A DNA stretch of 64,000 nucleotides from a bacterium (GTDB taxonomy: Bacteria; Electryoneota; RPQS01), in assembly GCA_013360195.1 (NCBI GenBank), contig JABWCQ010000003.1:1-64000 (forward strand). The letters run 5' to 3'. This document shows positions 1 through 64,000 of this stretch, piece by piece; the first letter of the stretch is position 1; every line of letters starts with the position of its first letter. A program made the translations under genes and the position numbers. The notes under the pieces were generated by a model, which was not told the DNA's origin, made no database searches, and worked only from the letters and a program-made list of their open reading frames with translations.

Positions 1-620
1 TCCGTGTGGCAGTTCAAACATGCTTCTTCCAATTTTGCAGGCAAGCGGTCCTCGGAGTGAACGGAGTGTGCGGTATGGCACTCGGTGCAGCCGGGCAAGC
101 CTTCCTTGCCGGCTTTCGCAAGCCGTCCGTGAATGCCGACATCATAGCTTTCGTAGGCAGCGGTTCGTCCGCGAACGGGCGAATGCATCCTATTGTGGCA
201 TTGTTCGCACGAGCGGTCAATGCGAACACGGTCGGCTTTAGAATCACCTCCGGTGATGGGGTGCATATTGTGCGTGCCGTGGCAGGCCGCGCACTTCAAG
301 ACACCTTCGTGCCCGCCCATAGCAACTTGCGCGGCCACGTCCTTGTGGCAGGCGGCGCAATTGACGGCGGCGAGGTCTTCGTCATGCGGGAAGTCATCGA
401 ATCCTTTGAGATCGGCATGGCAGTCCACACAGGCGAGCTTGGCGTGTTTCGTTTTGGCCAGTGAGTCGGAGGTCACACAGAGTGACGTAATCGTGCCGTC
501 CTTGTTGGTGCGGGTCAACGTCGCATCGGAGTGGCAATCCACGCATGCGGCGTCGTCGCCCGCATAGGCGGGAAGCGCCAAGAACGCCAGAAGCAGAATA
601 GGAAGAAGAATGCGTTTCAT
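1..620 (-). CDS. multiheme cytochrome c, partial (3' end outside window)
   Basis: The reading frame opens at ATG 620 and runs off the window start, giving 206 codons. The N-terminus MKRILLPILLLAFLALPAYA is a Sec signal peptide, so the protein is periplasmic or surface-exposed. The visible part carries seven CXXCH c-haem motifs (CVDCH twice, CAACH twice, CEQCH, CTECH, CLNCH), with extra His residues nearby that could be distal ligands. The start lies 2 nt after the stop of the 13-haem cytochrome gene upstream, so the two are almost certainly co-transcribed and probably translationally coupled. By context it is an electron carrier of the NrfD-type respiratory complex. The family cannot be fixed without the C-terminus; NapC/NirT-like and octaheme types remain possible. 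Confidence 0.85.
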   Translation of the reverse strand, partial: MKRILLPILLLAFLALPAYAGDDAACVDCHSDATLTRTNKDGTITSLCVTSDSLAKTKHAKLACVDCHADLKGFDDFPHDEDLAAVNCAACHKDVAAQVAMGGHEGVLKCAACHGTHNMHPITGGDSKADRVRIDRSCEQCHNRMHSPVRGRTAAYESYDVGIHGRLAKAGKEGLPGCTECHTAHSVHSEDRLPAKLEEACLNCHT

Positions 621-622
621 GA

Positions 623-1735
623 TTATTTCTTTATCTTCGCGCCGGGTAAAGACGCTGGATAGGTAATATCTTCGTCGTGACAGGAGTTGCACGTCGGTGC
701 AACGGCGAAGTTGCGATTCACGTGACACTCATCGCAATTGATTTCGGCGTGAGCCTCATTCAGAGCGAAGCCAGTGCGCGCGTGTTTGAACGTGTTCTGG
801 TCCCAGTTCTTGTGGCAGTTCGCGCAGTCCGGGGACGGTTTCGTGAAGTGATACGGTGAACCATGGCAGCGCTTGCACGTCAACCGGCTGTGATAGGATT
901 TGAGCGGCCAGCCGGTGCGGTCATGAGAGAAGGCAGTAGCCTCCTGTTTCATGTGGCACTGGTCGCAGCTCATTTCAGAGTGACACTGATTGCAGATACC
1001 GTGCAGCGCCTCTTCACTGTGCCGGATTTCGGTTTTCGTTTCGGCAGACTTGGCGTGACAGGAGGCACAGCCTTCAGCATGGTGACATGAAGCGCAATCA
1101 ATACCGTATTTCTCGGTGTGATTGCGGTGGAACAAGGTCACGACAGTACCGCCGCCGTAGGTGGAGTGCCAGACTTTCTTTTCCGGCTCGACCAAGCCTT
1201 TGAAGCGGCTGCCGGACTTCGGCATTTGCGGATGCGGTGACGCGAGTTCCTGTCCCTTTTTGGCGTGACAGACTTCGCAGGCGGTGTCGTGGCTCCAATC
1301 CTGATGGCAGCCGAGACATTGCCGGTGATAGGCGCCTTTGAGTCCGGGCTGTTCGAGATTCTCATCGGCGATGTGCGCGGGATGGCAGTTCTTGCAGGCC
1401 GTGATGCCGCCGACTTCCTGAAAGTGGTGGCAGTCCTGACAGCCGCGGTCCATGGCAGTCATTTCAGCATGCAGACGATGGGAGAAGCGGACAGGTTCGT
1501 ATTCGGCTTCGAGGTCGTCAATCATGATTTCATCAGGCCCCATTTTCAAATCTTCGGGAGTCGCGCGCGGTCGCGGGCAGCCACGAAGGCAGGGGTCTTC
1601 AACGGTCGGAGTGCTGCAGACGTGGCACTCGCCGCAGCCATTGGACGTCGCTTTGACGGGCTGTGCTTTGGCGAGGGCGAAATCGTTACACAGAAGCAGC
1701 GCAAGGAGTGTAGCGAGAGTATAAAGTATTTGCAT
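623..1735 (-). CDS. 13-haem periplasmic c-type cytochrome
   Basis: This 370-residue protein has an N-terminal signal peptide (MQILYTLATLLALLLCNDFALA) and thirteen CXXCH motifs: CGECH, CQDCH, CKNCH, CLGCH, CEVCH, CASCH twice, CNQCH, CDQCH, CKRCH, CANCH, CDECH and CNSCH. The spacing and the many extra His residues resemble class III (c3/c7) and high-molecular-weight cytochromes such as HmcA. I place the start at ATG 1735. A TTG seven codons upstream is in frame, but the signal peptide and a CGGAG ribosome site favour the ATG. It follows the HmcD-like and NrfD genes and precedes another cytochrome by 2 nt. The likely role is to take electrons from the membrane subunits of the complex and store or relay them in the periplasm. 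Partner and direction of flow are inferred. Confidence 0.9.
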   Translation of the reverse strand: MQILYTLATLLALLLCNDFALAKAQPVKATSNGCGECHVCSTPTVEDPCLRGCPRPRATPEDLKMGPDEIMIDDLEAEYEPVRFSHRLHAEMTAMDRGCQDCHHFQEVGGITACKNCHPAHIADENLEQPGLKGAYHRQCLGCHQDWSHDTACEVCHAKKGQELASPHPQMPKSGSRFKGLVEPEKKVWHSTYGGGTVVTLFHRNHTEKYGIDCASCHHAEGCASCHAKSAETKTEIRHSEEALHGICNQCHSEMSCDQCHMKQEATAFSHDRTGWPLKSYHSRLTCKRCHGSPYHFTKPSPDCANCHKNWDQNTFKHARTGFALNEAHAEINCDECHVNRNFAVAPTCNSCHDEDITYPASLPGAKIKK

Positions 1736-1765
1736 GGCCGGATTTCTCCGCCACAATATAGTTGG

Positions 1766-1888
1766 TTAATGACGTTTGGGTCGCGAGTTCAAAGCCTTCC
1801 AGAAGGGAACGAAGGAGAGCAGACCCAGAATAGCAACAATATACTCTCCGGCTTGAGTGACGAGCGTGAATTCGTGTAATGTATGCAT
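1766..1888 (-). CDS. 40-aa HmcD-like single-span membrane protein
   Basis: This short frame starts at ATG 1888, after a good AAGGAG ribosome site, and ends with TAA at 1766. The 40-residue product begins MHTLHEFTLVTQAGEYIVAI and continues with a hydrophobic segment (ILGLLSFVPFWKAL), then a basic tail (NSRPKRH), so it should span the inner membrane once. It sits between the NrfD gene and the 13-haem cytochrome gene. Desulfovibrio hmc operons hold a similarly tiny HmcD gene directly after the NrfD-type HmcC gene, and the start (HTLHEF, then a GEYIVAI-like helix) resembles my memory of that family. Family identity is inferred from position, size and this resemblance. The gene is easily missed by annotation length cut-offs. 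Confidence 0.75.
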   Translation of the reverse strand: MHTLHEFTLVTQAGEYIVAILGLLSFVPFWKALNSRPKRH

Positions 1889-1903
1889 GTTGTCATCGTC
1901 TCC

Positions 1904-3148
1904 TTAGTGGGCATCGCCCTTGTAGTCGGGATGCTGGAGCAGAATCGGCATTCGGTTGACAATGAACTGGTAGAGGAGCACACCGACCGTGAAAATCGTC
2001 ACGGTGACGGCGATTTCCTTCCAATGCGGGATGTAGCGTTCGGCGGCGTTCCAGTTGAATGAAATGACCGACACGTTGAGGCGATTCAGCACGAGTCCGA
2101 CGACCGTCCAGACAGCGGCAACACGCGCCATGGTCGCATTCAAGTGACGGACGGCGAACAGGAACAGGAAGGCAGGCGCGAGAATGAAACCGAAGATTTC
2201 GAACAGGAACCAGAGTCCGTAGCCGGAGCTAAAGAGCAGATGCCATTGATGTTCATGCGCGACGCCGATGATTTTCAACCAGAAGTACATGTAGAGTACC
2301 AGCGCTCCGCCTTTGGCCAAACCGAGGATGAGCTTGTCGAGATCGCGATGGCTCATGTGAGCGGTCTGCATTTTGAAATAGCGATGGGCGAGGCTCGCCT
2401 CGATGATAATCATGCCGATGCCGCCCGAGACGGCCGAGATAATGAAGAAGACAGGGAGGTACATGCTGTACCAGAGCGGGTGCAATTTTCCCGGTGCGAT
2501 TAAGAACAGTGCGCCGAGAGAAGATTGATGCAGAGTCGAGAGGACGACGGCCATAACCGTTGCGCCGAGGGTAAGCTTGACCGCCCATGCGCGGAGCCGT
2601 TTGGCACCGAGCCATTCGAAAAGGGGCGGGAAGAACTCCACGAATTGGCAGAACAGATACAGCGCGACGCACCAACCGACTTCGAACATAACGGAGCTTG
2701 TGCCGAGGGAAACAAACATCGGATAGGGGAGACGCCACGGCCTTCCCAAGTCAAAGGCGAGTCCGACGACGACGAGCGCGTAGCCGAGAAATCCGGTGAG
2801 GATTGCAGGTCTGACGAGCGGATTGTACTCCTTCATTCCGAAGATATGCGAAATCGTGCCGATGATGAAACCACCTGCGGCCAAGGCGACTCCGCAGAGA
2901 ACGTCAATGCCAATCCAGATACCCCACGGGTTATTGTCGGTGAGGTTTGTAATGGCTCCGAGACCTCCGGTGAAGCGCTGGAAGGTAATGGGAAGCCCGA
3001 TAGCGAGAATTGCCCATGCGATGTAATGGCCGGGAGTCATCAGGCTTTTGAAATACTCGCGCGGGGTCATGCCGAGGAAAATTTTATCCCGCATGAAATT
3101 GGGCGCGATGAGCGGCGGGCGCTCAACGGGAGCAGTCAGTGTAGGCAT
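1904..3148 (-). CDS. NrfD/PsrC-family membrane subunit (HmcC/HybB-like)
   Basis: This is a 414-residue polytopic membrane protein with about ten hydrophobic helices. The segments GHYIAWAILAIGLPITFQRF and NNPWGIWIGIDVLCGVALAA are typical of the NrfD/PsrC/HybB superfamily, which exchanges electrons between menaquinone and a partner Fe-S protein and may move protons. The start (MPTLTAPVERPP) overlaps the stop of the upstream Fe-S gene by one base (TGATG), the usual arrangement for this pair. HybB/HmcC members are about 390-420 aa, so the length fits. Within the complex it should be the quinone-reactive subunit, linked through the Fe-S protein to the multiheme cytochromes. Whether it oxidises or reduces quinol cannot be read from the sequence. 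Confidence 0.93.
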   Translation of the reverse strand: MPTLTAPVERPPLIAPNFMRDKIFLGMTPREYFKSLMTPGHYIAWAILAIGLPITFQRFTGGLGAITNLTDNNPWGIWIGIDVLCGVALAAGGFIIGTISHIFGMKEYNPLVRPAILTGFLGYALVVVGLAFDLGRPWRLPYPMFVSLGTSSVMFEVGWCVALYLFCQFVEFFPPLFEWLGAKRLRAWAVKLTLGATVMAVVLSTLHQSSLGALFLIAPGKLHPLWYSMYLPVFFIISAVSGGIGMIIIEASLAHRYFKMQTAHMSHRDLDKLILGLAKGGALVLYMYFWLKIIGVAHEHQWHLLFSSGYGLWFLFEIFGFILAPAFLFLFAVRHLNATMARVAAVWTVVGLVLNRLNVSVISFNWNAAERYIPHWKEIAVTVTIFTVGVLLYQFIVNRMPILLQHPDYKGDAH

Positions 3149-4101
3149 CAGGCATTCTCCCGGTGGTTGTCGCTTTGAGTATGATCATCAATATGATTGC
3201 CGTTCCGTTTGGCGAGATCGTCCTTGCGCTTCGAGAACAGATATATGCTCAGGAAGAACGCAGGCCAGATGGCCATAATGAGCGGAGCGGCGGACAAATA
3301 ATTACGAGTCAGAGACGGATATGGGGTTGTGCCGAGGTCTGTGCGGAAGCCGATTTGGTCGAAGGGTTTCGAGGACAGATACATCCAGCTTGTGCCTCCG
3401 ACTTCGTGTTCACCGTAGATGTGTTCGACGTACCGATCGGGGCTGCGGGCAATTTTCTGTCGCGCGAGTTTAATGAGGTCTTCGCGTTTGCCGAAGGTCA
3501 TCACTTCACGCGGGCAGGCTTCGGTGCACGCCGGGGCACGTCCTTCCTTGAGTCGTTCTTCAAAACAAAAAGTGCACTTTCTCACGCGGGGGTGAAGTGC
3601 ACTGTTGTATTCATAAGTCGGGATGTCGAAGGGGCAGGCCACCATACAGTAGCGGCAGCCGATGCAAACGCTGGCATCGTAGGTGACGGCGCCTTCGTCG
3701 GTTTTGGTGAAGGCTTTGACGAGGCATGCTGACGCACAGGCGGGCTCGTCGCAGTGCATGCACTGTTTTTTTGCGTAGATAGGTGAATCGGGAGAGTCAC
3801 CGGGGAAACGATTAACGACGGTAAACTGAGTGGGGCTTGTTCGGCGGCGCGCATCGAAGACGGTTGGGTCTTCGGGCGGTTTGTCAGGAGTGGGGAGGTT
3901 ATGCTCCTTTGCGCAGGCGAGTTCGCAGCGGCGGCAATTGAGGCCGATGCATTGGGTGGTATCAACGAGGATTCCCTTTCGTTCGGGGTGACCCTCGAAC
4001 TCTTCTACCGCGGCATAGGATTCGCCGGGTATTGAGCCTGCAGCGACTCTGACGGCAGCGACGCCGGCCAGTTTTAAGAAGTCTCTGCGATTAATATTCA
4101 T
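3148..4101 (-). CDS. Tat-exported ferredoxin subunit with four Fe-S clusters (HmcB/HybA-like)
   Basis: This 317-residue protein starts MNINRRDFLKLAG, a twin-arginine signal, so it is exported folded with its cofactors. Four Cys groups follow: CIGLNCRRCELAC, CMHCDEPACASAC, CIGCRYCMVAC and a CTFC...C...CTEAC group, as in the HybA/HmcB/DmsB ferredoxin family that binds four cubane clusters. Near the C-terminus a hydrophobic helix (LIMAIWPAFFLSIYLF) followed by KRKDD should anchor it in the inner membrane, again like HybA and HmcB. It is coupled to the NrfD gene by a one-base overlap. The expected role is to pass electrons between the NrfD quinone site and the periplasmic cytochromes. Confidence 0.93.
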   Translation of the reverse strand: MNINRRDFLKLAGVAAVRVAAGSIPGESYAAVEEFEGHPERKGILVDTTQCIGLNCRRCELACAKEHNLPTPDKPPEDPTVFDARRRTSPTQFTVVNRFPGDSPDSPIYAKKQCMHCDEPACASACLVKAFTKTDEGAVTYDASVCIGCRYCMVACPFDIPTYEYNSALHPRVRKCTFCFEERLKEGRAPACTEACPREVMTFGKREDLIKLARQKIARSPDRYVEHIYGEHEVGGTSWMYLSSKPFDQIGFRTDLGTTPYPSLTRNYLSAAPLIMAIWPAFFLSIYLFSKRKDDLAKRNGNHIDDHTQSDNHRENA

Positions 4102-4204
4102 TTGATTTCCCCCTTCACTTGGCGCAGGTTTATGTGATTTTTTTCACATGAACAGTTGCGATGATTTATAGAAATTCCAAGTCAGAAGGTATTGATAAAA
4201 GGGT

Positions 4205-4252
4205 GGAAGCCGGCGCACCGGTCGCGAAGCTGGTCAAGCTGCACCGGCTTCC
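4205..4252 (-). other. intercistronic stem-loop
   Basis: A perfect 9-bp stem (GGAAGCCGG at 4205-4213 against CCGGCTTCC at 4244-4252) encloses a loop region that itself contains AGCT repeats. It lies in the 167-nt gap between the tetraheme cytochrome gene and the Fe-S gene. In the minus direction it is followed by ACCCTTTTATC, a weak T-run, so it may be a leaky terminator or an RNA processing and stability element that lets the first cytochrome be made in excess. Confidence 0.45.
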
Positions 4253-4268
4253 GTTAACTTCGAACGGA

Positions 4269-4823
4269 TTACTCGGTCTTTTCAGCGGGAGCTTCCGGAA
4301 TATGATGAATGATTTTTGCGAGAGCTTCCTCATAATTGAAGCCCTTGAAGGTCGGTGATTTTTCGTTGTGGCACGTCTTGCAGGTTGCTTCGGTCGGAAT
4401 AATCATACCGGCAGCGAGAGCGGCTTCACGGTTTTCCATGACTTTTTTGGATTTGTAATTCGAGCCGGGACCGTGGCAGGATTCGCAACCCACCCCGCCG
4501 AGGGCTTCGGCGTTGTGCATCGTGGTGTCGGCACCGAAACCGCTGGGGGTTCCGTAGCCGGTGGTGTGGCAGGCCAAGCACTCGGGATTGTTTTGCTCAC
4601 CCTTTGCGATCAGGGATTCCATTGCTTTGGCGTGTTTTGTTTCCAGCCAAGTTTCCCAGATGTTGCCATTCTTTTCGCCTTTGTGGCACATTTTGCATTT
4701 GCCGGAGCCGATGTAAGTCGGATCGCCGGCGGGGGCTTCATCTTCGGCAAAGACGGTCACAGTTGACAGGGCGAACCCAATGATGACCAATGCCGCGAGA
4801 GATTTTGCAGTGATTCTGCTCAT
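4269..4823 (-). CDS. tetraheme cytochrome c554-like protein
   Basis: The product is 184 residues with a signal peptide (MSRITAKSLAALVIIGFALS, cleaved near VFAED) and four CXXCH motifs: CKMCH, CLACH, CESCH and CKTCH. The layout, with YIGSGKCKMCH first and GVGCESCHGPG third, is that of the cytochrome c554/c' family. I chose ATG 4823 because GGAAAGAG sits just before it; a GTG four codons upstream overlaps that site and is unlikely. It is the first gene of the operon behind the promoter at 4997-5025 and is separated from the Fe-S gene by a hairpin-containing gap. The likely role is a soluble periplasmic electron shuttle for the complex. The actual donor and acceptor are unknown. Confidence 0.9.
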   Translation of the reverse strand: MSRITAKSLAALVIIGFALSTVTVFAEDEAPAGDPTYIGSGKCKMCHKGEKNGNIWETWLETKHAKAMESLIAKGEQNNPECLACHTTGYGTPSGFGADTTMHNAEALGGVGCESCHGPGSNYKSKKVMENREAALAAGMIIPTEATCKTCHNEKSPTFKGFNYEEALAKIIHHIPEAPAEKTE

Positions 4824-4996
4824 AGCTCTTTCCACTTAACGTTAAATGACGCGCCGGATTCGTTTGCGAATCTTCGGCACAATTGACGATTGCTCAGATT
4901 GAAAAAGAAACAGACCATCCCCAACGTGACGGGAATCCGCCCGGGGGAGGTTTTATTTGCCCGGGGAAGGGTATTGCACCCTCTCAAGACACCATC

Positions 4997-5025
4997 AATA
5001 TACAAGATACACTCGGAAATAGCAA
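4997..5025 (-). promoter_or_regulatory. promoter of the cytochrome operon
   Basis: On the minus strand TTGCTA (5020-5025) and TATATT (4997-5002) are separated by exactly 17 bp, giving a likely start near 4990 and an untranslated leader of about 165 nt before the c554-like gene. The -35 box is imperfect (4 of 6), which suits activator dependence. Confidence 0.55.
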
Positions 5026-5048
5026 CCTGAGTTTCCGGGGTATGTCCT

Positions 5049-5067
5049 TGCAAATATGATATTTGCA
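5049..5067. promoter_or_regulatory. 19-bp perfect palindrome, candidate activator site
   Basis: TGCAAATATGATATTTGCA is a perfect inverted repeat of 9+1+9 bases. Its centre lies about 68 bp upstream of the inferred start of the cytochrome operon, a distance typical of class I activator sites such as those of CRP/FNR-type regulators. The half-site does not match the canonical CRP or FNR consensus, so the regulator is unknown. Confidence 0.5.
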
Positions 5068-5290
5068 GTCAGATTAAGGGGTGTTTTCGGACGAATTTCG
5101 ATGTTTTTAATTGCACCAATAATTTGCAAACGTCAATAATTGATAGAGATAGTGAGTTTGGAATGAGAAGGCAGAATCCGGACTGAATAATCAGCAAATC
5201 CTTAAGGAAAGAATGGATTAACGTGACAGGGTCACAATGTATATCTTTGGGGAGGTATGAGCAATAAATGGGTGCAAATTGGGTTGGGGG

Positions 5291-5325
5291 AAAAAACGAG
5301 CGCGGCGGCTAAATGAGCCGCCGCG
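5291..5325 (-). terminator. Rho-independent terminator
   Basis: A 10-bp GC-rich stem (CGCGGCGGCT at 5301-5310 with its complement at 5316-5325) and a 5-nt loop are followed on the minus strand by CTCG and six T. It ends the transcript of the beta-helix T9SS gene. Confidence 0.85.
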
Positions 5326-5352
5326 TTTATAGAAGTAGGACGATTTGTGAAT

Positions 5353-7059
5353 CTATTTCAGATACAAGACTTTCTTGGTTTCCGCATATAGGTGATCCTT
5401 TGCATGCAAGAAATAAACTCCTGCGGCAAGATCACTTGGCGCTTGAAATGACAAAGAGCCGCGGAGGGTTCTGCCCGAGTGCAAAAGGGCAACTTCGCGG
5501 CCCAGCAAATCAAACAACCGAACCTCAAAATCCGCTCCCGTCATGCCGTCGAGTTCAATCCGAAATTCGCTGTTAAATGGATTAGGATAGACGTTTGAGA
5601 TGAACCATGTACTCGGGACAGTCCAGCGGCGATCATCCGCAGCATTCGGCGGCGGATAGAGCGTCGTGTCAGGAATTTCGTCCTCGCTCAACAGCCATTC
5701 GTCATATATCGTCGCCGCATTCGTCGTGTCTCCCAATCCGCCGGGGTTGCGGGTCGCTTCATAGGGGCCGGTAGAATCACCCCAGAAGTTATGGAGGGCG
5801 TAGCTCGTAGGCCAAAAGAAATCAGACGTGTAAACAGCATAACCGATATTACCAACAAATGCGTTGAATTCAAGAACACCCTCACCAACATTCCCCATCC
5901 CAATGGTTCTACTTTGCCAAGTCGGATAACCCCAACTTGAGTTGTTCGAAAAATAATTGCGTTGCACACGACCCTGACTAGGATTGAATTGATTTCCCAG
6001 GCCAATGCATGCCGCAGTACCTCCGTAGTTGTTATGGAAGTGGTTTTGTTCACATTCGAAGGTTGCTCTCGTTTGTGAAAAATTGAGAATTGGAGCACCA
6101 GCTGTGTTCGGGGGAACCGTTGAATTTTCAAAGGTACAACGGGTAATTGTCGTCGTGCCATTGCGTTCAATGAAACTCGGAACCCACAGTCCAAAAGGTA
6201 AAGAGTTTTCAGTGAAAAGACATGAGTCAATAGTTAACTCGTTTGGACCTAAGCCACCACTACCGACCAAAAAAAAGCTGAGGGAATTATCTCCTATCAC
6301 ACAACCGTGTAACCGCATATATCCAACTGATCCATCATACGCTCGCAAGAAAATTGCCGAGCCCTCGGGACCGTAACCAAAACCGTGGATGTGTGTGCCT
6401 GAAATTGTGATAGAAGAGCTATTCAAATCAATCTGAGCTTCAGTGTTACTTGGCGGCATGAAATATCCGTCCGGGCCAATGTCAGAATCCATAATATGGA
6501 CTGTGCTATGCCGAGCATACAGGACTTCACCACGATAAAGCGCATCGTTGCCTGGCATAAAACAGCGCTTCAGTGTTAACACCGATGAGTCGGCATAGAT
6601 CGCTCCTCCGTACCCAGCCAGACAGGACTTAAATACACAATCTTTAATGTCCGCCGTTCGATTACGAATGTAAATGCCGCCGCCCTTGTTGTTGCCAACC
6701 GTGATGGCGCGTCCAAGGGAAAGTGTTATGCCAACCATACGCAATGTCGTGTCCGTCGAGTCAGCGGGCTGTGTGACAAAACAACCGTTGTCTGGTGCGC
6801 CATTGCTCGGACGAACGATGCAGTTGGCGATGTCAATCGGATTGTGTGTCAGAATAAATTCACTGGCAATCGTGATGTTACGCGCCCAAACAAAAAACGG
6901 GCCGCGGTACGTCCCGGCCCGGCAGACTATCGTGTCATTGGAATTGCTTTCATCCAGCGCCTGTTGCAAGTTGTTGAAGTCATCCGGCACAAAGTGAATG
7001 ACCGCGTGGGCCGTACCAGCCCACGCTAACATCACTACCCATATGAGTATGGAAGTCAT
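5353..7059 (-). CDS. right-handed beta-helix protein with T9SS sorting domain
   Basis: The 568-residue protein has a signal peptide (MTSILIWVVMLAWAGTAHA). A long parallel beta-helix region follows (residues about 25-450), with repeats of the GGGIYIRN, GGAIYADSS and CVFKSC type found in pectate-lyase-like and polymorphic surface proteins. The C-terminus is a T9SS type A sorting domain: VYPNPFNSEFRIELDG, then FEVRLFDLLGREVALL, GVYFLHA and a final KKVLYLK. It should therefore cross the outer membrane through T9SS and be attached to or released from the surface. Catalysis cannot be assigned; carbohydrate binding or adhesion is plausible. It lies 3 nt after the Cys-rich gene and shares the promoter with the G11 spacer. 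A strong terminator follows. Confidence 0.88.
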   Translation of the reverse strand: MTSILIWVVMLAWAGTAHAVIHFVPDDFNNLQQALDESNSNDTIVCRAGTYRGPFFVWARNITIASEFILTHNPIDIANCIVRPSNGAPDNGCFVTQPADSTDTTLRMVGITLSLGRAITVGNNKGGGIYIRNRTADIKDCVFKSCLAGYGGAIYADSSVLTLKRCFMPGNDALYRGEVLYARHSTVHIMDSDIGPDGYFMPPSNTEAQIDLNSSSITISGTHIHGFGYGPEGSAIFLRAYDGSVGYMRLHGCVIGDNSLSFFLVGSGGLGPNELTIDSCLFTENSLPFGLWVPSFIERNGTTTITRCTFENSTVPPNTAGAPILNFSQTRATFECEQNHFHNNYGGTAACIGLGNQFNPSQGRVQRNYFSNNSSWGYPTWQSRTIGMGNVGEGVLEFNAFVGNIGYAVYTSDFFWPTSYALHNFWGDSTGPYEATRNPGGLGDTTNAATIYDEWLLSEDEIPDTTLYPPPNAADDRRWTVPSTWFISNVYPNPFNSEFRIELDGMTGADFEVRLFDLLGREVALLHSGRTLRGSLSFQAPSDLAAGVYFLHAKDHLYAETKKVLYLK

Positions 7060-7062
7060 GAC

Positions 7063-7503
7063 CTAACTGCCCACACAACTTGGAGCGCAATTGTTACTCG
7101 ATGGAGTATAGAATCTGACAGTAATGTTCCCAGTATCACAGTCATCGGTACAGTCATAACAGCGCACCTTGAAACGGAGCGTGTTGCCGGAAGGTATCGG
7201 GGTCATACCAGAGTCATAGAGTAGCCCTTTCTGGCAATCACAAGCACCAGATACTGCGCCTTGCAATAGGGTCTCTCCGCCTCCCGTGATATCGTAAAGT
7301 ACAACCTCAACCCTGTTGTTTGCAGATCCATTGTACTGATAATAAATAAGCGAAGTTGCACAAGGTAACGTGTAGTCCAACGATGTGTGCCCATCACAGC
7401 ATGCATCAGTATGCGAAGTACACCACGAACACCCCTGTGCAAAAACATTCACATTCATCGCCAAGACCAACATCAACACAAGGCAAGGTAGCTTCCAGTT
7501 CAT
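7063..7503 (-). CDS. Cys-rich secreted protein of unknown function
   Basis: This 146-residue protein starts MNWKLPCLVLMLVLAMNVNVFAQ, a clear signal peptide. The mature part of about 123 residues contains twelve cysteines, many close-set (GCSWC, ACC, CDC, CYDC, CAPSC), suggesting a disulfide-stabilised extracellular domain. I recognise no family and there is no T9SS sorting domain. The ribosome site AGGGAGAAAG precedes ATG 7503. It is the first gene behind the phase-variable-looking promoter and is followed after 3 nt by the beta-helix T9SS gene, so the two are likely co-expressed and may act together at the cell surface. Confidence 0.75.
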   Translation of the reverse strand: MNWKLPCLVLMLVLAMNVNVFAQGCSWCTSHTDACCDGHTSLDYTLPCATSLIYYQYNGSANNRVEVVLYDITGGGETLLQGAVSGACDCQKGLLYDSGMTPIPSGNTLRFKVRCYDCTDDCDTGNITVRFYTPSSNNCAPSCVGS

Positions 7504-7562
7504 CGTCTTTCTCCCTAAAGATGATAATGCCCGTCGCGTCGTGCGGCCAGCTTATCCACAAT

Positions 7563-7591
7563 ATAATACTACCCCCCCCCCCATTTGTCAA
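7563..7591 (-). promoter_or_regulatory. promoter with G11 homopolymer in the spacer
   Basis: On the minus strand a consensus -35 TTGACA (7586-7591) and a -10 TATTAT (7563-7568, 5 of 6) are 17 bp apart. The spacer consists of AAT, eleven G and TAG. Transcription should start near 7556, about 53 nt before the Cys-rich gene. Length changes in the G tract would alter the spacer and so promoter strength, as is known for phase-variable promoters such as Neisseria porA and opc. Confidence 0.75.
7572..7582. repeat. mononucleotide tract C11 (G11 on minus strand)
   Basis: Eleven consecutive C on the plus strand, the longest mononucleotide run I noticed in the window. It lies entirely within the 17-bp promoter spacer described at 7563-7591, where slipped-strand mispairing would have a direct regulatory effect. 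Confidence 0.95.
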
Positions 7592-7717
7592 GGGGTCGGT
7601 ATCAGATTTTGGATTATTGTGGAGAGGGCCAAGACACTAAAAATCAACGTTTTTAGCGAACAATCTGGAATAATAGCTAAGATTTGCGCTCAAAAAGGAG
7701 GCTCTCTGCCAAAGACA

Positions 7718-7750
7718 AAGCGGGCCGGACATCTCGTGTCCAGCCCGCTT
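7718..7750 (-). terminator. terminator-like stem-loop after the VWA gene
   Basis: AAGCGGGC (7718-7725) pairs with GCCCGCTT (7743-7750), with a second nested stem (GGACA/TGTCC). On the minus strand it is followed by TGTCTTTGG, a poor T-run, so it is probably a terminator or 3'-end stabiliser for the gene ending at 7816. Confidence 0.5.
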
Positions 7751-7815
7751 AGATCTATCAACGTACGCTAACGATTGGCAAATGCCGCATTAGCTCAAGA
7801 TGTGCTTAACAAGGA

Positions 7816-10497
7816 TTACTTCAGGAGAAGCATCTTCTTCTGCATGGTGGTCGCACCGGCGGTTAGGCGGTAGAAGTAGAGACCGCTGGGCAGACCGGAC
7901 GCATCAAAGACGACAGTATGACGGCCTTCGGAAAGCGTGCCGTTCACGAGCGCGGCGACCTTCTGTCCGACGGCATTGTAAATGTCCAAAGTTACCGCAC
8001 CTGTTTCCACGAGATCAAAAGTGATGTTGGTCTCGGGATTGAAGGGGTTCGGGTAGTTCTGATGCAGCGCGATTTCCGTCACGACGGCAGCACCCGCGGC
8101 CGGTGTCGCATTCAGTTCACCGGCAACCGCGCGGTCACCGTTCAAGCTGACGCTGACAAGCTCATAGTGGTAGGAGCGGCCGTTTTCAAGCGCACGATCC
8201 ACAAAGGTGTAGGTCGAACCGGACGCGTTGTTGGTGGCGGTAATTTGCGCGGCCATCAGACCATCACGGAGCAATTCAAAATGTGAGTTCTCGGTTTCGG
8301 AAGCCGTTCTCCAAGTGAGCTGGATTTCAGTGTCACGACCGACAGCGGAGAAGCTGGCAAGTTCAACCGGCAGGTAACGCTCGAAGCAGACGCAGATACA
8401 GCCGTCTGACTGCGGAATGATGAGGTTGTGCCAGCAGGAATCGCCCCACAGTGTCCAACCGGTGTTGCTGAAGAGGAACTGCGCCGGATCACACTCTTCG
8501 GAGCAATCTTCGGTCATGCAGCCGGGCGTGATGTTCAGAATTGGATAGTTGCCTTGCGTAAGTCCATCTCCGCAGACAAAGACGTGAACGGGTTCGCCAA
8601 GACAGAGATAGGCGCAAATGCACGCGGGTGGGATGCGGAGGTCATCTTCAAAGAAGTAGATGGCGGTTTCCGCGTCGCACGGCGAACAGTCGGGAACTTC
8701 AATGACGATATCGAGGAAGTTGGGCGGGCAGTTGTCGCTAGTCAGATTGACCGTGACAATCATGAGACCGCCGTCGCCGTCGGGTGTAATGGTGAAATTG
8801 AAGTCGGTGAATACGGACTGGTTGGCGGCGAGATTGCCGAGCGCAACGGGATTTGCGGAATTCAAAACGGCGGATCCGAAATCGCCGCCGACATTGGTGA
8901 CTTCAAGAGAGACGTTTTCGCAAGCGGCCGAGCCGTCGTTCAAGGTGGTTACGCGGACATCAAAGGTCGGTGTGGTGATACCGCCGCCGTTGGGGTCACA
9001 ACGAAGCGTCACGCCAGCCGAGGACAGACGGAGTTCGCCCTGGCCGCAGTCAGAGATGATTTGATTGATGGCGCCGCCCGTGCCGGAGCCGTTGGAGGCG
9101 ACGATGCGTACAGAGCCGGCGGTCGTTGCCGCATAATCATCCAAAACCGGGAGGATGTTCAAAGGTGATTCGCCGAACGGATTGGGAACATACACTGAGC
9201 TGATACGAATCCCGAGGCCAGCGGCATCGAGGGCGCGTTGATGCGCAAAGGCGATATCAGAACCGTCGTGAGTGTCATCGCAGCCGCCGTTGGTGGCGTC
9301 GGTTATCAAGACGATGATTTTGGAGGCGGCAGGACGGAAAGGTGACGTGAAGTGCGCAGACACACAGGCACCATCATTGGTGATGATTTCACGGAGCGCC
9401 ACATCGGATGCTTCGGGCAGACTATTGCCTCCGGCTGCAACAAGTGCTGCGATGGAAGCCTGAACAGCGGCGTGATTGAAGGTCAAGTTGTGATGCGTGT
9501 AGACGGAATCAGTGAACGTGACGAGACCGAGTCTCAAGTCGTTTCCAGACGCCTGATTTGCCAGCATAATAATGTTGGGGAGCTCGCTGACGACATTGCC
9601 GATGGCGTTGCCCATTGAGCCGGTGACGTCGACGGCGAAGACGAGGTCGATGGGACCGCAATCACCGGGAGCCGGGCAGGCCTCTTCACAGGAGACGCCT
9701 TCGGTCCACTCGCCACCGAGCACGTATGCGCAGAAGTCTTCGCGGGTGGTCTCGCAGACGGGTTCACCGTCATCATAGTAACAGCAACGGCCGATCGTGC
9801 AGGGGTTGTCTTCGCAGTTGGCGTTTTCGTCCCAGACACCGCCGAGGTCAATACACTCATCGATGGTTACATCGGCGCAGGCCGGCGCACCGAAATCATT
9901 CATGTAGCAGCAACGTCCGCTTTCGCACTCGGTGACGGAAACAAGGAAGGAACCGCATTCACCGGGACTGAAAGCTTCAAGGGTCAAATAGATCGTGCCT
10001 TGCTCCAAGAAGATGCAGGGACACATTGAATTCAGGCCGTTGTAGTCATCGTTGACGCAAATGTCACCGAGGCAGCATTCTGTTCCCACATAGAGGACGG
10101 GGTCATAGGCAAAACCGTCATAACGGATTGACCAAAGACCGGAATAAGGAATGCTTACCGCGATGGAGTAGTCTTCGGAGCTCCACGAGTCGCAGCTATT
10201 ACCATTGCCGCATGTGCCGCCATTCAGGAAGCCGGGCGCAGCGAGCTGTGCATCGGGGCATTCGTCAAGCGACTGCGTGCGTCTTCCGGCCGGAACGGTC
10301 TTTCCGGTCAGGATGTCATACATCTTCTGCAGGTCTTCAGTCGGGAGACCGTTTTGTTTCGCCGCATCGATTTGTGCGGACAGCGAAAGCAGTTTCGCGT
10401 TGGGATCGATTGCCTGCGTCACCGGATCGCGGTAATTTGCAGCGAAAGCGGCGGCAACCACACAAAGCATACAACACAGGGTCAGGAATTTTCTCAT
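7816..10497 (-). CDS. VWA-domain T9SS-secreted protein with Cys-rich modules
   Basis: The 893-residue protein has a signal peptide (MRKFLTLCCMLCVVAAAFA). Around residues 195-280 there are two tandem Cys-rich modules (GRCCYMND... and GRCCYYDD..., each with GGVW or GGEW and a C-rich end). A von Willebrand factor A domain follows from about residue 283 to 460, with the MIDAS sequence DVTGSMG near residue 290 for divalent metal binding. A CARDB/DUF11-like region and an LPVELASF...SHFELLR Fn3-like region come next. The end is a T9SS type A domain (YPNPFNPETNITFD ... QKKMLLLK). It should be exported to the surface; VWA domains usually mediate protein-protein adhesion. Ligand unknown. It is monocistronic, with a terminator-like hairpin downstream. 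Confidence 0.9.
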   Translation of the reverse strand: MRKFLTLCCMLCVVAAAFAANYRDPVTQAIDPNAKLLSLSAQIDAAKQNGLPTEDLQKMYDILTGKTVPAGRRTQSLDECPDAQLAAPGFLNGGTCGNGNSCDSWSSEDYSIAVSIPYSGLWSIRYDGFAYDPVLYVGTECCLGDICVNDDYNGLNSMCPCIFLEQGTIYLTLEAFSPGECGSFLVSVTECESGRCCYMNDFGAPACADVTIDECIDLGGVWDENANCEDNPCTIGRCCYYDDGEPVCETTREDFCAYVLGGEWTEGVSCEEACPAPGDCGPIDLVFAVDVTGSMGNAIGNVVSELPNIIMLANQASGNDLRLGLVTFTDSVYTHHNLTFNHAAVQASIAALVAAGGNSLPEASDVALREIITNDGACVSAHFTSPFRPAASKIIVLITDATNGGCDDTHDGSDIAFAHQRALDAAGLGIRISSVYVPNPFGESPLNILPVLDDYAATTAGSVRIVASNGSGTGGAINQIISDCGQGELRLSSAGVTLRCDPNGGGITTPTFDVRVTTLNDGSAACENVSLEVTNVGGDFGSAVLNSANPVALGNLAANQSVFTDFNFTITPDGDGGLMIVTVNLTSDNCPPNFLDIVIEVPDCSPCDAETAIYFFEDDLRIPPACICAYLCLGEPVHVFVCGDGLTQGNYPILNITPGCMTEDCSEECDPAQFLFSNTGWTLWGDSCWHNLIIPQSDGCICVCFERYLPVELASFSAVGRDTEIQLTWRTASETENSHFELLRDGLMAAQITATNNASGSTYTFVDRALENGRSYHYELVSVSLNGDRAVAGELNATPAAGAAVVTEIALHQNYPNPFNPETNITFDLVETGAVTLDIYNAVGQKVAALVNGTLSEGRHTVVFDASGLPSGLYFYRLTAGATTMQKKMLLLK

Positions 10498-10718
10498 GTT
10501 TCTCTCCTTTTAGATTATCCGACTCAAAGTTCACCATAAATATACATCGTCAACGGATTCCGTAAAACAGAAATCGATAGTAATGGTAAACTTTTGCGGA
10601 TTGCAGTATGCAAAGAAGGTGTAATAAGTATAGTTGCGTGGTATCAAAAATATAGGTTTAAGCAGTTTAGTAACAGTGACCCGATTTGAGAATAGGGAGA
10701 GGCACTCTGTGAAGTTCA

Positions 10719-11051
10719 TTGTGTCGTGCATCCTGCAAGCGAAATCGCGCTACCGACCGTGACCAGAGGAATTGTGATAGAATCTATACTTTCAAGGAGC
10801 CTACCGAGACTACTCAACCCGGTGACGGTTCCTCTTGGCTTGCGAATGAGCGGGAAGTCGAGTTGATCGTGATCAACTCCCTTGGCGGGCAGGTCGCGGT
10901 GTTGGGCGCAGGCGGCGTTGTGAGAGCGAGCTTTGGTCAGGACGCTTTCGGGTCTGCAAAACTGGGGCTGATAGTGTGCCTCTCTACGAGGATGTGCGTA
11001 TTTTGCACAGTCAAGACGTGTGAAGAAACTTACACACTAACTTCTTTATAA
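10719..11051 (+). pseudogene. decayed T9SS sorting-domain remnant
   Basis: The 740-bp gap 10498-11241 has no intact gene, but this stretch reads like the degraded end of a T9SS protein. In one frame VELIVINSLGGQVAVL, then FGQDAFGSAKLGLIV, parallels the conserved pattern VELxVYNxLGxxVAxL ... FDAxGLxSGxYxxRL of these domains. Just upstream, in a neighbouring frame, LLNPVTVPLGLRM parallels YPNPFNPxTxLRF, so a frameshift separates the two halves. There is no start codon with a ribosome site and no KMLLLK end. It is probably the relic of a plus-strand secreted-protein gene. The match is by eye and could be chance. The rest of the gap (10498-10718) shows nothing clear. Confidence 0.35.
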
Positions 11052-11151
11052 ACAGCGATGGATTTTGGCACAAGTCTGGCGATGAGTTTTGTTTTCGTTT
11101 GATTGACGAAAAGGACGTTTCCGGTCAGTTTGTGAACAGATATTCGGACTG

Positions 11152-11180
11152 TTGACAACTGCTCGGAAATACGATAAGTT
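11152..11180 (+). promoter_or_regulatory. putative promoter of the subtilase gene
   Basis: TTGACA (11152-11157) and TAAGTT (11175-11180) are separated by 17 bp. The -35 box is perfect and the -10 box weak. Transcription would begin near 11187, about 55 nt before the ATG at 11242. Confidence 0.45.
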
Positions 11181-11241
11181 TCATGGACGTGGAATTCCCA
11201 CGAAATGGATATTACCGATATCAAGAGAGGCAGGTCTCACG

Positions 11242-14200
11242 ATGAGCAAAGGGTCCCGGATTTTGATGGTTATGCTGCTGGTTTTCTGGGTGACCAGCGC
11301 AAAGGCGGCGGAATTTTCCCCGGCGCTGGAGTACGAGTTGGAGAAGGCTCAGGGCAAGGATTTTGTGAGCGCGATTGTGATTTTGGAGAGTCCGATTGAC
11401 ATTCGGGCTTTGGACTTCGCGCTGCACACACGGAAGGCGAGTCTGGCCGAGCGCCACCAGGAAGTTCTGGCGGCATTGAAGTACAACGCCGACCAAACAC
11501 AGCCGGCATTCCGCGGAGAGCTTGACGCGGCGAAGGCGCGCGGCGAGCTGAACGGATATACGGCGTATTGGATTGAGAATCTGTTTGTCATCCACGCGAG
11601 CAAGGATTTTATCGAATCGCTGCGGAATCGCGGGGATGTGAAATACGTGACGGAGAATTTCCGTGCGGAGCTCATCGAGCCGATTATCACGGAAGGCCGC
11701 GATCCGGAGCGTAATCCACTTGACACAGAAACAACTACTCCGGGGCAAGACGCAATTCGTGCCACGGAAGTGAACAGAGTACTTGGTATCACGGGTCAGG
11801 GTGTGCTGGTGGCGAACTGTGACACCGGTGTGGAAGGCACTCACCCGGCTCTGGCCTCGCGCTGGAGAGGTAATACGGAGCCAGTATCAGAATGCTGGCG
11901 CGATGCGTTGGGCGGTTACCCGACGCCTGCCGACGCCAACGGGCATGGCACGCACGTCATGGGCACCATCACGGGCCGCGCGATTTCGGGCAACGACACG
12001 AACACGGTAGGTTCGGCGCCGAATGCGCGCTGGATTGCGACGAACTCGATTAATCAGGGTGTTGGCGCGCCGTTTGACAATGATATCATCGCGGACTATC
12101 AGTGGTTTGCGGATCCGGACGGCAATCCGGGTTCGCTGGACGATGTTCCGGATGTGATTCAGAATAGTTGGGGCGTGTTCACAGGCCTTGGCTATGCGCA
12201 GTGCTTCGACTTGTGGAATACGGTGATCCTGAACTGTGAAGCAGCAGGTCCGGTGATTACCTGGTCGGCGGGAAATGAGTCCACGAGCGGACTGCGGAGC
12301 CCGGCGATTTATTCCATTAATGCTTATCAGATTTTCTCCGTCGGCGCGGTAGATGCTACGAATTTCCCGGCGCCGTATCCGTTGGCATCGTTTTCCAGTC
12401 AGGGACCAACTCCCTGCGTTCCGGCAGTACCTGACAACATCAAGCCGGAAATTTCCGCACCGGGCGTCAATGTGTATTCGTCCGTTCCCGGCGGCGGTTA
12501 CTCGAGCGGTTATTCCGGAACGTCGATGGCGGGTCCGCACGTGGCAGGCGTGGTTGCGCTGATGCGTGAAGCGTGTCCGAACTGCGATCATATTACGATT
12601 AAAGACGCGATCATGCAGACGGCGATTGATTACGGTCCGGCAGGGCAGGACAATCAGTATGGACACGGTTTCATTGACGCTTATGACGCAGTTGTCGCCG
12701 TTTCGGCATTGGGCCGTGTTTGCGGTGTTGTGCGTGACGCATCGAACAACCCGATAGCGGGCGCAACGGTTTCGATTACCGGACAGCCAAACTCGACGAC
12801 AACCGAAGCGGACGGTTCGTATTGCCTGGCGCTGCAGGAAGGAACCTACACGGCGGTCGCTTCGGCGTTCGGATATATATCGCAGACGTCCACGTCATTC
12901 ACGATAGTGGAAGGCGACACCGTGACGCGCAATTTCAATCTATCGCTGGCGCCGCAGGGAACGGTCTCGGGCACAGTGACGGATTGCAACGGTGGTCCTG
13001 CGGTGGGTGCAACGGTTGAGGTGCTGGGAACTCCAGTTCCTGACGCGACGACAAACGGCGCGGGATTCTATTCGATTACACTGCCGCAGGGAACGTACGA
13101 CATGCGTGCTTCCGGCGCGGGCTGTGCACCTCATCAGGTAAACGGAGTAGTCATTGGTGCGGCGACAACGCGGAATTTCACGCTGCTTTCCGATCCCATC
13201 TATTCATGCAGCCAGCCGGACGCGTACGGATATTATATGTGCGAGAACGGCGACGGCGGCGGTCCCGCCTACTCGTGGTTTGAAATTGCCCCATCGGCCG
13301 GCGGCCCGGGAACGGACACCGGCCAAAGCTGTGACGACTGCCCAAGCGGTCCGTACAATTTCCCGTTTGCGTTCCAGTTCTACGGCACAACGTATACTCA
13401 GTACTATCTGAGTTCAAACGGCATGATGACGTTTGGAACGAGTTCAATTGCATTCACAAACATTTGTTTCCCGAATTCTCAGCCGGCGGGTATTTACGCG
13501 TTTTGGGATGACCTGTATACGGCTTGCTCGACGGCGGAACTTGCGACGTACTACGACGCCGCGAATAACCGTTTGATCGTTGAGTATTACAATGTTTGCC
13601 ATTGCTGCGGCGAAGGCAACAACGAGAAGTTCCAAATCATCGTGTACGATCAGAGTTTCTATCCGTCGGAGACGGGAGACAACCACATCGCAGTTCAGTA
13701 CAACTCGATGTCACTTCTGGGCAGCAGCACGGTGGGAATCAAGACAGCGGCCGGAGCATTCTCGCAATATGTTTGCAACGGTTCGTATGACGCAAACGCG
13801 CAAGGGCTGGCGAATGGTCGAGTGATTCTGTTTACAACGGGTCAGGGCTGCGACCTTGGGCCGGCTGACATCGCAGTAACTCCTGCGTCGCTTTCAGGCA
13901 ACGCACCGCTTGGCGGCACGGACACAGGTTCGATTCAGATTTGCAATACGGGAGTATGTCCGTTGACTTGGAACATTGTTTGGGATCAGATTACACCGGC
14001 AGTTGCGTTGTCAAGCGCGACGATGCCAGTGACAATCGAGATGAGCAAAGAAGAGATACTGCTCATCGAGGCCATTAACCGTGGTGAGAAGCCTGTTGCA
14101 GATGTAGAGGACCGTTCGAGCGGATCTCCGTTGGATGCGCAGGGAGGTCCGGACGCATTCGGTTACACGTGGATTGACTCGGACGAGCCGGGCGGCCCGA

Positions 14201-15186
14201 CGTACAACTGGGTTGAGATCAACGCGATCGGCACGAACGTGGGATTGACAGGAGACGATCAAGTCGTTAACGTGACGCTGCCATTCATATTCAATTTCTA
14301 CGGAACCGACTATTCTTCCGTGAATGTCTCCTCAAACGGCAATATTCATTTTGGACCGGCAAGCGCGCAGTACTCGAATTTCGCGATTCCAAGCGTTTCG
14401 GCTCCATTGGGCATGATTGCGGCGTTCTGGGATGACCTTTACCTGCCGGGCGGCGGCACTGTATACCGGTATCACGATGCGGCGAACAATCGTTTCATCA
14501 TTGAATGGGACGGAATTGCGCATTATCCGGGTACAGGTGACTTCTACACGTTCCAGATAATGCTGTACGCGAACGGAAGAATCGTGGTGCAGTATGAGGA
14601 TTTCGTAACGGGATCGGTTGGATTGACCACGTGCACAGTGGGACTGAACAGCCCGACAGGCACAGACGGTTTGCAAGTGGTGAACAACGCGGCGTACTTG
14701 CACACGAATTTGGCGATTCAGTACCAAGCGGCGGTGGATTGGCTGGCGATAACTCCGCCTCTATCGGGCACAGTTGAGCCGGGACAATGCGTAACGGTGG
14801 ACGTGACGTTTGACGCTGGTGATTTGCCTGCAGGGACGTACACAGGCAATCTTCAGGTGTCAAGCAACGATCCGGACGAAGCACAAGTGAACGTGCCGGT
14901 GAATTTCACGGTCGGTTCATTTGATCCTCCGACGAGCCTGACGATTTATTATTTGCCGACGACGAATCAACTGCAATTCATCTGGACGGGGACAGGCGCT
15001 CCGTTTTATGAGTTGTGGTCGGCAACGGACAGCCAAGGTCCGTACAACACGCTGGAAGGAACTACACCCGGAACGTCGCTGTTGATTACCTATGATGGTT
15101 CTGTAAGGAAGTTCTTCTACGTGGTGGCGACGGACGGCACGGTTTTGGGCAGAGCGTCTCTGCCGGAGATCGGACGGAAAGAGTAA
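11242..15186 (+). CDS. secreted S8 (subtilisin-like) serine peptidase, multidomain
   Basis: The 1314-residue product starts MSKGSRILMVMLLVFWVTSAKA, a signal peptide; the 30 in-frame codons upstream are rejected because the promoter lies among them. An inhibitor-like propeptide covers about residues 25-150. The subtilase domain holds the catalytic triad: Asp194 (NCDTGVEGTHP), His235 (NGHGTHVMG) and Ser428 (SGTSMAGPHVAG). Two carboxypeptidase-regulatory-like beta-sandwich domains follow (about 490-568 and 571-648). Then come two copies of a domain beginning PDAYGY or PDAFGY with conserved FYGxxY, SSNGxxxFG and AFWDDLY blocks, each copy followed by an ASPM/SPD-2-like segment (WNIVWDQ, WLAITPP). 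It probably degrades extracellular protein. Unlike its neighbours it has no NPFN/KMLLLK sorting domain, so its export route is unclear. Confidence 0.92.
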   Translation: MSKGSRILMVMLLVFWVTSAKAAEFSPALEYELEKAQGKDFVSAIVILESPIDIRALDFALHTRKASLAERHQEVLAALKYNADQTQPAFRGELDAAKARGELNGYTAYWIENLFVIHASKDFIESLRNRGDVKYVTENFRAELIEPIITEGRDPERNPLDTETTTPGQDAIRATEVNRVLGITGQGVLVANCDTGVEGTHPALASRWRGNTEPVSECWRDALGGYPTPADANGHGTHVMGTITGRAISGNDTNTVGSAPNARWIATNSINQGVGAPFDNDIIADYQWFADPDGNPGSLDDVPDVIQNSWGVFTGLGYAQCFDLWNTVILNCEAAGPVITWSAGNESTSGLRSPAIYSINAYQIFSVGAVDATNFPAPYPLASFSSQGPTPCVPAVPDNIKPEISAPGVNVYSSVPGGGYSSGYSGTSMAGPHVAGVVALMREACPNCDHITIKDAIMQTAIDYGPAGQDNQYGHGFIDAYDAVVAVSALGRVCGVVRDASNNPIAGATVSITGQPNSTTTEADGSYCLALQEGTYTAVASAFGYISQTSTSFTIVEGDTVTRNFNLSLAPQGTVSGTVTDCNGGPAVGATVEVLGTPVPDATTNGAGFYSITLPQGTYDMRASGAGCAPHQVNGVVIGAATTRNFTLLSDPIYSCSQPDAYGYYMCENGDGGGPAYSWFEIAPSAGGPGTDTGQSCDDCPSGPYNFPFAFQFYGTTYTQYYLSSNGMMTFGTSSIAFTNICFPNSQPAGIYAFWDDLYTACSTAELATYYDAANNRLIVEYYNVCHCCGEGNNEKFQIIVYDQSFYPSETGDNHIAVQYNSMSLLGSSTVGIKTAAGAFSQYVCNGSYDANAQGLANGRVILFTTGQGCDLGPADIAVTPASLSGNAPLGGTDTGSIQICNTGVCPLTWNIVWDQITPAVALSSATMPVTIEMSKEEILLIEAINRGEKPVADVEDRSSGSPLDAQGGPDAFGYTWIDSDEPGGPTYNWVEINAIGTNVGLTGDDQVVNVTLPFIFNFYGTDYSSVNVSSNGNIHFGPASAQYSNFAIPSVSAPLGMIAAFWDDLYLPGGGTVYRYHDAANNRFIIEWDGIAHYPGTGDFYTFQIMLYANGRIVVQYEDFVTGSVGLTTCTVGLNSPTGTDGLQVVNNAAYLHTNLAIQYQAAVDWLAITPPLSGTVEPGQCVTVDVTFDAGDLPAGTYTGNLQVSSNDPDEAQVNVPVNFTVGSFDPPTSLTIYYLPTTNQLQFIWTGTGAPFYELWSATDSQGPYNTLEGTTPGTSLLITYDGSVRKFFYVVATDGTVLGRASLPEIGRKE

Positions 15187-15206
15187 CCGCATAACTTTTG
15201 ATTGGC

Positions 15207-15238
15207 AAAGCCCCCGATGGTTTCATCGGGGGCTTTTT
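15207..15238 (+). terminator. Rho-independent terminator
   Basis: A 13-bp stem (AAAGCCCCCGATG with CATCGGGGGCTTT) and a short loop are followed by T residues. It lies 21 nt after the subtilase stop and would also work in the other direction. Confidence 0.9.
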
Positions 15239-15258
15239 GATTTTGAGGTCATTCGGAG

Positions 15259-15287
15259 TTGCAATACGTGTTGATTGGCGTTATCTT
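15259..15287 (+). promoter_or_regulatory. putative promoter of the hydrolase gene
   Basis: TTGCAA (15259-15264) and TATCTT (15282-15287) are 17 bp apart. A start near 15294 would fall on or after the first two possible ATG codons and so supports ATG 15323 as the translation start. Confidence 0.45.
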
Positions 15288-15322
15288 TAGGGATGAACAG
15301 GACAATGAGGAGAGCACGAGTT

Positions 15323-17446
15323 ATGCGCAGTATATACATTTGTTTGTTAATGGGACTGGTCATGGCGGCGAATGCAAACGCCGCGGCTCCGTCCCGCGAG
15401 GAGTTGAGGGACCAGTTGCAGTTGTTCAGGGTTGCGCAAGAGAAAGACCCGGTTCCGACAGGAATTCTGTATGACCTGGTGGTTCCGCTTTCCGGCATAG
15501 AGCGATTTGACGGTACGGAAAATTCGGAGTCCGCGGATTTCTCGACGTGGCAACAGATTGCCTATGAATTGAAGCGAGCCTCGTTGACGGAGACAGGGAT
15601 TCCTGATTATCGAGAGGTTCTGCAACAGAGACAAAACGCACAGAGGAATGGCGAACATCCGCTTGCATTGCTTTTGTTTGACTATCAGCGCGCCCGTGTG
15701 ACAGGTGAGAGAGACGCAGTGATTGGTTACTCGGACGGCAAAGTAACCGGAGTTCAGAGCGAGCTACTCAGACAAGAGACCGTCTTTGCGCTGACAACGC
15801 TGCATGACTGGACGTATCAGGGGCGGGATGTAATCTTCTCGTTTGATTTGAACGAAGTGTTCACGAACATGAGCGAGGTGCTTCGCATCCAGTTTGATTT
15901 CGATGACGGCCTGGGTTTCCGAGATGTGCCTAAAGACGGGAAAATGTCCGTCTCATACAACGAAACGGGAAGCAAGACTATTCAGTCGAGGATTGAGACG
16001 CGTGACGGCCGGGTGCTGCTTGGACGAAGCCGTTTTAGAGTACGTCATTTAGATGCTCCGCCGCCATCAGAGACTTGGAGCTTGACCGCGAGTCACAGCA
16101 CGGGGGGGTCTCCTGCAACCGGTGAAGCGTACATACTCTATGCCCCGGGGCACACGATGCTGACACGTCCGGTGGTATTGGTCGAAGGTCTGGATTTGGA
16201 CAATAGTCTGAATTGGGATGAACTGTATGACCTGATGAATCAGGAGCTGATGATTGAAACGCTGCTGAGCATCGGGTATGACGCGGTGGTGCTGAATTAC
16301 GGGAATTCCACGATTGATATACGGGACAATGCCTATCTGGTGCAGGAGTTGATTGAAGAAGTAAATTCGGCGACGGGCGGTGTTTATCCTCTGGTGATAG
16401 CGGGGACAAGCCTTGGCGGCGTGACGACGCGATACGCGTTGACGTATATGGAAGCGAATAGTTTGCCGCATAATGTCGAGACGTTTATCTCTGTGGATTC
16501 TCCGCAGAATGGGGCGAATATTCCGATAGGAATCCAGTATTGGGCTGACTTTTTTTCTGGAGAGTCGGCGGAAGCGGCCGCCGCGCGGGACGCCTTGCTG
16601 ACACCGGCGCCGCGTCAGCTGTTGCTGTATCATCTATCATCATCGTCAAGCGGAATTGCCAACGCCGACCCGCTATTTGCCGCATTCCAGAATAATTTGC
16701 AGTCATTGGGAGACTATCCGCAGCTGCCTCGACTTGTTTCGGTCATCAATGGAAGCGGTACGATGCAGAACAGTGGATTTGTTGATGGTGCACAGATTCT
16801 GCGGTGGCAATACGATAGTTTTCTTGTTGATATCCGGGGGAATGTGTGGGCGGTAAGCGACTCGATCAACACGAGAGTTCTGCAAGGATTGATAGACGTT
16901 ATCTGGCCTTTGCCTGACGAATCACGAAACGTTTTCATCGCACCCTGTCTGCCGTGGGACAACGCACCCGGAGGGTTGACGGCCACAATGGCTGAACTGG
17001 ATTCGACAGCAGCGCCGTACGGAGACATCCAGGCACTGCACCCATCACATTGCTTCATTCCCTCGGTAAGCGCGCTTGACTTGAACACAAGCAATCCGTT
17101 CTTCAATATTGACAGTGTCAGTAACATCAGTGAGTTGACGCCATTCGACGCAGTGTATTATCCGGTGCAGAATCAAGATCATGTTCAGATAACACCTGAG
17201 AATGCGGACTGGTTTCTGAGTGAGATTATCGGTCCGCTTGAGCAGCCTGTGCTGACCATCACTGCAGAAAACGACAGTATACGCCTCAGGTGGAATAACA
17301 CCTTTGGTGCAAATGCGTATCATGTTTATTCGTCCGGCGAGACAGACGTTTGGCCGCCCGTTTACACGACTATAACTGCGAACGAACTGGTATTGGCAGC
17401 GGTTGATTCCGTACAATTCTTCCGGGTCAAAGCAGTGCGCGAGTAG
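15323..17446 (+). CDS. secreted alpha/beta hydrolase (lipase/PGAP1-like)
   Basis: The 707-residue protein begins MRSIYICLLMGLVMAANANA, a signal peptide, with AGGAG upstream; ATGs at 15293 and 15305 would hide the signal behind a long basic leader. The central domain (about residues 280-480) is an alpha/beta hydrolase: RPVVLVEGLDLDNS resembles the oxyanion strand of lipases and GTSLGG holds the nucleophile Ser363 in a GxSxG elbow, followed by FISVDSPQNGA as in PGAP1/lipase-type esterases. The His and Asp of the triad are probably in the C-terminal half but I cannot place them. The last 80 residues (VLTITAENDSIRLRWNNTFG) look like an Fn3-type domain. There is no T9SS sorting motif. Substrate is unknown; an ester of a lipid or polysaccharide is plausible. 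Confidence 0.8.
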   Translation: MRSIYICLLMGLVMAANANAAAPSREELRDQLQLFRVAQEKDPVPTGILYDLVVPLSGIERFDGTENSESADFSTWQQIAYELKRASLTETGIPDYREVLQQRQNAQRNGEHPLALLLFDYQRARVTGERDAVIGYSDGKVTGVQSELLRQETVFALTTLHDWTYQGRDVIFSFDLNEVFTNMSEVLRIQFDFDDGLGFRDVPKDGKMSVSYNETGSKTIQSRIETRDGRVLLGRSRFRVRHLDAPPPSETWSLTASHSTGGSPATGEAYILYAPGHTMLTRPVVLVEGLDLDNSLNWDELYDLMNQELMIETLLSIGYDAVVLNYGNSTIDIRDNAYLVQELIEEVNSATGGVYPLVIAGTSLGGVTTRYALTYMEANSLPHNVETFISVDSPQNGANIPIGIQYWADFFSGESAEAAAARDALLTPAPRQLLLYHLSSSSSGIANADPLFAAFQNNLQSLGDYPQLPRLVSVINGSGTMQNSGFVDGAQILRWQYDSFLVDIRGNVWAVSDSINTRVLQGLIDVIWPLPDESRNVFIAPCLPWDNAPGGLTATMAELDSTAAPYGDIQALHPSHCFIPSVSALDLNTSNPFFNIDSVSNISELTPFDAVYYPVQNQDHVQITPENADWFLSEIIGPLEQPVLTITAENDSIRLRWNNTFGANAYHVYSSGETDVWPPVYTTITANELVLAAVDSVQFFRVKAVRE

Positions 17447-17465
17447 TTATTTAGTACAGAGAATC

Positions 17466-17494
17466 AAAAAGCCCCGGAACTTTCCGGGGCTTTT
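17466..17494. terminator. bidirectional terminator between convergent genes
   Basis: AAAGCCCCGGA pairs with TCCGGGGCTTT. It is flanked by A5 on one side and T4 on the other, so it serves both the hydrolase gene (plus) and the NmrA gene (minus). Confidence 0.9.
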
Positions 17495-17512
17495 GCATGC
17501 CGTGAAGCGCGA

Positions 17513-18466
17513 TTATTCAGGAAAGGGTACTTTTGAGGCGTTTTCCTTCAACCATGCTGAATATGACTTGAGTTCCGGATTCAGTTTTCTCGCAAAATCC
17601 AAATCACGTACTCCGACAAATTGCTCCTGGAAGTCATACTTGAACTGGAACATGTTGCCGACATCTTCAGCACCGGGGAAGCCGAAGCCGCGATAGACAT
17701 CGAAGGGAACGCTGACGTGTGCGATTTGCTTTCCGGTTGCGGCGCTAAGGCCGTCAGCCATCTGCTTTCCGGTGAGATGTTCTCCGGCGACAGCAACGGT
17801 CTTGCCGATCAGTTCATCTCCCTTTTTGAAGATACCGAAGGCACACTTGCCAATGTCTTCGGCGGCGATACCGGGGAGCTTTTTGTCCCCCATGGGAATC
17901 ACCAACGCGAGGCTGCCGTCAGGTATTTTCTGCGGCCCCATTCCGAAATAGATGAGGTTTTCCCAATAGAAGCTTGTCCACAAGATGGTGGTGGGCAGAC
18001 CGATTTGCGCGAAATAGGGGTCAACCTCACCCTTGCTGTCAAAATGGGGAACCTTGTACTTGCCATGCAGAGTCGGCATCGACGTGCTTTCCAACGAAAG
18101 GAAATTCCGGGTGTCTTCCAGAGAAGACCAGACGAAGTGTTTGACTCCGGCAGCTTTCGCGGCATCAGCCATGTTTTTGGCTTGACCGGTTTCTTTCACG
18201 GGGTCGAAGTGATCCCAGAAGAAGGTAACCCCGAATACGCCGTGGGCGCCTGCGAAGGCCTTTTTCAGGGATTCAACGTCGTCAATGTTCGCAGCAACGA
18301 CTTCAACGCCCAATGCGGATAGGGCTTTGGCTTTTTCGGACGTGACATCGCGTGTGATTGCGCGGGCGACGAATCCCGATTCGGGATTGGCGGCAATGGC
18401 ACGTACAAGGCCTCCACCCTGTGCGCCGGTAGCCCCCATGACAGCAATGATTTTCTTGTTTGACAT
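17513..18466 (-). CDS. NmrA/HSCARG-family NAD(P)-binding protein
   Basis: This 317-residue cytoplasmic protein opens with a Rossmann fold: KKIIAVMGATGAQGGGLVRA carries the GxxGxxG nucleotide-binding motif near the N-terminus. The layout then matches NmrA-like atypical short-chain dehydrogenases: AITRDVTS, VVAANIDDVESL, GVFGVTFFWDHF and KHFVWSSLEDT. In this family the Tyr-x-x-x-Lys catalytic pair is often altered and members act as redox sensors or as reductases; here HGKYKVPHFDSKGEV occupies that position. The gene has an AAGGAG ribosome site and terminators on both sides, so it is monocistronic. Exact role unknown. Confidence 0.85.
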   Translation of the reverse strand: MSNKKIIAVMGATGAQGGGLVRAIAANPESGFVARAITRDVTSEKAKALSALGVEVVAANIDDVESLKKAFAGAHGVFGVTFFWDHFDPVKETGQAKNMADAAKAAGVKHFVWSSLEDTRNFLSLESTSMPTLHGKYKVPHFDSKGEVDPYFAQIGLPTTILWTSFYWENLIYFGMGPQKIPDGSLALVIPMGDKKLPGIAAEDIGKCAFGIFKKGDELIGKTVAVAGEHLTGKQMADGLSAATGKQIAHVSVPFDVYRGFGFPGAEDVGNMFQFKYDFQEQFVGVRDLDFARKLNPELKSYSAWLKENASKVPFPE

Positions 18467-18504
18467 TCGACTCCTTGTGAGTTGTTCAGGAACGGAAAGA
18501 TTTC

Positions 18505-18533
18505 AAAAAATAGCCCCGTGTTTTCACGGGGCT
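18505..18533 (-). terminator. Rho-independent terminator after thioredoxin
   Basis: TAGCCCCGTG pairs with CACGGGGCTA around a short loop. On the minus strand the hairpin is followed by TTTTTT, 25 nt after the thioredoxin stop codon. Confidence 0.9.
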
Positions 18534-18557
18534 AAATTGTAATCAAAGACACTTGGC

Positions 18558-18899
18558 TCAGTTTGCGAGCAGGGATTCGACCCTTGACTGCAGAGCATGC
18601 TTCGGCAGAGCGCCGACCTGCCGGTCCACCATTTCGCCGTTTTTGAAAAACAGGAGGGTGGGGATTGAGCTGATATGATATTGACGGCTAACGTTTGGCG
18701 CCTGATCCACATCGACCTTAGCGAAGGCGACACGGCCTGAATATTCGTTGGCAAGATCTTCGACGAGCGGCGCGATCATGCGGCAGGGTCCGCACCAATC
18801 CGCATAGCAATCAACGACCAGGAGCTTATTCGCTTTAACGGCATCCTGAAAAGACTGGTCAGTAACTTTCAGAACTGCGTTGGCAGCAGTATTCGACAT
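18558..18899 (-). CDS. trxA: thioredoxin
   Basis: The 113-residue protein is a single thioredoxin domain without a signal peptide, so it is cytosolic. The redox-active WCGPC lies in the context CYADWCGPCRMIAPL, and the cis-proline loop is SSIPTLLFFKNGE. Length and both motifs match canonical TrxA, which keeps cytosolic thiols reduced with electrons from thioredoxin reductase and supplies DsbD-type membrane proteins. It lies 52 nt after the TlpA-like lipoprotein gene on the same strand and is followed by a strong terminator. A second, more divergent thioredoxin is at 53313. Confidence 0.95.
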   Translation of the reverse strand: MSNTAANAVLKVTDQSFQDAVKANKLLVVDCYADWCGPCRMIAPLVEDLANEYSGRVAFAKVDVDQAPNVSRQYHISSIPTLLFFKNGEMVDRQVGALPKHALQSRVESLLAN

Positions 18900-18951
18900 A
18901 GCTGGAAACTCCAGAATTAACGTATGAATAAGAGCAGGGAATTAAGTCAGA

Positions 18952-19494
18952 TTAAAGCAGGCTTTGGATTTTCTGTTCGAAAAACTCCTTGGGACGATAT
19001 CCGACGACGGTTTCGACAATTTCGCCATCCTTGCCAATGATAAAGCAGGTTGGGATTGAGCGCGGGCTGCCAAAGATTTTGGATGCTTCTTCGCTGAAGA
19101 TGCCGACCGGGTAGTTAATCTTCATTTGCTCGGAGAATTGCTGAACCTTTTGGGCACCTTCACGGCCAAAGGCAAGGCCGACCACTTCGACCTGTCCCTT
19201 GTACTGACTGTAGAGGTCGATGAAGTGGGGAATGCCTTTGCGGCACGGACCGCACCACGTGTCCCAGATATCGAGAATTACGACTTTGCCGTAGAACTGG
19301 CGCGCGTCCACGACTTCGCCCGCGGTAGTCTTGTAAGTGAAATTCAGTTTCTTGGCATCGTCCACTTTTGCGGCAGCGGCTTTTTCACCGGATTGACCGC
19401 ACCCGATGGATGCGAGCATAAACGTTGCCAGAGCGAGAGAAAAGAGTGCTTTCATAGAGGCTTTCGAGTTTATCTTGCGAGAATTGAATTTCAT
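18952..19494 (-). CDS. TlpA-like thiol-disulfide oxidoreductase lipoprotein
   Basis: With the start at ATG 19494 (GGGAG upstream) the product is 180 residues. A basic N-terminus leads into a hydrophobic stretch and the lipobox-like ASIGC, so it should be a membrane-anchored periplasmic lipoprotein; ATG 19455 is an alternative start. The thioredoxin fold carries WCGPC in DIWDTWCGPCRKGIPHF and the cis-Pro loop SIPTCFIIGKDG, as in TlpA/ResA/CcmG proteins that reduce disulfides, often those of apocytochrome c haem sites. The window encodes many c-type cytochromes and a full-length DsbD, so a role in cytochrome c maturation is a reasonable inference. Confidence 0.85.
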   Translation of the reverse strand: MKFNSRKINSKASMKALFSLALATFMLASIGCGQSGEKAAAAKVDDAKKLNFTYKTTAGEVVDARQFYGKVVILDIWDTWCGPCRKGIPHFIDLYSQYKGQVEVVGLAFGREGAQKVQQFSEQMKINYPVGIFSEEASKIFGSPRSIPTCFIIGKDGEIVETVVGYRPKEFFEQKIQSLL

Positions 19495-19649
19495 CGGCGC
19501 CGCTCCCGGGATCAAATAGATGAACGATTTTGGATGCCGGATAGTTCCATAGACCCTAAAGATAATGAAATCTCCCTCCATAAACAAGACTCGGAAGTCA
19601 GGTCAAACAAAGACTTGTTTATCCATGTTCTGTATAGAGTTTACGAAAG

Positions 19650-20672
19650 TTAGGCGGGGCTCAAAGTCCTTCCGACGGCGGGGGCAATTTGCCGGAGACT
19701 GTCGATCAGGCCGTGCAGTTGCGTGGGGTAGAGGGATTGGTATCCGTCCGAGAGAGCATGGTCCGGGTCGGGGTGAACCTCCACGATGAGGCCGTCTGCG
19801 CCGACGGCAATGGCCGCTCGCGCAAGGGGAGAGACCATTTTCCGGTGACCCGTACCGTGAGACGGGTCTACGATGATGGGCAGGTGCGAAATTTCTTTCA
19901 CAGCGGGGACGATGTTCAGGTCGAGCGTATTGCGCGCGAAATCGGAGAAGCCGCGGATGCCTCGTTCGCACAGGATGACATTGTAGTTACCAGTGGAAAG
20001 AACGTATTCCGCCGCATTCAGCAATTCATCGAGTGAGGCGGCAGGTCCACGCTTGAGCAGGACGGGCTTGCCGCTGCGAGCGACGATTTCCAGGAGTGAG
20101 AAATTCTGCATGTTTCGCGCACCCACCTGCAGCATGTCAACGAAGGGCAAGGCAAGCTCGCAAGATTCGTTGTCCACAACTTCGGAGACAACAGGCAGGC
20201 TGAATTCGCGGCCGGCATCGCGTATCCACTGAAGAGCCTGGATTCCAAGGCCGCGGAAGGAATAGGGTGAGGTGCGGGGTTTGAATGCACCGCCGCGGAG
20301 CATCCTTGCGCCAGCTTTGCGAACTTGCTCGGCGGACTTGAAGATTTGTTCCCGGGACTCGACGGAGCATGGTCCGGCGATTATAGCGATTTCGGTCCCG
20401 CCGACGCGTACGTCACCTACTTGAACAACGGTATCTTCAGGCTTGGTTTCGCGTGAGACCAGTTTGAAGGACTTTGTGACGCGAACAGCCTGCACAACTC
20501 CGGGCAACTCTTCGAACTGCGCGGCAGGTAAGGGCCCGTCGTTGCCGGTGATACCGATGGCAGTCCGGGACTCTCCGGGAATTTCATGTGCGCGTAATCC
20601 AAGCGACTCGATAAAGGCAACGACATTGCGGATTTGCTCCGCAGTCGCATCGCGGTTCATGATAATCAGCAC
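19650..20672 (-). CDS. aroF: 3-deoxy-7-phosphoheptulonate synthase (DAHP synthase)
   Basis: This 340-residue enzyme condenses phosphoenolpyruvate and erythrose 4-phosphate in the first step of aromatic amino acid synthesis. Residues 1-70 (MLIIMNRDATAEQIRNVVAF) form the ferredoxin-like regulatory domain of the type I-beta class, usually the site of feedback inhibition. The catalytic barrel follows with IAGPCSVES, GGAFKPRTSPYSFRG, LLKRG and DPSHGTGHR. It begins 12 nt after trpA on the same strand, so it is the last gene of the trp operon and shares its control. This ties entry into the shikimate pathway to tryptophan supply. Confidence 0.95.
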   Translation of the reverse strand: MLIIMNRDATAEQIRNVVAFIESLGLRAHEIPGESRTAIGITGNDGPLPAAQFEELPGVVQAVRVTKSFKLVSRETKPEDTVVQVGDVRVGGTEIAIIAGPCSVESREQIFKSAEQVRKAGARMLRGGAFKPRTSPYSFRGLGIQALQWIRDAGREFSLPVVSEVVDNESCELALPFVDMLQVGARNMQNFSLLEIVARSGKPVLLKRGPAASLDELLNAAEYVLSTGNYNVILCERGIRGFSDFARNTLDLNIVPAVKEISHLPIIVDPSHGTGHRKMVSPLARAAIAVGADGLIVEVHPDPDHALSDGYQSLYPTQLHGLIDSLRQIAPAVGRTLSPA

Positions 20673-20684
20673 GCGGGAAAGCTC

Positions 20685-21497
20685 CTATAGGTGCTTGGTT
20701 TTGTCAAGTTCATGTCTGATTCTGGTAATGAATTGATGTACAAACTCCTGCGCTTCGTCAACGCTGTTCGCGGCGCGGATGCCTTCAAGTATCGCGCTGC
20801 CGATGATGACTCCGTCCGTAATTTCGGCAATTTGAGCGGCATCCCTGGGGCTGGAAATACCGAAACCGGCAAGGAGTGGAGATCTAAGACTTCGTTTAAC
20901 GGACTTCAAATAGTCAGATGCTTGAGCTCCGACTCCGGCCCGGGATCCGGTGACACCGGTAACCGCAACAGCATAAACGAAAGGCGCGTCCAAATCATCC
21001 ACGGCCTGCATTCGTTCGGGAGTTGTGGTCGGGGCAATGAAAGGGATGCGCGGCAGATTCTGATGGGCAGCGAAAATCTCAAGACGCGAGAAACTTTCCC
21101 CCGCGACCGGCCAATCCGGTATAATCAAACCGCAAAGGTTGGCCTGCTGCGCACAGTCGAGAAATCTCGGAATCGCAATGACGCTGTTCAGATATCCCAT
21201 GAAGAGCGTCGGACCGAGAGTTGAAATCTCGGCGGCTATGGCGAAGTAGTTGTCAAGTGTGATACCGTTTTCAAGAGCAGATTGCGAAGCGGCTTGGATT
21301 ACTGGTCCATCCGCAAGCGGGTCGGAAAAGGGCATGCCAAGCTCAATGATATCAGCACCGGCATCGAAAATCGATTGCGCGAGAGGCACAGTCCATTCAC
21401 GATTCGGAAAGCCGCAGGTGAGATATATCGCCAACAGTTTACGTTTTTTGTGGCGACATTGGCGAATGAAAGAACTGAGGTCACACTTGCTTGCCAT
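20685..21497 (-). CDS. trpA: tryptophan synthase alpha subunit
   Basis: The 270-residue TIM-barrel protein cleaves indole-3-glycerol phosphate to indole and glyceraldehyde 3-phosphate and passes indole to TrpB through the tunnel of the alpha2beta2 complex. Conserved blocks are YLTCGFPN, the catalytic Glu and Asp in [26 protein letters not shown] and GFGISSP. I take ATG 21497 ([10 protein letters not shown]) as start; the in-frame extension to 21539 is poorly conserved in type. The start overlaps the end of trpB by 17 nt, consistent with translational coupling. Confidence 0.95.
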
Positions 21498-22656
21498 AGG
21501 TCCCCATGTCTTTGTCACCGCGGCCGGACAGACAGACAATCACCGGCGCAGGAACACCTTCGTCTTTCAGTGTGTGCAAGCAGGCGAGCGCGTGCGCGGA
21601 TTCGAGTGCAGGAATGATGCCTTCAAGCCGGGCGAGATTTTTTGCCGCGGCTAACGCTTCCGTATCACTTGCGCGCACGTAGGTTACTCTTCCGATGTCA
21701 AACAGGTAGCTATGCTCCGGTCCGGTTCCGGGGTAGTCAAGTCCCGCTGAAACAGAATGTGCTTCAAGAATCTGTCCGTCGATGTTCTGCAGGACGTAGG
21801 TGCGGGAGCCGTGAAGCACTCCGGGAGTCCCGCGGGTCAACGCGGCGGCATGACATGCGGAGTCGTCTCCTTCGCCTCCGGCCTCAACTCCGATGAGTTT
21901 TATTGACGGTTCATCAAGAAACGGATAGAATAAGCCAATCGCGTTGCTGCCGCCGCCGACACAGGCAATGAGAGTCCGCGGCAGGATGCCTCGCTCGGCA
22001 CATTGCACACGCGTTTCTTCGCCAATGACTTTTTGAAATTCACGAACCATAAGCGGGTAGGGGTGCGGACCGACGACACTGCCGATGAGATAGAACGTAT
22101 CGCGCACATTTGTCACCCAGTCGCGGATGGCATCGCTTGTGGCATCCTTTAAGGTCTGTGTTCCGGAGTAAACGGGTTTGACCTCCGCACCGAGCATTTT
22201 CATTCTGGCAACGTTTGGAGCTTGACGTTCGATATCACGAGCCCCCATGTACACGACACAATCAAGTCCGAACCGCGCGCAGACAGTGGCGGTTGCCACT
22301 CCGTGCTGTCCGGCTCCTGTTTCAGCGACGATTCGCTGTTTGCCGATTCGAAGCGCGAGCAACGCCTGACCGAGAGCGTTATTGAGTTTATGGGCGCCGG
22401 TATGAACGAGGTCTTCGCGCTTCAGAAATACTTGAAAGCCAAGGCTGTCGCTCAATCGTTCAGCGGGGTAGAGCGGAGTCGGGCGGCCGGCGAAATCGTG
22501 AAGGTGCCACGAGAGTTGCTGATGAAAGCCGGGATCGAGAGCGGCAGCGCGAAATTCGCGAACAAGCTCGCGGCACGGTGCTACAAGTGTTTCAGGGATG
22601 AACTGACCGCCATATTCGCCGAAGAAGCCGTTCGAGTCCGGGACATTGTAAATCAT
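21481..22656 (-). CDS. trpB: tryptophan synthase beta subunit
   Basis: The 391-residue PLP enzyme joins indole and serine to give tryptophan. The N-terminal [15 protein letters not shown], the PLP lysine in [14 protein letters not shown] (here [10 protein letters not shown]), [13 protein letters not shown] and the phosphate-binding GGGSNAIG are all present, and the length is typical for TrpB1. It overlaps trpF by 4 nt and trpA by 17 nt. Activity should depend on pairing with the TrpA encoded next to it. Confidence 0.96.
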
Positions 22657-23240
22657 TTTTCTGTCATCCCGCGCACGGCGGATACAAATTGAGTCATGAG
22701 CAGGTGGTCTTTCTTTCGGGGTTCGAGCTCGATACCTCGGGATACGTCCACGCCGAACGGTTTGTGCCGGTTGATAACCGACAAGACATTTGCCGGTGAC
22801 AGTTGACCTGCGAGGACAATCGGGTTCTTTATTTGAAGCGACTGAATCGGCCGCATGAGTTCAGGGATGTCAATCAGAATTGCGCGTGCTTGAGTGTGGT
22901 CAAGCAGAGCGGTGATGTGCCTACCGTCGCGGGTCGCTTTGATGTAGGGAATTCCGAAAGTCAGGCAAAAGAAAGCGGATTCGGTACCATGAAACTGCAA
23001 GACATCGGGCTCAGCGATATCAATGCACACCTTCACGAATTCAGCGGATGCATCCTGAAAGACGAGCACGAACTTTGTGTTTCCGCGAGGAAGCCGTGAC
23101 AGGGCACGGAGTTCTTCCAGGTCGAGGAAGCGCGGCGTGTTTGGAACACACACGACACCCGCAGCATTAACTCCCAATTCGACCGCGTAGGCGAAATCTT
23201 CCGGGCGGCAGAGGCCGCAGAATTTTATCCAGGTATTCAT
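22653..23240 (-). CDS. trpF: phosphoribosylanthranilate isomerase
   Basis: The 195-residue protein catalyses the Amadori rearrangement of phosphoribosylanthranilate. Its start [16 protein letters not shown] holds the catalytic Cys of the KICG-type motif (IKFCG). VLQFHG and the phosphate-binding GVDVSRGIE (usually DVSSGVE) are recognisable and the catalytic Asp is in that last block. ATG 23240 gives a 4-nt ATGA overlap with trpC, so the longer frame to 23282 is rejected. Sequence is more divergent than the other trp genes but context makes the assignment firm. Confidence 0.94.
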
Positions 23241-23998
23241 TTCAAGCAGCGCGCGAGTGCAGCGCCGGGATCGGAGTGACACATAAAGGATGTTCCGATA
23301 AGTACCGCGTCCGCACCTCGCGAACGCATGAGGAGCAAATCCTCCCTGCTTCGCAGGCCGCTTTCGGCAACCTTGATTCCATTCATGAGCGGGAAGAGCC
23401 GGGCACTTAAGTCCAGATTGATTTCCAATGTATCAAGGTCGCGATGATTGACACCGAGAATTACGTTGGTCACCTTGTCCGACTTGACAAGGTCCGATTC
23501 ATCGTGGAGCTCCAAAAGGACGGACAGGCCGACTTCCGAAGCAAGCCCGCAGAGATTCTCAATTTGACCTTCAGACAAGAGTTTGGCAATGATAAGAACG
23601 GCATCAGCCCCGGCAGCCCGGGATTCAAGAATGTCATATTCATCCCAGAGAAAATCCTTGCGCAAGACAGGCAGCGCGGCGGCAGATTTCGCACGGTCAA
23701 TGTATGACAGATCGCCGCAGAACGAGCCTTTCTCGGTCAGCACGGAAAGGGCAGCGGCTCCATTTTTCTCATAGCTATGCGCGACGAACTCCACATCGTG
23801 GTCAGCTCGCAGGATACCTGCACTTGGCGAGCGAAACTTTATTTCCGCGATGACAGCGGGGAGGTTCGTGCAGGACAGCGCACCGAAGAAGTCTCTGGCC
23901 GGTGGAGTATCCCTGCAGACGGCGCGCAAGTCTGCGGTTGAACGCGATATGACACGTGCCTTGAGACGTTTGTCAAGAATTGCATGCAGGAGATTCAT
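23237..23998 (-). CDS. trpC: indole-3-glycerol-phosphate synthase
   Basis: The 253-residue TIM barrel closes the pyrrole ring to form indole-3-glycerol phosphate. Diagnostic blocks are IAEIKFRSPSAG (usually EVKKASPS), LSVLTEKGSFCGD, LPVLRKDFLWDEYDI and ILGVNHRDLDTLEIN (usually GVNNRDL). Phe replaces the usual Lys or Lys-Ala of the first block, but the key Lys of EIK and of RKDF remain. ATG 23998 (MNLLHAILDK) overlaps trpD by 4 nt; the longer frame to 24049 lies within trpD and is rejected. Confidence 0.95.
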   Translation of the reverse strand: MNLLHAILDKRLKARVISRSTADLRAVCRDTPPARDFFGALSCTNLPAVIAEIKFRSPSAGILRADHDVEFVAHSYEKNGAAALSVLTEKGSFCGDLSYIDRAKSAAALPVLRKDFLWDEYDILESRAAGADAVLIIAKLLSEGQIENLCGLASEVGLSVLLELHDESDLVKSDKVTNVILGVNHRDLDTLEINLDLSARLFPLMNGIKVAESGLRSREDLLLMRSRGADAVLIGTSFMCHSDPGAALARCLK

Positions 23999-24999
23999 GC
24001 GCAGCCGACTCTTGCAAGAAATTCCGCGAATTGACCGTTTACAATACATCTGCGGGCGATGACCACGGCGTCGCGCAAGTCCTCAGCCAGTCCGGATATC
24101 CAAAGTGCAGGGGCACAATTCGCGACAATCCACTCGCGCAGGTCGGGTTCGCGCCCGTTGGCGATATCGCGAAGTCGTACCGCATTGTTTGCTGCAGAGC
24201 TGCCATCTACTACTTCAACTTGGGATGGAATAAGGCCCCAGTCTGCGGGAGTCCATTTTCCTTCTGAAATGCCGCCGTCTTTCAGCATACAGTAGTACGT
24301 TGTTCCGCATAGTGAAATTTCGTCGAGTCCGCCTTCGGAATGACAGGCAATCACCCAATCGGAGCCGGAACGCGCAAGAGTTTCGATAACCGTCCTTAGC
24401 CAAATGGGGTTATAGACACCAATAATCTGCCGGCGAACTTGCGCAGGGTTGGCCAGCGGACCGAGCAGATTGAAAATCGTCCGTACACCGAGCTCTCTGC
24501 GCACCGGAGCGACGCTTTTCATTGCAGGATGGAAATTGGGTGCGAACAGGAACGCAAATCCGTGCTCACCGAGGAGCGAAGCCGCTTGTGCCGGAGACTC
24601 ACAGAACGGCAGGCCAAGCGCCTCAATCACATCTGCGCTTCCGGATTTAGAGGAAACCGCACGGTTGCCATGCTTGGCAACTGTTACTCCGCAGGCGGCA
24701 GCAACCAGTGAAGCAGCCGTAGAGAGGTTGAAGCTGTGACTGCCGTCACCGCCTGTGCCGCACATATCGACAGCAGTTGCCTCGAAACCATCCACACGCG
24801 ACATGTGACGGCGCATTGTAGAGAGAAATCCGCACAGTTCATCAACAGTTTCACCGCGGGCATGCATGGCGCACAAGAGAGCTGCGATATCCATCTGCGA
24901 GGCCTCGCTTTTGAAGAGCAGCTCGCAGCAGCGTTCCGCATCGTGAACCGCCAGAGTGCCGCCATGTACGACATACTTGAGGTAGTCTTTGAGAGTCAC
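23995..24999 (-). CDS. trpD: anthranilate phosphoribosyltransferase
   Basis: The 334-residue enzyme transfers phosphoribose from PRPP to anthranilate. The signature VDMCGTGGDGSHSFNLSTAA binds PRPP, and KHGNRAVSSKSGSADVIEAL and RTIFNLLGPLANPA are the other family blocks. Length is standard for a stand-alone TrpD; the glutamine amidotransferase is a separate gene (trpG), overlapping by 4 nt upstream. The 3' end overlaps trpC by 4 nt. Confidence 0.96.
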   Translation of the reverse strand: MTLKDYLKYVVHGGTLAVHDAERCCELLFKSEASQMDIAALLCAMHARGETVDELCGFLSTMRRHMSRVDGFEATAVDMCGTGGDGSHSFNLSTAASLVAAACGVTVAKHGNRAVSSKSGSADVIEALGLPFCESPAQAASLLGEHGFAFLFAPNFHPAMKSVAPVRRELGVRTIFNLLGPLANPAQVRRQIIGVYNPIWLRTVIETLARSGSDWVIACHSEGGLDEISLCGTTYYCMLKDGGISEGKWTPADWGLIPSQVEVVDGSSAANNAVRLRDIANGREPDLREWIVANCAPALWISGLAEDLRDAVVIARRCIVNGQFAEFLARVGCA

Positions 25000-25571
25000 T
25001 TTGTCGCAGTCATGGCGATGAAGTTGGCGAGGAGTCGCTCGCCATCGGGAGTCAGTATGGATTCAGGATGAAACTGTACACCTTCGACGGGCAGTGATTT
25101 GTGGCGCAGACCCATGATTTCACCGGTTCCCGTGCGGGATGTAACGACCAGTTCAGCGGGCAAACCTTCCTGTGCGACGATCAGAGAATGATACCTTCCG
25201 GCCTCGAACGGGTCAGGCAATCCCTTGTAGATGGTTCTGCCGTCGTGAAATACTCGAGTGGATTTCCCGTGCACCAGTTCCGGCGCAGAAACGACGTTGC
25301 CACCGAAATGCAGACCAATCATCTGGTGGCCGAGACAGACACCGAGTATCGGAAGAATGCCGATTGAACCCGCAAGAATTGCCGGCATATTCCCGGCATC
25401 TTCCGGTCGTCCCGGTCCGGGCGAAAGAACAAGCCCTGCGGGATTCATGACCTGCAATTCCTGGCATGTAATTTCGTCATTGCGAGCAACTTCAACACGC
25501 ACGCCGAGCTTGCCGATTGCCTGCACGAGGTTATAGGTGAACGAATCGTAGTTGTCAAGGACGAAGATCAT
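24996..25571 (-). CDS. trpG: anthranilate synthase component II (glutamine amidotransferase)
   Basis: The 191-residue class I glutamine amidotransferase supplies ammonia to TrpE. The N-terminal LDNYDSFTYNLVQ, the nucleophile Cys in GVCLGHQMIGLHFGG, and the His-Glu pair in VEGVQFHPESI are all present. In many bacteria the same subunit also serves PabB for folate, but no pabB is visible here. It overlaps trpE and trpD by 4 nt each. Confidence 0.96.
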   Translation of the reverse strand: MIFVLDNYDSFTYNLVQAIGKLGVRVEVARNDEITCQELQVMNPAGLVLSPGPGRPEDAGNMPAILAGSIGILPILGVCLGHQMIGLHFGGNVVSAPELVHGKSTRVFHDGRTIYKGLPDPFEAGRYHSLIVAQEGLPAELVVTSRTGTGEIMGLRHKSLPVEGVQFHPESILTPDGERLLANFIAMTATK

Positions 25572-26929
25572 GACTTTTCAAGCTGAGCCAAAGCGCGTTC
25601 GATTGCAGCTGCCTTGTGTTCGGTTTCGGCCAGTTCATTTTCCGGAGTGCTGTCGGCGACAATTCCAGCCCCCGCCTGATAACTGAGCACTCCGTCGCGC
25701 AGAACCGCAGTCCGCAACATGATACAGAATTCGGCGTTGCCGTCACTACCGAGGAAGCCTGCGGCACCGGAGTAGAATTCACGGGGGACGGGTTCGTTTT
25801 CAAGAATGAGCTGCAGTGCGCGAACCTTTGGCGCACCGGACACTGTGCCGGCGGGAAAAGACGCAGCGAGAGCGTCCGTCGTGAATTTCCCATCGCGTAA
25901 TCTGCCGCGGATGTCGCTCACAAGATGCATTACATGACTGAAGCGATGAACCGATGCGAGGTCTCTGACTGCGACCGAACCGAACTCACAGGCGCGGCCG
26001 AGATCGTTGCGGGCAAGATCGACGAGCATCATGTGTTCAGCCCGTTCCTTCGGGTCAGAGACGAGTTCGTGTTCGAGCAGCTTGTCGGCAGTTTCGTTTG
26101 CTCCTCTCGGCCGCGTGCCGGCAATAGGATTGATGCGAACCTCGCGCAGACTCACACCGACTTGCAGTTCCGGAGAGGCGCCGATAAAGGTGCCGACGGG
26201 AGTTTCGTGATAGAACATGTAAGGAGACGGATTCACGCGCCGGAGCGAACGATAGAGTTCAAAGGCATCTCCTTCAGCAGGACGCTGAAATCGCTGTGAA
26301 AGCACGGCCTGAAAAATATCTCCGGCCACAATATGATGTTTTAGTTTGTCAACCGACGCGCAGAAATCCGCGGGCTCAAAACTGCTTGAACGATGCCCTG
26401 TTTTGAATGAACGCTTGACTGCCTGAACAGGTTTCTCGAGCGCTTGGGTAATCTCATGCAAAGTGACGGCGGATTTTGAATTGCCTTGTTCAGCGAGAAT
26501 AACTTCATGCCGGAGGTGGTCGAAAATAATGATTTGCTCGTAGTTGCCGAGCCATGCAAGAGGAGTTGAGCTCTGCTTGCTTGCGTCCATTTGCTCCAGT
26601 TCATGAATCCAATCGAACCCGATTACTCCTATTAATCCTCCGTTGAAGGGAAGGTGTTGTTCATGTCGGGCAGTACAGTTCTGTTCGAACTCGCACAGCA
26701 ACAGACGAAGGGGGCCAGTTTGCGAGATTGAAGGAATCGTCGCCGACGCCTTACCTGGAGCTTCAGCAGAAATGGCTCCGTCTGGATTCAGTCCAATAAA
26801 GGAGAATCGGCCGAATCTTTCACCGCCGGTGACGCTTTCCATAAGAAACGGTGCGCTTCCAAGGTTTCGAAGTTTCAAGAAAGCCGCGACCGGAGTCAGG
26901 AGATCGCCGGATATCGTATAAGTTTTCAT
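25568..26929 (-). CDS. trpE: anthranilate synthase component I
   Basis: The 453-residue enzyme converts chorismate to anthranilate using ammonia from TrpG and is the usual point of tryptophan feedback inhibition. The N-terminal FLMESVTGGERFGRFSFIG contains the LLES-type element involved in Trp binding. The catalytic half has VLSQRF, PSPYMFYH, RINPIAGTRPRGAN, HMMLVDLARNDLGR and FPAGTVSGAPKVRA. ATG 26929 (MKTYTISGDL) is chosen; the nine-codon upstream extension runs into the attenuator. It is the first structural gene of trpEGDCFBA-aroF, preceded by the leader, attenuator and promoter. Confidence 0.96.
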   Translation of the reverse strand: MKTYTISGDLLTPVAAFLKLRNLGSAPFLMESVTGGERFGRFSFIGLNPDGAISAEAPGKASATIPSISQTGPLRLLLCEFEQNCTARHEQHLPFNGGLIGVIGFDWIHELEQMDASKQSSTPLAWLGNYEQIIIFDHLRHEVILAEQGNSKSAVTLHEITQALEKPVQAVKRSFKTGHRSSSFEPADFCASVDKLKHHIVAGDIFQAVLSQRFQRPAEGDAFELYRSLRRVNPSPYMFYHETPVGTFIGASPELQVGVSLREVRINPIAGTRPRGANETADKLLEHELVSDPKERAEHMMLVDLARNDLGRACEFGSVAVRDLASVHRFSHVMHLVSDIRGRLRDGKFTTDALAASFPAGTVSGAPKVRALQLILENEPVPREFYSGAAGFLGSDGNAEFCIMLRTAVLRDGVLSYQAGAGIVADSTPENELAETEHKAAAIERALAQLEKS

Positions 26930-26941
26930 TTGATAAGGTGG

Positions 26942-26975
26942 AAAAACAAAAGCCACGCCGTGTTCAAGCGTGGCT
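26942..26975 (-). terminator. trp attenuator (3:4 hairpin)
   Basis: On the minus strand AGCCACGC (26975-26968) pairs with GCGTGGCT (26958-26951), a perfect 8-bp stem with a 9-nt loop, followed by TTTGTTTTT. It lies 22 nt before the trpE start, i.e. upstream of the structural genes. The competing antiterminator forms when AGCGTGGC inside the leader-peptide frame (27026-27019) pairs with GCCACGCT of the first terminator arm. A third element, CGCCAC at 27063-27058, can pair with GTGGCG of the second segment, completing the classic 1:2, 2:3, 3:4 set. Confidence 0.88.
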
Positions 26976-27002
26976 CTGGAATTTACAGATTTCTATTCGA
27001 AA

Positions 27003-27080
27003 TTAGACAATACCAATCGCCACGCTGCCGAATTGCCAGCGCCAGCTCATGGACATGGTGGCGGAAAAAGGTGAATTCAT
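27003..27080 (-). CDS. trpL: trp operon leader peptide
   Basis: A 25-codon frame from ATG 27080 to TAA 27003 lies about 15 nt after the predicted transcription start. It contains two Trp codons close together (MSMSWRWQFG, codons 13 and 15), against very low Trp frequency generally. The Trp codons sit between pairing segment 1 (codons 6-8) and segment 2 (codons 19-21), so a ribosome stalled there would mask segment 1 and favour the antiterminator. No strong ribosome site is visible, and ATGs at codons 9 and 11 are alternative starts that keep the Trp codons. Confidence 0.82.
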   Translation of the reverse strand: MNSPFSATMSMSWRWQFGSVAIGIV

Positions 27081-27101
27081 AAGTTTTAGTTGATTATTCA
27101 C

Positions 27102-27130
27102 AATATAATGTCAGGTCAATCGAAAGTCAA
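27102..27130 (-). promoter_or_regulatory. trp operon promoter
   Basis: TTGACT (27125-27130) and TATATT (27102-27107) on the minus strand are separated by exactly 17 bp, 5 of 6 consensus bases in each box. Transcription would start near 27095, leaving about 15 nt before the leader peptide. Confidence 0.8.
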
Positions 27131-27320
27131 TAGTAACCAATCAATTTTGGTAATGCCTCTCCTAATTTTAGAATGGGACTTGACGGACATGCTCTGGAAG
27201 TCAATTTGAGGTGCGAGAACCCGTCATAAAGTACTAATTTATAAAATATTAAAGGTGCTGACCCCGATATGAAACTCCGCTTTTTGAATCAGAATTAATT
27301 GAAGGAAAAGTTGAAGTTCC

Positions 27321-27349
27321 TTGACTTCGCGAGAGGATGCAAATATATT
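27321..27349 (+). promoter_or_regulatory. promoter of the T9SS gene at 27403
   Basis: TTGACT (27321-27326) and TATATT (27344-27349) are 17 bp apart, the same boxes as in the divergent trp promoter. The predicted start near 27356 leaves a leader of about 47 nt with GGAG before the ATG. Confidence 0.75.
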
Positions 27350-27402
27350 AGATATACTGCAACGCTACAACTTGTCAACATGAAAGGACGTGGAGCAGTT
27401 CC

Positions 27403-29055
27403 ATGAAAAAGTTTAAGTATTTGTTAATTTGTTTGATGTTGGCCTTTGTTGGGGCTAGCACGGCAGAGGCTGCCATTGGCTGGGCAGGACAGATCTGGCC
27501 GACCAGTGGCCAAGTTCGCTTGCCGAATCAGAACATCGGAGTGTATGTTCAAGTTTGGAAGGCTGGCGTTACTGAAGCCCCCGGACCGGGTGCCGGAATC
27601 AGCGCTTCGCTATTCTACAAACGTGCCAGCGAAGGGTCTTACACATCGGTTCCCATGTCGTTTAACGTGCAAATCGGAAGCAACGACGAATGGTGGGCTG
27701 ATATTCCAGCGGCCGCTTTGAATGGCGGCGAGGACGAATTGTTCTACGTGGAGATTTATGACGCGGAAGACGGTTCGACGTATACTGGTGCTCAGGATCA
27801 GGCCGGAAACAATCCTCCGTTCGTCCTGCATATTCAACCGGGCACGTCACGGGATGTTGCCGTGACCTTCCGAGTTGATATGAATTGCGTTAACCCCGAT
27901 CTGTTTGACGGCGGCGTATTCTTCACGGGTGATTTTCTCGGTTGGAGTACGTGCAATCCAAATGGTTCGATGAGCGACGTTGACGCAGACGGAATCTGGG
28001 AAGGCACGTTCGTGTTCCCGGGCGGCTCGAATACCAGTGTTCAATATAAGTTCCAGCGTAACGACGGAGAGTTCTGTAACTGGGAGTGTGGCGGCAATCG
28101 TTTCTTCACCATTGACGATAGCAACCCGACTCAGACACTTGACATTCAGATTTACTGCTGCGAAGTCTGGGGCCCGAGTGAAATTTCGGGCGCAGGTTCC
28201 TACTGTGTCAGTCTTTGCTGCTGCTCGCAAGAGCTGTGGATTCGCCTAGTCACGTCGTATTCGAATCCCGTTATCACCGGTCTCGATTGGGTTTATGGCT
28301 GTGTCGAGTGCGGTAACCCGGATTGTACTCCCGGCAGTGGCGATATCATTTGGGATGTCCGTCAGGGCGAAGACATGAACTGGTATCTTGTGCTCTGTCT
28401 GCCGCCGGACGCAGGCCGTGCGATTCCGCCGGCGGAGGATGTTTATGCCGGCTGTTTCTGCATCACGATTGACGACATTTTGCCGGTGGAGATGGCGTCG
28501 TTTGATGCCGTGGCACTTGAGAATGCCGTGCGGATTGATTGGTCAACGGCGACGGAACAGGCGACGAGCCACTTCCTGCTTGAGCGTTCGACGGATATGA
28601 ACAGCTGGTCGCTGGCAGCCCAGGTCGCAGCACGCGGAGAGAGTTCATCGGAGACACACTACAGCTACACCGATGAAAATGTCACAGTCGGTACGACGTA
28701 CAGCTATCGTCTGACGATAGTTGATCTGGATGGCGCAGTTTCAGTTCATTCGCAGATTGTCAATGCCACGCCGTACGGTGCAGGCACAGTCAACGAGTTC
28801 GCATTGGCACAGAACTACCCGAATCCGTTTAACCCGGAGACGAATATCAGCTACACTCTGGCGAATTCGGCTAATGTTTCGTTGAAAGTGTACTCGGTGA
28901 CCGGCGCAGAAGTCGCCATCCTTGTGAACGGCAATATGGAAGCTGGAAGTCACACTGTCAGCTTCAACGCGGCTTCGCTTCCAAGCGGTGTCTATTTCTA
29001 CCGTCTCGACGCCGGCAGTTTCACTGCAACACGCAAGATGCTTCTGCTGAAGTAG
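27403..29055 (+). CDS. T9SS-secreted protein with starch-binding-like and Fn3-like domains
   Basis: The 550-residue protein has a signal peptide (MKKFKYLLICLMLAFVGASTAEA). Residues about 25-145 form a beta-sandwich of unknown type. About 148-245 (VTFRVDMNCVNPDLFDGGVF, FLGWS, DVDADGIWEGTFVFPGG, VQYKFQRND) resemble the CBM20/CBM48-type modules that bind glucans. A Cys-rich stretch follows (CCEVWG, CVSLCCCSQE, CVECGNPDC), then an LPVEMASFDAV ... SHFLLERS Fn3-like domain and a T9SS type A sorting domain (NYPNPFNPETNISY ... TRKMLLLK). It should be delivered to the cell surface and may bind polysaccharide. No catalytic domain is evident. It has its own promoter and terminator. Confidence 0.88.
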   Translation: MKKFKYLLICLMLAFVGASTAEAAIGWAGQIWPTSGQVRLPNQNIGVYVQVWKAGVTEAPGPGAGISASLFYKRASEGSYTSVPMSFNVQIGSNDEWWADIPAAALNGGEDELFYVEIYDAEDGSTYTGAQDQAGNNPPFVLHIQPGTSRDVAVTFRVDMNCVNPDLFDGGVFFTGDFLGWSTCNPNGSMSDVDADGIWEGTFVFPGGSNTSVQYKFQRNDGEFCNWECGGNRFFTIDDSNPTQTLDIQIYCCEVWGPSEISGAGSYCVSLCCCSQELWIRLVTSYSNPVITGLDWVYGCVECGNPDCTPGSGDIIWDVRQGEDMNWYLVLCLPPDAGRAIPPAEDVYAGCFCITIDDILPVEMASFDAVALENAVRIDWSTATEQATSHFLLERSTDMNSWSLAAQVAARGESSSETHYSYTDENVTVGTTYSYRLTIVDLDGAVSVHSQIVNATPYGAGTVNEFALAQNYPNPFNPETNISYTLANSANVSLKVYSVTGAEVAILVNGNMEAGSHTVSFNAASLPSGVYFYRLDAGSFTATRKMLLLK

Positions 29056-29070
29056 TTATCTTCGGCAACA

Positions 29071-29105
29071 AATAAGAACAGGCCGCCCGATGGGCGGCCT
29101 GTTTT
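29071..29105. terminator. bidirectional terminator
   Basis: ACAGGCCGCCC (29078-29088) pairs with GGGCGGCCTGT (29092-29102) and is followed by T4. The upstream side is A-rich, so it probably also serves the convergent gene ending at 29126. Confidence 0.88.
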
Positions 29106-29125
29106 CTGTTTGGATAGTTGTCAGC

Positions 29126-29746
29126 CTAACGGAGCACCAGCGTTAGCGCCCCGTTCTTAAGTGTGCGATAAAGTGTGAGCGCGACTTCCCGATTCGTTTG
29201 AATGGAGAACTTGTCGTGGCCTTTGAAACTTTGGAGCCAAAGTCCGAGCTTCTCTCGAAAGGGGACTTTTACTTCGACCGGGTCATTCTCCGGTGTTGAG
29301 TGAACGAGCAGGGTGGGACCGTTTCGCCACGTGACTTCGAAAGCCACCGGAATCTCGCGCTGCAGAAGCGATGGATCCATATCCATGGCCTCGCTGACAA
29401 TCTTCAGCAGGGAATCAGGAAATCGTGGTTCAAACTTGATCAGCCGGATACCGGCCGTTGAGAACAAAAAGACAGAATCAGGTGAGAAATCGTCAGCTAA
29501 CGAAGCGATGTTCAGTTTGGCGGTCCCGGAGTCTTCGTGCAAAGTGGACACGACGGCGTTGCCGAGTTTCAGGACAAAACTTTCACTGCGCTTGTCGATG
29601 ACGATGTAAGGATCGTTCGACTGCACAAGTTCATTTTGCGCGGCAAGCAGCTTCCACTCCTGCTTCAGACTGTCAGGCTGAGCATAAACCGCTTGCGCCG
29701 CACAGAACAGCATCAGCAGTTGAACACCCGTTAACTTAGAGAACAT
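29126..29746 (-). CDS. secreted protein of unknown function next to L,D-transpeptidases
   Basis: The 206-residue protein begins MFSKLTGVQLLMLFCAAQAVYA, a signal peptide. The mature part reads DSLKQEWKLLAAQNELVQSN, then alternates beta-like segments (YIVIDKRSESFVLKLGNAVV). The phrases resemble the short region just before the YkuD domain of many L,D-transpeptidases (a KYIVID-type strand also occurs in the neighbour at 29736), but the catalytic HGxxx...SHGCxR elements are absent. It overlaps the end of the neighbouring transpeptidase by 11 nt and is therefore co-translated with it. It might be a regulator or partner of that enzyme; function unknown. Confidence 0.75.
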   Translation of the reverse strand: MFSKLTGVQLLMLFCAAQAVYAQPDSLKQEWKLLAAQNELVQSNDPYIVIDKRSESFVLKLGNAVVSTLHEDSGTAKLNIASLADDFSPDSVFLFSTAGIRLIKFEPRFPDSLLKIVSEAMDMDPSLLQREIPVAFEVTWRNGPTLLVHSTPENDPVEVKVPFREKLGLWLQSFKGHDKFSIQTNREVALTLYRTLKNGALTLVLR

Positions 29747-30377
29747 AGACTCCTGTTCCGATGGGGACACGATCGTAGAAGAATTTCAAGTCATCCGACC
29801 CCAATCTTACGCAACCGTGACTTACCGACATGCCCAAGAGCCGTTCATAAAGAGTTCCGTGAATAAAGTACCCGTCACCGAAGCCCAGCGCATAATCACC
29901 CATGACGTTGGGATCCAGCCGATCGGCATTGCTAGTCGGAATCGGTTCGTTTTCCTCCACAAATGCCCAATCAGGTTTGCGCCACCACGGTTCCACGATT
30001 TTGTTCTTGATAGCGAAGACACCCTGCGGTGTGTGGAACACCCACTTTTTGCCTGTCTTGGGATCAGTCAGCTCGCCTCCGGAACCGGTAGAACAGACGG
30101 CTTTGAAGTACACGGAATCAGCAGTTCGCAGATAGGCATGGTTTGTATGCGGATCAATGACAATGTACTTTCCCTTCGGAAGAGACTTTTCAAGATCCCT
30201 TTTGAGCCGCTTGATCTCCTTGGCGATACTCTTTTCATTGGGAACGGCATTCAAGACGGAGTCCAAGCGAGACATCATGTCAGGCGGCGGAATCTCCGCA
30301 GGCTTCTCCGCCAGGGCGAAAACGGATGCAGTCCCGATGATGAGAACAGCGATTACGCTAAGTACGACCCATTTCAT
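29736..30377 (-). CDS. L,D-transpeptidase (YkuD family), membrane-anchored
   Basis: The 213-residue protein starts at ATG 30377 (MKWVVLSVIAVLIIGTASVF), a signal or anchor helix. A helical stretch (NEKSIAKEIKRLKRDLEKS) leads to the YkuD catalytic domain: KYIVIDPHTNHAYL, HTPQGVFAIKNK, the His of YFIHGTLYE and the nucleophile Cys in MSVSHGCVRL. Such enzymes form 3-3 peptidoglycan crosslinks or attach proteins to diaminopimelate. It overlaps the stop of the upstream transpeptidase gene by one base (TGATG). Both genes and the Lys-ended lipoprotein upstream form one envelope cluster. Confidence 0.9.
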   Translation of the reverse strand: MKWVVLSVIAVLIIGTASVFALAEKPAEIPPPDMMSRLDSVLNAVPNEKSIAKEIKRLKRDLEKSLPKGKYIVIDPHTNHAYLRTADSVYFKAVCSTGSGGELTDPKTGKKWVFHTPQGVFAIKNKIVEPWWRKPDWAFVEENEPIPTSNADRLDPNVMGDYALGFGDGYFIHGTLYERLLGMSVSHGCVRLGSDDLKFFYDRVPIGTGVYVL

Positions 30378-31438
30378 CACAATCCCTCGAGTTTGCGTAC
30401 GATGGTGACAGGTGTACCCACCCGGGCATATTTCATTAGTTCGAGCATATCGTGATCCGCCAATGCGACACAGCCGTCTGTCCAATTCTTGTTCTGACCG
30501 CCATGTCCGTGGATTTCAATGAGTTTACCGATTCCGGCTCGTTTTGAAATTCTGCCGCTCTTCTTGTTTGCGGCAAAACGCTTTTTGTCGTCGTCGTTTG
30601 GATAATTCAGCAGCAAAGCTTTGTAATACCGGCTCGAATGCTTCACTTCCGTGACCTTGTACCGACCCTCCGGAGTTGCCCCGTCGCCGGCGAACATCTT
30701 CTGGTAGGCCGCATTAAAGCCCAAATCAACCTTGTAGGACTTCAGCTTCTTTCCGCCATCGAACAGGTGGAGGCGGTGCTCTTCTTTATCAACGATAATA
30801 GCGACCGTGCCGTTCCGGCGGCTGTCTTCAAGGGTATTCGCCACCCAGTGCTTGGCGGCACGAATTCGCTCGAGTTCATCCGCGCCGTGATTGTTGATGG
30901 CCATACGGAGGGCGGCGAGCTGTTCACGGCACTCCTGCCCGGCATCCAGCGCCCCCTCAATATCTTCCTGCGCGAGCAGACTCATGGCGTTCATCTGGCT
31001 CATCTGTGCCAGGGTCCACAGCTTCTCAGCGCGATACAGCGTCAGTTTTGAATCAAGCGACTCCCGCCAGTTGTTCAAATCGTCAGTCAGAATCTTCAGT
31101 TCATGCTCGGCATTTGCAAGGGCAATTTCCCTTCTTGCTTTCGCCGAGTCTTCCGCAATTTGAGTCAGTGTCCGGGCATATGCAATAAGCGTATCCGTGG
31201 AGTCATAATTGCGCATGATCGACATCCTGCCCTGTTGAAAGGCCATTTCTTCACGGGCCTTCTGCAGCGCGACCTCTGCGGACTCAAGTTCTTCCTTGGC
31301 ATATTTGCGGGGAGGACCGCTGCGCGCATTGGAGAGCGCCGATTCGGCGATCACCATGTCAACCAGCGGCGGTGTGTCGCACCCCAGCCATACCAGGGCA
31401 AGGGCAATCGGAGCGACAAGGATCAGTCGTCTGAGCAT
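30377..31438 (-). CDS. lipoprotein L,D-transpeptidase with helical N-terminal domain
   Basis: The 353-residue protein has a lipoprotein signal (MLRRLILVAPIALALVWLGC), so its Cys20 should be lipidated. Residues about 25-200 are a long alpha-helical region (YAKEELESAEVALQKAREEM, FQQGRMSIMRNYDSTDTL) of the DUF4398 kind. The YkuD domain follows from about 213: AIIVDKEEHRLHLFDGGK, GDGATPEGRYKVTEV, then IEIHGHGGQNKNWTDGCVAL with the catalytic His and Cys. The helical part resembles that of the neighbouring lipoprotein at 31557 (both have a RNYDxxxxxL element), suggesting a shared binding interface. A lipid-anchored enzyme of this type could crosslink envelope proteins to peptidoglycan. Confidence 0.9.
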   Translation of the reverse strand: MLRRLILVAPIALALVWLGCDTPPLVDMVIAESALSNARSGPPRKYAKEELESAEVALQKAREEMAFQQGRMSIMRNYDSTDTLIAYARTLTQIAEDSAKARREIALANAEHELKILTDDLNNWRESLDSKLTLYRAEKLWTLAQMSQMNAMSLLAQEDIEGALDAGQECREQLAALRMAINNHGADELERIRAAKHWVANTLEDSRRNGTVAIIVDKEEHRLHLFDGGKKLKSYKVDLGFNAAYQKMFAGDGATPEGRYKVTEVKHSSRYYKALLLNYPNDDDKKRFAANKKSGRISKRAGIGKLIEIHGHGGQNKNWTDGCVALADHDMLELMKYARVGTPVTIVRKLEGL

Positions 31439-31483
31439 TCGATGCGAAAGCTAATGGTGCTATTCAAAAACAGTTTAGAGCGT

Positions 31484-31517
31484 GCAGGGAGCCGCGTCGT
31501 TGGGCGCGGCTCCCTGC
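31484..31517 (-). other. long perfect hairpin between lipoprotein and transpeptidase genes
   Basis: GCAGGGAGCCGCG (31484-31496) is perfectly complementary to CGCGGCTCCCTGC (31505-31517), a 13-bp stem with an 8-nt loop. On the minus strand a T5 run occurs only 13 nt beyond the stem, so it is not a canonical terminator. It probably stabilises the lipoprotein mRNA 3' end and limits read-through into the transpeptidase genes. Confidence 0.65.
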
Positions 31518-31556
31518 AAAATTATCAGAAGTTACGGCCGCGTAGCGGCGACGCAA

Positions 31557-32162
31557 TTACTTCTTTTTTCCACCCTTTGCCATTTCGGAGGCGCGGGTGA
31601 TTTCGTTCATGATGTTGGTAACACGCTGTTGAACCGTCTGCATCTTGGTACGGGCTGACAGGTACTTGCCCTGATTGAACTCGGCAACCGCAGCGTCGTA
31701 GGCAGTGCGAGCGGCCGAGAGGTCGCTCTTGATGAGCTCGATGTCAGCCTTGTTTCCCTTGCCAACGGGAGCCTTCATCAGGGCGGTGTCGGCGGCGGCG
31801 AGTGCGGCAGTCAAAGTAGCTTGCATCGTAGTCAGTTCGTTCTTAAGACGCTCCTTCTCTGCGGCGGCAGCCGACGCTGCCTGGTTCGACATTTCCGTCG
31901 CCTTAACCAATTGCGCCTTGGCGGCGTCGTAGTTGCGGAACAGTGCGAACTTACCATCTTGCTCCTTGACAGCGGCCAAGCCGGCATTCAAGGTGTCGCG
32001 AGCGGCCTGGAACGCCTGGGCGGCATACTGCTCAGCTTCGGCAGTCTTGGCGGCTTGCAGCGCGGCATTTGCGGCATCAGCTTCAGCCTTGGGGGGCTCG
32101 GCACAACCTGCAAGGAACAGCAGGGGGGCGATCCAAAGAACGGCAAACAATGTCTTCTTCAT
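31557..32162 (-). CDS. coiled-coil lipoprotein with C-terminal Lys (Lpp-like candidate)
   Basis: With ATG 32162 (AGGAAGG upstream) the product is 201 residues. The signal MKKTLFAVLWIAPLLFLAGC ends in a perfect lipobox. The mature chain is almost wholly alpha-helical and rich in Ala, Lys and Glu, with no predicted globular domain; its repeats (DAANAALQAAKTAEAEQYAA, AQAFQAARDTLNAG) resemble DUF4398 proteins. The last residues are ASEMAKGGKKK. Braun's lipoprotein of enterobacteria is likewise a helical lipoprotein whose terminal Lys is linked to peptidoglycan by L,D-transpeptidases, and two such enzymes are encoded just downstream. The functional analogy is my inference; there is no evident homology to Lpp. 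Start upstream of 32162 is rejected. Confidence 0.85.
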   Translation of the reverse strand: MKKTLFAVLWIAPLLFLAGCAEPPKAEADAANAALQAAKTAEAEQYAAQAFQAARDTLNAGLAAVKEQDGKFALFRNYDAAKAQLVKATEMSNQAASAAAAEKERLKNELTTMQATLTAALAAADTALMKAPVGKGNKADIELIKSDLSAARTAYDAAVAEFNQGKYLSARTKMQTVQQRVTNIMNEITRASEMAKGGKKK

Positions 32163-32240
32163 GGTGTCCTTCCTAAACCCGGTTTGGAGTGGATTGACAC
32201 GGAGTCGTTGCGGCCGGGTAACCTTGGCGGCCCGTGGGTC

Positions 32241-32257
32241 AACGGTTGCTAACCGTT
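32241..32257. promoter_or_regulatory. 17-bp palindrome upstream of the lipoprotein gene
   Basis: AACGGTTGCTAACCGTT is a perfect inverted repeat of 7+3+7 bases in the 142-bp gap between the TetR gene and the lipoprotein gene. It lies about 80 bp before the lipoprotein start, near AT-rich sequence with TATCTT/TATGAT -10-like boxes, and could be an operator or a short RNA hairpin. Confidence 0.4.
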
Positions 32258-32304
32258 CACCAACTATCATAAGATAAGAAAATTTCATTAAGAAAACAGC
32301 AATT

Positions 32305-32922
32305 TCACGCAGAAGTAGCCAGCAAATTGCTGTTAAACATGCTTAATGCCTCTCTTGCCAAATTGGCTTGCTCAGTTTCGGGCAGCATGGAAGCACGCTG
32401 GCGAATCAGTAAAGAAGCAAGTCCATGGACGGAGCCCCAAAGTCCGAGGGAGGCAGCCTCGGTACGAGTCTCTCGGAAAAGTCCCAACGCCTGACATTCA
32501 GCGACGGTTTTCATGAGCATTCTGAAGGCCCGTCGTCCATACCTCCATTCCGCCGTCTTAATGATTTTGGGCAGCGGAGTAAAGAGCATGAACATCAAAT
32601 CGTAATACTCTGGCTCAGCCAACGCGAACTCCAAGTATCCTTCCAACAGACTCTTAAGTCTTTGTACCGGGTCCTTGATTTTTGCTCTATCTCTTTGGCG
32701 GGTAAAGAGTTTACGAAAACCTTCATTATGAAGGTCAAAGAGGATAGCATCTTTGTCCTTAAAATACAGATAGATAGTGGCAGGGCTGTATTCTATCTTC
32801 TCTGCAATCTTGCGGATTGAGACATTTTGAAAGCCATCCTCGGCGAAGAGATCCTTAGCAGCCTCGAGGATGGAGGCGCGCATCTCTTGCTTTTCTCTGA
32901 GCTTGCGATCAATGATCGTCAC
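32305..32922 (-). CDS. TetR/AcrR-family transcriptional regulator
   Basis: The 205-residue protein starts with GTG 32922. Residues about 14-60 are the TetR helix-turn-helix: ILEAAKDLFAEDGFQNVSIR followed by KIAEKIEYSPATIYLYFKDK, an almost textbook match. The rest (EGYLEFALAEPEYYDLMFML and after) is the C-terminal ligand-binding and dimer domain of the WHG/TetR_C type. A consensus promoter and a 21-bp imperfect palindrome overlapping its start of transcription suggest that it represses itself. The targets may include the lipoprotein gene downstream or the divergent gene at 33047, but no ligand can be inferred. Confidence 0.93.
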   Translation of the reverse strand: MTIIDRKLREKQEMRASILEAAKDLFAEDGFQNVSIRKIAEKIEYSPATIYLYFKDKDAILFDLHNEGFRKLFTRQRDRAKIKDPVQRLKSLLEGYLEFALAEPEYYDLMFMLFTPLPKIIKTAEWRYGRRAFRMLMKTVAECQALGLFRETRTEAASLGLWGSVHGLASLLIRQRASMLPETEQANLAREALSMFNSNLLATSA

Positions 32923-32938
32923 GGCGGCTTTCTGAACG

Positions 32939-32959
32939 CTGTTTACTAAAGGTACACAG
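32939..32959. promoter_or_regulatory. candidate TetR operator
   Basis: CTGTTTAC and GTACACAG form an inverted repeat with a 5-bp centre (7 of 8 positions matching). The site touches the -10 box and covers the expected transcription start of the TetR gene, a typical position for an autoregulatory operator. Confidence 0.5.
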
Positions 32960-32986
32960 TATAAAAAATAAACGCGTTAATGTCAA
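32958..32986 (-). promoter_or_regulatory. promoter of the TetR gene
   Basis: On the minus strand TTGACA (32981-32986) and TATACT (32958-32963) are 17 bp apart, 11 of 12 consensus bases. The spacer contains the perfect palindrome AACGCGTT. The predicted start near 32951 leaves about 29 nt before the GTG. Confidence 0.8.
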
Positions 32987-33046
32987 CATCATTTTACAAA
33001 GTCAAGATACGTGCAACTAAAGACTTAGTTATTTATCTTGTAGTTT

Positions 33047-33751
33047 ATGGAACAAAGTCACACCTCTTTCGCTGCCAAACAAGAGACATCGAGCATACTA
33101 TTTCAAGTTGCTGTTTCTGCAGTATTTATTTCATTAATTATGACTCTGGGAGAGTCCCCGCCAACGTTACTTGAAGTCGCTGGGGAATATAGACTTGCGA
33201 TCGTAGATTCACGTGGTGAAACCCTTGGGCATATTGAAGTTCGACCCTTGGGGTTGGATGGAACACTTCGCCTGGCCTTCGAACCCGATTCCGGCACGCG
33301 CAATTCAAGTTCGATTGAATGGTGGCAATTGGCTGAACGGGAGGATCGTCCCGGGTATCCACGAATTGACCCCCAAAGTGGCGGTTCGGGACTGCCCGGT
33401 GCAAAAGGAGAAGACGAAGATCCTGCCTACTATTCTGAAGCAGATCTTGTGAATCGGGAACTTCAAGCTGAGATTTTCAGGGACGGGAAGTTCTGGCTAT
33501 TGGATAGACCAACCCTTGACAGCGGATTCCGATTTGAGTCTTGGCTTGTCGAACGGCTTGGGCCGAAGCAAGTGAGAAAGCTTGCAGGTCTTGAGTGGGG
33601 TGTTACTCTCAAAGATGGACGGATAAAGACTCTGCGGCACCCGCAGCCCATCAAACGCAAGTCGCGGTTTGACTGGCATGAATCGTTGCGAATCAGTGGA
33701 TTCGGAGTGGGGTGGGAGATAAACAGAGCTACGCGGAGTAGATTACCATAA
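33047..33751 (+). CDS. hypothetical protein with N-terminal membrane segment
   Basis: The 234-residue frame is divergent from the TetR gene. A hydrophobic stretch (ILFQVAVSAVFISLIMTLG) near residues 17-35 could be a signal or anchor. It is followed by EVAGEYRLAIVDSRGETLGH, a beta-rich part with a Pro/Gly/Asp-rich loop (RPGYPRIDPQSGGSGLPGAK), and a basic end. I recognise no family. The start is uncertain, since ATG 33047 puts 16 residues before the hydrophobic helix and ATG 33140 falls inside it. It ends 11 nt before the SRPBCC gene, so the two probably form an operon. Confidence 0.65.
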   Translation: MEQSHTSFAAKQETSSILFQVAVSAVFISLIMTLGESPPTLLEVAGEYRLAIVDSRGETLGHIEVRPLGLDGTLRLAFEPDSGTRNSSSIEWWQLAEREDRPGYPRIDPQSGGSGLPGAKGEDEDPAYYSEADLVNRELQAEIFRDGKFWLLDRPTLDSGFRFESWLVERLGPKQVRKLAGLEWGVTLKDGRIKTLRHPQPIKRKSRFDWHESLRISGFGVGWEINRATRSRLP

Positions 33752-33762
33752 TGGAGGATTAG

Positions 33763-34299
33763 ATGAAAAGAGCTTTGCTTGTTTTGATGCTGTTGGCGGC
33801 ACACGCTTCCTTCGCCGAACTTACGACTAACCCGCAGGGCGGATTCACTTCGACGCACGTCACGACTTTGCCGGGAAGCCCGGACGAAATCTTCGACGCG
33901 ATGACCGGTGACATCTTGCCGTGGTGGGATCATCATTTTAGCGAGAATCCCAAGAGTCTCAGAATTGAGCCTTGGGTGGGAGGCAGGTTCATAGAGGAAT
34001 TTGATGATGAAGGGAATGGAGCTCTTCATGCAACGGTTATTCTCTGTAACCGACCGAACATGATTCGGTTTGATGGGCCACTCGGACTAACCGGAAAGGC
34101 ATTGACGCACGTTGTAACATATGAGTTCACGCCGCAGCAAGACAGCACCCAAGTTAAAGTTACTGTGCAGCTGAGTGGTGCCATTGACACAGAATGGGCG
34201 ACGATTGTTGATGGTGTATGGAAACACTTTGTTATTGAAGCATTTCAACCCTATGTGCTGGCTGGCAGGCACAAAGACAAGCCAAGACTTACCCGATGA
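33763..34299 (+). CDS. secreted SRPBCC (START/Bet v 1-like) domain protein
   Basis: The 178-residue protein has a signal peptide (MKRALLVLMLLAAHASFA), unusual for this fold. The rest is a helix-grip SRPBCC/AHSA1-type domain: FTSTHVTTLPGSPDEIFDAM, DILPWWDHHFSENPKSLRIE, WVGGRFIEEFDDEGNGALHA, MIRFDGPLGL and VTYEFTPQQDSTQVKVTV, ending in the long C-terminal helix. These domains bind hydrophobic ligands in a deep cavity, so a periplasmic lipid or small-molecule binder is plausible. It has a GGAGG ribosome site and follows the hypothetical gene by 11 nt. A terminator shared with the convergent T9SS gene follows. Confidence 0.82.
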   Translation: MKRALLVLMLLAAHASFAELTTNPQGGFTSTHVTTLPGSPDEIFDAMTGDILPWWDHHFSENPKSLRIEPWVGGRFIEEFDDEGNGALHATVILCNRPNMIRFDGPLGLTGKALTHVVTYEFTPQQDSTQVKVTVQLSGAIDTEWATIVDGVWKHFVIEAFQPYVLAGRHKDKPRLTR

Positions 34300-34307
34300 G
34301 CAAAGGA

Positions 34308-34333
34308 AAGAGCCCGGTGAATACCGGGCTCTT
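34308..34333. terminator. terminator between convergent genes
   Basis: AAGAGCCCGGT pairs with ACCGGGCTCTT around a short loop, between the SRPBCC gene and the convergent PNGase F-like gene. The T-run is short on both sides. Confidence 0.75.
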
Positions 34334-34350
34334 CGATTCTTGCATCGGGC

Positions 34351-35679
34351 TTACTTCAGCAGCAACATCTTGTTCGTGAATTGCTCTCCTTGTGTCATCA
34401 ATCGGGTGAAATAGACTCCGCTCGACAATCCGCTTCCATCGAAACGAAGCTTGTGCTGACCCCGACTTATCTCCCGATCCAACAGCGTTTGTACAAGACG
34501 TCCGTTGACGTCAAAGATATCTACTCTCGCATTCCCCGTTTTTGCAAGCGAGAATGAGATGGTCGTTTCGGGATTGAACGGGTTCGGGTAGTTCTGGTGG
34601 AGCACGGCATTGGCAGGAACCAAATCAGGCTGCTCTTCGGCTGATACCGTTTGAGTTGTCCAGAAGATAACTTGACCGCTGGTGATGTAAACGGGTTGTG
34701 TGTGACCGGTGCTGTTGTAATTGCAATCCGGGCAGGTGACTCCGGAAACACATTCAGGATTGGTCGGGCGGCAAAGGTTTTCGTAAGCTTCGATAGTTGG
34801 CCAAACATCTATAGTTTGTCCGGGTACGACTTCGACAAACGGAATATCCCACGGATACACCCGGTCCCCCGGGCACCACCCGGCACGGTTAAACTGCCAT
34901 GTTCCGCCTTGCGGGCTGCAAGCATTGACAGAGCAGTCATTTCTCCACAGGAGGTGTTCGAAATGGTCGGTACCAATCCACACCCCGTGAGTTTTTTGAG
35001 AGAACTCGGCAGCATTATGAGTGTTTCCCTGCCCGTGACCGGTAGTCCAGATGCGGACCGTTGCAAATTCGGCTTGCGCAGGTATCGGCACAAAGGAGAT
35101 GTCAAGGTGATTCTCGACAGGATCGGCGGGGTCTCCGTACACCAGCCCGCCGAAGTTCCAGAGCTGCTCGACTGCAATAGGACGTAGCTGAAGGGGGTTT
35201 TCGACGAAGTAAAAGGTGCAAGTTACCAACCAGCCTTGATTTCCACCAACCCACGTATCCACAAAGCTGTGAAGAGTGACCTGGCCTCTGAGCAGGGATT
35301 GATAATCAAGCATGTCGAATGTCCATTCGCAGTGTCCCGGGCCTCCTCCGCCTGTGATATCATACGGTGTAATAACACGAGCAATTTCAATATCTTCGTG
35401 AGTCGAATCTGTTAGCGGACGTTGGACAAACAGGCGGGCTGTTCTGTCCCAGGGGTCGCAATCGCCCGGTGAACTTGGACAATCCAAGCGATACACCATG
35501 TAGATCTCACTGAACTCAACATCCCAACCGGGGAATTCAAAAACCTCCACGACGTCCCGGCCGCCGGCACCGAAGTTCTGGAGTCTTTGAGCGAAAGTAA
35601 CAACCACGGTTGTGTCACCCGGGTCGGCCCAGACAGGGATTGACAGTGCAAGAAAAAGAAAAGAAGCAAGCGTTCGCAT
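34351..35679 (-). CDS. PNGase F-like glycosidase with T9SS sorting domain
   Basis: ATG 35679 (CAAGGAG upstream, signal MRTLASFLFLALSIPVWA) gives 442 residues. Residues about 20-330 match the two jelly-roll domains of peptide-N-glycosidase F: a first part with CDPWDRTARLFV, IARVITPYDITGGGGPGHCE and WTFDMLDYQSLLRG, and a second with VRIWTTGHGQGNTHNAAEF, THGVWIGTDHF and GGTWQFNRAGWCPGDRV. PNGase F removes N-glycans from glycoproteins; the acidic residues of DPWDR and NAAEF lie where its catalytic Asp and Glu are expected, but I could not align them rigorously. The C-terminus is a T9SS type A domain (NYPNPFNPETTISF ... TNKMLLLK). It should act on extracellular glycoproteins or be a lectin-like relative. 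Confidence 0.82.
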   Translation of the reverse strand: MRTLASFLFLALSIPVWADPGDTTVVVTFAQRLQNFGAGGRDVVEVFEFPGWDVEFSEIYMVYRLDCPSSPGDCDPWDRTARLFVQRPLTDSTHEDIEIARVITPYDITGGGGPGHCEWTFDMLDYQSLLRGQVTLHSFVDTWVGGNQGWLVTCTFYFVENPLQLRPIAVEQLWNFGGLVYGDPADPVENHLDISFVPIPAQAEFATVRIWTTGHGQGNTHNAAEFSQKTHGVWIGTDHFEHLLWRNDCSVNACSPQGGTWQFNRAGWCPGDRVYPWDIPFVEVVPGQTIDVWPTIEAYENLCRPTNPECVSGVTCPDCNYNSTGHTQPVYITSGQVIFWTTQTVSAEEQPDLVPANAVLHQNYPNPFNPETTISFSLAKTGNARVDIFDVNGRLVQTLLDREISRGQHKLRFDGSGLSSGVYFTRLMTQGEQFTNKMLLLK

Positions 35680-35780
35680 TACGGTCTCCTTGAATTCTGA
35701 TAGATTCAATTTAGGGAACCTTACCGAACAAAACAACTTGCTCATATTTGAACAATTCTGAAGAAAAGGGGGGGTATCCG

Positions 35781-35809
35781 TTGACTATCCGACAAGGTGT
35801 TCGTAAATT
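35781..35809 (+). promoter_or_regulatory. promoter of the 35845 gene
   Basis: TTGACT (35781-35786) and TAAATT (35804-35809) are 17 bp apart. A G7 run lies just upstream, outside the spacer. The start near 35816 falls after the in-frame codon at 35797 and so fixes ATG 35845 as translation start. Confidence 0.65.
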
Positions 35810-35844
35810 GCGGTAGAAACAACGCAATTCAAAGGAGCAAAGCT

Positions 35845-36420
35845 ATGAAACTGCTTGGAACTTTGGTTTTGATTGCTGGATTTGTCCTGCCAGGATTTGG
35901 TGCCTATCCTCTTGGTGTCGGGATTCACGGGGGGTATGACATGCCCGTAATACAAGAGGATGTTGGTGCCGGACCGGTTTTCGGAGTATCAGTCCGAGGG
36001 AACATTGTCGGGCCGCTGCACGGCCAGCTCTTCTTCAGGAGCACATCTCAGGCAGACGTGGAAGAGGACATTGATTTCCCAAACGAGCCAACATTGACCA
36101 TACCGGGTGGTTCACTGACTGGATTTGGACTGAATCTCCTGTTGGCAAAGAAGACTCCCGCATCCGTTTGGCCCTATCTTCAACTCGGTGTTTCCACAAA
36201 CACAGTGTCGCCGGGAGTTGATTACAAGGAAGAAGAGAGTCTTTCCGGCATTAGCGGCGGCGGTGGCGCGGGTTTCAACCTCTATCAGCGAAAAGTCTAT
36301 CTTGACGTGAGCACGTCCTTGCTGGTCATGCCGTTTCATGACAACAAAGCCTCGCGCAAGAACTGGCAGACGATGCTTGGTGTGCAGTATTTCATTCCTA
36401 TCAAAGGCAAATCAAATTAA
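35845..36420 (+). CDS. putative outer-membrane beta-barrel protein
   Basis: The 191-residue product starts MKLLGTLVLIAGFVLPGFGA (signal peptide) after AAAGGAGC. The mature chain alternates glycine-rich amphipathic strands (LGVGIHGGYDMPVIQ, GPVFGVSVRGNI, LTGFGLNLLLAKK, VWPYLQLGVSTN, SGGGGAGFNLY) and ends QTMLGVQYFIPIK, with a near-terminal aromatic. This resembles small OmpA/OmpX-like eight-stranded barrels of FCB bacteria (DUF3575/outer membrane protein beta-barrel type). Function unknown. It is followed after 21 nt by a lipoprotein gene in the same direction and shares its terminator. Confidence 0.75.
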   Translation: MKLLGTLVLIAGFVLPGFGAYPLGVGIHGGYDMPVIQEDVGAGPVFGVSVRGNIVGPLHGQLFFRSTSQADVEEDIDFPNEPTLTIPGGSLTGFGLNLLLAKKTPASVWPYLQLGVSTNTVSPGVDYKEEESLSGISGGGGAGFNLYQRKVYLDVSTSLLVMPFHDNKASRKNWQTMLGVQYFIPIKGKSN

Positions 36421-36441
36421 GCGGAGCAGAAGGAGAAACAC

Positions 36442-37011
36442 ATGAAGACGATACTTTGTATTCTTGCCGCTTCGCTGGTCTTTGCATTGAGCGGATGCGG
36501 CTTGACCTCGGGAACGGCCTTTGTTTCGCAGGAAGTGGACGGAGTGATTACCACGGACACTCGTCCGGGCGGATTGCGCGGCGAAGGCGCTCTCGATACT
36601 CAAATGGAAGGTGTGGTCGTAGATCTGACGGACAACAGTGATTGGTCGGATTTCACGATTGAAGGGGTCGAGGACGGCTGTATAAGTGTGCATGCTGAGA
36701 ATCACCTGAATACGCCCGTCTCGGGAGAGATTTGGATTGTGATGGATACGGAGTTTGACCCGGCCGGCGATCCCGATGCGGTTCGCAATCATTCCGGCGC
36801 GTTCAAGGTTTTTGAAGGCATGGCCTTGGCGCCGAATGAAATCAAACAATTCACCTGTTTCGAGACCATAGCTCTGCTGCAAAACACAGATCGGTTGGTG
36901 GATGCAGTGCGTGAGGGTCGCTTTCAAGCCTTCGGTTTGGGCAACGAGGATGTTTACTGCTTCACATTGACTGGGATCGTATTCGGATTCCACATTACCG
37001 GCAGCATTTAA
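36442..37011 (+). CDS. lipoprotein of unknown function
   Basis: The 189-residue protein has a lipoprotein signal ending in FALSGC and a good AGGAG site. The mature part is acidic and beta-rich (VVDLTDNSDWSDFTIEGVED, ENHLNTPVSGEIWIVMDTEF, GAFKVFEGMALAPNEIKQFT) and ends hydrophobic (YCFTLTGIVFGFHITGSI). I recognise no family. It is the second gene of an apparent two-gene operon with the beta-barrel protein, so it may be an accessory surface lipoprotein. A strong terminator follows. Confidence 0.75.
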   Translation: MKTILCILAASLVFALSGCGLTSGTAFVSQEVDGVITTDTRPGGLRGEGALDTQMEGVVVDLTDNSDWSDFTIEGVEDGCISVHAENHLNTPVSGEIWIVMDTEFDPAGDPDAVRNHSGAFKVFEGMALAPNEIKQFTCFETIALLQNTDRLVDAVREGRFQAFGLGNEDVYCFTLTGIVFGFHITGSI

Positions 37012-37033
37012 GCCGAAAATTAGTTTTTACCCA

Positions 37034-37061
37034 CGCCCGGCAGGAAACTGCCGGGCGTTTT
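37034..37061 (+). terminator. Rho-independent terminator
   Basis: CGCCCGGCAG (37034-37043), GAAA tetraloop and CTGCCGGGCG (37048-37057) are followed by T4. It lies 22 nt after the lipoprotein gene. Confidence 0.92.
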
Positions 37062-37226
37062 CATTATCGGGAACACTGTCGGTGAATCCGAGGTTTATAG
37101 TTCCCGAGAAAGTAAACTATTGTTTCTAAGAGGATAGTGGACATTTGGTCGACCGGAAAGGGGGCAGAGGCGGGTGAAACGTGTTAAGTTATTGGATTTT
37201 AATATAGTTGCTTGATTCAAATCGGC

Positions 37227-37255
37227 TTGACAATCGAGCCATATCTCGTTATCTT
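37227..37255 (+). promoter_or_regulatory. promoter of hrcA-grpE-dnaJ
   Basis: A perfect -35 TTGACA (37227-37232) and TATCTT (37250-37255) are 17 bp apart. The predicted start near 37262 leaves only about 19 nt before the hrcA ATG. The spacer holds a small inverted repeat (CGAG and CTCG). No CIRCE element (TTAGCACTC-N9-GAGTGCTAA) is present. Confidence 0.75.
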
Positions 37256-37280
37256 ATCTGTTTAAGCACTATCACCACGA

Positions 37281-38324
37281 ATGACTTCGCCCCAGCCAAT
37301 ACCGAAACTTACCGAACGAGAGAAGTTGATTCTTCGGGCGGTTGTGCAACACTTCATTCTGACGGCAAATCCGGTCGGTTCGAGGCACATTGCCCGGAAG
37401 TTCGGGATCGATCTTTCTCCGGCGACTATTCGGAATGTTATGTCTGATTTGGAGGAGATGGGGCTGCTTAGTCATCCACACACTTCAGCGGGGAGAATGC
37501 CTTCGGACCTGGGGTACAGGTTTTACGTGGATGACTTGATGGACCTTGGTGAATTGACCAGTCAAGAGAGGGAAGCGATAGACCGTGAAATTGAGTCGGT
37601 CCCTGCGGAGCTGGAGTCAGTTCTTGACGCAACCACGCGGGTTTTAGCCTCGGCCTCGCAGCTGTTGGGGATTGTGGTGATTCCCGAGCTGCAGAACGCT
37701 GTACTGAGCCGGATTGAACTTGCCCGGCTGGCTGAGCGCCGGCTGCTGGTGGTTATCAGTTTGGAAGCAGGTCCGATGAAGTCGATCATGCTTGAGATTG
37801 AGCAGGAAATGTCTGAAGACTCGGTCAGAAAAGTGACGAGCGCATTGAATCAGCGGCTGGCAGGTTTGACCGTCGGCCAAATTCGAGAGCAGATTGCGAC
37901 GAGAATTCAGAATATTGCCGAGACACCTCAGAGCCTGATTCGCCTGTTTGTGGAATCGACGGATGAGTTGTTCAATTTTGCGTCGCGGAGTGAACATGTC
38001 AAGATCGGGGGGCGTGCCCAGGTTATCACTCAACCGGAGTTTTCCACGCCTGGTTCAATGCGTGGCATCATTGAGTTAGTTGAAGACAAAGATATCATCA
38101 TACACTTGCTGCAAAGCAGCGAGGCGCGGGGACAGATTACCATAAAGATCGGCCGCGAGAATCAGGACAGCCGCGCCAAGGATCTATCGGTGATTTCCGC
38201 GGATTACAAGACAAACTCCAGCGCGGGCAAGCTTGGCGTGATTGGACCGACACGGATGGACTATTCGCGCCTGACGACTCTGCTTGAATACACCGCGAGA
38301 GTAGTCAGTAAACGGCTTTCATAA
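37281..38324 (+). CDS. hrcA: heat-inducible transcription repressor HrcA
   Basis: The 347-residue protein has an N-terminal winged helix (LTEREKLILRAVVQHFILTA, PVGSRHIARKFGIDLSPATI, RNVMSDLEEMGLLSHPHTSA) that is diagnostic for HrcA, then a GAF-like central domain and the C-terminal TTLLEYTARVVSKRLS. HrcA represses chaperone genes by binding CIRCE and is kept active by GroEL. It is the first gene of hrcA-grpE-dnaJ, followed by grpE after 16 nt. No CIRCE is seen upstream, so if HrcA controls chaperones here it must act at other loci such as groESL. Confidence 0.95.
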   Translation: MTSPQPIPKLTEREKLILRAVVQHFILTANPVGSRHIARKFGIDLSPATIRNVMSDLEEMGLLSHPHTSAGRMPSDLGYRFYVDDLMDLGELTSQEREAIDREIESVPAELESVLDATTRVLASASQLLGIVVIPELQNAVLSRIELARLAERRLLVVISLEAGPMKSIMLEIEQEMSEDSVRKVTSALNQRLAGLTVGQIREQIATRIQNIAETPQSLIRLFVESTDELFNFASRSEHVKIGGRAQVITQPEFSTPGSMRGIIELVEDKDIIIHLLQSSEARGQITIKIGRENQDSRAKDLSVISADYKTNSSAGKLGVIGPTRMDYSRLTTLLEYTARVVSKRLS

Positions 38325-38340
38325 TCTGAATTAGAGAAAT

Positions 38341-38898
38341 ATGAATCAACTGGATAGAGAGAACAACGAAGTGCTGGACCAGGAGCCATCGGGGAGTACG
38401 ACTCCGGAAGCGCAGGACGAGTTGACACAGGCACGTGCAGAAGCGGCCGAGTGGAGGGACAAATATGTCCGTCAGTTGGCCGAGTTTGACAATTTCCGGA
38501 AGCGTACCAGAGCGGAGATTGAGAATATTCGAGAGAACGTGGTTGAGAACGTTCTGTCAGGTTTGTTGACAGTGTATGACGACATGAACAGAATGCTGGA
38601 AACCACAGCCGCGGAGGAAAACGGTTCTCGTCGAGGTATGGAACTGATACAGCAGAAGTTCAAAAGTTTTTTGGAATCCAAGGGGATTACCAGGCTTGAG
38701 TGCCGCGGCAAGGAATTCAATCCGAATGAGCATGACGCGATTCTCACACAACCGCGAGAAGGCTTTCCTGCGGGAGTCGTGCTTGAAGAGGTCTCGCCAG
38801 GCTACAAGCTTGGAGAGCGTGTGATCCGCCATGCGCAGGTAATCGTATCGATCGAGGCCGAGGAGCCCGGTTCGCAGGGTGAGGTGACAGAGGGATAA
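38341..38898 (+). CDS. grpE: nucleotide exchange factor GrpE
   Basis: The 185-residue cytosolic protein releases ADP from DnaK. A charged N-terminal part (QARAEAAEWRDKYVRQLAEF) forms the long coiled coil, followed by the typical DNFRKRTRAEIENIRENVVE. The beta domain contains GMELIQQKFKSFLESKGI, FNPNEHDAI and GYKLGERVIRHAQVIV, as in GrpE of other phyla. It ends directly before dnaJ (stop 38898, dnaJ ATG 38899). Confidence 0.95.
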   Translation: MNQLDRENNEVLDQEPSGSTTPEAQDELTQARAEAAEWRDKYVRQLAEFDNFRKRTRAEIENIRENVVENVLSGLLTVYDDMNRMLETTAAEENGSRRGMELIQQKFKSFLESKGITRLECRGKEFNPNEHDAILTQPREGFPAGVVLEEVSPGYKLGERVIRHAQVIVSIEAEEPGSQGEVTEG

Positions 38899-40044
38899 AT
38901 GGCGAAGCGTGACTATTATGAGATTCTGGGGGTGGATCGCGGAGCCACTCAGGAGGAGATCAAGAAGGCTTACCGAAAGCTTGCGATGCAGTATCATCCT
39001 GACCGCAATAAGGGAGATGCGACTGCAGAGGAGAAATTCAAGGAAGTCGGAGAGGCGTACGCGGTGCTTTCCGACGCTCAAAAGCGCGCGCAGTATGATC
39101 GTTTTGGTCACATGCAGGGCGGCGCGGGACCTCGTCCCGGACAAGGGGGGAGTTTCGAGTTTGACCTTTCGGATGCGTTACGGCAGTTCATGGAAGGCGG
39201 GATGTTCGGGGACTTCTTTGGCCAGCAGCGTGGTGGACGCAGCGGTTCAGCACGAGTGCGCGGCAACGATTTGCAATTGAAACTCTCACTCACGCTTGAA
39301 GAGATTTCGGAGGGGGTTCGCAAGACCATCAAGGTGAAGAGATTCCGTCCGTGTACGACCTGCGGCGGGAGCGGTGCAGCGGCAGGCAGTGCGCCTCAGG
39401 AATGCCCGACATGCCGGGGTCAGGGACAAGTCCGGCAAGTGTCACGGACGATTCTCGGACAATTTGTCAATATTCAGACTTGTCCGCAGTGCCACGGCGA
39501 AGGCCGAATTGTGGCGAACCCGTGCAAGACCTGCAATGGCGACGGACGTGTACGCACAGAAGACACGATACATGTTGACGTACCGGCGGGAGTGGCCAGC
39601 GGTCAATACCTGACACTTCGAGGAGAAGGGCATAGCGGTCCTCGAAACGGTCCCGCGGGGGATTTGATTGTCTTGATAGACGAGAAGGAGCATGAGTATT
39701 TCGAGCGAGACGGGGACAACATCATTTACAGGTTAAGTGTTTCGATTCCTCAGCTCTTGCTCGGCGCGACCGTGGAAGTCCCAACGCTCGGCGGCCGGGC
39801 GCAGCTAAAGATTGAGCCGGGGATGACACCGGGTAAGTTGCTACGCATGCGCGGAAAAGGTCTTCCGTCATTGAATGGTTACGGGCGGGGCGACCAGCTT
39901 GTGGAAATTGAGCTTCATGTTCCTAAGAAGCTTAGTACGAGCGAGCGGGAAATGGTTGAGCGACTTGGGAACAGCGAGAATTTCAAAGTACAGACAAACG
40001 AGAAAGGCTTCTTCGCGCGTGTGAAGGAAGCGCTTGGATCGTGA
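38899..40044 (+). CDS. dnaJ: chaperone DnaJ
   Basis: The 381-residue type I J-protein has a J domain with the HPD motif ([11 protein letters not shown]), a Gly/Phe region, four zinc-binding CxxCxGxG repeats ([32 protein letters not shown]) and the C-terminal substrate-binding beta domains ([20 protein letters not shown]). It stimulates the ATPase of DnaK, which must be encoded elsewhere. It is joined to grpE without a gap and overlaps the HhH gene by 4 nt. Confidence 0.97.
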
Positions 40045-40442
40045 TATGGCGGTTTGATTACAGCCGCCGCGCGCTGGCGTGGCTTCTTGGACTGAGCTTT
40101 GTGCTCGGGACTGTTCTTGAGCTTCGTGAACAATGGTACAGCCGCTCTGCCGCTTCCAATACACGAATCGTGTACATGGGGAAGAACCATGAAGTTTTAA
40201 GAGCGGCGGATTCAATTCATGCAGCGCGTGTTGCGCTGCTCAACCGCCCGATCAACATCAACACTGCAAATGAAATCGAATTGGAAAGACTGCCTGGGAT
40301 CGGACCTGTGCTGGCTGCGCGAATAATCGAAGAACGTGAGACCGGTGGGCCTTTCATTTCCGCGGATGATCTTGAGCGAGTACCCGGAATCGGCGAGAAG
40401 AAAATTGCTGCGATGAGAGATCGCGTCATAACAAGCGAATAG
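40041..40442 (+). CDS. ComEA-like helix-hairpin-helix protein
   Basis: The 133-residue protein has an N-terminal membrane helix ([20 protein letters not shown]) and a C-terminal ComEA-type tandem HhH domain: [20 protein letters not shown], then [20 protein letters not shown] and [15 protein letters not shown]. ComEA proteins bind incoming double-stranded DNA in the periplasm during natural transformation, but short anchored HhH proteins of this kind are common and not all act in uptake. It overlaps dnaJ by 4 nt (ATGA), a surprising partner. No other competence gene is nearby. Confidence 0.85.
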
Positions 40443-40480
40443 TCCTGCCGCACTGCGGCTTAGAGATAAAGGAGCGAACC

Positions 40481-41023
40481 ATGCCGGTTCGAATGTCGTC
40501 GGGCTTGCGGCGGGGGAAAACGCAAGTAGAAATGCGTCCCACATCAGCACGCACTCTTGAATCCGTCTTTGACATGCTGCACGCCGAGATTGCGGAAACG
40601 CGAGTGCTTGATCTTTATGCCGGAATAGGTTCATATGGAGTATTGGCGCTGCGCCGCGGAGCCGATGTCGCAGTATTTGTGGACAAGTCGCGCGAATCAG
40701 AAAAGCGAATGAAGCGCGCGCTGGCGCAGTTTCATCTTGAAGACCGTTCCGTGGTACACTGTGAGGATGTGAATCACTTCTTGCACAATGCATCGAGATT
40801 CACTGAGCCTTTCAATATTATTTTCGCCGATCCGCCTTATGAAAAGGTCGTACCTGCGGAATTGCTGGAGAATATTCTTGACTCAAAACTTCTTGCACCC
40901 AACGGCATCATCGTGTTCGAGCATTCAAAGCGTCAGGCTCCTCCGGATGTCATAGGATTGAAGTTGCGCAAGTCGCGTGTTTTCGGTGATACAACCGTGA
41001 GCATTTGGGACTCCGTCGTATGA
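40481..41023 (+). CDS. rsmD: 16S rRNA (guanine966-N2)-methyltransferase RsmD
   Basis: The 180-residue Rossmann-fold methyltransferase has the S-adenosylmethionine loop VLDLYAGIGSYGVLALRRGA, the N-terminal EMRPTSARTLESVFDML typical of RsmD (RPTxDRVRExLF), and the catalytic IIFADPPYEKV with DPPY. It methylates the exocyclic amine of G966 of 16S rRNA in the small subunit. The length is standard. It overlaps the Nudix gene by 4 nt. Confidence 0.9.
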   Translation: MPVRMSSGLRRGKTQVEMRPTSARTLESVFDMLHAEIAETRVLDLYAGIGSYGVLALRRGADVAVFVDKSRESEKRMKRALAQFHLEDRSVVHCEDVNHFLHNASRFTEPFNIIFADPPYEKVVPAELLENILDSKLLAPNGIIVFEHSKRQAPPDVIGLKLRKSRVFGDTTVSIWDSVV

Positions 41024-41466
41024 CAGAATTGACGCATCGTGTTGCGGCGGCGGTGTATGTCTTTCGAGATGACCGACTACTACTGCTGAAACGGGTTGCG
41101 CCTCCCCAGACTTTTGCCCCGCCGGGCGGGAGATTGAATATCAATGAAGATCCTGTATCGGGTGCGCTGCGTGAGGCGAAAGAAGAATGCGGCGTGGATG
41201 TTGAGATTTTTGGCGTGGCACAAACATGGTTTGGAGTCTATACTGCCGGTACGTCGCCGATACTATGCATTAATTACCTCGCAGAGAGTTTCCGCGGTGA
41301 ACCGCAGCTAAGCGGAGAGCACACTGAATACGTTTGGGTATCGCGGGACGATCTCGAATCCGGCAGAATTGTGACGGTTGACGAGAATGGAAACGGATAT
41401 CGCAAAGAGAGTTTTCTTGAGGCCTTTGAGAAGTACAAGGCATGGAAAGAGACAGGCAAGCGTTAA
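41020..41466 (+). CDS. Nudix hydrolase
   Basis: From ATG 41020 (overlapping rsmD as ATGA) the product is 148 residues. A complete Nudix box is visible: GGRLNINEDPVSGALREAKE followed by ECGVDV, i.e. Gx5Ex7REUxEExGU, with the acidic residues that bind Mg2+. N-terminal LTHRVAAAVYVFRDDRLLLL is the usual first strand. Nudix enzymes hydrolyse nucleoside diphosphates linked to another group; the substrate (damaged dNTP, ADP-ribose, others) cannot be told from this. Confidence 0.9.
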   Translation: MTELTHRVAAAVYVFRDDRLLLLKRVAPPQTFAPPGGRLNINEDPVSGALREAKEECGVDVEIFGVAQTWFGVYTAGTSPILCINYLAESFRGEPQLSGEHTEYVWVSRDDLESGRIVTVDENGNGYRKESFLEAFEKYKAWKETGKR

Positions 41467-42236
41467 TCGGCGAAATGATAGCCGCCCTCGGCGAAGGAGC
41501 CCACGAGTTCACTTCGACTGACGGACGGACATATTTGAAGCTTGAAATGCAGGAGTTGCTTCAGGAGTGGATTCCAGCGACCGTGGAGGTGAAGCGGGTC
41601 TGCGGCGAGAGCGAGGGTATCGTCGTAGCGGCGCCTCACGTTAGTTTTGATAATTGGACTGAGTATTTCGCCAATCGACTGGCTTTCGATCTAAATTGCG
41701 GTCAGGTATTGGCCAGGAATTTCAGAGATGAAGACGGTGGATTGATTCCCGTTTCCATCGGAAGGCACTTACATGTTAACCGTCCGACGGAATCGAAACG
41801 CAAAGGCGGCGCTGAACGCGAAACTCCACGAGCGATTGCCGCTTTTCACAAATATCGTTCTGCGCTGCATGACGCTGGCCGAATCATGCCGCTTGCGCTT
41901 CTCATTGAGCTTCACGGACACCGCAAGCACGAATCACTCGAAGTTGCCACGTCCGGAATCACTGAATCAGAAGCAAAGGCTCTCAAAGACTCTTATGAGC
42001 AGCTTGCTTCAACTGACCTCAGGCTTCCAAAGCTCGCGATCGAGCCGCTTGACACCTTGCATTACAACGCCAAAGGGGCGAAGGCGCAAGGTTCTTTGTC
42101 CCCCAAGGTGTGCAGATATGGTCTCCACGTTGAAATTCCGAGAGTTTGTCGCGAGAATGAAGATGCGAGAAGCCGCTTCAGGCCCGTTCTGAGCGAATGG
42201 ACCAATCGCTGCATAGGAGTCTTGCTTGGCGGTTGA
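41442..42236 (+). CDS. putative N-formylglutamate amidohydrolase-like protein
   Basis: The 264-residue protein has no signal peptide. The segment GIVVAAPHVSFDNWTEYFAN and later LLIELHGHRKHESLEVATSG resemble the metal-binding His/Asp and LxEhHG elements of the N-formylglutamate amidohydrolase fold, and RHLHVNRPTESKRKG resembles its VNR-type arginine segment. This is a by-eye family match and the substrate is unknown. It overlaps the end of the Nudix gene by 25 nt if ATG 41442 is used; ATG 41475 is an alternative. Its stop TGA is in the same frame as the antiporter gene that follows. Confidence 0.6.
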   Translation: MERDRQALIGEMIAALGEGAHEFTSTDGRTYLKLEMQELLQEWIPATVEVKRVCGESEGIVVAAPHVSFDNWTEYFANRLAFDLNCGQVLARNFRDEDGGLIPVSIGRHLHVNRPTESKRKGGAERETPRAIAAFHKYRSALHDAGRIMPLALLIELHGHRKHESLEVATSGITESEAKALKDSYEQLASTDLRLPKLAIEPLDTLHYNAKGAKAQGSLSPKVCRYGLHVEIPRVCRENEDARSRFRPVLSEWTNRCIGVLLGG

Positions 42237-42257
42237 TTTGCATTCGACATATTCCAA

Positions 42258-43559
42258 TTGATAAATCCGTCATCCACACTTCTCGCTGCGGCATTGCCAG
42301 TTGATCCTCCTTCCCTGTATTGGGCAATTCCGTTTGCATTGATACTGCTTCAAATCGCGATCTGGCCGCTCGTGAATCACAAGTTCTGGGAGCGGTATTA
42401 TCCGTGGCTGGTTGTGCCCCTTGGTGCCGTTGTTGCGCTCTACTATTGGTTTGGACGCGGCGCGACCGTTCAACTTGGCCATGTCGGTCACGAGTACTTC
42501 TCGTTTATTGCGCTGATCGGATCGCTATACGTTGTGGCGGGGGGGATGCTCGTAGCAATGACCGGGCGGTTGACCCCTCATCAGAACTTGTTTATACTTG
42601 GAGTTGGGGCAGTTCTCGCAAATGTGATCGGAACCACCGGCGCCTCCATGATATTGATACGACCGTTCATGCGGGGCAATGAGTGGCGGTTCAAGAAATA
42701 TCACATTGCGTTTTTCATTTTTATAGTTTCCAACTGCGGAGGCGCGCTGACCCCAATTGGAGATCCTCCGTTGTTTTTGGGGTATCTTCGAGGTGTACCT
42801 TTTTTCTGGGTATTCGAGGTCCTTTGGTATAAGTGGCTCCTTGGAGTATCAGTCCTGCTGGGACTCTTCTATTGGGTGGATAGAAGGGAGTTCATGTCCC
42901 ATGACGTACGCGAACGAGAAGCAGCGATGTTAGTGGACCACTTTCGAGTCCGCGGTCTAATCAATATTCCTTTTCTGCTCATTATCATAGGCGCCGCGTT
43001 CGTTCAAAAGCCGTTGTTTCTGCGAGAATTTATAATGATTGGTGCCGCGGCCGCATCTTACTTTCTAACTCCGAACGAAATTCACAGCAGAAACAATTTC
43101 AATTGGCATCCCGTCAAGGAAGTAGCGGTTCTGTTTCTCGGAATATTCGCCGCGATGATGCCTGCGCTTGACTGGCTGTCTGCGAATGCGTCAAGTCTGG
43201 GTATTCAATCTGCGACGCAGTTCTATTGGTTGACTGGATCACTTTCGGCGATGCTTGACAACGCTCCGACATACTTGAATTTCCTGACAACGGCGATGGG
43301 ACAATACGGTGCGGATGTAGGATCTCGAGCGGATGTTTTGCAATTTGCAATTAGCCATCCTGATCTATTACGAACTATTTCCATTGCGGCGGTGTTCTTT
43401 GGAGCGATGACCTACATTGGCAATGGACCGAACTTCATGGTGAAAGCGATTGTCGAGCATGAGAAATTGCCGACACCTACATTCATAGAATATGTGTGGC
43501 GATATGCAATTCCCTTCCTGCTGCCAGTGCTGATTCTGACGTGGTTTCTCGTTATTTAA
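42258..43559 (+). CDS. sodium:proton antiporter / CitMHS-type transporter
   Basis: The 433-residue polytopic inner-membrane protein has about eleven helices. The segment NCGGALTPIGDPPLFLGYLR is the hallmark of the NhaD/CitMHS_2 group of ion transporters, and NVIGTTGASMILIRPFM and MLDNAPTYLNFLTTAM are the matching re-entrant regions of its two halves. The probable role is Na+/H+ antiport, though carboxylate transport is possible. No ATG or GTG exists between the in-frame stop at 42234 and the first helix, so TTG 42258 is the likely start. Confidence 0.85.
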   Translation: MINPSSTLLAAALPVDPPSLYWAIPFALILLQIAIWPLVNHKFWERYYPWLVVPLGAVVALYYWFGRGATVQLGHVGHEYFSFIALIGSLYVVAGGMLVAMTGRLTPHQNLFILGVGAVLANVIGTTGASMILIRPFMRGNEWRFKKYHIAFFIFIVSNCGGALTPIGDPPLFLGYLRGVPFFWVFEVLWYKWLLGVSVLLGLFYWVDRREFMSHDVREREAAMLVDHFRVRGLINIPFLLIIIGAAFVQKPLFLREFIMIGAAAASYFLTPNEIHSRNNFNWHPVKEVAVLFLGIFAAMMPALDWLSANASSLGIQSATQFYWLTGSLSAMLDNAPTYLNFLTTAMGQYGADVGSRADVLQFAISHPDLLRTISIAAVFFGAMTYIGNGPNFMVKAIVEHEKLPTPTFIEYVWRYAIPFLLPVLILTWFLVI

Positions 43560-44125
43560 CAGTCGTCACGTTCAGCGTTCCCCTGTTGTTTGCGGCAGGC
43601 TGTGAGTTGTTTGAGACTCGCGAACCGGAGCCTCCGGCTGGAGCGCGGGGCAGCTGGGAAGTGCCGATTTCGCCGGAGGACGTCTTGACGAATCTCTCAC
43701 TTTCTTTATTTGAACGGAATTCGTCGAATTACATGCGTTCATTCTCACCGGACAGTTTTGTCTTCATGGCTGACCCGATTGTACTGCAACAGCATCCTTC
43801 AATGTCTGTTTGGGAAACTGCCAATGAGCAATCGCACATTAACAGCCTGTTCAGCGAGGGTGTTCTACCAAGCGACAGCATACTTTTTGTCGTGTTTTCC
43901 GCAATAGAGCAGACATTGCTTGGCGACACGGCACACATAACAACTCACTATGAGTTAACTGCTCAAGTTGCGATTGCAGGTTCACCAGGACGGATGGCTG
44001 GTGAAGCGCAATTCTCACTCGAGATTGGAGATCAGGGCTATTGGGAAATCCGCCGATGGAGCGATCAGCGAACCGAGGAGGCGGCGTCGTGGAGCGATTT
44101 AAAGGCGCTTGTTCAATCGCGCTAG
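43541..44125 (+). CDS. small lipoprotein, NTF2-like type (first of a pair)
   Basis: From GTG 43541 the product is 194 residues with a lipoprotein signal ending LLFAAGC. After a short acidic Pro-rich linker (ETREPEPPAGARG) the pattern PISPEDVLTNLSLSLFERNS, YMRSFSPDSFVFMAD, and a C-terminal strand (GYWEIRRWSDQ) suggest an NTF2-like cone fold, as found in many FCB lipoproteins of this size. The start overlaps the antiporter gene by 19 nt, so the start upstream (43496) is rejected. It overlaps the next lipoprotein gene by 37 nt. Function unknown. Confidence 0.75.
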   Translation: MVSRYLTVVTFSVPLLFAAGCELFETREPEPPAGARGSWEVPISPEDVLTNLSLSLFERNSSNYMRSFSPDSFVFMADPIVLQQHPSMSVWETANEQSHINSLFSEGVLPSDSILFVVFSAIEQTLLGDTAHITTHYELTAQVAIAGSPGRMAGEAQFSLEIGDQGYWEIRRWSDQRTEEAASWSDLKALVQSR

Positions 44126-44592
44126 TCTGCGGGCTTGCACTGCAGATTTCATGTACGAACCCGTTTGCGCCGACATTGCGGGGCGACGCGGGCACGATTT
44201 GGTCTGACGCTCAAACGGTCGGCGGCCTGTTGGAGAATTTCGTCACGGCCTATGAGTTAAAGGATTCGCTTCGATACGCGGAACTGCTCGATGAGTCATT
44301 TCAATTCAGCTACTTTGATCTCGATTTGCAGCGTCAAGACGGTTGGCTGCGAGAGACAGATTTGCGTGCCACAGCCCGGCTGTTTCGAGCCTATGACCGA
44401 ATAAGTCTGATATGGGCTGGAATTCCAGGTGAGCTTACGGAGCTATCGACCCCGGACAGTTTGATCGAGTTTCGTGCGCAGTATCAACTTGTGCTGGACA
44501 ACTTATCTCCACTTCTGGGTCTTGCAAGATTCACGGTTTATAAACCAACTAATAATAGATTTCGAATCCTGTTTTGGCAGGATGATTTTTAG
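44089..44592 (+). CDS. small lipoprotein, NTF2-like type (second of a pair)
   Basis: The 167-residue product from GTG 44089 starts with a basic n-region and hydrophobic core (CSIALVCGLALQISC) whose Cys could be lipidated, although ISC is a poor lipobox. It continues TNPFAPTLRG, then GGLLENFVTAYELKDSLRYA, ELLDESFQFSYF, a central helix region and FTVYKPTNNRFRILFWQDDF, which again looks like an NTF2-like fold. It resembles the previous gene in size and pattern, so the two may be ancient duplicates or subunits. Translation is coupled to it by the 37-nt overlap. Confidence 0.72.
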   Translation: MERFKGACSIALVCGLALQISCTNPFAPTLRGDAGTIWSDAQTVGGLLENFVTAYELKDSLRYAELLDESFQFSYFDLDLQRQDGWLRETDLRATARLFRAYDRISLIWAGIPGELTELSTPDSLIEFRAQYQLVLDNLSPLLGLARFTVYKPTNNRFRILFWQDDF

Positions 44593-44617
44593 GAAGAATA
44601 ATTAAGAAAGGGCACTC

Positions 44618-45805
44618 GTGCTTTCGTCCCGAGTTTCGCGCCTGACGATATCACAGACATTGGCCATAGTTGAAAAGGTCCGCGAACTGCAGAAGCAGGG
44701 CGTCACCATTTACGACTTGTCGGTCGGCGAACCGGATCATCCATCGCCGCCTGATGTGAAGGCGGCCGGTATTCAGGCAATTAGTGAAGATTTTACGCGT
44801 TACACGGCCGCTGCGGGGATCATTGAACTCCGACAGGCAATTGTAGAGAAGCTGAAGCGGGATAACGGACTTGAGTATCCTGCAAAGCAAATTGTAGTTG
44901 GCAACGGAGCGAAGCACATACTCGCGAGCTCACTCTTGGCGCTTGTTGAACCGGGCGACGAGGTCATAGTTCCTGAGCCGAGTTGGCTTTCATATCCGGA
45001 ACTTGTGTGGCTCGCCGGTGGTGAGGTTATCTTTGCGCCGACGCGCGTGGAGGATGGATTCCATCTTCGAGCGGAGGTGCTGGAGCGCTTGATGTCGCCG
45101 CGCACGAAGGCGGTGCTTTTGAACAGCCCCTGCAATCCGACAGGTGCGGTAGTGACGAAAGCAGAAATGGATGCGATTGCTGACGTCTTGAAACGGCATC
45201 GTGCTTACGTGATATCCGACGAGATCTATGAGTATCTTCGCTTTGACGGACGCGAGCACGTCAGTCCGGCGCAGTACCCATGGTTGTTCGACAGAACGAT
45301 AGTGGTGAACGGCGTGTCGAAGAGCTACTCTATGACAGGCTGGAGAATCGGTTATTGTGCCGCACCCGCAGACGTCGCGGATGCCATTCTCAAGATTCAG
45401 AGTCAGATGACATCCTCAGCATGCTCCGTCTCACAACGAGCCGCTCTTGCTGGTTTGAATGGCGGTCTTGACTACCCGAACAAAATGGTGAAGGACTTCA
45501 CACGGCGTCGGGATATTTGTTTTGAGGGATTGAAGAACATACCGGGCGTGCATTTGGATCAGCCGGAAGGAGCGTTTTACGCGTTCCCGCATATTCCTTC
45601 CATGTTGACCGGCAGCGTTGAGGGAAAACCCTTAAAGGACTCAACTGGCTTCACGCACTATCTGCTGGACAAGTATCATGTGGCGGTTGTTCCGGGCTCA
45701 GCGTTCCGGGCTCCTGATTGCATTAGACTTTCGTTTGCGACATCGGATGAAAACGTTCGCGAGGCCGTAGCAAGAATTGCCTCTGCGGTAAAGGATATCA
45801 CATAA
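44618..45805 (+). CDS. class I/II pyridoxal-phosphate aminotransferase (aspartate-type)
   Basis: The 395-residue cytosolic enzyme starts with GTG 44618. Fold type I landmarks are all present: IYDLSVGEPDHPSPPDVKAA, YTAAAGIIELRQAI, LNSPCNPTGAVVTKAEM, ISDEIYEYLRFDG, the PLP lysine in GVSKSYSMTGWRIGYCA, and the carboxylate-binding Arg in APDCIRLSFATSDE. It looks like the aspartate/prephenate aminotransferase subgroup (I-gamma). In a window with a full trp operon it may serve aromatic amino acids as well, but specificity cannot be read. Confidence 0.92.
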   Translation: MLSSRVSRLTISQTLAIVEKVRELQKQGVTIYDLSVGEPDHPSPPDVKAAGIQAISEDFTRYTAAAGIIELRQAIVEKLKRDNGLEYPAKQIVVGNGAKHILASSLLALVEPGDEVIVPEPSWLSYPELVWLAGGEVIFAPTRVEDGFHLRAEVLERLMSPRTKAVLLNSPCNPTGAVVTKAEMDAIADVLKRHRAYVISDEIYEYLRFDGREHVSPAQYPWLFDRTIVVNGVSKSYSMTGWRIGYCAAPADVADAILKIQSQMTSSACSVSQRAALAGLNGGLDYPNKMVKDFTRRRDICFEGLKNIPGVHLDQPEGAFYAFPHIPSMLTGSVEGKPLKDSTGFTHYLLDKYHVAVVPGSAFRAPDCIRLSFATSDENVREAVARIASAVKDIT

Positions 45806-45823
45806 ACCTGGTGAATTGAGGTT

Positions 45824-46099
45824 ATGCCAACCTACGAGCACATCTGTCAAAACGGACACGAGTTTGAGGAGTTTCAGAGTATCGTTGCTCCTCCGATAGA
45901 AGTATGCCCGATTTGCGGTGCGCCAGCTCACCGTAAGATTTCCGGCGGTTCCGGGCTCATCTTCAAGGGATCGGGATTCTATCTTACGGATTACGTCAAG
46001 AAGAACAGCAGTCCTGGCAAGTCGGAGACCGTATCGGAGACCAAGTCAAGTCCGGCTGCAGGAGAGACGAGCACGGCCAAATCGGACAACAAACCATGA
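45824..46099 (+). CDS. FmdB-family zinc ribbon protein
   Basis: The 91-residue protein starts MPTYEHICQNGHEFEEFQS, with a CxxCG-type second knuckle (VCPICGAPAHRKI) and the usual GSGFYLTDYVKK. This is the FmdB family of small zinc ribbons, of unproven regulatory or nucleic-acid-binding function. The last 30 residues are Ser/Thr/Lys-rich and disordered. It overlaps the following FAD protein gene by 4 nt. Confidence 0.92.
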   Translation: MPTYEHICQNGHEFEEFQSIVAPPIEVCPICGAPAHRKISGGSGLIFKGSGFYLTDYVKKNSSPGKSETVSETKSSPAAGETSTAKSDNKP

Positions 46100-47418
46100 T
46101 CTTGTTTGACCGCTACAGCAAATTGAGAAAGCAATTGCCCGGGGCGGCAATTCATGTGGGCCAGAAACAACTGCTGCCACTGCTGAGCGGAACACTCCGA
46201 AAGAATGACCTTCCTGAACTGATCGTCGTACCGACGAATGTAATTGAGCTTCAGACAATCCTGAGGTTTGCAGCGGAAAAGGACATGCGGGTCGCGGTGG
46301 CGTCAGGTCACACTCCCGTATCGGTGCAGGAGCTCGAAGGCGCGATGTTGATCTTCACTCATGGACTTGTCGGCAGTGCGCAACTCTCTTCCGATGGTAG
46401 CGGAATCTGGGTTGGGTCGGGAACACCGTTGGAAACATTAGCAGTTGAACTTGCTCAGCGAGGGCTGGTTTGGCTGCCGTTGCATCCACTGGAGTCCGGT
46501 GAAACAGTGGCAACGTTTTTTGCGCGTGCATGTGAAGGCGTACGTTGTCATCGCGGCGGCAGCGTATTATCCAACATCCGCCGCGTTGAGTGGGTAGATT
46601 ATGAAGGAAACTGTTATGCAACCGGTCCAGGTTGCCCGGGCGATGGTGTTGATGTAACAGCTTTGCTGTACGGCAGCGGAGCTCGTTATGGAATTATTAC
46701 GCGATTTGAGCTTGCGCTGGAGCAGGTGCCGGAAACCCGGACGTTAGTACTTTGCGAGTGTGATTCCGTGGGCCGAGTGAGCGAATTACACAGCGGCTGG
46801 AGATATGGTACGCCGATGCCAAGCGCACTTCCCGTGTGGACGACAACTGCGGTGAACGCAGTCCGGCAGGGAAACGATGACTTCATTTCTAATTCGACGG
46901 TTGGAATGATCGTTGGTGAATGGGAGGGAAGCGTAGGAGTTGAGGTGGACAGCGATGTGCGGAGCTTGCGCGTAGACGGGGTTACTCAAGTCAATCAAGT
47001 ATGGCAGAATCTATTCAGACTGCCAAGAACCCTAGGCCGACTATTCCCTCACCGCAGTGTTGGTCGATACAGATTGCCCGCGGAAGCGCTTTGTGATTTT
47101 GACGAACGAGTGCGACAGCTTGCCAAGGACAGGAGCGTGGACGTCGCGTTATGGGGAACTCTTGACCGAGGATACCTGAATGTTTGGGTCTTACACCCGG
47201 ATGATGAACAACGCACAGCCCGGCGCGCAAGAGATTTGTTGGAACGCCTTGCCGAGGATGCATTGAATCTTTCGGGGTGCCCGATTGAAGCCGGCAGCGG
47301 AATGTGCGATGTTTCATTGTACCGTGACGCCATTTCACAGAGCTGGGAACTTTCGCTTGTAACAAAATGCGACAAGAACTCGCGGTATAAGCTCCTGAGA
47401 ACCCAGCCGTCGAATTAG
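46096..47418 (+). CDS. FAD-binding (PCMH-type) oxidoreductase
   Basis: The 440-residue protein resembles GlcD/D-lactate-dehydrogenase-type flavoproteins in its first half. LPELIVVPTNVIELQTILRF, VAVASGHTPVSVQ, GIWVGSGTPLETLAVELAQR, GGSVLSNIRRVEWVDYEG and YGSGARYGIITRFELALEQV are the FAD-binding PCMH elements, in divergent form. The C-terminal half has the FAD-oxidase C-like pattern VDVALWGTLDRGYLNVWVLH and ends with the CDVSLYRDAISQ helix. It probably oxidises a 2-hydroxyacid or related substrate, with identity unknown. There is no fused Fe-S domain. It is translationally coupled to fmdB. Confidence 0.75.
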   Translation: MILFDRYSKLRKQLPGAAIHVGQKQLLPLLSGTLRKNDLPELIVVPTNVIELQTILRFAAEKDMRVAVASGHTPVSVQELEGAMLIFTHGLVGSAQLSSDGSGIWVGSGTPLETLAVELAQRGLVWLPLHPLESGETVATFFARACEGVRCHRGGSVLSNIRRVEWVDYEGNCYATGPGCPGDGVDVTALLYGSGARYGIITRFELALEQVPETRTLVLCECDSVGRVSELHSGWRYGTPMPSALPVWTTTAVNAVRQGNDDFISNSTVGMIVGEWEGSVGVEVDSDVRSLRVDGVTQVNQVWQNLFRLPRTLGRLFPHRSVGRYRLPAEALCDFDERVRQLAKDRSVDVALWGTLDRGYLNVWVLHPDDEQRTARRARDLLERLAEDALNLSGCPIEAGSGMCDVSLYRDAISQSWELSLVTKCDKNSRYKLLRTQPSN

Positions 47419-47436
47419 ATGGTTAACATAGAGCAA

Positions 47437-47467
47437 ACAAGCCCGACCACCAAGTGATCGGGCTTGT
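47437..47467. terminator. terminator between convergent genes
   Basis: ACAAGCCCGA pairs with TCGGGCTTGT around an 11-nt loop, between the FAD oxidoreductase (plus) and citrate synthase (minus). The T-run is short in both directions. Confidence 0.75.
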
Positions 47468-47487
47468 TCAGCAATTGACAGCTTGTT

Positions 47488-48765
47488 TTATGCGCCGGCC
47501 AATTTCTTCAGTGCACCGAAGGTAATAGATTTGGGCCGCTGGATAGGTTCGCCCCATGCCCGGCTTATCACGAGCTGCGAAGTGATTCCAATTGCGCGCG
47601 AAACTCCAAATAACACCGTATAATAACGGGCTTGCGTAACTCCGTAGTGATGGAGCAAACTGCCCGAAATGGAGTCTACATTTGGCCATGGGTCCTTGAT
47701 CTTTTGAATGGTCTTCAGGATATCGGGAACCACATTGAAGACCTGCTCTGCGAGCTTGAATACCGGTGCGTCCGGACACTCCTTCTTTCCAAATTCCATG
47801 AACGCCGTAAATCGCGGGTCAACAACCCGAAGGACAGCGTGGCCGTACCCGGGAATCACCCGGCCGCTGTTCAAGGTTTCCTGGGCAAAGTCATGAAGTT
47901 GTTGATTGGTCGGCACACCGCCGAACTTCTCAAGCACATGAAGCAACCATTCCAGCACTTCCTGGTTGGCCAGGCCGTGCAATGGACCGGCAAGTCCATT
48001 CAAACCGGCGCAAACCGAGTAATAGGGATCGGACAGTGCTGAGCCGACGCAGTGAGCGGTATGGGCGGAGACGTTTCCACTTTCATGGTCGGTATGCAGC
48101 GTCATGTAGAGCCGCATTAATCGAGTAAAACCGCCGTCTTTGTCTTCAACACCCATCATGTAGGCATAGGACGCTGCCCAGTCGAGTCCTGTTTTCGGCT
48201 CAATGCGCGGACCCAGATTATACCGCCAACGATACACTCCAGCAGCAATGGCAGGCAGTTTGGCGACAAGATTCAGCGAGTCCTCAAGCGTCGCACGCCA
48301 GTACTCGTCTTTAGCCATTCCCTCATCATACCGCTTCCTGAAATGCGATTCGCGTTCCAGAGCGAGTATGAGAAGATTGAAAGTCGCCATAGGATGATTG
48401 TCCTTCGGCAAGGCGTTCAGGACATTCCACACATAATCAGGGACTTCGCTTCGGCTTGCAAGTTCGGCCTGGAAATCCCTGAGTTCTTCAGCACTCGGCA
48501 GGTCTCCGGTCAGCAGCAGCCAGAAGACTTCCTCCGGGAGTTTATCCACAAGCTGCATAATCGGAATCCCACGAATAATCAATCCATGATCGGCGGGAAC
48601 TTCGGAGGTATCACATAAGAGTGATTTAATACCGCGTTGGCCGCCGAGCAGCGCTCCGACTGAAACGCTATCAATTACCGTTTCGCCGTGCGATTTTGCC
48701 AGTGACTTAATAGCTTCCTGATAAGGTGGCAGAGTTTTCGACAGTTTGTCGTGAATCATTGACAT
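47488..48765 (-). CDS. gltA: citrate synthase (mitochondrial-like type)
   Basis: The 425-residue enzyme condenses oxaloacetate and acetyl-CoA. It carries the catalytic and oxaloacetate-binding blocks: HTDHESGNVSAHTAHCVGSA, GLNGLAGPLHGLANQEVLEW and VIPGYGHAVLRVVDPRFTAF. The PLHGLANQEVL sequence and VDPRF style are closer to the eukaryotic mitochondrial (Si) type than to E. coli GltA, a feature of several FCB phyla. No other citrate-cycle gene is adjacent; it is preceded by a 325-bp AT-rich gap. Confidence 0.95.
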   Translation of the reverse strand: MSMIHDKLSKTLPPYQEAIKSLAKSHGETVIDSVSVGALLGGQRGIKSLLCDTSEVPADHGLIIRGIPIMQLVDKLPEEVFWLLLTGDLPSAEELRDFQAELASRSEVPDYVWNVLNALPKDNHPMATFNLLILALERESHFRKRYDEGMAKDEYWRATLEDSLNLVAKLPAIAAGVYRWRYNLGPRIEPKTGLDWAASYAYMMGVEDKDGGFTRLMRLYMTLHTDHESGNVSAHTAHCVGSALSDPYYSVCAGLNGLAGPLHGLANQEVLEWLLHVLEKFGGVPTNQQLHDFAQETLNSGRVIPGYGHAVLRVVDPRFTAFMEFGKKECPDAPVFKLAEQVFNVVPDILKTIQKIKDPWPNVDSISGSLLHHYGVTQARYYTVLFGVSRAIGITSQLVISRAWGEPIQRPKSITFGALKKLAGA

Positions 48766-49090
48766 AGTATGCAGACTCGTTAAGTGATAAACTATAGGTT
48801 TACAATTAGACTTATAGTATCGGAAAATGTGTTCAGAAAATCAACAGCCCATTTTACGAGATAAAATTATTAAAGTAACAAAAGAATTGACTTACGGACA
48901 TTAGCGCGGTCATGCCTCTTGAGGCGTAATAACCTTTTTTTGGTGCACACTTGAAAAAGGAATAGCAGAAGATATTTTATTTCAAGCACTTAATAAACAT
49001 TATGTTATGATGATAAAATATGAATGGTTTAGTAAGCTTTTTCAAGTTGATTGCAGAATTGCCAGTATATGCGTAATTTAGACGATTGTT
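48766..49090. other. intergenic region between divergent gltA and rmuC
   Basis: This 325-bp AT-rich gap separates the divergent citrate synthase and RmuC genes. I see a small GCCTC/GAGGC hairpin near 48915 followed by a T7 run near 48934, terminator-like but without an obvious gene to end, and several TATNNT boxes without a well-spaced -35 partner. No RNA gene is recognised. Confidence 0.5.
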
Positions 49091-50392
49091 ATGTTTAGTT
49101 CAGATGTCATATTCATTTTGGCGGCTGTCGCCGGCCTGGCAATCCTCCTCGGTATCCAGATAAACCGGATTAACCGGAAGTTTGATGATGAACGCAACCG
49201 GTCAGGCGCGCTGGAAAACCGACTGAGTATGTTGCAGGACAGCGTAGAGCGAGCCCGGCAGGATAGCCAGATTTTAATAGCCGAGGAGTTGAGGCAATCC
49301 AGACGTGAACTTGCGGCCGAACAGGAGACGGGACGAAAAGAGGCACGTGAGACCCTTGAAGTCTTCCGTGGGAGCTTGGAGCAGCTTAGAGTTACGCTTT
49401 CACAGGACCAGACCCAGGCTCGAACTGAGTCACGGGACACACTGACTCAAACCGTTGCAGCTCTTTCCGAGCAGTTTGCGAAGCTACAGCAATCGAATGA
49501 GCAGAGGCTGATTGAAATCCAGCGTCGGGTGGATGAAAAGCTCTCTGAGACTATTACTCGAAATGACACGCTTTTCAAAGGAGTATCCGATCGGCTCACT
49601 GAATTGCATGTCACAAACGAAAAGATTCAGAGATTTTCGCAGGAGCTTGAAGAGCTTCAAAGTATCTTGAAAGCTCCTAAGCTGCGGGGCGAGCTTGGTG
49701 AGGTTGAGATGGAGAGGATGCTGCGAGATTGCCTGCATCCCGAGCAGTATGATATACAGCATCAACTTGGTGGTGGCCGGGTTGATGCCGTTATCATAAA
49801 CCCGCAGGGAAAACTGCCGGTTGACAGCAAGTTTCCGCTTGAGGCCTATAACAGGCTTCGTGCCGCAAGCAGTGACAATGAAGCTGAAGTTGCGCGCAAA
49901 GAGTTCGTCCGTTCAGTAAAAAAGCACGTCGACGACATTGCCAACAAGTACATACAACCCCCTGAAACACTGCTGTTCGCGGTCATGTATGTTCCGGCGG
50001 AAGGCGTTTACTATGAGTTGCTTTCAATACCGGAACTCATGGAGTACGCCCGGATAAAAGGAGTTTTTCCGACTTCCCCAACGTCATTCTGGGCGTTGCT
50101 GCAGGTAACCGTAATCGGGTTCAAGGGAATGAAGATTTCCGAAAACGCACAGCGAATCTCTGCACTGCTGCGGGGTCTGACCGGGGATTTGGAGAAAGTG
50201 AAGACGAGCTTCGCGAAGGCCGCCAATCAAGTACGATTGGCCAATAACAATATGAGCGAAGCTTCAGGAGACCTTGATCAACTTGATCGAAAGATCTTCG
50301 GAATACAGCAAGCTGGTGATGTTGGCGGCCTGACTGCAGGCGAGGTCCCGGGATTGCCCACGAATACGGACGGTTCCTTGTGGCAACAGTAG
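49091..50392 (+). CDS. rmuC: DNA recombination protein RmuC
   Basis: The 433-residue protein has an N-terminal transmembrane helix (VIFILAAVAGLAILLGIQIN), a long coiled coil (residues about 40-170) and the conserved nuclease-like RmuC domain: LRGELGEVEMERMLRDCL, QLGGGRVDAVI, LPVDSKFPLEAYNRL, PPETLLFAVMYVPAEGVYYE and PTSFWALLQVTVIGFKGM. The VDSKF block lies in the PD-(D/E)xK-type fold. RmuC limits inversions at short inverted repeats, which would bear on slippage-type variation elsewhere in this genome. It overlaps the SprT-like gene by 13 nt. Confidence 0.93.
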   Translation: MFSSDVIFILAAVAGLAILLGIQINRINRKFDDERNRSGALENRLSMLQDSVERARQDSQILIAEELRQSRRELAAEQETGRKEARETLEVFRGSLEQLRVTLSQDQTQARTESRDTLTQTVAALSEQFAKLQQSNEQRLIEIQRRVDEKLSETITRNDTLFKGVSDRLTELHVTNEKIQRFSQELEELQSILKAPKLRGELGEVEMERMLRDCLHPEQYDIQHQLGGGRVDAVIINPQGKLPVDSKFPLEAYNRLRAASSDNEAEVARKEFVRSVKKHVDDIANKYIQPPETLLFAVMYVPAEGVYYELLSIPELMEYARIKGVFPTSPTSFWALLQVTVIGFKGMKISENAQRISALLRGLTGDLEKVKTSFAKAANQVRLANNNMSEASGDLDQLDRKIFGIQQAGDVGGLTAGEVPGLPTNTDGSLWQQ

Positions 50393-50955
50393 GCCAAACG
50401 CGTCCGATACCGAATCCTGATCAGTTCGAGCTATTCAGTGTCGCGGCTCCTGTCGATCTCTCGAGCGAGTCAGATACACGTCGCACGCGACGAGGTCCGA
50501 GGCATCAGCCGCGTGGATTTGTTTATGATTTGCAGATGTGCTTTGAAATTATTAATGACGTAATGTTCAAGGGAGAGTTGAAGCAGCCTGTCCTGCGCTG
50601 GAGCCGGAATCGCTGGCGCTACACGCTTGGGCTGTGCGATGTCGAAAAACGAATAATTACAATCAATACAGCACTCGATGATGCGCGAATTCCGGAAATG
50701 GTTACAGCCGGTGTGATGCATCATGAGATGCTTCATTTGTACTTTGGAATCACTGAAGGCCCAAACGGGGGGAGAAGATTTCACACACCGGAGTTCAGAA
50801 CAGCGGAACGGCTGTTTCCCGCTTACATCGCAGTAGAGGAATGGCTGCGAGATAATTGGCCGCTGCGCGGCAGGCCAGCCCGCAAACCAAGACCTATGTC
50901 AGGCAGCTTTCTCGCGTATTTGGCGATGATGCACGGTTTACCGTTGCAAACCTGA
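50380..50955 (+). CDS. SprT-like zinc metallopeptidase domain protein
   Basis: The 191-residue protein starts with GTG 50380 inside the end of rmuC. The core has the HExxH zinc site in VMHHEMLHLYFGITEG and a third ligand His in GRRFHTPEF; upstream, VMFKGELKQPVLRWSRNRWR and LGLCDVEKRIITINTAL are SprT-like. Relatives include SprT and SPRTN, the latter a protease of DNA-protein crosslinks. Pairing with rmuC suggests a DNA-repair link. The last 30 residues are basic. Confidence 0.85.
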   Translation: MATVGQTRPIPNPDQFELFSVAAPVDLSSESDTRRTRRGPRHQPRGFVYDLQMCFEIINDVMFKGELKQPVLRWSRNRWRYTLGLCDVEKRIITINTALDDARIPEMVTAGVMHHEMLHLYFGITEGPNGGRRFHTPEFRTAERLFPAYIAVEEWLRDNWPLRGRPARKPRPMSGSFLAYLAMMHGLPLQT

Positions 50956-51429
50956 TTGCGCATAGATATCAGGATTCCGCTCGATATTCCATGCTTCACT
51001 TGGTACGCCGTTGACCGTGCATGAGGCCTTGAATGTGATTGAACGGTCGAGTGACAAGGACACCGAACAATATTTTGTCAGGGAGAGTGTCAGGGCTTTC
51101 GAAACAGCGTCGGAAGACAGCGCAGGTCCTTCAACTTGAGCATGGAAATGGAGTGATATAAGGCGGCGGGGATGGTTCTCGGCGCGGGCGGCCTCTACTT
51201 CAAGATCGAATTTCGAGAATTCGTGACGGCCCTTTCCGAGTATGAAGATGACGTCCATGCTTACGCAGCCAGCGGCAGCAATGACCAGCAGTTCGATTGG
51301 CGAGGTGGCTCCGTTAGACCCTCCGGATACGGGACCGGTGTCCAATGGCAGCCAGTGATTAGAGTCCGCCTTGGCCAAAAAAGCCATTTGGCCGGAGTGG
51401 CGAAGCAGCACTTTCAAGGGAACCTCCAA
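50938..51429 (-). CDS. OsmC/Ohr-family peroxide-reducing protein
   Basis: The 163-residue protein has the two redox Cys of the OsmC/Ohr family: one in IAAAGCVSMDVIFIL and one in KYCSVSLSLD. PIELLVIAAAGC and FKASCTVNG support the fold. Such proteins reduce organic hydroperoxides in the cytosol. The gene runs against the SprT-like gene (overlapping its 3' end by 18 nt) and diverges from dsbD with 24 bp between starts, so promoters overlap. Confidence 0.9.
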   Translation of the reverse strand: MEVPLKVLLRHSGQMAFLAKADSNHWLPLDTGPVSGGSNGATSPIELLVIAAAGCVSMDVIFILGKGRHEFSKFDLEVEAARAENHPRRLISLHFHAQVEGPALSSDAVSKALTLSLTKYCSVSLSLDRSITFKASCTVNGVPSEAWNIERNPDIYAQSGLQR

Positions 51430-51453
51430 GTAGTAAGAGTTGTATTATATAAG

Positions 51454-53283
51454 ATGTCGAAAATCAACCGGAAACGCAATTTCATGGGTCTGTTTGCACC
51501 GTTTATTATAGTCTTAGCATTGATTCTCCCGGGTCAAGTGGCCGTTGCAATTGACGATGAAGCCGGCGGACCAACCTCGCCGGGTGTATCCGTCACAGCA
51601 CATTGGAGTACCACGGCAATACCGGCAAATGGGTCATCAGAACTTGGACTGTTGTTCAAAGTTCCGGACAGACACCACATAACGGATGTTGAATTTGGAC
51701 TCTTCTTTGTTGAACTTTCCGATACCCTGGGGCTCGATTTCGGCGCGCCAGTTTTTCCCAAAGGTGAGCCCTTTCACGACGAAGTCTGTTATCGCGGGGA
51801 GGTTTTGGTTCGAGTCCCTGTGACGGCCTCAGGTGACGCCGTCGTTGGTAGTCATGTAATTCCGGTAAGTGTTGGCTACCAGATTTGTCAAGAATTTGGC
51901 CAGGAAGTTTGCTTTCTGCCAGAGGACAAAGTCGTATCGGCCGCGACAGAAATAGTTGGCGCCGGGACAGAAGTTGTTGCAGCCAATGAGCGGATTTTTG
52001 CCGGCAGTGCAGGTATAAAGCCTGAAGAGCCTCAGGGTCTTGAGGCACGGCTGATGGCTGCGCTCGCCAGAGGTTCGTGGACGGCGTTTTTTGTTGCATT
52101 CCTAGGGGGAATTCTTGCCAGTTTCACACCCTGTGTCTATCCCGTCATTCCAATTACAATTGGGTATATTGGCGGGGCGAGTGCAGGAAAACCACTCCGC
52201 GGACTGGCTCTTTCGTTTATTTTTGCTCTTGGAATAGCAATTGTTTACAGTTCACTTGGGCTGTTCGCGGCAGCGACCGGGACATTGTTTGGTTCCATCT
52301 CAGGTTCGCCGGTCGTGAATATCGTCATCGCACTTGTTTTTGCCGTGATGGGCATTAGCATGCTTGGTGCCTTCGATATTGCGCTGCCATCGGCATTGCA
52401 AACAAGTCTTGTTGGCGGGTCAACCAAAAAGGGATTCTTCGGGCCGCTTCTCTTGGGAATGGCTTCCGGTCTAGTCATGGCGCCGTGCGTTGGCCCTGTC
52501 ATTGTTGCGCTGCTGGCCTGGGTAGCCCAGACAGGTGACTTGTTTTACGGCTGGGCGCTACTATTCACTTTTTCGCTTGGTCTTGGACTGCTGTTTCTCG
52601 TCATAGGGACATTTGCGGGAGCTATCCAAGCGCTGCCGCGCGCGGGTTCGTGGATGGAGTCTGTTAAGAAGGGTTTTGGATGGGTTCTGCTCGCTGGAGC
52701 ATTGTACATGCTCAGACTTACGCTTCCCGAGTCCATCTATTATGCCTGCTGGTCCATCCTGCTGATTACTTTCTCGGTCTTCTCAGGTGCATTTGACATG
52801 CTTTCTGACGAGGCGACAGCGAGACAAAAAATTGGCAAGGCCTTTACACTGGTGATTTTTCTTCTTGGCGGCATATTCTTGTTTAAGTCCTTCTATCCTA
52901 ACGCGATTGCCGGCACAGCAACAACCGGAACTCATCAGGAACTCGAATGGATGGTGAACAAGGAAGAACAGGCGATAGATTTGGCAACGACAAACGATAT
53001 GCCTGTGCTGATCGATGTATACGCGGATTGGTGCGTCGCCTGCGTGGAGCTGGATGAGAAGACTTGGGTCGTTCCGGCCGTACAGAAGCGGGTTGAAGAC
53101 TTTGTCCGGCTAAAACTTGACTTCACAAAGGAAACTCCCTGGGTCTCCGAAATGAAGAAGAAATACAAGATAACCGGAATGCCAACGGTTATCCTTCAGA
53201 AGGGTGATCGTGAAATAGCTCGATTCACTGGATTCAAGCCTGCCGAAGAATTCATAGCTCTTCTTGACCAACACAATTTGTAG
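51454..53283 (+). CDS. dsbD: full-length thiol:disulfide interchange protein DsbD
   Basis: From ATG 51454 the product has 609 residues; the open frame upstream is antisense to osmC and rejected. It has three domains. An N-terminal periplasmic alpha domain follows the signal, with the Cys pair of YQICQEFGQEVCFLP. A transmembrane beta domain of eight helices contains the Cys-Pro elements SFTPCVYPVIPITIGY and APCVGPVIVALLAW. The C-terminal gamma domain is a thioredoxin fold with ADWCVACVELDEKTW and GMPTVILQ. DsbD moves electrons from cytosolic thioredoxin to periplasmic disulfides, including c-type cytochrome maturation. A thioredoxin gene follows at once. Confidence 0.95.
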   Translation: MSKINRKRNFMGLFAPFIIVLALILPGQVAVAIDDEAGGPTSPGVSVTAHWSTTAIPANGSSELGLLFKVPDRHHITDVEFGLFFVELSDTLGLDFGAPVFPKGEPFHDEVCYRGEVLVRVPVTASGDAVVGSHVIPVSVGYQICQEFGQEVCFLPEDKVVSAATEIVGAGTEVVAANERIFAGSAGIKPEEPQGLEARLMAALARGSWTAFFVAFLGGILASFTPCVYPVIPITIGYIGGASAGKPLRGLALSFIFALGIAIVYSSLGLFAAATGTLFGSISGSPVVNIVIALVFAVMGISMLGAFDIALPSALQTSLVGGSTKKGFFGPLLLGMASGLVMAPCVGPVIVALLAWVAQTGDLFYGWALLFTFSLGLGLLFLVIGTFAGAIQALPRAGSWMESVKKGFGWVLLAGALYMLRLTLPESIYYACWSILLITFSVFSGAFDMLSDEATARQKIGKAFTLVIFLLGGIFLFKSFYPNAIAGTATTGTHQELEWMVNKEEQAIDLATTNDMPVLIDVYADWCVACVELDEKTWVVPAVQKRVEDFVRLKLDFTKETPWVSEMKKKYKITGMPTVILQKGDREIARFTGFKPAEEFIALLDQHNL

Positions 53284-53312
53284 AACGAAGCAACATCATT
53301 TGAGGAGACAAC

Positions 53313-53639
53313 GTGGCTGACCTGGTCAACGTGACAGATGCTAATTTTGAAGAGACAATTCTGCGGGCAGACCGCCTTGCCGTTCTTGACTTCGGCGCTG
53401 AATGGTGCGCCCCGTGCAAGAAAGTCCACGCCATGCTGAAGGAACTTGCACCTGACTGGACAGACAAGGCCGTAATCGGCGAAATTGATATAGCGAATAA
53501 TCCTGAAGTTCCTCGGAAATACGGAGTGCTGAATATCCCTCAAGTTCTTTTCTTCAAGAACGGCCAACTGGTAGAAACCGTGACAGGGGTCTTACCCAAG
53601 GCAAAACTTGAAGAGAAGTTTCGCAATCACGCGCAGTAA
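53313..53639 (+). CDS. thioredoxin-like protein
   Basis: The 108-residue cytosolic protein starts with GTG 53313. The active site WCAPC lies in FGAEWCAPCKKVHAML, and the cis-Pro loop is NIPQVLFFKNG, with Gln after Pro instead of the usual Thr. It follows dsbD after 29 nt in the same operon, so it probably feeds electrons to DsbD. The changed active site would tune its redox potential away from TrxA encoded at 18558. Confidence 0.9.
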   Translation: MADLVNVTDANFEETILRADRLAVLDFGAEWCAPCKKVHAMLKELAPDWTDKAVIGEIDIANNPEVPRKYGVLNIPQVLFFKNGQLVETVTGVLPKAKLEEKFRNHAQ

Positions 53640-53661
53640 TATCTGAGATGACGTCATTGCA

Positions 53662-53689
53662 AAAGGGCCGCTTCGAATAGCGGCCCTTT
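53662..53689. terminator. terminator between convergent genes
   Basis: AAAGGGCCGCT pairs with AGCGGCCCTTT around a 6-nt loop, 23 nt after the thioredoxin stop. It is A/T-flanked on both sides and can serve the convergent Lys-rich gene too. Confidence 0.85.
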
Positions 53690-53705
53690 GTCATTTCTTA
53701 CCGGT

Positions 53706-54104
53706 TTACTTCTTCAAGGATTTCTTGGCGGCACTCTTTGCAGTCTTTTTCGAAGGTGCGGCGGACTTCTTCGCGGGCTCCTTTTGAGTGGACTTGCTGG
53801 CAGAAGCCTTCTTGACCGGCTTATCAGGCTCCTTTACCCGAGCCGACGATTCCTTTGCGGGGCTTATCGCCTTTTTCGATTCGGGAACCACGCCGACGAT
53901 AGCGTCAATCTCCGACTTTAACTTCTCAATTTTGCCTTCAAGGCGATCCTTCAGCTTAACGACTTCGCGGTTCATTGCGCTTGCATGGCCAGCTCCCAAG
54001 AGCGCACCCAGTTTCCACTTTCCGGAGGACGCCTGAAGTTCTTTCTCAGCAATCGCGAGCTTCAACTTCAACGACCGTAGTTTCTTTTCAAGCAATTCAT
54101 CCAT
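53706..54104 (-). CDS. coiled-coil protein with histone-H1-like Lys/Ala/Ser tail
   Basis: From ATG 54104 the product has 132 residues. The first 75 form a charged coiled coil (DELLEKKLRSLKLKLAIAEK, REVVKLKDRLEGKIEKLKSE). The remainder is low-complexity and rich in Lys, Ala, Ser and Pro (KKASASKSTQKEPAKKS, AAPSKKTAKSAAKKSLKK), like the tails of bacterial histone H1-like proteins. It could bind DNA or another polyanion. The longer frame to 54161 begins inside the upstream phosphorylase gene and is rejected. It follows that gene by 43 nt. Confidence 0.7.
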   Translation of the reverse strand: MDELLEKKLRSLKLKLAIAEKELQASSGKWKLGALLGAGHASAMNREVVKLKDRLEGKIEKLKSEIDAIVGVVPESKKAISPAKESSARVKEPDKPVKKASASKSTQKEPAKKSAAPSKKTAKSAAKKSLKK

Positions 54105-54147
54105 TTGACCACTGCACTTTCCTTGATTTAGGCATGGCTTAAAAGAA

Positions 54148-55458
54148 TCAGTTAATTTCAAAATACTTCAGCGGACGAGGAGGGGAGCTTACTGCCCCGA
54201 TTTCGAACGCCTTCTGGATTTGTAACAGGCATGCCGACACATTAACATCTGGATTGCTCCATTGCATCACAGCAAGTAAGTCTCCCGCGTGCACTTTATC
54301 GCCCCGCTTCACGCAAAACTCAATGCCTGCAGTGTGATCAATGGCCGCGTTGGCAATTCTTCTTCCTGCGCCGATCTCCACGAGGGCCAAACCGATGTCT
54401 CGCGGATTAATCTCACGAACTATACCGTCTGTTTCAGCCCTGATTTCCCGTTTGAAGAGCGCGGGATAACCCGATGCGAACTGACTCCATGCCCTGGTGC
54501 TTGCACCTTGAGCTTCTGCAATTTCACAGAATCGTGAGTATCCTTTGCCCGACAAAAGAATATCAGTGAATTTGCGACGACCGCTTTCCACAGATTCGCT
54601 AACTCCGCCGAGCCATAGCATCGTCCCGCCAAGGAGTTCACATAATTCCAGGAGTCTTTCATCTCCGGCACCGGTTGACAGAACTTTCAAGCATTCGGCG
54701 ACCTCGATGCCGTTTCCCGCGGTTCTGCCCAGAGGTTCGTGCATGTCCGTCCCATAGGCGATGGTCCTGACTCTGTAATGCTTCGACCATGTCACGAGTT
54801 TCTGCGCAAGATCCCGTGCTTCCTGTTCACTTTCAAGGAATCCTCCCGGACCGATCTTCACGTCCATTACAAGCGCATCAGTCCCTTCGGCGATTTTCTT
54901 CGAAAGGATGCTCGCCGCAATCAACGGCGGAATTGCAACTGTAGACGTGACATCCCGTAACGCATATAGTTTCCGGTCGGCAGGCACAATTTCGTCCGTT
55001 TGTGCTCCAAACGCACAGCCATGTGTCCGCAGGACACGGTCGAACTCTTCAACGTCAAGGTTGACTTTCATGCCTTGAATGCTTTCGAGCTTGTCCAAAG
55101 TTCCTCCGGTGTGACCAAGAGCACGACCCGAAATCATCGGAACGGCGAGACCAGCAGCTGCGACGACTGGAGCAACAATCAAAGAGGTCTTGTCACCCAC
55201 TCCGCCGGTTGAATGCTTGTCCACCTTGACGCAGGGAATATGCTTAAAGTCCAGCCGTTTTCCGGATTGGATCATCGCATCAAGAAACCTCAATCCTTCC
55301 CTGTCATTCAAACCGCGGAAGAAAATCGCCATTAACAGAGCCGACATTTGGTAGTCGGGAATCAACCCACTCGTGAAGTCCCCCACCAAGTCATCTATTT
55401 CGGCATCGCTTAACTGCAAGCCGCGCTGCTTTCGCGCTATTAAATCAGTAAGCTGCAC
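54148..55458 (-). CDS. deoA: pyrimidine-nucleoside / thymidine phosphorylase
   Basis: The 436-residue enzyme splits pyrimidine nucleosides with phosphate. The family signature VKVDKHSTGGVGDKTSLIVA binds phosphate, and PMISGRALGHTGGTLDKLES, VTSTVAIPPLIAASILSKKI and DALVMDVKIGPGGFL follow. The C-terminal domain (NAAIDHTAGIEFCVKRGDKV) matches the pyrimidine nucleoside phosphorylase C-terminal module. Length is standard; whether uridine is also a substrate cannot be told. It follows glgC by 5 nt on the same strand. Confidence 0.94.
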   Translation of the reverse strand: MQLTDLIARKQRGLQLSDAEIDDLVGDFTSGLIPDYQMSALLMAIFFRGLNDREGLRFLDAMIQSGKRLDFKHIPCVKVDKHSTGGVGDKTSLIVAPVVAAAGLAVPMISGRALGHTGGTLDKLESIQGMKVNLDVEEFDRVLRTHGCAFGAQTDEIVPADRKLYALRDVTSTVAIPPLIAASILSKKIAEGTDALVMDVKIGPGGFLESEQEARDLAQKLVTWSKHYRVRTIAYGTDMHEPLGRTAGNGIEVAECLKVLSTGAGDERLLELCELLGGTMLWLGGVSESVESGRRKFTDILLSGKGYSRFCEIAEAQGASTRAWSQFASGYPALFKREIRAETDGIVREINPRDIGLALVEIGAGRRIANAAIDHTAGIEFCVKRGDKVHAGDLLAVMQWSNPDVNVSACLLQIQKAFEIGAVSSPPRPLKYFEIN

Positions 55459-55463
55459 GACTG

Positions 55464-56753
55464 CTAACGAGCGGGGATGACCGCGCCGTCCGGAATAACC
55501 GCATCCTTCTCGACAATAACTATTCCATCGCGAACGGCATATCCATCGCCGTCGTGATCGGCCATGTTGTCGCCCGGGTCAATGCGAACACCGTAGCCGA
55601 TTCGTGCATTCTTGTCAATGATTGCGCGACGAATGACGGTGTCACCGCCGATACCCACATCAGGACGTCCGATTTCCCTGTTTAACTTGAGTGACTCAGC
55701 CGTCTCAAAATAGTCGGCGCCGCAGACAACGCTGTCAATAATCTTGACACCGGACTTGCAAATCGTCCGTGTGCCGAGTATCGAATGTTCAACTGCACCA
55801 TGTTCAATCTTCGAACCGGCACATACCATCGCCCTCTTCAAGTAGACTTCTCGCATACTCGCGCCTGGAAGAAATCTCGGTCTTGTGAACAAGCGGAGGG
55901 AAGGGTCGTAAAGTGCGAATTGCGGTTGAGGGTCTGTCAAAGCCAAATTGGCATCATAATAGCTCTTAATGGTTCCGATGTCCTCCCAGTAGCCGCTGAA
56001 AGGATAGGCATAGACACGGTGCGAATGTATTGCAGCAGGTATCACATGTTTTCCGAAATCCGATCCCGTGTCCGGAGCAAGCAACTGTTCGATAGCCTCC
56101 CACTTTATTATGTAGACACCCATGGATGCCATGACAACCTGTTCATCCGTGTCAAAGTCGTCGGAACGAAACATTTCACCTGAAAGTTCCCAACCCTTGA
56201 TTTCGGAGGGGTTCTCTGGTTTCTCTTTGAAAGCTGTGATACGGCCTTCATCACTCACCTGCATAATCCCGAACCTCTTGGCATCTTCAATTGTCACGGG
56301 ATACGTGGCGATCGTGATATCGGCCCGGGAACGGCGGTGTAGAGCAAGCATGCCTCGATAGTCCATCCAATATATATGGTCGCCTGACAGGATTAATACA
56401 TCGGTTGGATTGGACGGCTTTATGTGGCGAAGGTTTTTTCGCACGGCGTCGGCGGTACCCTGCAACCAATCGCTTGTATCAATGGTCTGTTCCGCTGCAA
56501 GCACCGTCACGAAACCGTCACGAAAGGCATCAAATGTATAAGTCATCGACACATGGCGGTTCAGCGAGGCTGAATTGAATTGCGTTACAACAAAGATTTT
56601 ACTGAGGTCAGAGTGCAGGCAATTTGAAACGGGAATATCTATCAGCCGATACATTCCGCCGAAAGGCACTGCCGGCTTCGACCTTGGTTTCGTAAGCGGA
56701 TGGAGCCTTGTGCCTCGTCCGCCGCCTAGAATTACAGATGCGACATGATCCAT
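55464..56753 (-). CDS. glgC: glucose-1-phosphate adenylyltransferase
   Basis: The 429-residue enzyme makes ADP-glucose for glycogen synthesis. The nucleotide-binding GGGRGTRLHPLTKPRSKPAV, PFGGMYRLIDIPVSNCL, LILSGDHIYWMDY, EKPENPSEI and FSGYWEDIGTIKSYYDAN are all typical of GlgC. A left-handed beta-helix C-terminal domain follows. Family members are usually allosteric, but effector residues cannot be assigned by eye. It lies next to a phosphohexomutase gene, which could supply glucose 1-phosphate. Confidence 0.95.
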   Translation of the reverse strand: MDHVASVILGGGRGTRLHPLTKPRSKPAVPFGGMYRLIDIPVSNCLHSDLSKIFVVTQFNSASLNRHVSMTYTFDAFRDGFVTVLAAEQTIDTSDWLQGTADAVRKNLRHIKPSNPTDVLILSGDHIYWMDYRGMLALHRRSRADITIATYPVTIEDAKRFGIMQVSDEGRITAFKEKPENPSEIKGWELSGEMFRSDDFDTDEQVVMASMGVYIIKWEAIEQLLAPDTGSDFGKHVIPAAIHSHRVYAYPFSGYWEDIGTIKSYYDANLALTDPQPQFALYDPSLRLFTRPRFLPGASMREVYLKRAMVCAGSKIEHGAVEHSILGTRTICKSGVKIIDSVVCGADYFETAESLKLNREIGRPDVGIGGDTVIRRAIIDKNARIGYGVRIDPGDNMADHDGDGYAVRDGIVIVEKDAVIPDGAVIPAR

Positions 56754-56781
56754 TAGTAGTTAAATAGGGTTATAATCAATT

Positions 56782-58149
56782 TCAGCTTAGTTTTTTTAGA
56801 ATCAAATCAGCTAGTTCTTCCGCCCGCTCACTTGACGAAGCTTCGGCAAACACGCGCACGATCGGTTCTGTATTGGACTGACGAGCCTGCACCCACGCAT
56901 CAGAGGTTCGCCACTTCAGTCCGTCTAGGCAATCGGGCGTTCCAAGCGAATCTACCGAATTCAAGCGCTCCATCGCTTCTCTTTGCTCCTCAAGCGAATT
57001 AAATTCCCGCTTCTTCTTAACGAGAGAAAACCGCGGCAAACTGTCAAACAAGTCCGCTGAAGTACCGCCAAATTCAAGTAACGCCTTCAGGACAAGTGCT
57101 GCTCCGACAGCTGAATCACGCGCTGCGTGAATCATGGGGAGCATCACTCCACCGTTGCCTTCGCCTCCAATTGCAGCATTGACCTCTATCATCTTCCGAG
57201 CCACATGGGCCTCGCCAACTTTTGTTTCAAAGTACTCGCGGTTAAAGTCCTTCGCGATTTCTCGTAACGCAAGCGAAGTTGAGCAGTTTGCGACCACCGG
57301 ACCCGGTATGTGCGGCAACGCAGCAAGCGCTGCTACGCAAAGTGTCAATTCTTCTCCTGCAGGCAACCCGTCCGATCTTACCAGAGCGAGTCTGTCTGCA
57401 TCGGGGTCAAGGACGAATCCGATGTCAACACGATCCTCTCTCATTGCAGAGGAGATTTTTCGCAGATTTTCGTTCGTTGGTTCCGGATTGCGAGGAAATC
57501 TGCCTGTTGGTTCAACATGATAGCTCACGACCTCGCAGCCCAGCATATCAAGCATTCTGGTCAGTAGCTCCCCGCCTGCGCCGTGAACAGCATCCAGACC
57601 GACTCTGAACTTTCGTTTTCGAATTGCATCGGCGTCGAGAAATGGCAAGCCGAGAACTGCGTTTAAGTGGCTTTCAATTGCATGTTCATCCCTTGCGTAC
57701 GTACCAACTTCAAATGCAGGGACATCAAAAGAGCGGTCCCCTTCCACGAGGGAACGCAGCAGTTGACCTTGGCCTGAGTCAATAAACAGTCCGTCGCTTC
57801 CGTAGAACTTCAAAGCATTCCACTCGGCAGGATTGTGGCTTGCAGTAATCGCGATTCCGCCGGATGCAGAATGCCGCTCGACCGCGAGCGATACAGTCGG
57901 TGTTGGCACAACGCCGACATCTATAATACTCGCGCCAGCCGACGCAAGTCCGGAGATGGTCGCTGCCCGCATCATTGTTTTGCTCACACGGCTGTCGCCG
58001 CCGACGACAACAGTACCTTTGGAGCACAAATGTCCGAAGGCCTGTGCCCAGCGCAGACACACCGAAGCGGTCATACTCTCTCCGACAATTCCGCGAACTC
58101 CGGACACCGATATCATCAGTGGCGGCTTGTTTACCATCTTCCCGGCCAC
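56782..58149 (-). CDS. glmM: phosphoglucosamine mutase / phosphohexomutase
   Basis: The 455-residue enzyme has the four domains of the alpha-D-phosphohexomutase family: SVSGVRGIVGESM, the phosphoserine loop GIAITASHNPAEWNALKF, metal-binding DPDADRLALV, the sugar-specificity GGEGNGGVMLP and the C-terminal phosphate-binding RQSNTEPIVRVFAE. The NPAEWNALKF variant is common in Bacteroidetes-type GlmM. It interconverts sugar 1- and 6-phosphates, for cell-wall amino sugars or, with glgC next door, glycogen. ATG 58137 is an alternative start; both overlap the GAF gene. The exact substrate is uncertain. Confidence 0.85.
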   Translation of the reverse strand: MAGKMVNKPPLMISVSGVRGIVGESMTASVCLRWAQAFGHLCSKGTVVVGGDSRVSKTMMRAATISGLASAGASIIDVGVVPTPTVSLAVERHSASGGIAITASHNPAEWNALKFYGSDGLFIDSGQGQLLRSLVEGDRSFDVPAFEVGTYARDEHAIESHLNAVLGLPFLDADAIRKRKFRVGLDAVHGAGGELLTRMLDMLGCEVVSYHVEPTGRFPRNPEPTNENLRKISSAMREDRVDIGFVLDPDADRLALVRSDGLPAGEELTLCVAALAALPHIPGPVVANCSTSLALREIAKDFNREYFETKVGEAHVARKMIEVNAAIGGEGNGGVMLPMIHAARDSAVGAALVLKALLEFGGTSADLFDSLPRFSLVKKKREFNSLEEQREAMERLNSVDSLGTPDCLDGLKWRTSDAWVQARQSNTEPIVRVFAEASSSERAEELADLILKKLS

Positions 58150-58586
58150 TCTCTCCCGATTAAAACGGCAACTTCTTCCAGAAAATTCTTATCTGAAGCA
58201 TCAAAGTCACCAATACCTTTACCGTCAATGTCAATCTCGCCGATGATGAGTCCGTCCGCGTAAATCGGGACAACAATTTCCGACTTAGTATGGGTAAAGC
58301 AAGACAGATAACGAGGATCAGCATTCACGTCGTCCACGATAATCGTCTGCTGCTCCCTGACCGCAGCTCCGCAGATACCCTTGTCAATCGGAATGCGAAC
58401 GTGCTCCGTCGGCTGATCGCCTGTCCAAGGCCCCAGAGTGAGCTGATCGCCATCGACCCAGTAAATTCCTATCCAATCGTACTTAGGATTGATTGATCGG
58501 AGCAGGTCACACAGCGCCTGGCAACGGGACCTGAAGTCAGACTCAGGTAACTGTTTGATTATTGCGGATAGGGAAGACTTAATCAT
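58131..58586 (-). CDS. GAF-domain protein, free Met-(R)-sulfoxide reductase-like
   Basis: The 151-residue single-domain protein resembles fRMsr: YDWIGIYWVDGDQLTLGPWT, IDKGICGAAVREQQTIIVDD, DPRYLSCFTHTKSEIVVPI and GEIDIDGKGIGDFD. The Cys of GICG and of LSCF correspond to the redox Cys positions of that family, so it may reduce free methionine sulfoxide; a plain sensory GAF role is the alternative. It overlaps the mutase gene by up to 19 nt and starts 3 nt after the polX stop. Confidence 0.8.
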   Translation of the reverse strand: MIKSSLSAIIKQLPESDFRSRCQALCDLLRSINPKYDWIGIYWVDGDQLTLGPWTGDQPTEHVRIPIDKGICGAAVREQQTIIVDDVNADPRYLSCFTHTKSEIVVPIYADGLIIGEIDIDGKGIGDFDASDKNFLEEVAVLIGREWPGRW

Positions 58587-58589
58587 TGC

Positions 58590-60260
58590 CTAGTTATGAG
58601 AATTACACCACGAAATAAATTCGCTTGCTGTCCACGTGGAAGGGCACAGGCTGGCAGGAATTGGGCCTTTTGCGGCTAATTCAAGTCCAAAGTCAATTTC
58701 ATCGAGGCCGGAAGCCTGGTGAGCGTCCGGATTCAAAGGAATTGGAACACCAAGTTCAAGTGCCGTCTGATACCATCTCCAATCGAGATCCAAGCGGTGC
58801 GGGCTGCAGTTTAGCTCAATAGCCTTGCCGTTTCGGGACGCACATTCAATGACTCTGTCATGGTCAATTGGATACCCCTCTCGCTTCAGCAGCAACCGTC
58901 CGGTTGGATGTCCAAGTATGTCGACATGAGGATTCTCAAGAGCTCTGCATATGCGGTCTGTTGCCTGATCAACGCTCATGCCGAACCCTGAGTGAATGGA
59001 TGCAACAACGAAATCGAATTGAGAAAGCAGGCTGTCGTCAAAATCAAGAGTGCCGTCCGGAAGGATGTCACATTCCGTTCCCCTAAGAATCCTGAACGGT
59101 GCAAGTTCGCTGTTCAGATCGTCGATTTCTTCCCATTGCTGATAGACACGATCCCGGTCAAGCCCGCGTGCGTATGCGGCGACTTTCGAGTGATCTGCTA
59201 TTCCCAAGAATTCGTAGCCTCGAGCGATCATGGCTTCCGCCATTTGCCTTAATGAATGCTGACCATCTGAGTATGTCGTATGCACATGCAAGATTCCCCT
59301 CACGTCCTGTCGCTTCAATTGCTCAGAATACGGACCTTGTCCTTTTTTTCGCAGCGCAAGTCCTTCCTCGCGCAATGGCGGCGGCACACTTTCCAGCCCT
59401 AACATGCCGTAGACCTCCTCCTCCGTTGACGACAATGGCAATTCGCCATGTTTCCTGAGTTCCGCCAAATGAGCCTTGGAACCCGTTGCCTGCACCAGTT
59501 TGGTACCTAATTCGGAGGGAGCACAGATGGACAATTCAATATCAATCTCGGACGAGTGCCGTCCTGTCCAAATGTCGCTTTCAGTGGAGCTCCATGTGAT
59601 GTCCTGATGTCCAAGTATACATTCGCGGATACTTGAGTGTCTTGGTATATCCGCACACACGACGCAATCCAGGTCTCCTACAGTCTCACCATGACGTCTG
59701 TAGCTTCCACAAAAGTGAACAGAAACTATCCCCGGGATCCCTTGCAAGTCATGCGTGAGTTTTTCCACCACGGCACGCGCATGGTGACGCAGTTTCCGGG
59801 CTCCGCACCGTCTGATAAAAGCGATGCTGGCTCTGAACCGCTCAAGTGTCTTTCCACCGAACCCGGACAGTGTCGCCAATCTTCCAGAATCTATTGCCGC
59901 ATCGAGGTCTTCAAGAGAAGTAATCTTCCCCTGCAGCCAAAGAGTTTGGGCTTTCTTCGGTCCCAGGCCCTCCACCTTCAGCAAATCAAGAACACCGCGA
60001 GGCACACGTAGTCGAGTAGCTTCGAGTTCAGCAAATGTTCCCGTTTCAGCGGATTCCCTGATGACTTGAACCAATGACGGTCCGATGCCTTTGACCATGG
60101 AGAGCCGATTGCCGACAAGAAGTTCTTCAAGCGAAGCTCCAACAGTGGAGAGTTGCCGGGCGGCATTAGCGAAAGCCTTGCTGCGGATTCCCTCTTCATT
60201 CAAGAGATCGAGCAGCAATGCGTATTCTTCGAGCAAATCAACGACGTCGCCGCGTGTCAT
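58590..60260 (-). CDS. polX: DNA polymerase/3'-5' exonuclease PolX
   Basis: The 556-residue protein combines a family X polymerase with a C-terminal PHP exonuclease. Helix-hairpin-helix elements (VKGIGPSLVQVI, VEGLGPKKAQTL) precede the palm (FCGSYRRHGETVGDLDCVV, EIDIEL) that holds the metal-binding Asp residues. The PHP domain has HVHTTYSDGQHSL, LGIADHS, VASIHSGF, ILGHPTG and NPDAHQ, the metal-binding His/Asp/Glu set. Bacterial PolX fills short gaps in base-excision repair. It stands 2 nt after the PfpI gene stop. Confidence 0.95.
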   Translation of the reverse strand: MTRGDVVDLLEEYALLLDLLNEEGIRSKAFANAARQLSTVGASLEELLVGNRLSMVKGIGPSLVQVIRESAETGTFAELEATRLRVPRGVLDLLKVEGLGPKKAQTLWLQGKITSLEDLDAAIDSGRLATLSGFGGKTLERFRASIAFIRRCGARKLRHHARAVVEKLTHDLQGIPGIVSVHFCGSYRRHGETVGDLDCVVCADIPRHSSIRECILGHQDITWSSTESDIWTGRHSSEIDIELSICAPSELGTKLVQATGSKAHLAELRKHGELPLSSTEEEVYGMLGLESVPPPLREEGLALRKKGQGPYSEQLKRQDVRGILHVHTTYSDGQHSLRQMAEAMIARGYEFLGIADHSKVAAYARGLDRDRVYQQWEEIDDLNSELAPFRILRGTECDILPDGTLDFDDSLLSQFDFVVASIHSGFGMSVDQATDRICRALENPHVDILGHPTGRLLLKREGYPIDHDRVIECASRNGKAIELNCSPHRLDLDWRWYQTALELGVPIPLNPDAHQASGLDEIDFGLELAAKGPIPASLCPSTWTASEFISWCNSHN

Positions 60261-60262
60261 CT

Positions 60263-60787
60263 TTATACGGCCAGCAATTCGATGAAGTTTCGCATGAAAA
60301 CAGGCAAATCCTCAGGTTTTCGAGAAGTGACCAGATTCTTGTCAACAACAACCTCCTCGTCGACCCATTTTGCTCCTGCGTTCACCATGTCATCGCGAAT
60401 GGCGACATAGCTTGTCACCTTGCGACCTCGCAAGACATTTGCTGAAACGAGAACCCACCCACCGTGGCAAATGCATGCAATTGGTTTCTTGGCACGGTTC
60501 ACCTCGCGCACCAACTCAAGCACTGAGTCATGGGTACGAAGTTTGTCCGGCGCCCAACCGCCGGGAATGACAAGACCGTCCAGACCAGCCGCCTTAACCT
60601 TATCCGCCGTTTTGTCAACTTTGGCCGGGTATCCATATTTACCGACATACTCCGGTGATGAACCCGTTCCGATGAGATATACTCGTGCGCCGGCTTCCCG
60701 CAGTCTTAAGACTGGGTACCAGACTTCGAGGTCCTGATAATGGTGTTCTACGAAGATACCGACTTTCTTGCCTGCGATGGACATCAT
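60263..60787 (-). CDS. DJ-1/PfpI-family protein
   Basis: The 174-residue protein has the flavodoxin-like fold of the DJ-1/PfpI family. The nucleophile Cys lies in the elbow KPIACICHGGWVLVSA, with a following His and the conserved Glu of VEHHYQDLEVWYP. RKVTSYVAIRDDMVNAGAKW and VTSRKPEDLPVFMRNFI match PfpI/YhbO-type members, reported as stress proteins with deglycase or protease activity, a point still debated. It lies between the EamA and polX genes with 1-2 nt spacing. Confidence 0.9.
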   Translation of the reverse strand: MMSIAGKKVGIFVEHHYQDLEVWYPVLRLREAGARVYLIGTGSSPEYVGKYGYPAKVDKTADKVKAAGLDGLVIPGGWAPDKLRTHDSVLELVREVNRAKKPIACICHGGWVLVSANVLRGRKVTSYVAIRDDMVNAGAKWVDEEVVVDKNLVTSRKPEDLPVFMRNFIELLAV

Positions 60788-60788
60788 A

Positions 60789-61739
60789 TTATCCCACTAC
60801 TTTTCTGCGAAACTCACCTGCACGGCGAACAAACGCCGGTGCATCCATCAATATCACACCGATAATCACAAGCAGTCCTCCTATGACTAGCGGCCACCCT
60901 ATGACCTCCCCAACGAAAAAAGACGACAGAAACGTTGCGACAACCGGCTGCGGTGTAGTCAATATGGCAACTTGCGACGGGTCAATCTTTGACAGAATCC
61001 GATACCAGACAATATAGGCAACGACGGTGAGAAGGAGACCGGAGTACAACGCCCCGCCCCATCCGATCCATGTGATTCCAGAGTAATCCTGATGAACGGC
61101 AGAGGTAATCAAAAAGGGAAGACTGATGACTGTTCCGACAATAAGCAGTACACATGTTGCCGGAACAGCGCCATACTTAATGACGAGCGGCTTGCCCAGA
61201 ACAGTGTAAGTTGCCCATGCGAGCACGGCGGCAAAAATCAGGACGTCACCGGTGAACACGGATGAGTTGACATCAAACTGACCTCCGCGTGTAACAACCA
61301 GTGCCAGTCCCGATAATGAGACAGCAATGGCCAGAACCTTGTGCCGCATAATCCGTTCATAACCTAGCGCGGCTGAAAGAAACAAAGCAAACACCGCAGT
61401 TGTACCGTAAAGCAGCGACGCATGGGAAGGAACGGTCATGCTCATTCCGTAGAGGTAGATTAGTTGATTGACCGGGACGGCGACGGCTGCAAGCAAGATG
61501 ACGCGAGTCCAATCGCGTTTCTCTATTTTGGGCCATGCACTTGCCCACTTTGTCAGGAGTAAAAGACCAATCAATCCGATTATCAATCTCCAGAATCCGA
61601 AGGCCAATGGATGGAATTCTCGGAGAGCCAGCTTATTCACAACGTACCCACCACCTGTCAAGGTAATGTGGACTCCCATTAAGCCGAGCAATGACAACCG
61701 GCCATTGGCGTGTACCGGTTTGCTAGACGAAGAGTCCAA
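60789..61739 (-). CDS. EamA-family (DMT) transporter
   Basis: The 316-residue inner-membrane protein has ten helices in two EamA repeats (FGFWRLIIGLIGLLLL, TTAVFALFLSAALGYERI; then ALYSGLLLTVVAYIVWYRIL, TTPQPVVATFLSSFFVGEVI). EamA members mostly export metabolites or amino acids; the substrate cannot be inferred. It overlaps the HAD phosphatase gene by 17 nt. Confidence 0.9.
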   Translation of the reverse strand: MDSSSSKPVHANGRLSLLGLMGVHITLTGGGYVVNKLALREFHPLAFGFWRLIIGLIGLLLLTKWASAWPKIEKRDWTRVILLAAVAVPVNQLIYLYGMSMTVPSHASLLYGTTAVFALFLSAALGYERIMRHKVLAIAVSLSGLALVVTRGGQFDVNSSVFTGDVLIFAAVLAWATYTVLGKPLVIKYGAVPATCVLLIVGTVISLPFLITSAVHQDYSGITWIGWGGALYSGLLLTVVAYIVWYRILSKIDPSQVAILTTPQPVVATFLSSFFVGEVIGWPLVIGGLLVIIGVILMDAPAFVRRAGEFRRKVVG

Positions 61740-62415
61740 GAATCTCCTGCGTATCGCTCAGATTTTCAACGACGGCGTCGGCACCTGTCTGCCGCAACAT
61801 TTCAATAGAGTACTTCCCGCCTGTTGCCACCGCGAGGCTTCTCAGACCGGCCAGGCGCGCGCCCTCAACGTCAAACGCGGTGTCCCCAATTACCCAAGTC
61901 ATTTCAGGTTCAAAATTATATTTGTAATGCTGCGCGGCTTCGGCTACGGCGTCCCTCATGATCAGATACCGTTCTTCGTGGATGTCCCCGAAACCTCCGA
62001 CTGGAAAGTACTTGTTCAACCCAAAGTGTCCGATTTTGGCACGCGCCCCTGGCTCCATATTTCCAGTCCCAAGCGCCAAGGCGAATTCAGTTGGCTTGGA
62101 CCGCAAAGAGTCAAGCAGTTCTCGTACCCCTGCATGCACTTTTGCCCGCGGGCTTGACGAAATTGCCTCGGGCAGGTGCGCCAGATACCTAGGTTTGAAC
62201 TCATCGTAACCTTGTCGCCAGTCACCTCTCAGTCCCGTGCGTTCAAAGCATTCCCTGAAAATCAGTGGGTCAGTCCGGCCATGCATGGAGAGTCCTTCGG
62301 TAACCGGTTCGCGGCCGAAAACCTCAAGGAATGCTTTGGAGTATGCTCGATACGTTGCGCCGTCCAAACTAGTCAGGGTGCCGTCTATGTCGAAAATTAG
62401 CAGTTTCATATGCAT
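61723..62415 (-). CDS. HAD-superfamily hydrolase (phosphoglycolate phosphatase-like)
   Basis: The 230-residue phosphatase has motif I LLIFDIDGTLTSLDGA with the nucleophile Asp, motif II in LALGTGNMEPGA (Thr), motif III Lys in the RAKIGHFGL region and motif IV VIGDTAFDVEGARLAG. The helical cap lies between (residues about 20-85), as in type I HADs such as Gph. MHMKLLIF starts at 62415; ATG 62409 is also possible. It is the first gene of a long minus-strand operon and is divergent from the aldo/keto reductase. Confidence 0.92.
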   Translation of the reverse strand: MHMKLLIFDIDGTLTSLDGATYRAYSKAFLEVFGREPVTEGLSMHGRTDPLIFRECFERTGLRGDWRQGYDEFKPRYLAHLPEAISSSPRAKVHAGVRELLDSLRSKPTEFALALGTGNMEPGARAKIGHFGLNKYFPVGGFGDIHEERYLIMRDAVAEAAQHYKYNFEPEMTWVIGDTAFDVEGARLAGLRSLAVATGGKYSIEMLRQTGADAVVENLSDTQEILGLFV

Positions 62416-62469
62416 TGCTGTTAATTTAAGCTAAGCCAACGGGATAATCAAGGAGAAAACTCCTGGCGC

Positions 62470-62498
62470 TTGCTTATCATGTAATTCACGGTTATCTT
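62470..62498 (+). promoter_or_regulatory. putative promoter of the aldo/keto reductase gene
   Basis: TTGCTT (62470-62475) and TATCTT (62493-62498) are 17 bp apart. A start near 62505 leaves about 18 nt with GAAGGAG before the TTG start. The -35 box is weak. Confidence 0.4.
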
Positions 62499-62522
62499 GC
62501 ACAAAATCATGAAGGAGTCATC

Positions 62523-63524
62523 TTGAAGCTTGCAAATCTGGGCAAGACGGGCGTCAGAATAAGCCGTGTTTGTCTAGGTACCATGACCTTTGGGCATCCG
62601 GAATACGGATGCGAGTTTGATGAGGCGCGGAGCATCGTCGATGCCTACATTGATGCGGGCGGGAATTTCATCGACACAGCCGATGTGTACGCAAAGGGGC
62701 AATCTGAAGAATACCTTGGACGCATTCTGGGGGCCCGCCGGAAGGACGTGATTCTGGCTTCCAAAGGCTTCTGGGCGGTAGAACCCGGACCAAACAACTG
62801 TGGCGCAACGAGAAAGCATCTGGTAGATGCATGCGAAGCCTCACTGCGTCGGCTCAAGACAGATTTTTTGGATCTCTATTACGTCCACATTTGGGACCCG
62901 ATTACACCACTTGACGAGACCTTAAGCGCTCTCAATTCACTGGTAGAGCACGGTAAGGTCAGATATATTGGGGCAAGCGACTATTTCGGCTGGCAATTCA
63001 GTGAAGCAATTGGCCTCTCACGGCTGCGTAATTGGCATTCTTTTGTTGTACATCAGGCTGAATACTCAGTGCTGGCACGGGATATTGAAATTGAGATTGT
63101 CCCTTCAGCTTCCCACAATGGTGCCGGCATAATTGGCTGGTCACCTTTGGCAGGCGGCCTGTTGACGGGCAAGTATTTCACAAGTCCTCTCGGACGGTTC
63201 AGCAGCGGTGATGCCGGCAGGTGGTGGGGTGATCGGTTCGGGAATGAGGCAAACTACCGAGCAGTCGCCGAGCATAATCGCATTGCATCGAGCATTGGCG
63301 TTTCTCCGGTTAGTTTGGCAATTGCATTCACCTTGAAGCCGGAGTGGATGACATCGACAATAATTGGAGTTCGTACAGTTGATCAGTTAAGTGCAAACTT
63401 GGCGGGAGAATCTCTGGAAATTGATGAAACTGTATATGCAGACTTGCTGTCTATCAAACCTCCATACCGGCAGTTTCCATCTGCAATGCAGGAAAATGCC
63501 CTTAAACTTCGACAAAAATACTGA
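62523..63524 (+). CDS. aldo/keto reductase
   Basis: The 333-residue TIM-barrel enzyme starts with TTG 62523 behind GAAGGAG. The catalytic set is visible: Asp in GNFIDTADVYAKGQSEEYLG, Tyr in the same DVYAKG block, Lys in ILASKGFW and His in LYYVHIWDP. The NADPH-binding end (SIGVSPVSLAIAFTL, TSTIIGVRTVDQLSANL) follows. It belongs to the YajO/Tas-like group; the carbonyl substrate is unknown. Confidence 0.93.
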   Translation: MKLANLGKTGVRISRVCLGTMTFGHPEYGCEFDEARSIVDAYIDAGGNFIDTADVYAKGQSEEYLGRILGARRKDVILASKGFWAVEPGPNNCGATRKHLVDACEASLRRLKTDFLDLYYVHIWDPITPLDETLSALNSLVEHGKVRYIGASDYFGWQFSEAIGLSRLRNWHSFVVHQAEYSVLARDIEIEIVPSASHNGAGIIGWSPLAGGLLTGKYFTSPLGRFSSGDAGRWWGDRFGNEANYRAVAEHNRIASSIGVSPVSLAIAFTLKPEWMTSTIIGVRTVDQLSANLAGESLEIDETVYADLLSIKPPYRQFPSAMQENALKLRQKY

Positions 63525-63600
63525 TAGTAACCGAATGGACTGGTCTGCTTGAGTACCGGAAAACCTCAAGCAGGCTTCACAAAGGAAAGGAAAACCGGAC

Positions 63601-64000
63601 ATGCCTCTAATACTCAGTTTGTTGCTGATAGCTGTTTCTGTCCATGCCGCCGACACTTACGTAAATGGCCAACTGCATCGGGATTTTAACCGAGAGGTGT
63701 TCACCTCCACCGTGGAAGTTTGGAGTGGTGACAGAATCGGTTCAACATTCTTCTTTGCCGACTTTGATTTTGGTTCGAGCGGACAGGAGCAGTCGTATTT
63801 TGAGGTTTCAAGGCATTTTGAGTTAATGAGGCCACAGAAACTCGGACATTTGAACGCATCAGTGCAGTTCAACGATGGCGTAACGCCGTCAGACGGTTAT
63901 TCGGGCAAGCTGATTCCTCGTACGCTTCTCGCTGGTCTGGCCTTGACGGAACTGAAGTCGGGGAATGCAGTATTTGAACTCCAAATTCTTGCAAGACAAG
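63601..64000 (+). CDS. Tsx/DUF5020-like outer-membrane protein, partial
   Basis: The reading frame starts at ATG 63601 after AAAGGAAAGGAA and runs off the window end (133 codons). The signal peptide is MPLILSLLLIAVSVHA. The mature part reads ADTYVNGQLHRDFNREVFTS, TVEVWSGDRIGSTFFFADFD and later YFEVSRHFELMRPQKLGHLN, a pattern of amphipathic strands like the DUF5020/nucleoside-specific channel (Tsx-like) barrels of Bacteroidetes. The function might be nutrient uptake across the outer membrane. The end is missing, so barrel size is unknown. A stem-loop in the gap before it (63545-63573) has no T-run. Confidence 0.65.
   Translation, partial: MPLILSLLLIAVSVHAADTYVNGQLHRDFNREVFTSTVEVWSGDRIGSTFFFADFDFGSSGQEQSYFEVSRHFELMRPQKLGHLNASVQFNDGVTPSDGYSGKLIPRTLLAGLALTELKSGNAVFELQILARQ

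Follow-up and report, generated by a model that had tools for sequence, protein, structure and literature searches.

In the genome of an uncultured bacterium (G000, 3.23 Mb in 46 contigs), a G11 tract fills most of a promoter spacer ahead of an operon for a T9SS-sorted surface protein, whose sorting domain scores above the curated cut-off. The tract is best read as a contingency switch, one of a repertoire in an operon family, in which the -10 box is most likely TATATT and the allele as assembled is likely to be weak or OFF (probability about 0.8). Slipped-strand mispairing during replication would add or remove single Gs, shifting the distance between the -35 and -10 boxes in 1-bp steps and thereby setting the promoter strength of a two-gene operon, whose products are a small secreted protein and a beta-helix surface protein exported by the T9SS. 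Elsewhere in the genome and the family, C or T tracts in spacers and G tracts in signal-peptide codons would play the same part. Slips at these runs probably raise or lower the expression of single surface proteins in a random manner, and with such a repertoire each cell would display its own combination of them. How spacing affects transcription here is taken by analogy from other bacteria.

The G11 promoter and its two-gene operon

The window, the whole stretch of 64,000 nucleotides that was analysed, reads at 7591-7563 on the minus strand TTGACA, AAT, GGGGGGGGGGG, TAG and TATTAT, letter for letter as in the preliminary description, with a spacer of 17 bp to TATTAT. The G11 tract is the sole G/C run of at least 8 in the window, where 0.015 G/C runs of at least 11 are expected by first-order Markov resampling. 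Past the tract the bases read TAGTATTATATTGT, hence a second -10 candidate, TATATT, which overlaps TATTAT (Table 1).

In the 568-aa protein, the Por_Secre_tail reaches 34.1 bits with PF18962 (cut-off 27) and 27.9 bits with TIGR04183 (cut-off 23), and the beta-helix domain PF13229 was scored on the paralogue on contig C8, which is 55% identical. The 146-aa Cys-rich protein gave no match in Pfam and NCBIfam searches. No function is claimed for it: its single-sequence model, of low confidence (mean pLDDT 66), matched generic beta-sandwich structures only, at query-normalised TM-scores of about 0.5 or less. Since terminator-like hairpins bound it on both sides, the stretch from 7591 to about 5301 looks like a single transcription unit of promoter, GGGAG, secreted protein and T9SS protein. 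The hairpin on the promoter side would shield the operon against read-through.

Table 1. Positions of the promoter elements, genes, hairpins and intragenic tracts (window positions unless a contig is given)
Feature	Position	Strand	Basis
-35 box TTGACA	7586..7591	-	sequence and consensus scan
G11 tract in promoter spacer, proposed slippage switch	7572..7582	-	sequence; like placement in paralogues and relatives
-10 candidate 1, TATTAT, spacing 17	7563..7568	-	sequence; missing from some tract promoters
-10 candidate 2, TATATT, spacing 20, favoured	7560..7565	-	kept in all G-type tract promoters; genome's usual -10
GGGAG, probable ribosome-binding site of small gene	7511..7515	-	sequence
146-aa Cys-rich protein, signal peptide by eye	7063..7503	-	sequence, profile search, structure model
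Beta-helix surface protein of 568 aa, C-terminal sorting domain of T9SS type A	5353..7059	-	PF18962, TIGR04183
Terminator-like hairpin past second gene	5301..5325	-	hairpin in sequence
Terminator-like hairpin between upstream vWA/T9SS gene (7816-10497) and promoter	7718..7750	-	hairpin in sequence
G9-G13 intragenic tracts	G000:C6:28175, C6:30467, C6:32378, C11:109518		FG-GAP-like or T9SS ORFs

The -10 box and the state of the assembled allele

The preliminary description had proposed a phase-variation switch resembling that of porA, working through spacer length ahead of the Cys-rich and T9SS beta-helix genes, with G11 as the ON state at the optimal 17-bp spacing. The switch itself finds support in paralogues, in relatives and in near-identical copies that differ in tract length; the ON assignment is not supported, as the distance of 17 bp holds only to TATTAT and the conserved TATATT lies at 20, 3 bp too far. 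The true -10 box is most likely TATATT, because this box stands at 17 bp in ordinary promoters and is kept in all G-type tract promoters. In the window's own genome, the spacing of ordinary (non-tract) TTGACA...TATATT promoters is exactly 17 bp in 59 of 71, and seven non-tract promoters with the core TA[TG]TATATT place TATATT at 17 in every case. Furthermore, TATATT is present in every G-type tract promoter. With TATATT as the -10 box, G11 puts the spacing at 20, which probably leaves the assembled version weak or OFF; G8 would bring the spacing back to 17, and at about that length (perhaps G7-G9) the operon would be ON.

The same switch in the register of the preliminary description, with TATTAT at 17 bp as the -10 box and the assembled G11 allele fully ON, is a doubtful alternative. 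With this pairing 11 of 12 consensus positions are matched, the top sigma-70-type match within 12 kb in a consensus scan, and three promoters with differing tract lengths and flanks (C3, C8 and C17c) all put TATTAT at exactly 17, as if 17 had been selected. However, TATTAT is absent from G001, G006 and C17a, where TATATT is present; it stands at 17 bp in only the two G11 promoters among the matches listed (100 of 119 TTGACA places); and the seven ordinary promoters with the same core use 17 bp to TATATT. Meanwhile, five of the seven G-type promoters, from three genera, place TATATT at 20 bp, a recurrence on account of which the register of the preliminary description, TATTAT at 17, stays a candidate. 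TATTAT at G11 may also serve as a second ON register beside the favoured TATATT.

Tract promoters scatter over spacings of 15-20 bp. With TATATT as the -10 box of the G-type promoters and, in the remaining ones, the best -10 box chosen by eye, a 17-bp spacing was found in 1 of 17 tract promoters versus 59 of 69 ordinary ones within the 14-22 range (Fisher p = 8e-10), and in 6 of 17 under the alternative register (p = 8e-5), p values that overstate the evidence because related sequences are not independent. These 17 promoters include two found by reading operons (C37 and C10b), and differ from the 17 pattern matches described below.

Tracts across the operon family

Ahead of the sister operons of the window's own genome, G-spacer promoters occur on C8 (G11) and on C17 at 46858 (G9), 44477 (G8) and 39422 (G6). 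In relatives the design is seen, each time with G12, on G001:C2 in the same genus and on G006:C193 in a different one. A similar promoter with an interrupted G spacer precedes a sister operon at C14:99195 of the own genome. This locus is read as orthologous to that of G001:C2, where the tract is a pure G12, since a YceI-like neighbour is common to both and the small proteins are similar. The boxes and the tract are kept while the flanks have largely diverged between most copies; C17b, C17c and C14 share more. An orthologue of the window's own operon was sought in the same-genus G001 and none was identified: its two best beta-helix matches sit among YceI-like and FKBP-like genes, which flank the C14 and C17 operons and not this one. 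The small gene of C17c, beside its tract promoter, looks broken by a frame change after the signal peptide (about 46930-47000). The C14 end, the C9 start, and the ends of G003:C207 and C208 lie where the promoters and signal peptides of the operon family repeat, so the assemblies probably undercount its members.

Tracts of other bases were found by locating beta-helix genes with a profile search and reading the upstream sequence for tract promoters. C tracts fill the spacer on C34 (C9), C37 (C8) and G006:C165 (C10), and T tracts do so on G001:C2 (T13), C5 (T8) and C10 (T11). Pattern searches over 13 genomes of the order (thresholds of at least 8 for G, 7 for C and 8 for T) added G008:C2 (C8), G006:C199 (T11) and G005:C501 (T10). 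They also gave G000:C7 (C8), where a LamG-like T9SS protein follows, and G010:C156, where the gene behind the promoter encodes an exported protein. In all, the pattern search yielded 17 spacer-tract promoters in the 13 genomes, 13 of them before beta-helix operons and 15 before exported proteins, where export was called by eye from the N-terminus or a T9SS tail. Two pattern matches, G002:C2:177346 inside an ORF and G005:C181 before a RarA-like ORF, were scored as chance. The small gene of C34 (before 6590) looks broken, with a stop at codon 2, and is intact in C37. The spacer tracts, whether of G, C or T, belong to a single operon type, in which the gene of a small secreted protein precedes that of a beta-helix protein bearing a type IX sorting tail, and span the own genome and three further genera of the family.

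Near-identical copies differ in tract length. Over 291 aligned bp, C34 and C37 show six substitutions and a single indel, the tract itself (C9 versus C8), which shifts the TACATT spacing from 18 to 17. Similarly, C17b and C17c show four substitutions over 144 aligned bp and a single indel, again the tract (G8 versus G9); substitutions in both pairs were counted from printed alignments. These differences are seen in siblings, and the window's own tract is without a close copy. A third pair, in G003 (G10 versus G7), was given no weight in the main argument, as each of the two contigs stops within the shared stretch. All tract lengths were read from assemblies, one genome per species, and assemblies can misjudge homopolymers.

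Other siblings, in which the spacer holds no tract, have G7 to G10 at the very start of the small gene, among its signal-peptide codons, either in frame (C18, G7; G001:C2:835k, G8) or out of frame (C10, G7; G003:C208, G10; G003:C207, G7). Four more intragenic G tracts of the own genome lie in FG-GAP-like or T9SS ORFs (Table 1). The ORFs with G10 and G13 are open and those with G11 and G9 are closed, either closed one being opened by one G less or more. These tracts are probable cases of translational phase variation.

The spacer tracts in paralogous operons and in relatives, made of three bases and conserved while the flanks diverge, support the switch. Against it weigh the relatedness of the copies, which are not independent, and the repeated spacing of 20 among G-type promoters (five of seven), a greater uniformity than would be expected under free slippage. 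This uniformity across three genera would suit a tract that is a fixed spacer element, whether through DNA shape or as the binding site of a regulator, with too little slippage to matter; such a role is improbable in that the tract base is exchangeable, near-identical copies differ in length, and siblings without a spacer tract have frame-switching tracts in codons instead.

Chance, shared descent or assembly error, by which a neutral run was carried along with duplicated operons, is very improbable as an explanation. The operons are indeed paralogous, homopolymers are misjudged by assemblies (a case is given in PMC9187656), and the ten G/C runs of at least 9 in the 3.2 Mb of the own genome are not above random sequence of equal composition by our estimate. 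The argument against chance comes from placement, not number: four of the ten lie in promoter spacers of the operon family and four within ORFs of exported proteins, so that eight sit where a 1-base change is expected to alter the expression of such a protein. Moreover, tracts persist as the flanks diverge and occur with three bases, the longest spacer run outside surface operons is 6 among the listed TTGACA-TATATT promoters, and reversed patterns had zero matches in the same 13 genomes. Outside both tract classes, a G10 run lies just 5' of TTGACA ahead of a probable secreted protein (C6:8800), and a G9 run lies at C6:22630.

Taken as a slippage switch, the G11 tract may belong to a family-wide contingency system, which we consider somewhat favoured, where one operon type repeatedly acquired tracts of any of three bases in either the promoter spacer or the signal-peptide codons, and thus a combinatorial surface repertoire. 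Homopolymer-slippage phase variation is best known in host-adapted pathogens, and in Bacteroidota the known route of phase variation is mainly invertible promoters. If true, a slippage-switched repertoire of T9SS surface operons would be stochastic surface variation outside the usual pathogens, perhaps, as a speculation, directed against phages or predators. The 17-bp spacing of ordinary promoters versus the scatter of tract promoters would also offer a cheap means to spot such switches in assemblies.

Wider occurrence and comparison with known systems

At least 120 stretches came from a scan of species genomes for TTGACA-G9+-TATWWT; among the matches listed, many are from gut Bacilli and Clostridia, several lie in one Candidatus Ancillula genome, and Treponema ruminis and Helicobacter labacensis have one each. 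The promoter design is therefore not peculiar to the window's lineage, and may be common and under-reported; what is specific to the lineage is the repertoire within this operon family. The 80 loci listed from the scan have spacings mostly of 14-21, and at 62.5% of them the N-terminus encoded by the first ORF downstream is hydrophobic, versus 24% for background ORFs (p = 1.6e-9). Among the matches listed, MAGs of gut Bacilli and Clostridia often hold TATAAT promoters with a poly-G spacer, and such promoters recur several times in Candidatus Ancillula Gsp477_bin129 (G9-G13). A literature search on promoters switched by slippage, in lineages that are uncultured or carry a T9SS, returned nothing pertinent, nor any paper describing the window's lineage.

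In the case of Neisseria meningitidis porA, poly-G likewise lies between the -35 and -10 boxes ahead of a surface protein gene; 11G gives high surface expression, 10G a 2.2-fold lower and 9G a 13-fold lower level (PMC3639595). Unlike porA, which is one gene of a host-adapted pathogen, the present system is a repertoire spread over several operons of an uncultured lineage, whose tracts consist of G, C or T; its favoured -10 box puts G11 beyond the optimum. Treponema pallidum tp0126 also has poly-G within the -35/-10 spacer, with an optimum of 17 bp, and poly-G promoters are common to several surface genes of that species, with lengths that vary within isolates (PMC7864442); the payload genes are unrelated to those here. 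In the tpr genes of Treponema pallidum the tract adjoins the start site and is not in a defined spacer, unlike that of the window's promoter (PMC7864442). The Neisseria opc promoter, as cited in PMC7864442, has a poly-C tract at the -35 position; the C34/C37 promoter, TTGACCCCCCCC, resembles it, whereas the window's own promoter does not. In the Bifidobacterium breve pilus system, G10-G11 tracts switch surface structures, further tracts are mentioned in promoter spacers, and a recorded tract length can differ from the majority of the population (PMC9187656). The tracts studied there lie within genes, as do those in the signal-peptide codons of siblings in the present system. The mechanism is already known from Neisseria porA and Treponema tp0126; what looks new is the lineage, together with the repertoire and the exchangeable base of the tracts.
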